DNA of 25,135 bases from a virus: the IMG/VR virus record IMGVR_UViG_3300045944_000416, positions 1-25,135 of that record; one strand, written 5' to 3'. Under the pieces are notes generated by a model. The model had not been told where the DNA came from. It saw only the letters and a list, made by a program, of their open reading frames with translations, and did not search any database. Below are positions 1 to 25,135 of the stretch, in pieces. Each line of letters starts with the position of its first letter. Within the stretch, counting starts at the first letter, position 1. The position numbers and the translations under genes were made by a program.

Positions 1-26
1 GTCTCGTGCGGCTGACGCCTACCTGA
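1..26 (+). CDS. 3' end of an upstream gene, probably small terminase (partial)
   Basis: An open frame enters from the left edge, reads LVRLTPT and stops with TGA at 24-26, three bases before the large terminase start. Only seven residues are visible. The small terminase is inferred purely from its usual position just upstream of the large subunit. Confidence 0.3.
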
Positions 27-29
27 ACT

Positions 30-1646
30 ATGGCTGAGACGGTCGAGAAGCGCCGGCCAGTCAGTCTCACCCGGGCGTGGAACCGGAAGGCACCCACGCG
101 CCACGATGGCCCGACAACGCGTCAGGATGCCCCCAGAGACCCGATCGCCTTCATCAACAGCCTGACCCATACCAAGGGACAATTCGCCGGCCAGACGTTC
201 AAGCTGCGGCCGTGGCAGCTCCGCATTCTACGCAAGCTCTTCAAGCGGCGTAAGGATGGGCTTCGACAGTATCGCACCGGCTTGTTGATGCTGCCCCGGA
301 AGAACGGGAAGTCGGAATTGGCCGCGGCGATTGCCGTCTATGCCTTGCTGGCCGATGGGGAAGTCGGCGCCGAAGTGTACTCGGCGGCCGCCGACCGGGA
401 ACAGGCGGGGCTCGTGTTCGGCGTCGCCGCCCAGATGATCCGCAACGACCCGGAACTTGATGGCCAGTGCTACATCGTCGAATCGCAGAAGCGAATCGTG
501 CATCGCGCGAGCGGCAGCGTGTACAAGGCGATTTCGGCCGAGGCGTATTCGAAGCATGGGTTCAACGCGAGCCTGGTGGTGTACGACGAGCTGCATTCGG
601 TCGGGACCGACCGGCGGATGTACGACGTGCTCTCCACGTCGATGGCCGGCCGGCTGAACCCGTTGTTCCTGGCGATCTCGACGGCGGGCTACGACCGGCA
701 TTCGATTCTCTGGGAGCTGTACGTCCACGCGAAGAAAGTCGCGGAGAACCCGAAACTCGATCCGACGTTTTTGCCGATGTTGTACGAAGCGCCGATCGAT
801 GCCGATTGGACCGACGAGAAGGTTTGGCACAAGGCGAATCCGGCGCTGGGGGATTTTCGCAGCCTCGAGGAAATGCGGATCATGGCCGCGCGGGCGCAAC
901 AGATTCCCGCGCAGGAGAACGTGTTTCGCCGACTGTACTTGAACCAGTGGACCGAGCAGGCCTCGCGCTGGATGCCCATGACCGCGTGGGATGCGTGCCA
1001 GACGACCATCGATCGCGCCGCATTCCGTGGGAAACGCTGCTACGTCGGCATGGACCTGAGTGCGACCACGGACCTGACGGCGCTCGTCGCGGTGTTTCCC
1101 GACGGCGATCACTTTGACGTGCTGGTGGAGTGTTTCGTCCCCGCGGCGCAGCTCGAGGCGCGCGCGCGACGCGACCATGCGCCGTACGAAGGCTGGGTGC
1201 GCGACGGGTACCTGCAGGCGACGCCGGCGCCGACGGTCGATTACGAAGCCGTGCGGCGGACGCTGCTCGACTGGACCACGCGCTATGCCGTGCAGATGAT
1301 TGCGTACGATCCGTGGAATGCGACGGACCTGGTGTCGCGCCTCGAGCAGCAGGACGGGCTGACGTGCGTCGCGATCCGCCAGACGTTTGCCGGCCTGTCG
1401 GCGCCGACGAAGTCGCTCGAGAAAGCGATTCTCGGGAAGGAGCTCCGACACGACGGGCATCCGGTGCTGCGCTGGTGTATCAGCAACGTGGCGGTCGACA
1501 GCGACCCGTCGGGCAATCTGAAGCCGAGTAAGACGGCGTCGACCGAGAAGATCGACGCGGTCGTGGCGCTGATTCTCGCGATCGACCTGCGGGACCGACA
1601 TGCGCGATCGAAACTCCCGGAGTACGCCATGCAGGTGTTCGGGTGA
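30..1646 (+). CDS. terL: Phage terminase large subunit (HK97/Terminase_1 type)
   Basis: This is the ATPase and nuclease motor that cuts concatemeric phage DNA and pumps it into the prohead through the portal. At 538 aa it is full length. The Walker A-like motif PRKNGKS is at residues 89-95, and the Walker B strand LVVYDE is at 182-187, ending in the catalytic Glu. The RNase H-like nuclease half carries Asp342 (VGMDLS), Asp427 (AYDPWN) and Asp509 (KIDAVV) as likely metal ligands. The start is an ATG three bases after an upstream stop. The stop overlaps the GTG of the next small gene. The HNH endonuclease at the right edge suggests a cos-packaging system of the HK97 kind, in which HNH proteins assist terminase. 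Confidence 0.96.
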   Translation: MAETVEKRRPVSLTRAWNRKAPTRHDGPTTRQDAPRDPIAFINSLTHTKGQFAGQTFKLRPWQLRILRKLFKRRKDGLRQYRTGLLMLPRKNGKSELAAAIAVYALLADGEVGAEVYSAAADREQAGLVFGVAAQMIRNDPELDGQCYIVESQKRIVHRASGSVYKAISAEAYSKHGFNASLVVYDELHSVGTDRRMYDVLSTSMAGRLNPLFLAISTAGYDRHSILWELYVHAKKVAENPKLDPTFLPMLYEAPIDADWTDEKVWHKANPALGDFRSLEEMRIMAARAQQIPAQENVFRRLYLNQWTEQASRWMPMTAWDACQTTIDRAAFRGKRCYVGMDLSATTDLTALVAVFPDGDHFDVLVECFVPAAQLEARARRDHAPYEGWVRDGYLQATPAPTVDYEAVRRTLLDWTTRYAVQMIAYDPWNATDLVSRLEQQDGLTCVAIRQTFAGLSAPTKSLEKAILGKELRHDGHPVLRWCISNVAVDSDPSGNLKPSKTASTEKIDAVVALILAIDLRDRHARSKLPEYAMQVFG

Positions 1647-1813
1647 AAGCCAAGGGCGGTCGGCCTCGTGTCGATCCGCCTGGTGCCCGCGTGACGACGT
1701 GGATCCGTTCGTCCGACTATGACCGCCTGCTCAAGCTCGCGCAGCAGCAAGACAAAAGCATTTCCGGCGTCATCCGGGAATTGCTGAAGCTGAAGCTTCC
1801 GCAGGTTGAGTAA
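1643..1813 (+). CDS. Small ribbon-helix-helix (CopG/Arc-like) DNA-binding protein
   Basis: This is a 56-aa protein starting at a GTG that overlaps the terminase stop (GTGA). The basic N-terminus (MKAKGGRPRVDPPG) leads into a short beta strand (RVTTWIRS) and two helices (DYDRLLKLAQQQ and SISGVIRELLKLKL). That is the beta-alpha-alpha plan of ribbon-helix-helix dimers. The length matches Arc/CopG-type regulators. A perfect 10+10-bp inverted repeat (1803-1824) overlaps its stop codon and may be its operator, so it may regulate itself or the capsid gene. A regulator between terminase and capsid genes is unusual. The fold is inferred from the pattern; the target is a guess. Confidence 0.72.
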   Translation: MKAKGGRPRVDPPGARVTTWIRSSDYDRLLKLAQQQDKSISGVIRELLKLKLPQVE

Positions 1814-1824
1814 CTACTCAACCT
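1803..1824. promoter_or_regulatory. Perfect 22-bp palindrome, candidate operator
   Basis: Half-sites AGGTTGAGTA (1803-1812) and TACTCAACCT (1815-1824) are exact reverse complements with a 2-bp spacer. The repeat overlaps the last codons of the ribbon-helix-helix gene and lies 37 bp before the capsid fusion gene. The tiny spacer fits a dimeric protein site better than a transcription terminator, and no T-run follows. No convincing -35/-10 pair was seen in 1814-1861. Confidence 0.6.
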
Positions 1825-1861
1825 CCTCACGCTGTCGTGTGACCTAGGCTGTCATACGGCC

Positions 1862-3679
1862 ATGCATGCCACTCTCGTGCTCGACGTCAAGGCGCTCGAC
1901 CTCGCGACGCGCACCATCAGCGGGATTGCCTCCACTGCGACCATCGATCGCCAGGGTCATAGCCTGGATCCGATGGGCGCCCTGTTCACCAATCCGGTGC
2001 CGCTGCTACTGCACCACGACATCCAGCGCCCGGTCGGCCAGGTCACGCTGACGGCCACGCCGGCCGCCCTGACGTTCACGGCGAGCCTGCCGGTCGTGGC
2101 CGACCCTGGCGCGCTGCGTGACCGTATCGAGGAGACGTGGCAGGCGTTGCAGGCCGGTCTCCTGACGAAAGCGTCGGTGGGGTTTCGCGTGCTCGCCGCC
2201 GGCGCCCAGCGGTTGAAGAACGGTGTCCTGCGCCTCGTCAAGTACGAGGTGTGCGAAGTGTCCCTGACGACCATGCCGGTCAATCCGGAGGCCGTCGTTC
2301 TCACGGTCAAGGCCCTGGAGGCCGACCGCTATGCGCCCGACGCGGCGCCGAAGGACAAACCGATGACGACTGTGGAACAAATCACCGAGTGCGAGAACCG
2401 GCGTGCCGTCACGGTCGCCCGCATGGAGTCCATCCTGGACGCGGACCGGATGGACGATGGGCGACAGAAGGAGTACGACGCACTCCAGAGCGAATTGACG
2501 GATCTCGATGCGCGGCTCCCGCGCCTGAAGGCGTTCGAGAAGACGATGGCGGCGAGCGCCACACCGGTCGCGACCCCGGTGCCGGCGCCCGCGCGCGTCA
2601 TCCAGGTCAAGTCGAACCTGCCGCCCGGCACCGGCTTCGTCCGGTACTGCAAGGCGATGTGCGCCGCGAAAGGGAATCGTCTCGAGGCCCTTGAAATCGC
2701 CAAAGAGTGGCGCGACAGTCCCGAAGTCGAACTGGCGCTGCGGGCCGCGACCGCGCCGGCGACCACGACGGCCGCCACGTATGCCGGCGCGCTCGTGCCT
2801 GGCGCCCAGCATCTCGGCGCCGAGTTCATCGAGCTCCTGCGCCCGGCGACGCTGCTCGGCCGGATCCCCGGGCTCAAGGCCGTGCCGTTCAACGTGAAAG
2901 TGCCGCGACAGACGGCCGACGGGACCGTGGCGTGGGTCGTCGAGGGCACGCCGAAACCCGTGTCGGCCCTGGCCTTCGACAGCGTCTCCCTGGCCGAATA
3001 CAAGATGGCGCAGATCCTGGTCTTCACCCAGGAGCTCGCGCGGAACTCCTCGCCGCGCGCGGAGGACGTGTTCCGGGCGTCGATGATTGCGAGCATGCAG
3101 AAGTTTATGGATGCGCAGTTCATCGACCCGGCGGTCGCGCTCGTGGCCGGCAAGAATCCAGCGTCGATCACCAACGGCGTGACCGGCATTCCCGCGACGA
3201 CCGATCCGCTCGTCGACATCGCCAAATTGCTCAACTCGTTCGTCGTCGCCAACATTCCGATCAGCGGCGTCGCGCTGTTGATGAGCGAGTCGAACGCCTT
3301 CGTGCTCAGCTCGCGCAACAACGCGCTCGGCGAACCCGTGTTCCCGAATGTCAACGTCAACGGCGGCTCGATCAACGGCATTCCGGTCATCACGTCGCAG
3401 GCCGCCGGCACGAACATCATCGGCCTCGTCCCGCAGTACATCCTGTTCGCGGATGATGGCGGGGTCCGCATTGACGTGTCGCAGGAAGCCTCGGTGCAGA
3501 TGGTCGACAATCCCGCGGCGCCGGATGCGACCACGGTCTACCGCTCGTTCTGGCAGGACAACTTGATCGGTCTGCGCGCGGAACGGTTCGTCGCGTGGAT
3601 CAAGGCGCACGCGAACGCCGTGAACATGATCACGTCGACGGCGTACGTCCCGGCCCTCGCCGAGGAGCCGCCGGCGTAG
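1862..3679 (+). CDS. Fused HK97-type prohead protease and major capsid protein
   Basis: This 605-aa polyprotein has two parts. Residues 1-150 are an HK97 prohead protease: LLLHHDIQRPVG gives the catalytic His (51 or 52), KASVGFR the catalytic Ser105, and the domain ends with the family signature EVSLTTMPVNPEA (132-144). Residues 165-235 are charged and helical, like the delta/scaffold domain. Residues 250-605 are the HK97-fold capsid protein (LGAEFIELLRPATLLGRI, then the C-terminal block WQDNLIGLRAERFVAW). In classic HK97 these are two genes. An in-frame Met168 (nt 2363) lies at the junction and could start a separate capsid chain, or the protease could cleave itself off. No strong ribosome site precedes 1862. 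The gene lies before the portal, the reverse of the usual order. Confidence 0.93.
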   Translation: MHATLVLDVKALDLATRTISGIASTATIDRQGHSLDPMGALFTNPVPLLLHHDIQRPVGQVTLTATPAALTFTASLPVVADPGALRDRIEETWQALQAGLLTKASVGFRVLAAGAQRLKNGVLRLVKYEVCEVSLTTMPVNPEAVVLTVKALEADRYAPDAAPKDKPMTTVEQITECENRRAVTVARMESILDADRMDDGRQKEYDALQSELTDLDARLPRLKAFEKTMAASATPVATPVPAPARVIQVKSNLPPGTGFVRYCKAMCAAKGNRLEALEIAKEWRDSPEVELALRAATAPATTTAATYAGALVPGAQHLGAEFIELLRPATLLGRIPGLKAVPFNVKVPRQTADGTVAWVVEGTPKPVSALAFDSVSLAEYKMAQILVFTQELARNSSPRAEDVFRASMIASMQKFMDAQFIDPAVALVAGKNPASITNGVTGIPATTDPLVDIAKLLNSFVVANIPISGVALLMSESNAFVLSSRNNALGEPVFPNVNVNGGSINGIPVITSQAAGTNIIGLVPQYILFADDGGVRIDVSQEASVQMVDNPAAPDATTVYRSFWQDNLIGLRAERFVAWIKAHANAVNMITSTAYVPALAEEPPA

Positions 3680-3683
3680 GGCC

Positions 3684-4994
3684 GTGGAGCTGTTCGGGTT
3701 CGAACTGACGCTCCGGCGCAAGGCGCTGCCGCTGCGGCCGGTGTCGTCGTCGGGCGGCTGGTGGCCGGTCGTCCACGAGCCGTATACCGGCGCCTGGCAG
3801 CAGAACGTCGAGATCCGGCTCGAGTCGGCGCTCGCGAACCCGACGGTCTTTCGCTGCGTCTCGCTGATTGCCGGCGACCTGGCGAAAACGCCGCTGCGGC
3901 TGGTGCGTCTCACGGACGACGGCATCTGGCTGGAAACCAGTAGCCCGGCGTTCTCGCCTGTTCTGCGGAAACCGAATCGCTATCAGACCATCGGCCAGTT
4001 CCTCGAGCAGTGGGTGTTCTCGCGGCTGCTGCACGGGAACACCTACGTGCTCAAAGAACGCGACGACCGCGGCGTCGTCGTCGCGCTCTACGTCCTCGAC
4101 CCGACCGGTGTCCGACCGCTGGTCGCGCCGGATGGCAGCGTCTATTACGACATCAAACGCAGCGACCTCGTCGGTCTGCCGGAGGGCGAGCTCGCGGTGC
4201 CCGCCCGAGACATCATCCACGACCGCTGGAACTGCGCCTTTCATCCGCTGATGGGGATGTCGCCGTTGTATGCCTGCGGCGGCGCCGCGCTCGAGGCGAA
4301 CACGATTCAGTCGCAGTCGACGGAATTCTTTGCGAAGGGCGGCCGGCCGTCGGGGCTGCTGATTGCGCCGACGGAAATCGATCCGAAGACGGCCGAACGT
4401 CTGAGCACGACCTGGCACAGTCTCGGCCCGGGCAAGACCGCGATTGTCGGTTACGGGATGAAGTATCAAGACATCGGCACGTCGGCCGTCGACAGCCAGC
4501 TATCGGAGCAACGCGATGGCACCGTGGCGACAATTGCCGGCTGTTTCGGCGTGCCGATCTCCTACGTCGACTCGAGCAAGCAACCGCCGTACGCCAACTC
4601 CGAAGCGACGCAGTTGCAATATCAGTCGCAGTGTCTCCAGGTGCATATGACCGCGATTGAGACGGCGCTCGACGAGGGCCTCGCGCTGCCGGTGCCCTAC
4701 GGGACCGAATTCGACATCGACACGCTGATTTGGATGGATACCGCCACGAAGACCGCCGCCGCGCGCGACGGCATCAATGCCGGCGCGCTGGCGCCGAACG
4801 AGGCGCGGTTCAAGTACTTCAATCTGCCGCCGGTCACGGGCGGGGAAACGCCGTACCTGCAGCAGCAGTACTGGCCGCTCGATCAACTGGTCGCGCGCGA
4901 GATTCCGGTGCCGACGGGACCAGCGGCATCAGAGCCGACGCAGCCGACGGACGAAGAGGTCGCCGCGACGGTCGGCGAGTTAGCGAAGACGTAA
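3684..4994 (+). CDS. Phage portal protein (HK97 family)
   Basis: This forms the dodecameric ring at the capsid vertex through which DNA enters and leaves. It is 436 aa, close to the family norm. Recognisable blocks are NPTVFRCVSLIAGDLAKTP (52-70), LLHGNTYVL (115-123), DIIHDRWNCAFHPLMGMSPL (176-195) and FFAKGGRPSGLLIAP (215-229). The start is GTG four bases after the capsid stop, so translation is probably coupled. The C-terminal 40 residues are acidic and proline-rich. It comes after the capsid gene instead of before it. Confidence 0.94.
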   Translation: MELFGFELTLRRKALPLRPVSSSGGWWPVVHEPYTGAWQQNVEIRLESALANPTVFRCVSLIAGDLAKTPLRLVRLTDDGIWLETSSPAFSPVLRKPNRYQTIGQFLEQWVFSRLLHGNTYVLKERDDRGVVVALYVLDPTGVRPLVAPDGSVYYDIKRSDLVGLPEGELAVPARDIIHDRWNCAFHPLMGMSPLYACGGAALEANTIQSQSTEFFAKGGRPSGLLIAPTEIDPKTAERLSTTWHSLGPGKTAIVGYGMKYQDIGTSAVDSQLSEQRDGTVATIAGCFGVPISYVDSSKQPPYANSEATQLQYQSQCLQVHMTAIETALDEGLALPVPYGTEFDIDTLIWMDTATKTAAARDGINAGALAPNEARFKYFNLPPVTGGETPYLQQQYWPLDQLVAREIPVPTGPAASEPTQPTDEEVAATVGELAKT

Positions 4995-5764
4995 TGGCGA
5001 GTTACCGCGACCAAGTCATCGCCGACGGCGCCACGCTCTACCTGCGTCTCGATGAAACGTCCGGTACGACGGCGAGCAGTCAGGTGGGCGGCTACACCGG
5101 GACGATCAGCGGTGGGGTGCAGTTGAAGCAGGCAGGCGCACTGGCAGATGGCAACAGTGCGATGGATTTTGATGCGACCGGTGACTATGTCAGCATTCCG
5201 AATGGTGCCTATCAAGCAATAGGTACTGGACCGGTGACTGTTGAATTGTGGGTGAATCCTGTAATAGCTAATCCTGCGACGCCACCTTTCATCTTTGACA
5301 ACAATGGTGGAGCCAATGGAAAAGGTTTCAGTATTTTACGTTCTGCTGTGAACGCATTTAACTGGAAGATTGCGAATGGAACGACGAACCAGAATGCGAC
5401 TGTAATAGTCACTATCACTGGCGCATGGATACACCTTGTTGGTGTATTGCTACGTGGAACGCCGGATAAATTGCAATTGTTCGTGAACGGTGTGTTGGGT
5501 GGTGAAGTAACACTAAGTTCTTCAGGTTGGGACATCACACCTTCTTTGCCATTATTTCTTGGTGTGTATAGTGGGGGTAGTGCATCTCCAGACTTTCGTT
5601 ACTTTGGTCTAATTGACGAAGTCGCCATCTATCCGGTGGCGCTGACCGCCACGCAGATCGCGGCGCATTACAAGGCCCGCACGCTGCTGGCGATTCCCTG
5701 GCACGACCTCCGCTACCGCTGGTGCCGCTACGTCCCCGCGAGGAGGCGTCGCCGTGTCGCTTGA
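4994..5764 (+). CDS. LamG/concanavalin A-like domain protein, likely capsid decoration
   Basis: This is a 256-aa protein whose ATG overlaps the portal stop (TAATG). It has the laminin G-like jelly-roll pattern: ADGATLYLRLDETSG at the start, DYVSIPN and TVELWVNP in the middle, then DKLQLFVNGVLGG, and FGLIDEVAIYPVALTATQI before the end. Such domains bind carbohydrates. Lying within the head gene cluster, it may decorate the capsid surface and bind host or environmental glycans. The two ends of the gene are GC-rich like their neighbours, but about 5150-5615 is clearly AT-richer with different codon use, which points to a swapped-in core. The basic tail (ARRRRRVA) overlaps the next gene by 11 bp. 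Confidence 0.82.
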   Translation: MASYRDQVIADGATLYLRLDETSGTTASSQVGGYTGTISGGVQLKQAGALADGNSAMDFDATGDYVSIPNGAYQAIGTGPVTVELWVNPVIANPATPPFIFDNNGGANGKGFSILRSAVNAFNWKIANGTTNQNATVIVTITGAWIHLVGVLLRGTPDKLQLFVNGVLGGEVTLSSSGWDITPSLPLFLGVYSGGSASPDFRYFGLIDEVAIYPVALTATQIAAHYKARTLLAIPWHDLRYRWCRYVPARRRRRVA

Positions 5765-6089
5765 TTTCTCGAATGAGACACTCCCCGTCGATCTCGTCTC
5801 GCTGACGGTCGCGAAGACGCATCTGCGGATTACGGATCCGGCGCACGACGCCGATGTGACCGAGAAGCTGGAGGCCGCGCAGGACCTGATTCTCGCGAAG
5901 CTCGGCCCGGCCGTCGACCTGACGTGGACCGAGACGACGGTTCCGCGCCCGGTCCGTCACGCCATCCTCATCGCCCTCGACGCCTTCTACGAACGGCGCG
6001 GCGGGGATGAGGCAAACGACGCGCTGGAGAAAGCCTTGGGCGTCATCGACTTACTACTCGCCCGCTTCCGGGACCCGAGCCTCGCATGA
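5754..6089 (+). CDS. Head-tail connector protein (gp6-like)
   Basis: This 111-aa protein starts at GTG with a good ribosome site (AGGAGG, 5741-5746, seven bases upstream). It has the typical features of HK97 gp6-type DNA-packaging connectors: LVSLTVAKTHLRITDPAHD near the N-terminus, a helical middle (VTEKLEAAQDLILAKL) and a C-terminal helix (RHAILIALDAFYERRG). The protein forms a ring below the portal. It overlaps the next gene by ATGA. Confidence 0.85.
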   Translation: MSLDFSNETLPVDLVSLTVAKTHLRITDPAHDADVTEKLEAAQDLILAKLGPAVDLTWTETTVPRPVRHAILIALDAFYERRGGDEANDALEKALGVIDLLLARFRDPSLA

Positions 6090-6349
6090 ACAGCGGCGCC
6101 CTCCGTGACCTCGTGACGCTCGACTGGCCGACGGCGGCCGGCGTCGTCCCGCTCGAGCCGCCGACCGTCTACGCCGAGCTGCTCGATGACGCGACCGGCA
6201 CGGCGACCGTGCGCTGCCGCTACCACGCCGGCATCACGACGGCGACCCGCCTGCACTACAAGGGCCGCACGTATCACATCGACGGCATCAGCAATACGCA
6301 GGGACGCGATGATGAACTCGTCCTGACCTGTCACGAGGTGTACGAGTGA
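6086..6349 (+). CDS. Head closure / head-tail joining protein
   Basis: This 87-aa protein begins MNSGALRDLVTL, the usual opening of the phage head-tail joining family (SPP1 gp16-like). It continues with a small beta barrel containing ATRLHYKGRTYHIDGI and ending in ELVLTCHEVYE. It seals the head after packaging and forms the tail docking surface. It is translationally coupled to both neighbours by four-base overlaps. Confidence 0.8.
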   Translation: MNSGALRDLVTLDWPTAAGVVPLEPPTVYAELLDDATGTATVRCRYHAGITTATRLHYKGRTYHIDGISNTQGRDDELVLTCHEVYE

Positions 6350-6795
6350 AGGGCGTCACCTGGACCAACCTCGAGCCGTTCAAGGACCAGCTCCAGACGA
6401 TCAGCAAGACGCTGCTCGAGGAGGCCGACGGGATCCTGCGCGACGGCGCCGAGGCGGCGAAAGCCGAGATCGTCACGGCGTATCGGCGCGGCCCGACCGG
6501 GAATCTGAAACGCGGCGTGAAGATTCGCGCGGCGCGCGGCTCCTGGATTGGCGGGGTCGAGCTGAAGCAGACCGCGCCGCACGGCCACCTGTACGAACAC
6601 GGCACCGTGGTCCGCCACACGCAGGACGGCGCCCATCGGGGCCGGATGGCGGCCCGCCCCACGTTCGGGCCGATTGCCGCGCACCATCAACGACTGACGC
6701 TGATCCTGCTGATGGCGACGATTCGAGAGCACGGCGCCGCGACCGTCGCGGGCGAGGCCGATGTCGATCTCGGCGCGAGTGCGCGCCTGCTGTGA
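6346..6795 (+). CDS. HK97 gp10-like neck / tail completion protein
   Basis: This 149-aa protein starts at a GTG overlapping the previous stop (GTGA). It has the HK97 gp10 pattern: a long N-terminal helix (LLEEADGILRDGAEAAKAEIVTAY), then GPTGNLKRGVKI, a beta hairpin ending in HLYEHGTVVRH, and ARPTFGPIA near the C-terminus. No separate tail terminator (DUF3168-like) is visible between this gene and the major tail protein, where one is often found. Confidence 0.85.
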   Translation: MKGVTWTNLEPFKDQLQTISKTLLEEADGILRDGAEAAKAEIVTAYRRGPTGNLKRGVKIRAARGSWIGGVELKQTAPHGHLYEHGTVVRHTQDGAHRGRMAARPTFGPIAAHHQRLTLILLMATIREHGAATVAGEADVDLGASARLL

Positions 6796-6806
6796 AGGAG
6801 TGACCG

Positions 6807-7214
6807 ATGGCGATTCTGTCAGGACGCACCGGTAAAGTCTCGTATGACCCGACGGGCGCCGGCGGCGCGACGCTGGTCGAACTCGCCTCCATCAACGCCT
6901 GGACCCTCGACGCCTCGACCGAAATGGAGGACGTCTCCTGTTTCGGCGACGCGAACCGCGTGTACCTCCCCGGCCTGCGGGATGCGCAGGGGACCCTCGG
7001 CGGGTTCTTCAATTCGACCGACCTGACGCTGTGGGAGGCGACGGTGGCGCCGTCGCCCGGGATGCTGCAGTTGATGTCCAACGAGACCGACGCCGCGGCG
7101 ACCTGGAGCGGCAAGGCGTATCTCGACGCCTCGATCGACTGTTCACTCGCCGCGCCGAAGGTCAGCGCCAAGTGGTACGCGGCCGGGCCGTGGACGTTCC
7201 CCGCCGCGGCGTAA
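6807..7214 (+). CDS. Major tail protein (tail tube)
   Basis: This 135-aa protein is preceded by the strongest ribosome site in the late operon (AAGGAG, 6795-6800, six bases from ATG), as expected for the most abundant tail protein. The sequence is beta-rich: MAILSGRTGKVSY at the start, a central EDVSCFGDANRVYLPGLRDA, and SAKWYAAGPWTFPAAA at the end. This is typical of short tail-tube monomers of siphoviruses. Its position just before the chaperone and tape measure genes supports the call. Confidence 0.83.
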   Translation: MAILSGRTGKVSYDPTGAGGATLVELASINAWTLDASTEMEDVSCFGDANRVYLPGLRDAQGTLGGFFNSTDLTLWEATVAPSPGMLQLMSNETDAAATWSGKAYLDASIDCSLAAPKVSAKWYAAGPWTFPAAA

Positions 7215-7484
7215 ATGTTCCAGGCCCTGACGCTGCACGGCGGCGAGGCGTCGATCGCCTGGGCGTGGCATACCGCGGCGGTCTGTCGCACCTGGCGCAT
7301 CACGCGCGGCAAGACCGAGTGGGCGCTCGTCGCCACGGTGCAGCGGGCGGATCCGTTCAAGCTCCAACAACGGCCGCTGCTCTTCACCGTCCCGCGCAAA
7401 GGCGGGCACTGGTGCTGGCCGATCAAGACCGTGACGGTGCAGGGGGCGCAGCTCACCGCGACCCTCGGTCCGATGGAGGCGTAG
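7215..7484 (+). CDS. Small tail-region protein of unknown function
   Basis: This 89-aa protein starts directly after the major tail protein stop and ends directly before the chaperone start. The predicted structure is beta-rich, with many Trp (AIAWAWHTAAVCRTWRI, HWCWPIKTVTVQG) and no membrane segment. I do not recognise the family. Its tight placement between tube and chaperone suggests a tail assembly or minor tail role. Confidence 0.7.
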   Translation: MFQALTLHGGEASIAWAWHTAAVCRTWRITRGKTEWALVATVQRADPFKLQQRPLLFTVPRKGGHWCWPIKTVTVQGAQLTATLGPMEA

Positions 7485-7862
7485 ATGTCGTCGTGGATGG
7501 TCCTGCCGCGGGTCGTGCGCCTGCCGCTCAGCAACGGCGACTGGGTCGACGTGAAAGCCCAGCTCAATCACGGCGAACATCAAGCCGTGCTCGAACGCTG
7601 CTATGTGCTGACGCCGGACGGCGACGTCCAGCGCCAGCCGTTCAAGATCGTGCAGGCCACCGTCGTCGCGTATCTCGTCGACTGGTCGGCGACCGACCTC
7701 CCGATTCGCGGCGCGGCGCCGGCGCTGGTCGAGCAGGCGCTCAACAGCATTTCCCAGGAACGGTTCACCGAAATCCGCCAGGCCATCGATGCCCACGCGG
7801 AGGCGATCGAGCGGGAGCGCGACGAAAAAAAAAGCATCCCCACTGGCAGCGTCGCGTCCTGA
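7485..7862 (+). CDS. Tail assembly chaperone, unshifted (gpG-like) product
   Basis: This 125-aa protein starts immediately after the preceding stop. It sits between the major tail protein and the tape measure, the fixed position of the G/GT chaperone pair that coats the tape measure during tail assembly. The sequence is mixed alpha/beta (WMVLPRVVRLPLSNGDWVDVKAQL) with a charged C-terminal helix (EIRQAIDAHAEAIERERDEKK). The last nine residues (SIPTGSVAS) come from reading through a run of nine A in frame. A fraction of ribosomes should slip there and make the longer form. Confidence 0.82.
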   Translation: MSSWMVLPRVVRLPLSNGDWVDVKAQLNHGEHQAVLERCYVLTPDGDVQRQPFKIVQATVVAYLVDWSATDLPIRGAAPALVEQALNSISQERFTEIRQAIDAHAEAIERERDEKKSIPTGSVAS

Positions 7863-7975
7863 ACGATCTCCGGGTCGCGCGGCGCATGGGCTGGCGCTAT
7901 GAATGGGTCGGCGAACTGGATGAAGCCGTGTACGACGTGCTGATCGACGAGCTGCTCGCCGAGGATCGTCGCTGA
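7485..7975 (+). CDS. Tail assembly chaperone, -1 frameshift (gpGT-like) product
   Basis: This is the predicted fusion of 7485-7832 with the -1 frame 7832-7975, about 163 aa. The extra 47 residues run K-HPHWQRRVLNDL, then RVARRMGWRYEWVG, and end DVLIDELLAEDRR. This second frame has no start codon or ribosome site of its own, is open exactly up to the tape measure start, and has a sensible composition. That matches the T part of phage G-T chaperones. In the family, G-T links chaperone G to the tape measure and tube protein. The stop overlaps the tape measure ATG (TGATG). Confidence 0.78.
7825..7834 (+). promoter_or_regulatory. Programmed -1 ribosomal frameshift slippery site
   Basis: Nine A at 7825-7833, followed by G, give the heptamer A-AAA-AAA (7826-7832) in the zero frame of the chaperone gene. 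Both tRNALys can re-pair after slipping back one base. The position, 30 bases before the zero-frame stop, fits the conserved phage G/GT frameshift. Confidence 0.8.
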
Positions 7976-9447
7976 TGGCGATTACCGCCACCTTCACCGC
8001 CGACTTCTCGCAGTTCAGCAGCGAAACCAAGAAAGCCACGCTCGATCTCGACAAGTTCGAGAAGGAGACCCTCGAAGCGGGCGGCGCGATTACGACGCTG
8101 GCGACGTCGACCGATAAAGCGAGCAAGAGCGCCAGCTCCATCAGCAGCGCGTATCGGCAGTTCGACGGGGCGCTGTCGGCCGCCGGCATCAACATCGGCC
8201 CGGCGGTGAAAGGCCTCGAGGACCTGGCGGCGGCCTCCGGCAAGAGTGTCGGGGCCCTGGGGAAGCTGGCCACGGCCGGCCTGGTCGTCGGCACGTTTAC
8301 GGCGGCCTTTCAAACCGCGCGCTACGTGATCGACAAATGGTTTCCCGACCTGGATGATGCGATTGCGAAGAGTGTCTCGTCATTCTTTGGCTGGGGCGAT
8401 GTCGCCGAACAAACGGCGGGCGCCGTCGCTGATACGTTGGCCCGCGCCAGTAAAGAGGCCGGGCGCGAGATTACCAACATTAACGAGGCCGTCCGAATCA
8501 ATACGCAAGCCCTGAAGGACCGCAACCTGAAACTCCAGGAACAGAAGCGCGCTGACGAGCAGTCCGCGGAGGCCCTGGTCCGCGTGAATGCGGAACTGCA
8601 AAACCATAAGGCGGTGCTCGAGGCGATGGACCCGCTTCGCCGGCACGAAATTGAATCCGCGCTCCGACGGGGCGCCAGCGAACGGGACGTCGCGCTGGCG
8701 TACAAGGCGACCGCGTCCGAGATGGCGGCGGTCACCGACAAGGTCAAGCAGCACGAAGCGGCGCTCGAGGCCGTCAAGAAGAAACAGCAGGAGCTCCAGC
8801 GGCAGCAAGAAGACCTGTTGAAAGCGCAGGCGAAATACGCCAGTGAAGTGCAGGGCGTCATCGACCGGGTCTTCGGCACGGAGGCGCTGAACAAAGCGGC
8901 GCTCTGGTCCGACGCGATGAAGCAGCTCGGCGACGACGTCAGCTACCTGCGGACGGCGGAACTTGAGGAACTCCATCGAACGATGCTCGAAGGCATTGAC
9001 GCGATGGCGCGGGCCGGCATTCTGACCGACGAGATGTCGTCGCGGTTCTCGCAGTTGGCCGTCTCCGCCCAAGTGGCGCTCGAGGCCCTGAAGCCCATCG
9101 TCGACACCACCGAAGACCTCGTCAAGGCGCAGTGGGACTACGTCACGGCGCTCGACGCGGAGGCCGCCGCGCAGCGGGAGGCGACATCGGCGGCGAAGCA
9201 GGCGCAAGAGGCGAAAGGCGGCGGGTTCGCGGCCGGCCTGGTGCCCAACGCGATCATCGGCCGCAACGGCGTCGCGACCGACATGTTCGGCCGGCCGGTC
9301 GTCGCCGGCGGCGGCATCAGTCAATTGCCAGTCGTCAACATCAGCGTCGGCGGCAACATCATCGGCACGGAAGCCGAACTCGCGCGCCTCGTCGGCAACG
9401 CCCTGACGTCTGGGTATCGGCAGGGCGGCAACCGGCAGCCGGTCTGA
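7975..9447 (+). CDS. Tail tape measure protein
   Basis: This protein sets tail length and is threaded out ahead of the DNA. It is 490 aa, short for the family. At about 0.15 nm per residue, that would imply a tail of roughly 70 nm. The N-terminal 60 residues are polar and helical (ITATFTADFSQFSSETKKAT). A hydrophobic stretch follows (LGKLATAGLVVGTFTAAF, about 103-120), then a long coiled coil rich in Gln, Lys and Glu (about 145-290). The C-terminus has the Gly-rich ending often seen in tape measures (VVNISVGGNIIGTEAELARL). Start and stop overlap both neighbours (TGATG). Confidence 0.88.
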   Translation: MAITATFTADFSQFSSETKKATLDLDKFEKETLEAGGAITTLATSTDKASKSASSISSAYRQFDGALSAAGINIGPAVKGLEDLAAASGKSVGALGKLATAGLVVGTFTAAFQTARYVIDKWFPDLDDAIAKSVSSFFGWGDVAEQTAGAVADTLARASKEAGREITNINEAVRINTQALKDRNLKLQEQKRADEQSAEALVRVNAELQNHKAVLEAMDPLRRHEIESALRRGASERDVALAYKATASEMAAVTDKVKQHEAALEAVKKKQQELQRQQEDLLKAQAKYASEVQGVIDRVFGTEALNKAALWSDAMKQLGDDVSYLRTAELEELHRTMLEGIDAMARAGILTDEMSSRFSQLAVSAQVALEALKPIVDTTEDLVKAQWDYVTALDAEAAAQREATSAAKQAQEAKGGGFAAGLVPNAIIGRNGVATDMFGRPVVAGGGISQLPVVNISVGGNIIGTEAELARLVGNALTSGYRQGGNRQPV

Positions 9448-11798
9448 TGGCCTTGCTTTATGCGCTGGCCGGCGTGGCTCGAGCAGGCGCGACGCGGAGC
9501 GGCTACGTCTCCGGGCAAGTCTTCGTCCAGTACGGCGGCGTCCACTATGGCTGGGGCCACGACACCGCGGCCGGCATCCTGGTCGGCTCCCTCAGCATCA
9601 ACCAGGAGCTTGACGAGACCCCGGACACCGGGCGCTTCACCGTCAACGGGATCGTCCCGTCCATCGGCGATGAGGTCATCATCACGCTGGGGTCGAAGTC
9701 GGCGACGATGCCGCTCTTCGCCGGCTTCGGCCTGACCGTGACCCAGAAATATGCCGGCGTCCCGGCCAACGTCCAGGCCGACGTCGCCGCGGTCGACTAC
9801 ACCTGGCAACTCGGGTTCGTGCTGGTGACCATCCAGTACCGCAACCAGTCGGCGAGCGCGATCGTGCAGGACCTCGTGTCGCGGTTTGCCGGCGCGAACG
9901 GGTTCACCGCGACCGCGGTCGAAGCCGGGATGCCGACGCTCGATGAAATCACGTTCACGAACGAGGACCTCGCGACCGCCATTACGCGGACCCTGCGCCG
10001 GGCCGGCGGGTACTGGTACTGCGACTACCGCCGGAACGTCCACGCGTTCGTCAATGCCGAACCGACCTCGCCGCCGCTGGACCTGACCCCGACGCATCCG
10101 TCCCTCGCCAACGTCACGCAGGCGACCGAACGCACGCAGGTGCTGTCACGGGTGTATGTCGAAGGGCGGGGCAGTCGGCTGCTCGGCAACGTCGCGACCG
10201 GCGACACGAAGATCCCGCTCGACGCCGTGGACATGTTCGCCGTCGCGCCCGACGTCTTTCTCAAGGCCTCGTTCCAGGGCGCGGAAGGTGGCGCCCAACA
10301 CTTGGCGTTCTCAGGCGTGGTCGTCGGCGGGGCGGGTTCGGTCGTCGGCCCCGGCATGGGACCGACCACGGCACCGACGGTCGCGCTCGGGAGCGGCAGC
10401 GGGGTCACGCCCGGGACGCACAGCTACGCGATCACGTTTGCGACGGCATCCGGCGAATCGATGCCCGGGCCCCAGTCGACGATCAGCGTCGGCGGCCAGG
10501 TGTCGAATCCGACCGGACTCCCCGGCACGCCGTACAACGCCGGGACGCATTTCCTGGCGCCGAGTCTCACCATCGGCGACACGATCTACGCGGGGTATGC
10601 CTATTCGACCGCGACGTCGAGCACGGACGCCGCCAACGGCCTCCAGACGACGGCGGCCGTCACGCACCCGACTGGGGTTGTCGTCATCAGCGGCGCGCCG
10701 CTGAACCCGACCCAGGCGCAGGCCGTCGGCTGCGCGTTCCCGTATTCTGGGGATGCCAACGTCAAGTGGATTGTGACCTATTGGAATTCCGCGCAGCGGC
10801 CCGGGTGGTATCGCTACAACGTGATCGCCAATAACGCCGCCCTGGTCGGCGGCTACGCGCAAGAGTATGTGACGCTCTATAACACCGTCGTCGGGCTGCC
10901 GGCATCGAATACGACCTCGCTGCCCAGCCAGGTGCTGGTGAGCAGCATCGCCACAGGGCCGTCCGGGACGACGAGCCGGAAGCTGTATCGGACCGCGGCC
11001 GGCCAGGCGCCCCTGAAGCTGCTGGCGACGCTGGCCGACAACACGACCACGACCTACACGGACGCGATCGGCGACGGGTCGCTCGGCGCGACTCCGCCGG
11101 CGACCGATACGTCGGGCCTGACGCAGCCGCAAGGGCAAGTCTTGCCGGGGTCGACCGTGCTCCCGATCGCCGGCAATGCGCCCTTCGACGCGTCCGGCGG
11201 CTGGGCCGTCATCGGCAACGGCGATCAGGTCATCCGCTATACCGGCGTGACCTCGACGCAGCTCACCGGCATTCCGGCGTCGGGCACGGGCAGCATTACG
11301 GCGACCGTCGTCTACAACTCGACCGCGACCGCGGCGGCCATGCTCACGGGCATTCCGTCCAGCGGCGACCGCAGCATCGTCCGCGCGTTGACCGCCGGCG
11401 ACGAGATCTACCTGGTCGTCCAGGTCGATGACGAGCCGACGCGGGCCGCGCTGGCGGCCGACGTCGGCGGGACCGGTCTTCGCGAAGAGTGGGTGCAGGA
11501 CCGGCGGCTGTCGATTCCCGAAGCGCGGGCGCGGGGGCGGGCGACGCTGAACCTGCGTCCGCTCGACACGTTCACGCTGTCGTACACCGTGCGCGACCTG
11601 CGGACCGGCGTGGGGAAGTTCGTCACCGCGACCCTGCCGGCGCCCACGAACATCACCGGCGTCTATCGGATTCAGTCGGTCGGCATCGGGAATTTCCGGC
11701 CGCGCGCGAACCAATACCCGACCTACCGCGTGCGCGCCTCGAGCACGCATTTCTCGTTCGACGACTGGCTCCGCCGGCTGCGGACGACCGAGGTCTAG
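9447..11798 (+). CDS. Large tail protein, tail hub/baseplate-like with fibronectin-like inserts
   Basis: The ATG overlaps the tape measure stop (TGATG), giving 783 aa; the frame stays open further upstream, but this start fits the operon. Residues about 20-210 resemble a tail hub: a beta-barrel start (VFVQYGGVHYGWGHD), EVIITLGS, then SASAIVQDLVSRFAG and ATAITRTLRRAGGYWYCDY. The middle has fibronectin/Ig-like strands (TPGTHSYAITFATASGESMPG) and a second similar segment (SGTTSRKLYRTAAGQAPLKL). LTGIPASG and LTGIPSSG are an internal repeat 81 bp apart, near 11262 and 11343. The C-terminus returns to hub-like beta sequence (TFTLSYTVRDLRTGVGKFV). It probably forms the tail tip and carries host-contacting domains. 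Confidence 0.72.
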   Translation: MALLYALAGVARAGATRSGYVSGQVFVQYGGVHYGWGHDTAAGILVGSLSINQELDETPDTGRFTVNGIVPSIGDEVIITLGSKSATMPLFAGFGLTVTQKYAGVPANVQADVAAVDYTWQLGFVLVTIQYRNQSASAIVQDLVSRFAGANGFTATAVEAGMPTLDEITFTNEDLATAITRTLRRAGGYWYCDYRRNVHAFVNAEPTSPPLDLTPTHPSLANVTQATERTQVLSRVYVEGRGSRLLGNVATGDTKIPLDAVDMFAVAPDVFLKASFQGAEGGAQHLAFSGVVVGGAGSVVGPGMGPTTAPTVALGSGSGVTPGTHSYAITFATASGESMPGPQSTISVGGQVSNPTGLPGTPYNAGTHFLAPSLTIGDTIYAGYAYSTATSSTDAANGLQTTAAVTHPTGVVVISGAPLNPTQAQAVGCAFPYSGDANVKWIVTYWNSAQRPGWYRYNVIANNAALVGGYAQEYVTLYNTVVGLPASNTTSLPSQVLVSSIATGPSGTTSRKLYRTAAGQAPLKLLATLADNTTTTYTDAIGDGSLGATPPATDTSGLTQPQGQVLPGSTVLPIAGNAPFDASGGWAVIGNGDQVIRYTGVTSTQLTGIPASGTGSITATVVYNSTATAAAMLTGIPSSGDRSIVRALTAGDEIYLVVQVDDEPTRAALAADVGGTGLREEWVQDRRLSIPEARARGRATLNLRPLDTFTLSYTVRDLRTGVGKFVTATLPAPTNITGVYRIQSVGIGNFRPRANQYPTYRVRASSTHFSFDDWLRRLRTTEV

Positions 11799-12299
11799 AT
11801 GGCCACCTGGCCCACCATCATCAACGACGACGGCTCCGGGACGACCGGCACGGTCCTCGACGAGGCCCTGTTCACGGCGATCAAAGCGTATATCGATGCC
11901 GCCGCGCCGCCAGGGCTCGGGCAGTGGCAGACGGTGCCTTTTGCCGCCGGCAATTTCACCGCCGCCGGCAGCATGACCTGGACGGTGAGCGCCGGACAGG
12001 TCCCGTTTAATCGCTACACGCAGTTCGGCAAGACGCTGCTGTGGAGCGTCTACATCGCGGGCGGCGTGCTCGGCGGCACGGCCTCGAACGCCGTGTACAT
12101 CACGCTCCCGAACGGCCTGAGCGCGACCGGGAACGCCGGGACGGCGGCGACGGGGCAGCTGTATGACGGCGTGCATCAGCCGGGCTTCGTCAGCATCGAC
12201 GCGACCGGCCCGAAGCTGCGGATTCAAAAGCAAACCGAGGGCACCTTCGGGCTCGGCCCGACCTACATTCGCTTCACGGTGGTGCTGGAGGTGCTCTGA
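11799..12299 (+). CDS. Probable tail tip / receptor-binding protein
   Basis: This 166-aa protein starts directly after the hub gene stop. The opening WPTIINDDGSGTTGTVLDEA, followed by a short helix (LFTAIKAYIDAA), is typical of the N-terminal attachment segment of tail fibre or spike proteins. The rest is beta-rich (GSMTWTVSAGQVPFNRYTQF, NAVYITLPNGL), like small receptor-binding beta sandwiches. The function is inferred from position and pattern only. Confidence 0.6.
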   Translation: MATWPTIINDDGSGTTGTVLDEALFTAIKAYIDAAAPPGLGQWQTVPFAAGNFTAAGSMTWTVSAGQVPFNRYTQFGKTLLWSVYIAGGVLGGTASNAVYITLPNGLSATGNAGTAATGQLYDGVHQPGFVSIDATGPKLRIQKQTEGTFGLGPTYIRFTVVLEVL

Positions 12300-12577
12300 T
12301 GCAGCGGCAGTTCGTCGAGAAGCCGTTCAAGGTCCTCGCCGAGCAATACCTCGTCGCGACCCAGCCGCCGATTGTCGGCGTCTGCACGATCGCGCACGAC
12401 CCGTTCCCCGACGGCGCCCCGCACGCGCACGTGGAGAGCACCGGCGCCCGTGCCCTGCACGATACCGATGTCCTGGTCTGGAGCGTCTATGACGTCGGCG
12501 TCCTGCTCGACGTCATCGCCCTCGCCGAATTTGAGGACCGGTTCGGGACGATGCCGACGGAGGCGGTCGCGCCATGA
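12299..12577 (+). CDS. Hypothetical protein in the tail fibre region
   Basis: This 92-aa protein has an ATG overlapping the previous stop and its own stop overlapping the next ATG (ATGA). It is mixed alpha/beta with several His and Asp (CTIAHDPFPDGAPHAHVES). There is no signal peptide or membrane segment and no recognised family. Coupled translation suggests it works with the two flanking tail-region proteins. Confidence 0.62.
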   Translation: MQRQFVEKPFKVLAEQYLVATQPPIVGVCTIAHDPFPDGAPHAHVESTGARALHDTDVLVWSVYDVGVLLDVIALAEFEDRFGTMPTEAVAP

Positions 12578-13224
12578 GTGACCTCTACTTCTACACGACG
12601 CCGGCCGACGCCGAGGTCGTCGTCACCCTCGACACTGGCCACGTCTTCGTCGGCCTGCCGTGCGTCGCCAACGGCCGCGAGGACGCGCATCGGGTGACGC
12701 TCCCAGCCGACACGCCGACGCAGGGCGCGTTCGTACGGGTCACCTGCGCCGGCTACCAGACCGTCGAGGGCCGCGGCATCCTCGAGACCGACGACGACGA
12801 GGTGCCCACGTTCATCTGGGACGATTACCATCTGATTCCACTGCCGCCGCCGCCCGAGCCGCCGTCGCCGGCGAACCCGCACCAGGATCCCTTCGCCATC
12901 ATCGAGGCCGTCTATCAGCAAGGCGACTTCGACCTGTCGACGAAACAAGGCTGTGGCGAATATACGGAGGCCTGCGTCGAGACGCTGCACGCGTCTCACT
13001 CGGCGGATTGGGGACACATCCGCAAGACGACCGCTCAGAATAACTGGCAGGGCCACGCGGTCGATGCCATCTACCTGCGCTGGCCAGCGGGCGAGACGGC
13101 AGCAGGCGTCTGGGACATCGTGTTCGACACCGAGTCGCCCAACGCCGAGCCGTCGTGGAGCTACAAAGGCGCGACCGATCCGACCCTGTGGTACTACGGG
13201 CCGATGCCGTGTCCGCCGGCCTGA
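12574..13224 (+). CDS. Tail-region protein with Ig-like domain and Cys/His (NlpC/P60-like?) domain
   Basis: This 216-aa, two-domain protein has an N-terminal part (residues 1-88) that looks like a carboxypeptidase regulatory-like or PEGA-type beta sandwich (AEVVVTLDTGHVFVGLPC, FVRVTCAGYQTVEGRG). A Pro-rich linker follows at 89-103. The C-terminal domain has GCGEYTEACVETLHASH (126-142, Cys127 at a helix start) and GHAVDAIYLR (160-169, His161 leading a strand, Asp164). The spacing recalls the Cys and His of NlpC/P60 or CHAP cysteine hydrolases. If so, this could be a cell-wall hydrolase used at entry or lysis. The Cys/His reading is inference; the family was not recognised with certainty. Confidence 0.65.
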   Translation: MSDLYFYTTPADAEVVVTLDTGHVFVGLPCVANGREDAHRVTLPADTPTQGAFVRVTCAGYQTVEGRGILETDDDEVPTFIWDDYHLIPLPPPPEPPSPANPHQDPFAIIEAVYQQGDFDLSTKQGCGEYTEACVETLHASHSADWGHIRKTTAQNNWQGHAVDAIYLRWPAGETAAGVWDIVFDTESPNAEPSWSYKGATDPTLWYYGPMPCPPA

Positions 13225-13227
13225 GCC

Positions 13228-13299
13228 GTGGATCTGCTCCTCGTGATCGTCATCTTCGCGTTTCTGTTCCTGCTGCTGGCGCGCGCGACGTGGAAGTGA
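13228..13299 (+). CDS. 23-residue single-pass membrane peptide
   Basis: A GTG start three bases after the previous stop begins a 23-aa peptide. It is almost entirely one hydrophobic helix (LLLVIVIFAFLFLLLARA) ending in a basic tail (TWK). It is the last + strand gene of the late cluster. It could be a minimal holin-like or regulatory membrane peptide. The short length and the overlap with an antisense ORF keep confidence low. Confidence 0.4.
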   Translation: MDLLLVIVIFAFLFLLLARATWK

Positions 13300-13480
13300 T
13301 CTCCTGCTCGGCGACTTCCAGCATGCGACTGGCGTAGCGTTCTTCGGCTAACCGGCGAGCGGCCCGCTGCTGCTTCGCTGGCCCTTGTCGCAGGACCGGA
13401 ATCCGCGTTTTTTCTTTCAGGCGCGCGCCCTCCAACCAGAGCCAATACCACGGCGAATCGGGACGTGTATAGACACCCAT
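13250..13480 (-). CDS. Truncated integrase-like protein (N-terminal arm-binding domain only)
   Basis: From an ATG at 13480, with GAGG suitably placed upstream, this reads 76 aa. The opening MGVYTRPDSPWYW matches the integrase opening MGVFHRDDSPYWW, and RRLAEERY matches RRVAEDVY. It stops at a natural TGA after the region that would correspond to the arm-type DNA-binding domain and the start of the linker. It lacks the core-binding and catalytic domains. It is either a remnant of a second integrase or a small free-standing DNA-binding protein that could compete at arm sites. The frame also extends to 13507, but the homology supports the 13480 start. Confidence 0.55.
   Translation of the reverse strand: MGVYTRPDSPWYWLWLEGARLKEKTRIPVLRQGPAKQQRAARRLAEERYASRMLEVAEQEITSTSRAPAAGTETRR
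13291..13320. repeat. Weak inverted repeat at the end of the late operon
   Basis: TGGAAGT (13291-13297) and ACTTCCA (13314-13320) are perfect 7-bp reverse complements around a 16-base loop. They overlap the stop of the last late gene. There is no T-run, so an intrinsic terminator is doubtful. Confidence 0.25.
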
Positions 13481-13560
13481 TACTGGCCTCGGAAGGAGCG
13501 GGAACACAGCGAGAATAGAGGGTGGCGAAAGGTGGCGCTAAGTGATGCAAACTGGCGAAT

Positions 13561-13575
13561 GGTCACTGCGTGACC
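13561..13575. repeat. Short perfect inverted repeat near the att region
   Basis: GGTCAC-TGC-GTGACC forms a 6-bp perfect inverted repeat, about 55 bp from the tRNA-like core. It could be an excisionase or accessory-factor site. Low information content. Confidence 0.25.
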
Positions 13576-13583
13576 GTTCGACC

Positions 13584-13712
13584 GAAATCCGCTGGAATCG
13601 TCTGATTTGCTAGGAATCTTAAGCATTTTGCTGGTGGACGGCAGGAGGCTCGAACTCCCGACCTCCGCGTTGCGAACGTGGGACTGATGCGCGGATTTCC
13701 TTAGGATTTCTT
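13584..13712. repeat. Candidate integrase arm-type repeats flanking the att core
   Basis: Related short motifs lie on both sides of the tRNA-like core: GAAATCC at 13584-13590 (inverted), CTAGGAATCTT at 13610-13620, GGATTTC at 13693-13699, and TTAGGATTTCTT at 13701-13712, which contains a second GGATTTC. Tyrosine integrases with an N-terminal arm-binding domain use such flanking repeats. They are assigned by eye only. Confidence 0.4.
13632..13683 (-). other. attP: attP core: 3' half of a tRNA gene (tRNA-Ala-like), not a complete tRNA
   Basis: The - strand reads as a tRNA from the anticodon arm to the CCA end: loop TTCGCAA (anticodon CGC), variable loop AGGTC, T-arm GGGAG-TTCGAGC-CTCCT, acceptor strand GCCGTCC, A73 and CCA at 13632-13634. 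U70 in the acceptor fits tRNA-Ala. There is no D-arm or 5' acceptor strand, and the anticodon stem has one A-C mismatch on its 5' side, probably where identity to the host gene ends. Temperate phages commonly carry such a segment as attP, restoring the host tRNA on integration. It lies beside the integrase module. Confidence 0.78.
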
Positions 13713-13770
13713 GGGTGTTTCGCTTGAATCGGGAACGGGGCGGGAATGGGAACAGACCCGCCGACGCCCG

Positions 13771-14256
13771 TCACCAGACTTCAAACCCGCCGGAATTGTC
13801 TGCCCATGCCGCAAACCGTTCATAGAGATCCACGAAATCATCGCGGATTTTTTGCGGCCAGGGCGCGCCGGTCACGTCGCCAGTGAAACTTCGGAGAAGC
13901 ATTTTTTCTACGTCGGCTTTCGTGAACGAGACCTGAGTCGAAGGCGTCAAGGCTCCGCGATGACTCTCGGGTAACGACCGTTGAATCGCGACCAGATTGC
14001 GCGCGATCCTCGCCATGATCTTCGCTTCATGTTTGGTCACCCGAAATCCGTCGTTGCTGAGGATGGCCGGATACTGTGCGCCCTGTGGCATTCGGGGATC
14101 AACGCCGAATGCACAGTACCATTGACCCTCCCGCGAGAGGCATGGGAACAAGTGACCGCACGCCGCAATGAGTGGCCCCCAGGAAAAAGCGCCGAAATGA
14201 AACGTCCGATCGGTGTGGGCGAGTTTTCGGTTCAGTGCTTTGAGGTCGTAGCCCAT
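13771..14256 (-). CDS. Conserved hypothetical protein downstream of the integrase
   Basis: This 161-aa protein starts four bases after the integrase stop, so the two are probably co-transcribed. The opening MGYDLKALNRKLAHTD, the Trp-rich segment FSWGPLIAACGHLF and a later SNDGFRVTKHEAKIMARIA resemble a loosely defined group of small phage and bacterial proteins that begin MGFDL. I know no function for them. There is no membrane segment. The C-terminal part is helical (RDDFVDLYERFAAWADN). It lies between integrase and att core, so a role in lysogeny or excision is possible but unproven. Confidence 0.72.
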   Translation of the reverse strand: MGYDLKALNRKLAHTDRTFHFGAFSWGPLIAACGHLFPCLSREGQWYCAFGVDPRMPQGAQYPAILSNDGFRVTKHEAKIMARIARNLVAIQRSLPESHRGALTPSTQVSFTKADVEKMLLRSFTGDVTGAPWPQKIRDDFVDLYERFAAWADNSGGFEVW

Positions 14257-14260
14257 TTCC

Positions 14261-15325
14261 CTATGCCCTTCGCCGTGTTGTGGTGTTGACGAGCGCCAGC
14301 TTGTCCTCGCGGCTGACCTCGGCGTAGATGTCGAGCAAGACGTCCGGCTTCCGCCATCCGCCCTGTCCCTGGATCGCTTTCAGGTTCTTCCCGGCGCGGA
14401 TGTAGTCCGTCGCTCCCGATCGGCGCGTGCCCCAGTGGAAGGTGACGCCGTTCTGTGCGCGTCCGTAGGGCACATCCGCCTGGCGACAGAGATACTCGAG
14501 CCGCTGGCGCACGGAGCCCGGCCAGTCGCGCGGCCGTTCGGCCCGTCGAAACTTCGGGAACAGATACGTGCTGCCATTGTCGGCCAACGCCTCGACGGCC
14601 GCCAATGCCCGCTTGCCCAGCACGACCTCGTTCGGGTCGTTGTTCTTCGGGTCCGCGATGTAGAGGACGCGGGGATCGTGCGGGTCACGGTGCGTGTGCT
14701 CGAGGTCGAGCAGGTCACTCAGGCGCGTCAGCGTCAAACGGCCGAGCACCAGGATCGCCGTGTCCTGGGCATCTTCGCAGACCCGGAGGAGCCGCACGAA
14801 TTCCCGGCGGGTCGTGTACCGCCGCCGCGGCGGGACGATGCGCAGGCGCTTCATGCCGACGATCGGCGAGACCTCGAGGTACTCCGGCACGGCATCGCGC
14901 AGCATGCTCTTCAGCAGATCGACCTCGCGGTTGATCGTGCGGGCCGCGGCAGTGTCCTTCCGGTGCGTGTGGTACCGCGTGACGGTGTCCTTCGTGATCT
15001 GCGTCAGTAGTTCGCGGCCGAAGAACGCGACGAGGTGCGCGAGCATCTCGGCTTCCCGCCGGGCGCCGGCCCGATGCGCAATCACGTGCGTCGCATACGG
15101 TTCCGCATACGCGGCAAAGCGGATCTGTGTGCGCGCCTGCGGCAGGCGATGAATCGTCTTCGCCTGTTGCAGCAGCGCCTGGTGATAGACGTCCTCGGCG
15201 ACGCGGCGGCTGTCGGTCCGCTGCGCGACGGTCGCGCCGATGCGCACGGCCGTCTTGACTTTCTCTTTCGTCTGCTCGTTGAAGTACCACCAGTACGGCG
15301 AATCGTCGCGGTGAAACACGCCCAT
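14261..15325 (-). CDS. int: Tyrosine recombinase integrase
   Basis: This catalyses site-specific integration and excision at the att site. The protein is 354 aa. The N-terminal arm-binding region is residues 1-60 and the core-binding helices are about 70-150. The catalytic residues are Arg201 (LTRLSDLLDLEH), Lys227 (IADPKNND), His297 and Arg301/302 (FHWGTRRSGAT), Trp324 (GGWRKPD, in place of the second His) and nucleophile Tyr334 (LLDIYAEV). The His-to-Arg spacing, H-x-x-x-R, is one longer than the usual H-x-x-R. The ribosome site AGGAAAGG (15335-15342, - strand) lies nine bases from the ATG. The gene is encoded opposite to the structural genes, next to its attP. Confidence 0.94.
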   Translation of the reverse strand: MGVFHRDDSPYWWYFNEQTKEKVKTAVRIGATVAQRTDSRRVAEDVYHQALLQQAKTIHRLPQARTQIRFAAYAEPYATHVIAHRAGARREAEMLAHLVAFFGRELLTQITKDTVTRYHTHRKDTAAARTINREVDLLKSMLRDAVPEYLEVSPIVGMKRLRIVPPRRRYTTRREFVRLLRVCEDAQDTAILVLGRLTLTRLSDLLDLEHTHRDPHDPRVLYIADPKNNDPNEVVLGKRALAAVEALADNGSTYLFPKFRRAERPRDWPGSVRQRLEYLCRQADVPYGRAQNGVTFHWGTRRSGATDYIRAGKNLKAIQGQGGWRKPDVLLDIYAEVSREDKLALVNTTTRRRA

Positions 15326-15529
15326 CTGTCAGCGCCTTTCCTACAATGTAACGGTCCGTGCCTACACGGCAAAAGTCTTGATCACGAGCAGGTGCGGATG
15401 GGTGCCAGAAAATATACCGTTCAGCATGATTCCCTGTTGCACCTCCGACCAAAATTCGTTACCGTGAGCCGTCATCGTGATGTCTGACTGGAATCGCTGC
15501 GTTGCGCGTCATCATACGAGGTCGGCACT

Positions 15530-15736
15530 ATGGCGTCGTTTCAGTCCCGAACGTCGTCGGCGCGAATGTCTTCGGTTGACAGCAAACTCACGGACCGTGA
15601 TGTCCGCATCCTCCGCGCCCTGCATTCGCTGCCGGAGGAGGAGCAGCTACTTCTCGAGCGACTGATTCTCAGCGCCTGTACGCCCTTTCCGTTTCCATCC
15701 GCTCCGTCCGCTCCGGCTGCGCCGGACCCGTTGTAG
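15530..15736 (+). CDS. Small helical protein convergent with the repressor
   Basis: This 68-aa protein has an ATG preceded by GAGG (15518-15521) at eight bases. The middle is a Leu-rich amphipathic helix pair (SKLTDRDVRILRALHSL and PEEEQLLLERLIL), and the tail is Pro/Ala-rich. Its last 90 bases overlap the 3' end of the repressor gene on the other strand. The ALHSLPEEEQLLLERL stretch looks similar in style to the repressor C-terminus (ALPPDERATLLKFL). It may be a small regulator. A chance ORF cannot be excluded. Confidence 0.5.
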   Translation: MASFQSRTSSARMSSVDSKLTDRDVRILRALHSLPEEEQLLLERLILSACTPFPFPSAPSAPAAPDPL

Positions 15737-16066
15737 TCGCAGAAATTTCAAGAGCGTCGCCCGCTCGTCGGGCGGCAACGCGAGCAGCTCGTCGAGGAGG
15801 GATTCGACCTGCGGATCGCGGGGAATGTCGAGCAGACTGATCAGCGAATGGCCGAACACCTGGGCGATGCGATGCAACGTTTCGAGGTCGGCGCCGAATT
15901 CGCCATTGAGGTAGCGCGACATCCAGGCCTGGTTGCGCCCGATGCGCGCCGCCAGGTCGGTCTGCGTCGTCTGCGTGCTCTCAATCCACGCGCGAATCCG
16001 GGCGCGGGCTTGGTCGTCGAAGGTTTGCCGCATCGGGACTAGTATTTGAGTCGTGGCGGCGTCCAT
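15647..16066 (-). CDS. XRE-family helix-turn-helix repressor (CI-like)
   Basis: This is a 139-aa probable lysogeny repressor, divergent from the Cro-like gene. The HTH domain is at about residues 18-80: RARIRAWIESTQTTQTDLAA, recognition helix RNQAWMSRYLNGE, then LETLHRIAQVFGHSLISLL. The C-terminal helical segment (VESLLDELLALPPDERATLL) may dimerise. There is no peptidase-type CI domain, so RecA-driven self-cleavage is unlikely. An internal Met12 (nt 16033) is an alternative start. Neither ATG has a clear ribosome site, so the mRNA may be leaderless. The 3' end overlaps the convergent small gene. Confidence 0.85.
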   Translation of the reverse strand: MDAATTQILVPMRQTFDDQARARIRAWIESTQTTQTDLAARIGRNQAWMSRYLNGEFGADLETLHRIAQVFGHSLISLLDIPRDPQVESLLDELLALPPDERATLLKFLRLQRVRRSRSGRSGWKRKGRTGAENQSLEK

Positions 16067-16073
16067 CCAAATC

Positions 16074-16081
16074 AGTATACT
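16074..16081 (-). promoter_or_regulatory. Candidate repressor-gene -10 element with palindrome
   Basis: The - strand reads TATACT at 16079-16074, within the palindrome AGTATACT. It lies just upstream of the repressor ATG at 16066. No good -35 was seen 17 bases away. The shared core ATAC suggests a weak second operator. Confidence 0.4.
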
Positions 16082-16095
16082 TTAAAAACATAGCG

Positions 16096-16124
16096 TTGAC
16101 AGCGTGTTACCTAAAGCGTATACG
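16096..16124 (+). promoter_or_regulatory. Early rightward promoter (PR-like)
   Basis: A consensus -35 TTGACA (16096-16101), a 17-base spacer and -10 TATACG (16119-16124) predict transcription start near 16131, about four bases before the Cro-like ATG. The early operon would therefore begin with an almost leaderless message. The -10 lies inside the inverted-repeat operator. Confidence 0.65.
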
Positions 16125-16134
16125 TGTATGCGCT
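16115..16134. promoter_or_regulatory. Operator: 9-bp inverted repeat over the -10 and start
   Basis: AGCGTATAC (16115-16123) and GTATGCGCT (16126-16134) are reverse complements at 8 of 9 positions with a 2-bp spacer. The site covers the -10 element and ends at the base before the Cro-like ATG. Binding by the XRE repressor or the Cro-like protein would block the early operon. Confidence 0.65.
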
Positions 16135-16386
16135 ATGGGAAAGCCGCTCGCCCGCCCGAAAATCGAGTATCCCGACCTCGCCACCTACTTCGCGAAAAGC
16201 GGCGACAGCCAAGCCAATACCGCACGCGTCCTCCGGGTGCCGCAGGCCCATCTGTCGCGCATTGCCGCCGGCCTGATAGTCCCGCGCCCTGAATTGGCGC
16301 AACGGCTCGCCAGCTACGCCCGCATTCCCCTGGACAGTTTCATCACCACGTATCTGCGCCGCCGGGGCGCGGAGGGTGCGGCATGA
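16135..16386 (+). CDS. Cro-like HTH regulator, first gene of the early operon
   Basis: From the ATG at 16135 this reads 83 aa: IEYPDLATYFAKSGDSQANT, then a recognition-helix-like VPQAHLSRIAAGLIVPRPEL, and LASYARIPLDSF. This is a compact XRE/YdaS-like HTH fold. The frame is open further upstream to 16096, but the promoter -10 lies there, so 16135 is the start. It is divergent from the repressor, and the pair forms a lambda-like switch. Its stop overlaps the next ATG (ATGA). Confidence 0.78.
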   Translation: MGKPLARPKIEYPDLATYFAKSGDSQANTARVLRVPQAHLSRIAAGLIVPRPELAQRLASYARIPLDSFITTYLRRRGAEGAA

Positions 16387-16586
16387 GTCCCTATCTCACC
16401 GCACGCGAGACCATCGAATACCTGAGGCTCGGGTCCTCGAGCGCCCTGTACCGGCTGATTCGGGAGCATCGCCTCCCGCACGTCCGCCGCGGCCGGCGGC
16501 TGCTGTTCGACACGCGGGAACTCGACGCTTGGCTACGCGGCCACGGGTCGGCGCTCGAGTGGTCCCGCGCGAAACGGAGTGCCTGA
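16383..16586 (+). CDS. AlpA/excisionase-type winged-helix DNA-binding protein
   Basis: This 67-aa protein has the HTH_17/excisionase pattern: SPYLTARETIEYLRLGSSSAL, YRLIREHRLPHVRRGRRLLF, then DTRELDAWLRGHG. Proteins of this type act as excisionases (bending att DNA to direct integrase) or as transcription activators. It is the second gene of the early operon, coupled by ATGA to the gene before and by TGATG to the gene after. Confidence 0.82.
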   Translation: MSPYLTARETIEYLRLGSSSALYRLIREHRLPHVRRGRRLLFDTRELDAWLRGHGSALEWSRAKRSA

Positions 16587-16852
16587 TGGCGAACGAGATG
16601 CTGGTCCCCGCGCCGGCGGTCACCGCTGATCACCTCGATTTGATCAAGCGCACGGTCGCGCAGGGCGCCACGACCGACGGAACTGAAGCTGTTCCTCTAC
16701 GACAACCAGCGGCAGGGCGTGCATCCGCTCGACCGGCTGATCCACTTCACGAAGCGCAAAGGCAAGTACACGCCCCTGCGCCGGAAGCATTGGCCGCGGC
16801 GCCCGTCCCTGCGCGTGTGCCGGTTCGTATGGGTGTGGCGCCCACGAACTTA
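16586..16852 (+). pseudogene. Frameshifted N-terminal remnant of a Bet/RecT-type annealing protein
   Basis: The first 31 residues (ADHLDLIKRTVAQGATTD) match the start of Bet-type single-strand annealing proteins. The match then continues only in the +1 frame from nt 16680: ELKLFLYDNQRQGVHPLDRL and IHFTKRKGKYTP. That frame degenerates and stops at TAG 16850-16852. One extra G near 16679-16680 explains the break. The original frame runs on into the RecT-like domain through a meaningless 35-residue stretch. The remnant is about 65 residues of a protein normally several times longer. Confidence 0.65.
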
Positions 16853-17806
16853 GAGGAAGGATGGCGGCTGGCGCAGATGCTCGCCCAGAGCGAGCTCGTG
16901 CCGAAAGGCTATCGGAGTCGGCCGGCCGACGTCTTAGCGGCGATCCAGTACGGCATGGAAGTCGGCTTGCCCCCGATGGCCGCGCTGCACGGCGTGTACG
17001 TCACCAATGGCCGGCCGGCGATGTGGGGAGAGACGATGCTGGGCGTCATCATCGCGTCGCCGCTCTATAAGGACCATGAGGAGTATTACCTCGCGGCGGA
17101 CGGGCGCCGCGTCGACGTCATCGGCGCGAGCGATCTCGCGAAGGATGATACGACGGCCGTGACGACGTTCTGGCGCACGGACTCCGCGCGCCCACGAACC
17201 GCCTCCTTTTCGGTTGCCCAGGCCAAGAAAGCCGGCCTACTCGGCAGAGAAGGTCCCTGGCAGACGTATCCGGATCGCATGCTGAAGATGCGCGCGCGCG
17301 GCTTCGCGGCGCGGGATGCGTTTCCCGATCTGCTTCGCGGGATTCGCACGACCGAGGAAGCGCTTGACACGCCGGATGAAGCCGTGATCGATTTGCCCGT
17401 CGCCGCGGCCCCGGTCGAACCCCGTCGGGCGAGCGCCAACGCCCGGCCGGGCGCAGACCTGCCTGCCGCCGCTGAGCCGCCGGCGCCGAGCCCCACGGCG
17501 TCGCGCGGCCCCGCCCCGGTCACGACCGAGCGCGGCCTCCTGATCACCGGCGTCGCCACCGTGACGCCGCCGCAAGGCGAGCCCTACGTCGAGATCACGT
17601 TGAAGACCGGCACGGGCGCCGCCCGGATGGTCGTGACGCGTGACGAGGCGATCGCCCGCGAGGCCGAGTCCTTCGCGGGCACCGATCACGCAGTCGTGAT
17701 CACGACCCACGAAGCGCGACGCGCCGATCTGAATGGCCGCGTGCTGGTCCTCGACGCCCTGGCGATCGACGACTCGGTGGTGTCCGCGACGGGCCTCTTC
17801 GAATAG
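16586..17806 (+). CDS. RecT-like single-strand DNA annealing protein (hybrid N-terminus)
   Basis: The open frame is 406 aa. Residues 82-260 are a RecT-family core: NLEEGWRLAQMLAQSELVPKGY, AAIQYGMEVGLPPMAALHGV, VTNGRPAMWGETMLGVII, SFSVAQAKKAGLLG, and PDRMLKMRARGFAARDAFPD. These promote annealing of phage DNA ends during recombination. About 260-320 is a Pro/Ala linker. Residues 321-406 form a beta-rich, OB-like ending (PYVEITLKTGTGAARMVVTR). Residues 1-66 come from a frameshifted Bet remnant. An in-frame ATG at 16829 would give a clean 325-aa RecT-like protein, but it lacks a clear ribosome site. The nuclease gene follows, as in RecE/RecT pairs. Confidence 0.8.
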   Translation: MANEMLVPAPAVTADHLDLIKRTVAQGATTDGTEAVPLRQPAAGRASARPADPLHEAQRQVHAPAPEALAAAPVPARVPVRMGVAPTNLEEGWRLAQMLAQSELVPKGYRSRPADVLAAIQYGMEVGLPPMAALHGVYVTNGRPAMWGETMLGVIIASPLYKDHEEYYLAADGRRVDVIGASDLAKDDTTAVTTFWRTDSARPRTASFSVAQAKKAGLLGREGPWQTYPDRMLKMRARGFAARDAFPDLLRGIRTTEEALDTPDEAVIDLPVAAAPVEPRRASANARPGADLPAAAEPPAPSPTASRGPAPVTTERGLLITGVATVTPPQGEPYVEITLKTGTGAARMVVTRDEAIAREAESFAGTDHAVVITTHEARRADLNGRVLVLDALAIDDSVVSATGLFE

Positions 17807-17815
17807 GACCCGGCC

Positions 17816-18469
17816 ATGCTGCGCTTCGACGGCTCGCCGGGCCATCACGACTATTTCCTCGACGAGATCCCGACGCCCTCGACGACCGGGGTGATCGGCG
17901 CGGCGGGCCTGTACCAGTTCGACCACGTGCCGCCCTTCATCCTCGAGGCGGCGCGCCGGCGCGGGTCGGCGGTGCATCAGCTCGTGCACTTTTCGAACGA
18001 GGGCGACCTCGACGAGACCTCGATCGACCCGGCGTGGCGGCCGTATCTGGACGCCTGGGAACGCTGCCGCCAGGAACGCGCGATCCAGATCCTCCTCTGC
18101 GAGTACCGCGTCGCGTCCCGCCGGCATCGGGTGGCCGGCACGATCGACCTTCTCTGCACGATCGGCGACGACGGCTGGATCCTCGACTATTGCACCGGCG
18201 ACCTGGCCGACTGCCACAAGGACATTCAGACGGCCGGTTATCTCGGCCTGGCGTTCGAGTGGGCGCAGGAGGATCTCACGCTCAGCGCCGTGCTCGATCG
18301 GCATCGCCGCTGGCGCCGCGCCGGCGTCCGACTGCTCAAGAGCGGATCGTTCCGGTTCGTCGAATACACCGACCCCTGCGACTACCACACGTTCCTGACG
18401 CTCGCCGCGGCGTATCACATCCGGCGCGATCGCGGCGTGCGGCTGTCGTTCGAAGACCTCGAGGCCTGA
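17816..18469 (+). CDS. RecB/Cas4-like PD-(D/E)XK exonuclease, catalytic Lys replaced
   Basis: This 217-aa protein follows the RecT-like protein, matching exonuclease plus annealing-protein recombination pairs. Family motifs are present: RRRGSAVHQLVH (His54), LLCEYRV (Glu96), AGTIDLL (Asp111), WILDYCTG (Asp124) and IQTAGYLG (Gln138 and Tyr142, the QxxxY motif). Where family members have D-x-K-T-G, this one has D-Y-C-T-G with Cys126 (codon TGC). At least two base changes separate TGC from a Lys codon, so a single read error is not enough. Lys135 is nearby but not in the usual place. The protein may be inactive, altered, or work through another lysine. Confidence 0.8.
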   Translation: MLRFDGSPGHHDYFLDEIPTPSTTGVIGAAGLYQFDHVPPFILEAARRRGSAVHQLVHFSNEGDLDETSIDPAWRPYLDAWERCRQERAIQILLCEYRVASRRHRVAGTIDLLCTIGDDGWILDYCTGDLADCHKDIQTAGYLGLAFEWAQEDLTLSAVLDRHRRWRRAGVRLLKSGSFRFVEYTDPCDYHTFLTLAAAYHIRRDRGVRLSFEDLEA

Positions 18470-18471
18470 CC

Positions 18472-19260
18472 ATGCCGAGTCGTGCGAAGCCTGTCGTCGA
18501 CGTCCCGTTGCCCGATCCGGGGGCCGTCGTCCGGTACTACCCGAACCCGCAGGAGATCATCCGCGCCTACGTCGAGAGCGACTTCGCGCGCGCCCTGGCG
18601 GTCGAGCACGAGCGCCTGGTGGCGATCGCGACCGCCGAGGGGGCCGACGTCACCGACGCCGCCTCCTACGTGCGGGTGGGCGAGCGCCTGGTCGAGCTCG
18701 TCGAGCACCGGCGCACCGTCACCGAGTGGTTCAAGCCGCTGCGCGAGCTCGCGTATCGCCTGCACCGCATGGTCTGCGATCGGGAAACCGCGGTCCTCGA
18801 TCCGATCGTCCGCTTCGAGACCGCCGCGAAAACCAACCGGCTGCGGCTCGAGCGGGAAGAAGCCGAGGCCCGCCGGCGCGAAGAGCAGCGCCTCGCCGCA
18901 GCCGCGCGCGAGCAGGAACGGGAACGCCTCGCGCGCGAAGCGGCGGATCTCGAGGAACGCATGGAGCCCGAGCTCGCGGCGCAGGTCCTCGAGCAGGCAG
19001 TCCATGTCCCGGCGCCGGTAGTGGTACTGCCCTCGACCTTACCGGTTACGCCCGGGATCAGCTCGCGGCCGCGGTGGCTGTGGAGGCCGGTGGGCGGCGA
19101 GGGAGCGGCGGCCAAGGCCCGGGCCATTCAGCTCGTGCCGCGCGAGTTCCTCACACTCGACACCGTCAAGATCAACGCCTATGTGCGGAGCCACGGCGCG
19201 TCGGCGCGGATTCCCGGGATCGAAATCTATGACGCCGGCAGCGTCACGGTGCGGACGTAA
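18472..19260 (+). CDS. Coiled-coil protein in the recombination cluster
   Basis: From the ATG at 18472, two bases after the nuclease stop, this reads 262 aa. The N-terminal third is globular (YYPNPQEIIRAYVESDFARA), then VTEWFKPLRELAYRLHRMVC leads into a long Arg/Glu coiled coil (about 118-170). The last 40 residues (VPREFLTLDTVKINAYVRSH and ARIPGIEIYDAGSV) form a small conserved-looking domain. Proteins of this layout occur beside recombinases in many phages, but their function is not established. The high Glu/Arg content makes antisense frames look open. Confidence 0.72.
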   Translation: MPSRAKPVVDVPLPDPGAVVRYYPNPQEIIRAYVESDFARALAVEHERLVAIATAEGADVTDAASYVRVGERLVELVEHRRTVTEWFKPLRELAYRLHRMVCDRETAVLDPIVRFETAAKTNRLRLEREEAEARRREEQRLAAAAREQERERLAREAADLEERMEPELAAQVLEQAVHVPAPVVVLPSTLPVTPGISSRPRWLWRPVGGEGAAAKARAIQLVPREFLTLDTVKINAYVRSHGASARIPGIEIYDAGSVTVRT

Positions 19261-20286
19261 ATGAAGGCACGTTCGACCGCGCTTCGTCGGCGGCCATCGG
19301 CCGAGACCATCGTGTTACGCGATCGGGTGATCCTTCGTCTTCGCGAAGCGGAACGAGCGCTCCGGTCTGCGTCGTCGGTCGATCAAGTCAAGCTCGTGAT
19401 GGACGTCGCCGCAGCGCAACAGGTATTCGCTCAGCGGCAACGCCTGGGCGAAGAGGCGATCGGCCATGCCCATGCGGTCAAGATGCGGGCACTCGCGCGG
19501 CTCGGGGAGCTGCTGAAGGACCTGCCGAAAGCGAAAGGCGCACGCGGACAAGGCAGACCAGCAAAAGGCGGTACCCGATCGGAACCGCCTAAGACGACTC
19601 CGACGCTCGCCGAGATGGGTGTCTCAAAGAAGGTGGCCTCGGTCGCGCAACAGCTCGCCGATCTCCCAGACGCAACCCGCGAGGCGATCGCGCAGCGTGA
19701 GACGACGATTGCGCAGGTGCGCCGCAAGGTGAAGGCTGCGGCGATCCGCGAGGCCGCCAGTCTGCCCGACGCGAAGTTCCGTGTCCTCTATGCGGACCCC
19801 CCCTGGTCGTACAACGACAAGGCTGACGCGGGATCAGTTCAGGCCGGCGGGACCGGGATCCACTACCCATCGATGTCGATTGCCGAGCTCTGCGCGCTTC
19901 CCATTCGGCCGATCTGTGATGACCACGCGGTGTTGTTTCTCTGGGTGACATCACCGTTGCTCGCTGAGTGCTGGCCAGTGATCGAGGCCTGGGGCTTCGC
20001 CTACAAGGCGTCATTCGTCTGGGACAAGGTGAAGCACAACATGGGGCACTACAACTCGGTCCGACACGAGCTCCTGCTGTTGTGCACACGCGGCAGTTGC
20101 ACGCCCGATTCGGCTGAGTGGTTCGATTCGGTGCAGAGCGTCGAGCGCACCACGCACAGCGCCAAGCCAGAGATCTTCCGCAGCATCATCGACACGCTCT
20201 ATCCGATCGGTAAGCGGCTCGAATTGTTCGCGCGCAGCGTGGCTGCGCCAGGCTGGGCGGTCTGGGGTAACGAGGCGACGGCATGA
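19261..20286 (+). CDS. MT-A70-type adenine-specific DNA methyltransferase
   Basis: This 341-aa protein starts directly after the previous stop. The N-terminal 165 residues are helical with a basic linker (KAKGARGQGRPAKGGT) and a ParB/HTH-like part (LAEMGVSKKVASVAQQLADL). The catalytic domain begins at FRVLYADPPWSYND, with DPPW at 179-182 as the N6-adenine motif, and continues HYPSMSIAELCALPI, AVLFLWVTSPLLAECW, SVRHELLLLCTRG and RSIIDTLYPIGKRLELFAR. It transfers methyl from S-adenosylmethionine to adenine in phage DNA, probably for protection from host restriction. It overlaps the next gene by ATGA, so the two proteins are probably made together. Confidence 0.9.
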   Translation: MKARSTALRRRPSAETIVLRDRVILRLREAERALRSASSVDQVKLVMDVAAAQQVFAQRQRLGEEAIGHAHAVKMRALARLGELLKDLPKAKGARGQGRPAKGGTRSEPPKTTPTLAEMGVSKKVASVAQQLADLPDATREAIAQRETTIAQVRRKVKAAAIREAASLPDAKFRVLYADPPWSYNDKADAGSVQAGGTGIHYPSMSIAELCALPIRPICDDHAVLFLWVTSPLLAECWPVIEAWGFAYKASFVWDKVKHNMGHYNSVRHELLLLCTRGSCTPDSAEWFDSVQSVERTTHSAKPEIFRSIIDTLYPIGKRLELFARSVAAPGWAVWGNEATA

Positions 20287-20858
20287 GTTACGCCGCCTAT
20301 CGCCGCACGAAGATCGAGTCCGGCCTGTGTTATCAGGACTTCGTCGTCGATGTACTGCTGAAAACAATCGGCCTGGCGGTCGTCCAGTACTCGAGTCAGT
20401 TCTATCAGCAGACCGTGGGGGAGTCGAGAACCGGCGTTGAGATCAAGCACGACGAGCTCTACGCCAAGACGGGCCACTTCTGGATCGAAGTGGCGGAAAA
20501 GGCCGTGCCGCGGCCAGGACCGTACGCGCCCTCAGGGATTGATCGCGGCGACAACACCTGGCTCTACGTGATCGGCAACTACGACACGATCTTCATCTTC
20601 GGCAAGGTCTCGCTGCGGGCGCTGTGGGCCAGTGGTCGCTATCCGGTCCTCGAAAACCACACGAAAACATCGCAGGGTTTTCGCCTGCCCGATGCGGTCG
20701 CTCGGAAGGTGGCCCTGGTCATTCTGACGCCGAACGCGGAACGCAAAGTCGCCAGCGCGATTCGCGACCTCCAGACGCTCGGGCGCGAGTTGCACCGGAT
20801 CGCGATGGGGTTGCCGACGAGTCTGAGTCTCTTCGGCGACGAGGACGAGCCTCTATGA
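20283..20858 (+). CDS. Putative restriction-endonuclease-like (PD-(D/E)XK?) protein paired with the methyltransferase
   Basis: This 191-aa protein is coupled to the methyltransferase. Residues 18-75 suggest a nuclease-like core: a helix (YQDFVVDVLLK), GESRTGVEIKHDELY with Glu53 and Lys55 as a possible E-x-K pair, then HFWIEVAEKA with Glu69 and Glu72. A second beta section follows (NTWLYVIGNYDTIFIFGK). It ends FGDEDEPL. I recognise similar proteins in phages but know no tested activity. Pairing with an adenine methyltransferase raises the possibility of a phage-borne restriction-modification-like unit. The nuclease assignment is inference. Confidence 0.6.
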   Translation: MSYAAYRRTKIESGLCYQDFVVDVLLKTIGLAVVQYSSQFYQQTVGESRTGVEIKHDELYAKTGHFWIEVAEKAVPRPGPYAPSGIDRGDNTWLYVIGNYDTIFIFGKVSLRALWASGRYPVLENHTKTSQGFRLPDAVARKVALVILTPNAERKVASAIRDLQTLGRELHRIAMGLPTSLSLFGDEDEPL

Positions 20859-21100
20859 CGCTGCAACCCGAGGACCTGATCGCGCGCGACATGCGGCTCG
20901 ATCACGCGAAGGCGCAGGCCCGCGGCCAACGCATTCATGATCTGGCCGACCTCTGCGTCAGCGAACTGATCGCCGAAGGCTATCTCCCGTCACAACATCG
21001 GATTCCCGCGCGCATCGTGCTGTTCCCGATCCTCGCCGACGACATTTACCCGCTGGTGTCCGTCGACATCCCGCCGCGGAGGGACCATGGCGTCGACTGA
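20855..21100 (+). CDS. Small hypothetical protein
   Basis: An 81-aa protein whose ATG overlaps the previous stop. The N-terminal helix is charged (LIARDMRLDHAKAQARGQRI), followed by DLADLCVSELIAEGYLPS and a beta ending (FPILADDIYPLVSVDIPP). There are no membrane segments or known motifs. It overlaps the next gene by 14 bp. Confidence 0.6.
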   Translation: MTLQPEDLIARDMRLDHAKAQARGQRIHDLADLCVSELIAEGYLPSQHRIPARIVLFPILADDIYPLVSVDIPPRRDHGVD

Positions 21101-21266
21101 TCTCAAACTGCCCATCTCGTCGGTCTCGAAAAACATCACGATGCAAGTCGAAGTGACCGGCGTTCGTGTCTGGAAAGCGCGCCTCTGGCTCGCCATCCAG
21201 ATCTTCAGACTCGGGGCGTGGGTGGTTGGTGTGGGCATCCGGTTCACGGGCATGGAGCAGCGATGA
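21087..21266 (+). CDS. Small basic protein with an amphipathic or membrane helix
   Basis: This 59-aa protein was found in the frame between two longer ORFs. The GGAGGG (21077-21082) just upstream supports the ATG at 21087. A beta-type segment (KNITMQVEVTGVRVW) is followed by a long hydrophobic helix with Arg and Lys at its ends (LWLAIQIFRLGAWVVGVGI). Similar tiny proteins with the order strand then W/R-rich helix are common in phage early operons; the function is unknown. It ends in an ATGA overlap with the next gene. Confidence 0.6.
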   Translation: MASTDLKLPISSVSKNITMQVEVTGVRVWKARLWLAIQIFRLGAWVVGVGIRFTGMEQR

Positions 21267-21481
21267 CGGCCGAGGGCTGGCGCGACATCGTGCGCGAGGC
21301 CGTGGTCCGTCACGACGGCGGCGATGACGAGCTCCTGACGCTCGTCGCGCGGCTGCTCGCCGAGCAGGACGACGCGAAAGAGGCGCTGCGCCAGGTCGGC
21401 TTCGGCTGCACCGGCATGCCCTGGCCGGAGCTCGTGCGCGACATCATCACGCTCACCACGGCGCCGACGAGGGAATCATGA
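21263..21481 (+). CDS. Small hypothetical protein
   Basis: This 72-aa protein starts at the ATG overlapping the previous stop; the frame is open upstream to 21218, but the overlap is the better start. It is helical and acidic (VARLLAEQDDAKEALRQVGF), then GCTGMPWPELVRDIITLTT. No family recognised. It overlaps the next gene by ATGA. Confidence 0.6.
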   Translation: MTAEGWRDIVREAVVRHDGGDDELLTLVARLLAEQDDAKEALRQVGFGCTGMPWPELVRDIITLTTAPTRES

Positions 21482-21744
21482 GCGACTTACCCGTGGAATT
21501 GATCGTGAGTTGGTTGTATCGCGCCGAGATCAAGTCACCGCCTGACACGATCAGTGAACTGGCGAAAGAGGCTGGGTGTAGTGCTTCCGAGGTGCGCACC
21601 GGTATCGCGGAAGCGAAACACCTACTCGATCAAGTCCAGCCGGCGCTCGACGCGGGCGTCATCACCCAGGCCGATCTTGAGGATGATCTCAAACGTCGCT
21701 TGGCGCGGCGTAACCCGCTCATCACACGCGGGCGTGAATCGTGA
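21478..21744 (+). CDS. Small HTH-like hypothetical protein
   Basis: This 88-aa protein is all helical. DTISELAKEAGCSASEVRTG resembles a helix-turn-helix, followed by a coiled segment (AEAKHLLDQVQPALDAGVIT) and a basic end (KRRLARRNPLITRGRES). It may bind DNA, but the HTH match is loose. It overlaps the next small ORF by GTGA. Confidence 0.6.
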   Translation: MSDLPVELIVSWLYRAEIKSPPDTISELAKEAGCSASEVRTGIAEAKHLLDQVQPALDAGVITQADLEDDLKRRLARRNPLITRGRES

Positions 21745-21851
21745 GCGGTTGGCTCTGGCGGATCCTGCTCGGCCTGGTGATCGATCGTCTCGAGACGCTG
21801 CGCCGGGAACACTCGCGCCTCGAGGCGTTGCGGCGGCTGGGCATTCGGTAA
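21741..21851 (+). CDS. 36-residue hydrophobic/basic peptide
   Basis: A GTG start overlaps the previous stop. The N-terminal half is hydrophobic (SGWLWRILLGLVIDRL) and the C-terminal half is a charged helix (ETLRREHSRLEALRRLGI). It may be a small membrane-anchored or dimerising peptide. Support is the coupling and regular spacing only. Confidence 0.42.
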   Translation: MSGWLWRILLGLVIDRLETLRREHSRLEALRRLGIR

Positions 21852-21870
21852 CGGGTTCTGCGAGGCAAGC

Positions 21871-22233
21871 ATGTGGGCGCGGCTCGACGATCAACTCATC
21901 GATCACCCGAAACTCTTCGAAGCCGGCGCGCTGCTCGGCAAGAACGGGCCGGGCCTCGCCTTCGCCCTCTATAGCTACGGACTGATGTATGCGAACAAGC
22001 ACCTGACCGACGGCGAATTGAAAGTGTCAGTCGTGAAAGCCTGCCGCTTCGTCGACAACCCGGCCTCCGTCGCTGACGCGCTCGTGAAGGCTGGGTTGTG
22101 GGAGAAAAACGGGGTTGGGTATCTGATCCATGACTTCGGGGACTTCAACCCGAGAGCCAAGGATGTCTTGGCGAAACGGGCCGCGGATCGGCGGCGGAAA
22201 ATCGAGGAACGTGCCGGGAAACACAGGAGATAG
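21871..22233 (+). CDS. Phage replication-initiator-like protein (N-terminal domain)
   Basis: This 120-aa protein has a GAGG upstream of the ATG. The sequence opens MWARLDDQLIDHPKLFEAG, then LYSYGLMYANKHLTDGEL, ALVKAGLWEKNGVGYLIHDF and GDFNPRAKDVLAKRAADRRR. This is the winged-helix N-terminal domain seen in many phage replication initiator/replisome organiser proteins. It stops after the basic helix. The sequence after the stop looks like a continued coding region in shifted frames, ending near 22370, so the C-terminus may be lost by frameshift. The neighbouring hairpin and loader-like gene support a replication role. Confidence 0.72.
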   Translation: MWARLDDQLIDHPKLFEAGALLGKNGPGLAFALYSYGLMYANKHLTDGELKVSVVKACRFVDNPASVADALVKAGLWEKNGVGYLIHDFGDFNPRAKDVLAKRAADRRRKIEERAGKHRR

Positions 22234-22360
22234 CGAATTGGAACGCGTTATGCCGTCCAGCGGGAGTCCGCCGCGTGTCCAGCCGGACACATTTGGGACA
22301 ACCGTAGGACTCGCGCGCGCGTGATCCCGTACCACTAAGAGATCTTGCTAATTACCTAGA

Positions 22361-22402
22361 GCTTTTCTGAATTCGTAGTACCACGAAGAATTCAAGAAAA
22401 GC
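22361..22402. repeat. AT-rich interrupted hairpin, candidate replication origin element
   Basis: GCTTTTCT (22361-22368) pairs with AGAAAAGC (22395-22402), and TTCGT (22372-22376) pairs with ACGAA (22383-22387) around a 6-base loop. GAATTC occurs in both arms. This is one of the few AT-rich noncoding segments in the right half, placed between the initiator-like and loader-like genes. No T-run follows, so terminator function is less likely. Confidence 0.45.
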
Positions 22403-22427
22403 GGCGTTACGCAGAGTCAAGAGGGCG

Positions 22428-23054
22428 ATGGACAGTAGCGACATCGGCCCCTTCGAACGCGCCTTCAAGCGCGTCTCAGGGGCCTTCGCCAAAGGGTGGA
22501 AACCCGGCGAATTTGACACCACGGCGAAGGCCTATTTCGACGGGCTCCGGCACGTCTCGATCGACCAGGTGGTCGACGCGGCCGATCGCATCATCCGCAC
22601 GCGCACGCGCTTTCCGAAAGTCGCCGAATGGCTCGCCGATGTCGGGGCGACCACGGGCCCGGGGACGGCGCCGCCGGGCATGCGGTACATGAGTGAAGCC
22701 GAACGTGACGAGCAGGCGCGGGCGGCGGCGCGGCGGTGGCGGAACGATCCCTGCGCCTGCCTGCTGTGTCAGGCCGCCGGCGTCACCGATCGGGCGTTGC
22801 GCTTCGTCCCGAATAGTCTCGACGATCTCCTCGAGCGCGCGTTCAACCCGCGGCGGAATGCGGTCGAGATCGTCGGCCACTGGGCGCACGGTGAGGAACT
22901 GCGACGGTGGTACGCGGCACAGGCGGCGTTCTATGCGACGCCGATCCCGCCGCCGTTGCGGCGCGTGTTCGCGACGCTCGTCGATGAGGCGGTCGACACG
23001 GCGCTCCGTCTCATGTCGTCTCGACGTGAGCGCGAACCCGGCGAGGAAGGGTGA
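22428..23054 (+). CDS. Putative helicase-loader-like replication protein
   Basis: This 208-aa protein lies after the initiator-like gene. The N-terminal helices (FERAFKRVSGAFAKGW, TAKAYFDGLRHVSIDQVVDA and IIRTRTRFPKVAEWLADVG) resemble the phage helicase loader/inhibitor type (G39P-like), which samples DnaB-type helicases. A Cys cluster, CACLLCQAAG (113-122), may bind metal. The C-terminus is helical with an Arg/Glu tail. No Walker motif is present, so it is not a DnaC-type ATPase. The family call rests on pattern and position. Confidence 0.55.
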   Translation: MDSSDIGPFERAFKRVSGAFAKGWKPGEFDTTAKAYFDGLRHVSIDQVVDAADRIIRTRTRFPKVAEWLADVGATTGPGTAPPGMRYMSEAERDEQARAAARRWRNDPCACLLCQAAGVTDRALRFVPNSLDDLLERAFNPRRNAVEIVGHWAHGEELRRWYAAQAAFYATPIPPPLRRVFATLVDEAVDTALRLMSSRREREPGEEG

Positions 23055-23236
23055 TGACGCCCGCGCCGTATCCGCGAATGACGCTCGCCGAATTCGTCGC
23101 GTGGCTGAAGCACAACGATCAGCGCATCGTGATCCCGCAATATGAGATCAGGCCCTGTCACTGCGGCGATCTGAACTGCCGCGGCTGGCGCCTGGTGCCG
23201 ATCGCCAGCTGTCCAGACGCGACGGAGGCCTCGTGA
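23054..23236 (+). CDS. Small Cys-containing hypothetical protein
   Basis: This 60-aa protein uses the ATG at 23054, which is better spaced from GAGG (23043-23046) than the GTG at 23051. Residues RPCHCGDLNCRGWRLVPI carry three Cys and one His, possibly a small zinc site. The N-terminus is helical (TLAEFVAWLKHNDQRIVI). It ends in a GTGA overlap with the next gene. Confidence 0.58.
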   Translation: MTPAPYPRMTLAEFVAWLKHNDQRIVIPQYEIRPCHCGDLNCRGWRLVPIASCPDATEAS

Positions 23237-23520
23237 ACGCGTTCCAGGAACACGTGCGCTGCAATCGCTGTGGCAAGCGGGTGTCCGGCGTCGATCCCGA
23301 GCTCGGGATCGTCGTCCGCGCGTGGGTGCAGTGTCCCGAGTGCCTGGAGCACGACGCGCAGCAGGCCGTGGCTGTCGGTGATCGCATCCAGATCTCCGTC
23401 GAACTGATCCGCCAGATTACTGAAGAACCCGACTTCACGACGCACGTGGTTCAGGTGCGTGAGGTGCGCGCGGCCTCAGACGGAACCAAGGTGCTCGTCT
23501 TGGAGCGTATCCCGGAATGA
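23233..23520 (+). CDS. Zinc-ribbon protein
   Basis: This 95-aa protein starts at a GTG overlapping the previous stop. The N-terminal pair CNRCGKRV and CPECLEHD gives two CxxC knuckles about 25 residues apart, a classic zinc ribbon. The C-terminal half is a beta-rich domain (GDRIQISVELIRQ, THVVQVREVRAASDGT). It may be a DNA- or RNA-associated accessory protein; there is no specific family. Its stop overlaps the RusA start. Confidence 0.68.
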   Translation: MNAFQEHVRCNRCGKRVSGVDPELGIVVRAWVQCPECLEHDAQQAVAVGDRIQISVELIRQITEEPDFTTHVVQVREVRAASDGTKVLVLERIPE

Positions 23521-24011
23521 CGCTCGCTTTTCGCGTCTACGGCGTCGCGCAGCAGATGGGCAGTAAACGCGCTTTCGTCCCGAAAGGCTGGACGCGTCCG
23601 GTGATCACTGACAGCAACAAGAACCTGAAAAGCTGGCAACAGCTGGTGAGCGAGGCGGCCAACCGCGCGTTGCACGAGCTGCCCGCGACCGAGCGCACGC
23701 TGCTGCTCGAGGGCGTGCGCCTCACGATCGCGTTTTATCTGCCGCGCCCGGCGTCCCTGCCGAAGCGCGTGACCGCGCACACGAAAGCGCCTGACGTCGA
23801 CAAGTGCGTCCGCGGCCTGGCTGATGCCCTCACCGGCGTCGTGTTTCGCGACGACGCGCAGATCGTCGACCTGGTCGCGATGAAACGCTACGCCGGCGCC
23901 GGCGAACTGCCGCACGTGGACATTCGCGTGGAGCCGAGTTTGGGTGTCGTGCCGATCGCGGTCGACCAGCCGCTGTTTACGCGATCGATGTTCCACCAGA
24001 CAGGAGGGTGA
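23517..24011 (+). CDS. rusA: RusA-family Holliday junction resolvase
   Basis: This 164-aa protein cuts four-way junctions formed during phage recombination and replication. The family pattern is clear: FRVYGVAQQMGSKRAFVPKG at the N-terminus, LTIAFYLPRP, then KAPDVDKCVRGLADALTGVV with Asp93 and Asp95 as metal ligands, followed by FRDDAQIVDLVAMKRY with Asp112/Asp113. It works downstream of the annealing protein and nuclease in the same operon. The C-terminal 30 residues extend beyond the core domain. Confidence 0.92.
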   Translation: MTLAFRVYGVAQQMGSKRAFVPKGWTRPVITDSNKNLKSWQQLVSEAANRALHELPATERTLLLEGVRLTIAFYLPRPASLPKRVTAHTKAPDVDKCVRGLADALTGVVFRDDAQIVDLVAMKRYAGAGELPHVDIRVEPSLGVVPIAVDQPLFTRSMFHQTGG

Positions 24012-24016
24012 GTGGG

Positions 24017-24436
24017 ATGGCGAAACGTGCGTCGAAGATGGATCGCAAGCTGACGAGGCCAGACAAACCGAAGGCGCGCAGTCAGCCCCTGCCCGGCCTC
24101 GAGGACCTCGCGATCCGCGAACTCGAGCAGCTCGCGGCGAACTACGCGGACGTGCGCGATCGGCGCATGGAGGTCGGGCGGGAAGAGGTTACGCTCAAGA
24201 CCCAAGCCATTGGGCTGATGAAGAAATTCGGGAAGTCGGTCTATAAGCGCGACGGGATTGAGATCACACTGGTGCCGGGCGAAGAAACGATTTCGGTGAA
24301 GGTGAAGCGGACCGCCGAGAGTCGTCCGCCACGGAGGACGCGTGAGGCCGGCGTGGAGCAGTTACGTGTGGCTGGAGCGCGGCGTGCGCCTGCCGAGTGG
24401 AGCACGGTGCGACTGGTGGATGATCCTGCTCATTGA
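24017..24436 (+). CDS. Hypothetical helical protein, C-terminus possibly frameshifted
   Basis: This 139-aa protein uses the ATG at 24017, set by AGGAGG (24002-24007) nine bases upstream; the GTG at 24008 is too close to it. A basic N-terminus is followed by a helix (DLAIRELEQLAANYADVRDR) and a second helix with a beta hairpin (IGLMKKFGKSVYKRDGIEIT, LVPGEETISVKVKR). After about residue 100 the sequence turns irregular (RPPRRTREAGVEQLRVAGAR). Another frame would end at TGA 24343-24345, making a neat GTGA junction with the next ORF, so an indel near 24320 may have extended this protein. Confidence 0.62.
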   Translation: MAKRASKMDRKLTRPDKPKARSQPLPGLEDLAIRELEQLAANYADVRDRRMEVGREEVTLKTQAIGLMKKFGKSVYKRDGIEITLVPGEETISVKVKRTAESRPPRRTREAGVEQLRVAGARRAPAEWSTVRLVDDPAH

Positions 24437-24446
24437 GGTGCTCTAA
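24342..24446 (+). CDS. 34-residue Trp-rich peptide
   Basis: A GTG start has GGAGG (24333-24337) four bases upstream. The peptide reads RPAWSSYVWLERGVRLPSGA, then RCDWWMILLIEVL, a short hydrophobic end. It overlaps the previous ORF by 95 bp and the next gene by one base (TAATG). It is probably a small membrane-associated peptide, but it could be a chance frame. Confidence 0.4.
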   Translation: MRPAWSSYVWLERGVRLPSGARCDWWMILLIEVL

Positions 24447-24580
24447 TGCTCACCGTGGCTGCGCTGCTCTTGCTCCTCGCCGCCCTGTGCTTTGGGGCTG
24501 CGGCGTTCGGGGTGTCGTCGCGCGTGAACCTGGTCGCGGCCGGGTTGTTCCTCTGGGTCGTCTCGTTACTCCTTCGGTAG
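24446..24580 (+). CDS. 44-residue membrane protein with two transmembrane helices
   Basis: The ATG has GAGG eight bases upstream (24434-24437). Two hydrophobic segments (VAALLLLLAALCFGAAAFGV and LVAAGLFLWVVSLLL) flank a short polar turn (SSRVN), giving a helical hairpin. Similar tiny two-helix proteins occur in early regions of other GC-rich phages. A holin-like or membrane-regulating role is possible; position alone does not decide. Confidence 0.65.
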   Translation: MLTVAALLLLLAALCFGAAAFGVSSRVNLVAAGLFLWVVSLLLR

Positions 24581-24591
24581 GGTGACCGCAA

Positions 24592-24792
24592 ATGCGCTAC
24601 CGAGCGTCTGTGAGTTTCGAACACGACACCCTGCCCGTCAAGACCTTCCGCGGCGAGATCGCCACGCCAAACCCTCGCCTCGGCGTTCGCCGAGCCTACG
24701 AAGCGGCTTCTCGGACGTATCCGAACACGCATTGGCGCTCCGTCGTGGTCGTCCTCGAGAAGCTCGACGACCTCCCCCCCGAGGCCGACTGA
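24592..24792 (+). CDS. Small hypothetical protein
   Basis: This 66-aa protein has GGGTGA upstream of the ATG. It has a beta-alpha-beta pattern (RASVSFEHDTLPVKTFRGEI, then ARRAYEAASRTY-like helix, and HWRSVVVVLEKL). The WRSVVVVLE ending is seen in small phage proteins of unknown function. Its stop overlaps the HNH start (TGATG). Confidence 0.62.
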   Translation: MRYRASVSFEHDTLPVKTFRGEIATPNPRLGVRRAYEAASRTYPNTHWRSVVVVLEKLDDLPPEAD

Positions 24793-25094
24793 TGCCGTTC
24801 TGCTTACAGCCTGGGTGTTCGGTGCTGGTCCCTCGAGGCCGCTGCCCCACACACACCGACCGTTCCCTGCACGGCACCCGCACCTGGTACTACAGCGCAC
24901 GCTGGGTCCGCCTGCGCCAGCAGGTCTTGCAGAATCAGGCATACTCCTGTGCGGTGTGTGGGCGAGTCAGTACGCACCTGGACGTGGACCACGTGCGCAA
25001 ACATCAGGGTGATCCCGCGTGGTTCTGGAATCCCGACAACCTGCAAGCGCTGTGTGCAACGTGCCACACCCAGAAAACCCGGCGCGGTGCGTGA
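24792..25094 (+). CDS. HNH endonuclease, packaging-associated
   Basis: This 100-aa protein uses the ATG overlapping the previous stop. Cys4, Cys9, Cys18 and His21 may form an N-terminal zinc site. The HNH core has CAVC (53-56), DVDH (64-67, catalytic His67), DNLQALCATCH (82-92, Asn83) and KT at the end. Such proteins sit next to terminase genes in cos phages and, in HK97, assist terminase in cutting cos DNA. Here it is at the right edge, with the large terminase at the left edge, consistent with a circular map. Confidence 0.9.
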   Translation: MPFCLQPGCSVLVPRGRCPTHTDRSLHGTRTWYYSARWVRLRQQVLQNQAYSCAVCGRVSTHLDVDHVRKHQGDPAWFWNPDNLQALCATCHTQKTRRGA

Positions 25095-25135
25095 CGGGGG
25101 GAGGGAAAAAGTTGAAATTTGGGCGGCTCCCAAAC
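25095..25135. other. Purine-rich noncoding edge after the HNH gene
   Basis: A tract of G and A (GGGGGGAGGGAAAAAG, from 25096) is followed by short AT-rich sequence to the end of the window. It may lie in the cos or small-terminase leader region, but too little is present to call either. Confidence 0.3.

What the first reader, a model, noticed from the sequence alone, without database searches (positions are those of the whole stretch)
19261..20858. Adenine methyltransferase coupled to a nuclease-like protein
An MT-A70 methyltransferase overlaps by ATGA a 191-aa protein with a plausible G-E-x-x-x-G-V-E-I-K core. A coupled modification/cleavage pair in a phage recombination operon could be a phage-borne exclusion system, or a device to cut unmodified host or rival DNA. 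The second protein's family is not functionally described as far as I know.
Basis: inference. Interest (0 to 1): 0.65.

Follow-up and report, generated by a model that had tools for sequence, protein, structure and literature searches.

The report
Phage methyltransferase–nuclease pair, probably restriction-modification
A temperate phage carries an adenine DNA-methylating enzyme whose gene overlaps that of a small, undescribed DNA-cutting-type enzyme; the two stay together across dozens of otherwise unlike phages, so they probably form a virus-owned restriction-modification system, and the cutting enzyme also exists in a second version whose chain is circularly rearranged.

Summary
An MT-A70 methyltransferase (19261-20286) overlaps by ATGA a 191-aa ORF (20283-20858) in the early operon of a temperate phage. 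(1) AlphaFold2 (pLDDT 84.7) gives a PD-(D/E)XK nuclease fold; the best PDB match is I-Ssp6803I (Z 8.2), followed by HinP1I, PvuII and RecU. (2) Glu47, Glu53, Lys55, Asp57, Glu69 and Glu72 are identical in 35 aligned relatives and in all 16 relatives found through the methyltransferase alone. (3) The pair is conserved: MT-A70 lies directly upstream in 49 of 50 evaluable loci; in the reverse direction 22 of 28 independent close methyltransferases have a nuclease directly downstream. Six of those 22 carry a second nuclease form, a circular permutant of the same fold (hhalign score 63.2 rotated, 42.8 unrotated, shuffled maximum 21.6; AF2 pLDDT 87.8). The canonical family is almost confined to viruses (1 weak hit in 991 other cellular genomes). 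Best explanation: a phage-owned type II-like restriction-modification module. Cleavage, shared specificity and benefit to the phage (rival exclusion or host DNA attack) are inferred. I found no description of either nuclease form in what I could search.

The parts
19261..20286 (+). MT-A70 family N6-adenine DNA methyltransferase, 341 aa: variable N-terminal part (about 1-165) and catalytic domain (about 170-340)
   Evidence: Pfam PF05063 E 3.5e-21; phrog_359 DNA methyltransferase E 1.3e-58, PADLOC MTase_II E 4.2e-46; solved relatives MTA1/METTL3-type MT-A70 proteins
19795..19806 (+). Methyltransferase catalytic motif DPPW (residues 179-182)
   Evidence: read from the sequence; D, first P and W invariant in 14 aligned partners, DPAW in two marine rows
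20283..20286 (+). ATGA stop/start overlap of methyltransferase and nuclease (translational coupling inferred)
   Evidence: sequence; in relatives the nuclease homology starts -16 to +30 nt from the methyltransferase stop
20283..20858 (+). PD-(D/E)XK-fold nuclease-like protein, 191 aa, distant relative of phrog_13596
   Evidence: AF2 pLDDT 84.7, pTM 0.75; fold matches all PD-(D/E)XK enzymes in the top 25 rows; phrog_13596 E 1.3e-3 for this protein, matched by 35 of 35 homologues
20418..20453 (+). Predicted active site GESRTGVEIKHD: E47, E53-x-K55, D57
   Evidence: invariant in 35 homologues and in 16 of 16 found only through the methyltransferase
20487..20498 (+). Second conserved strand with E69 and E72
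   Evidence: invariant in the same sets
20855..21100 (+). Next ORF, 81 aa, starting in the ATGA that ends the nuclease gene; same operon, function unknown, not claimed as part of the system
16376..19260 (+). Upstream genes of the same operon: RecT-like annealing protein, exonuclease, phrog_10477 protein
   Evidence: PHROGs E 9.1e-46, 1.9e-15, 1.6e-12

Best explanation
The two genes are a phage-owned, type II-like restriction-modification module. The MT-A70 enzyme methylates adenine at a specific site in phage DNA; the small PD-(D/E)XK enzyme cuts the same site when it is unmethylated. The methyltransferase is first and the nuclease start codon lies inside its stop, so protection tends to be made before or with the cutter. 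In this temperate phage the pair sits in the early lytic operon, so it would act after induction or infection against unmodified DNA: co-infecting rivals, host chromosome, or both. Shown here: nuclease fold, invariant catalytic-type residues, two-way conserved pairing, purifying selection, virus restriction. Inferred: cleavage, shared target site, protection by methylation, benefit.
For: PD-(D/E)XK fold. Invariant E47, E53, K55, D57, E69, E72. MT-A70 directly upstream in 49 of 50 evaluable nuclease loci and in 4 of 4 cellular-bin loci. Reverse direction: of 34 close methyltransferases, 22 have the canonical nuclease and 6 the permuted form downstream; without the 6 loci already known, 22 of 28. 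Both topologies keep the same partner in the same place. Genome context otherwise varies, so the two genes move as a unit. MTase and nuclease distances correlate, r 0.39, above all 5,000 permutations (maximum 0.36). Nuclease dN/dS 0.04-0.29. Precedents for virus-owned R-M exist in marseilleviruses and chloroviruses (PMC7253447).
Against: No cleavage or methylation data; target unknown. The mirror-tree signal is modest and relatedness is not controlled. L008 and L018 carry the nuclease at 59-61% identity with a far more distant MT-A70 (35-38%), and some members have no methyltransferase at all (Eistla gp31, L193, L140, L160, L162, L165, L167). These show that the nuclease can be kept without this partner. 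A temperate phage expressing a cutter in an unmodified host also risks its own DNA until methylation is complete.
Confidence: 0.6

Rival explanations
1. The nuclease is a DNA-processing enzyme of phage replication or recombination (junction resolvase, or a MutH-like nicking enzyme that reads methylation to tell strands apart), and the methyltransferase marks the DNA it acts on.
For: RecU and Hjc resolvases are among the fold matches (Z 5.6 and 4.2), MutH is weak (Z 2.3). In the window the pair follows RecT and exonuclease genes. Eistla gp31 lies between DNA polymerase and exonuclease without a methyltransferase.
Against: This phage already encodes a RusA resolvase (23517-24011) and Eistla has a separate endonuclease I. 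Neighbours of the pair are not a constant recombination set. A resolvase does not need a tightly coupled methyltransferase.
Confidence: 0.2
2. The nuclease is a free-standing homing endonuclease that spreads its own gene or the pair.
For: The closest solved fold is the homing endonuclease I-Ssp6803I, Z 8.2, rmsd 3.3 over 116 residues.
Against: No intron; the gene overlaps its neighbours on both sides and keeps the same upstream partner in nearly all loci across unlike phages. Homing endonucleases settle at target sites, not behind one gene family.
Confidence: 0.07
3. The small protein is not a cutter in practice but a DNA-binding subunit or specificity factor of the methyltransferase, kept together for that reason.
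For: Constant adjacency and overlap; MT-A70 enzymes elsewhere work with partner subunits (established for METTL3-METTL14).
Against: The most conserved residues are charged catalytic-type residues of the PD-(D/E)XK core. Members occur without any methyltransferase.
Confidence: 0.1

Closest known systems
Type II restriction-modification systems (separate MTase and PD-(D/E)XK REase)
   Same: Adjacent, overlapping MTase and small PD-(D/E)XK gene; MTase scored as PADLOC MTase_II; REase-like partner diverges faster than MTase
   Different: Carried by phages in a lytic operon and nearly absent from cellular genomes; no match of the nuclease to any PADLOC, Pfam or NCBIfam family; specificity unknown
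Virus-encoded R-M of marseilleviruses and chloroviruses (PMC7253447)
   Same: MTase paired with REase in a virus genome
   Different: Eukaryotic viruses; activity measured there, not here
phrog_13596 (phage protein family, unknown function; e.g. Pelagibacter phage Eistla gp31)
   Same: Same nuclease core; 35 of 35 homologues match it
   Different: Eistla gp31 has no adjacent methyltransferase; window protein matches only at E 1.3e-3
I-Ssp6803I homing endonuclease (PDB 2ost)
   Same: Closest solved fold, Z 8.2
   Different: 10% identity; no intron here
Orphan phage MT-A70 methyltransferases, e.g. GATC-specific PhiBZS1_p32 (PMC7556043)
   Same: MT-A70 enzyme in a temperate phage
   Different: No nuclease partner reported there; the closest cultured-phage MTases found here are under 43% identical, and none of the seven checked has a recognisable nuclease downstream

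Membership tests
MT-A70 methyltransferase | Pfam PF05063 domain above cut-off with DPPW | tested here: met
   76.3 bits against 23.9; DPPW 179-182
MT-A70 methyltransferase | N6-adenine methylation of DNA | not testable with these tools
   needs an assay
PD-(D/E)XK nuclease superfamily | Core fold | tested here: met
   AF2 model matches I-Ssp6803I Z 8.2, HinP1I 6.0, PvuII 5.8, RecU 5.6, D212 5.5, DpnI 5.0; Foldseek E-values alone were weak, best 0.075
PD-(D/E)XK nuclease superfamily | Conserved D/E followed by (D/E/Q)-x-K | tested here: met
   E47-x5-E53-x-K55 invariant; permuted form D129-x9-(Q/E)139-x-K141
PD-(D/E)XK nuclease superfamily | Metal-dependent phosphodiester cleavage | not testable with these tools
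   needs protein
Type II restriction-modification system | MTase gene paired with REase-type gene | tested here: met
   49 of 50 and 22 of 28 loci
Type II restriction-modification system | Both enzymes recognise the same site; methylation blocks cutting | not testable with these tools
   target unknown
Type II restriction-modification system | Restriction of incoming unmodified DNA | not testable with these tools
   needs plaque assays
phrog_13596 | Profile match | tested here: inconclusive
   window protein E 1.3e-3 over 67 residues; homologues down to 2e-8 and L111 4.2e-18
Homing endonuclease | Located in an intron or inteln, or inserted at its target | tested here: not met
   gene overlaps both neighbours in an operon; constant partner
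Holliday junction resolvase | Four-way junction cleavage | not testable with these tools
   fold alone does not decide; phage has RusA

The most novel reading that the evidence does not exclude
A virus-owned class of MT-A70 restriction-modification modules in which one nuclease fold occurs as two natural circular permutants, each retained behind the same methyltransferase clade, and used by phages to attack unmodified rival or host DNA during lytic growth.
Probability: 0.45. Interest if true: 0.75.

Novelty: new variant of a known kind. Interest (0 to 1): 0.62.

Why it matters
Phages are usually seen as the targets of restriction; most phage methyltransferases are read as orphan shields. A widespread phage clade whose methyltransferase nearly always travels with a nuclease suggests that these phages also own the cutting half. 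If active, it would be a family of new restriction enzymes and a testable weapon between phages. The two circularly permuted forms of one nuclease, kept by one partner family, would be a clean case for studying how PD-(D/E)XK enzymes change topology while keeping function.

Tried and rejected
First genome-contig scan with three sequences found nothing; a deeper alignment found four loci. phmmer/hmmsearch against the PDB found no sequence relative. Pfam Tospo_nucleocap (3 of 12 members, E 6e-4) was dropped as chance: fold and motif disagree. Foldseek and VIA of the permuted model gave no PDB match: a sequential aligner is not expected to match a permutant, so this absence is not evidence for a new fold. 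An early reading of D57 and E69 as the catalytic pair was dropped after the permuted family showed D-x9-(Q/E)-x-K, which maps to E47, E53, K55. A third group of ORFs behind more distant MT-A70 genes ('DEK' motif: L088, L093-L096, L098, L100, L103, L118, L121, L134) looks nuclease-like by eye, but hhalign to the window family gives 4% probability; not claimed. No MTase-nuclease fusions found. Cultured-phage MT-A70 loci checked: no recognisable nuclease downstream. The cellular search with the permuted profile was empty but had no positive control, so no claim is made for that form.

Full report
WHAT IS THERE. The window is a 25,135-base IMG/VR virus record, a temperate tailed phage: terminase, portal and capsid genes, an integrase (14261-15325, -), a repressor (15647-16066, -) and an excisionase-type gene opening a rightward operon. 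That operon runs RecT-like protein, exonuclease, phrog_10477 protein, MT-A70 methyltransferase (19261-20286), the 191-aa protein (20283-20858) and an 81-aa ORF, with ATGA overlaps before and after the 191-aa gene. RusA lies further on.

THE SMALL PROTEIN IS A NUCLEASE BY FOLD AND RESIDUES. It has no Pfam, NCBIfam or PADLOC match and only a weak PHROG match, phrog_13596, E 1.3e-3. All 35 homologues match that same family of unknown function. AlphaFold2 on 35 aligned sequences gives pLDDT 84.7, pTM 0.75. Foldseek E-values are weak (best 0.075, I-Ssp6803I), but realignment ranks I-Ssp6803I at Z 8.2 (rmsd 3.3, 116 residues), and the rows below it with Z above 5 are HinP1I, PvuII, RecU and D212, all PD-(D/E)XK enzymes. 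Middling Z values can be common arrangements, so the claim rests on the agreement of fold with motif: E47-x5-E53-x-K55-x-D57, plus E69 and E72. These are invariant in 35 homologues. Because one search pattern contained E53 and K55, I checked the 16 homologues found only through the methyltransferase: all 16 keep all six residues.

THE PAIR IS REAL. From the nuclease side: of 50 loci with sequence upstream, 49 have MT-A70 immediately before the nuclease; the exception, L016, has a different DNA methyltransferase (phrog_67) downstream. Four of four loci from cellular bins and both copies on the Candidatus Megaera plasmid pPCS148 also show the pair; one plasmid copy has a shortened methyltransferase. 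Many contigs are near duplicates; 37 pairs remain after removal of those within 10% distance in both proteins. From the methyltransferase side: 34 of the best 80 hits form a close clade (52-78% identity), of which 22 have the canonical nuclease, 6 the permuted one and 6 neither. Six of the 34 are contigs already known from the nuclease scans; without them the count is 22 of 28. The 46 more distant MT-A70 genes have neither family by these profiles, although L108, L111 and L114 carry a phrog_13596 relative. The scan kept only the best 80 of at least 585 relatives, so the clade is sampled, not counted.

A CIRCULARLY PERMUTED SISTER. The six ORFs that replace the nuclease carry its parts in the opposite order. 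A scan found 41 viral loci, 35 of 40 evaluable with MT-A70 directly upstream. Profile-profile alignment gives 41 columns (score 42.8) as it stands, but 112 columns (score 63.2, probability 96.4%) if the sister is rotated at residues 70-110; 60 column shuffles reach at most 21.6. AlphaFold2 of L074 (pLDDT 87.8, pTM 0.81) gives the same elements in rotated order: window [H3-29, H39-44, E52-56, E65-72][E94-98, E103-107, H108-117, E130-136]; sister [E18-23, E28-33, H34-42, E56-65][H89-105, H121-125, E138-142, E156-164]. The sister's motif D129-x9-(Q/E)139-x-K141-x-D143 fixes the active-site reading of the window protein. I did not find this permutation in the papers searched, but the main survey of the superfamily is not held, so priority is not established.

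DISTRIBUTION AND EVOLUTION. Apart from the genomes used as centres, the canonical profile hit none of 397 proteobacterial, one (weak, E 9e-5, a prophage-like locus without methyltransferase) of 298 in the phylum of G001, and none of 296 in the phylum of G004. The family is therefore essentially viral. No cultured phage in INPHARED carries a close relative. Nuclease dN/dS is 0.04-0.29. MTase and nuclease distances correlate at r 0.39, above 5,000 permutations, but relatedness is not controlled. L008 and L018 show a partner exchange.

HOW IT PROBABLY WORKS. The simplest reading is a type II-like restriction-modification module owned by the phage. Constant pairing, methyltransferase-first overlap, faster divergence of the nuclease and variable context all fit. 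The steps from 'nuclease fold' to 'cuts unmethylated sites' are inference. Whether the target is a rival phage or the host chromosome cannot be decided from sequence; both precedents exist among viruses of eukaryotes: marseillevirus R-M is proposed to act against competitors, chlorovirus R-M against host DNA (PMC7253447). A virus-derived modification-dependent nuclease has also been proposed to exclude other viruses (PMC10101028).

LIMITS. The alignments are shallow for AlphaFold2; records are metagenomic fragments; the target site is unknown; methyltransferase-less members show that the nuclease can have another use.

Noticed in passing
L059, L060, L068, L074, L075, L082, L138-L178: A sister nuclease family that is a circular permutant of the window protein, behind the same methyltransferase clade.
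   Followed up: yes
L140, L160, L162, L165, L167: Permuted nucleases with no MT-A70 gene upstream; how these phages avoid self-cutting is unknown.
   Followed up: partly
L008, L009, L018: Nuclease about 60% identical to the window's, but its methyltransferase is a distant MT-A70 (35-38%): partner exchange.
   Followed up: partly
L088, L093-L096, L098, L100, L103, L118, L121, L134: Overlapping 120-230 aa ORFs behind other MT-A70 genes share a D..(D/E)EK..LLE..S...GW motif; possibly a further nuclease family, not supported by profile comparison.
   Followed up: partly
L023, L028 and other marine loci: Methyltransferases with DPAW instead of DPPW in the catalytic motif, still paired with an intact nuclease.
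   Followed up: no
AP017966.1 (L004, L192): Candidatus Megaera plasmid pPCS148 carries two copies of the pair, one with a shortened methyltransferase, near an antirepressor: probably phage-derived.
   Followed up: partly
L193: Lone distant nuclease relative (GIDFLIE..GIEVKTD..SGNFFLEY) in a prophage-like region of a cellular genome, no methyltransferase.
   Followed up: partly
L120 3522-5132: An MT-A70 gene overlapping by ATGA a cytosine-5-methyltransferase-like ORF.
   Followed up: no
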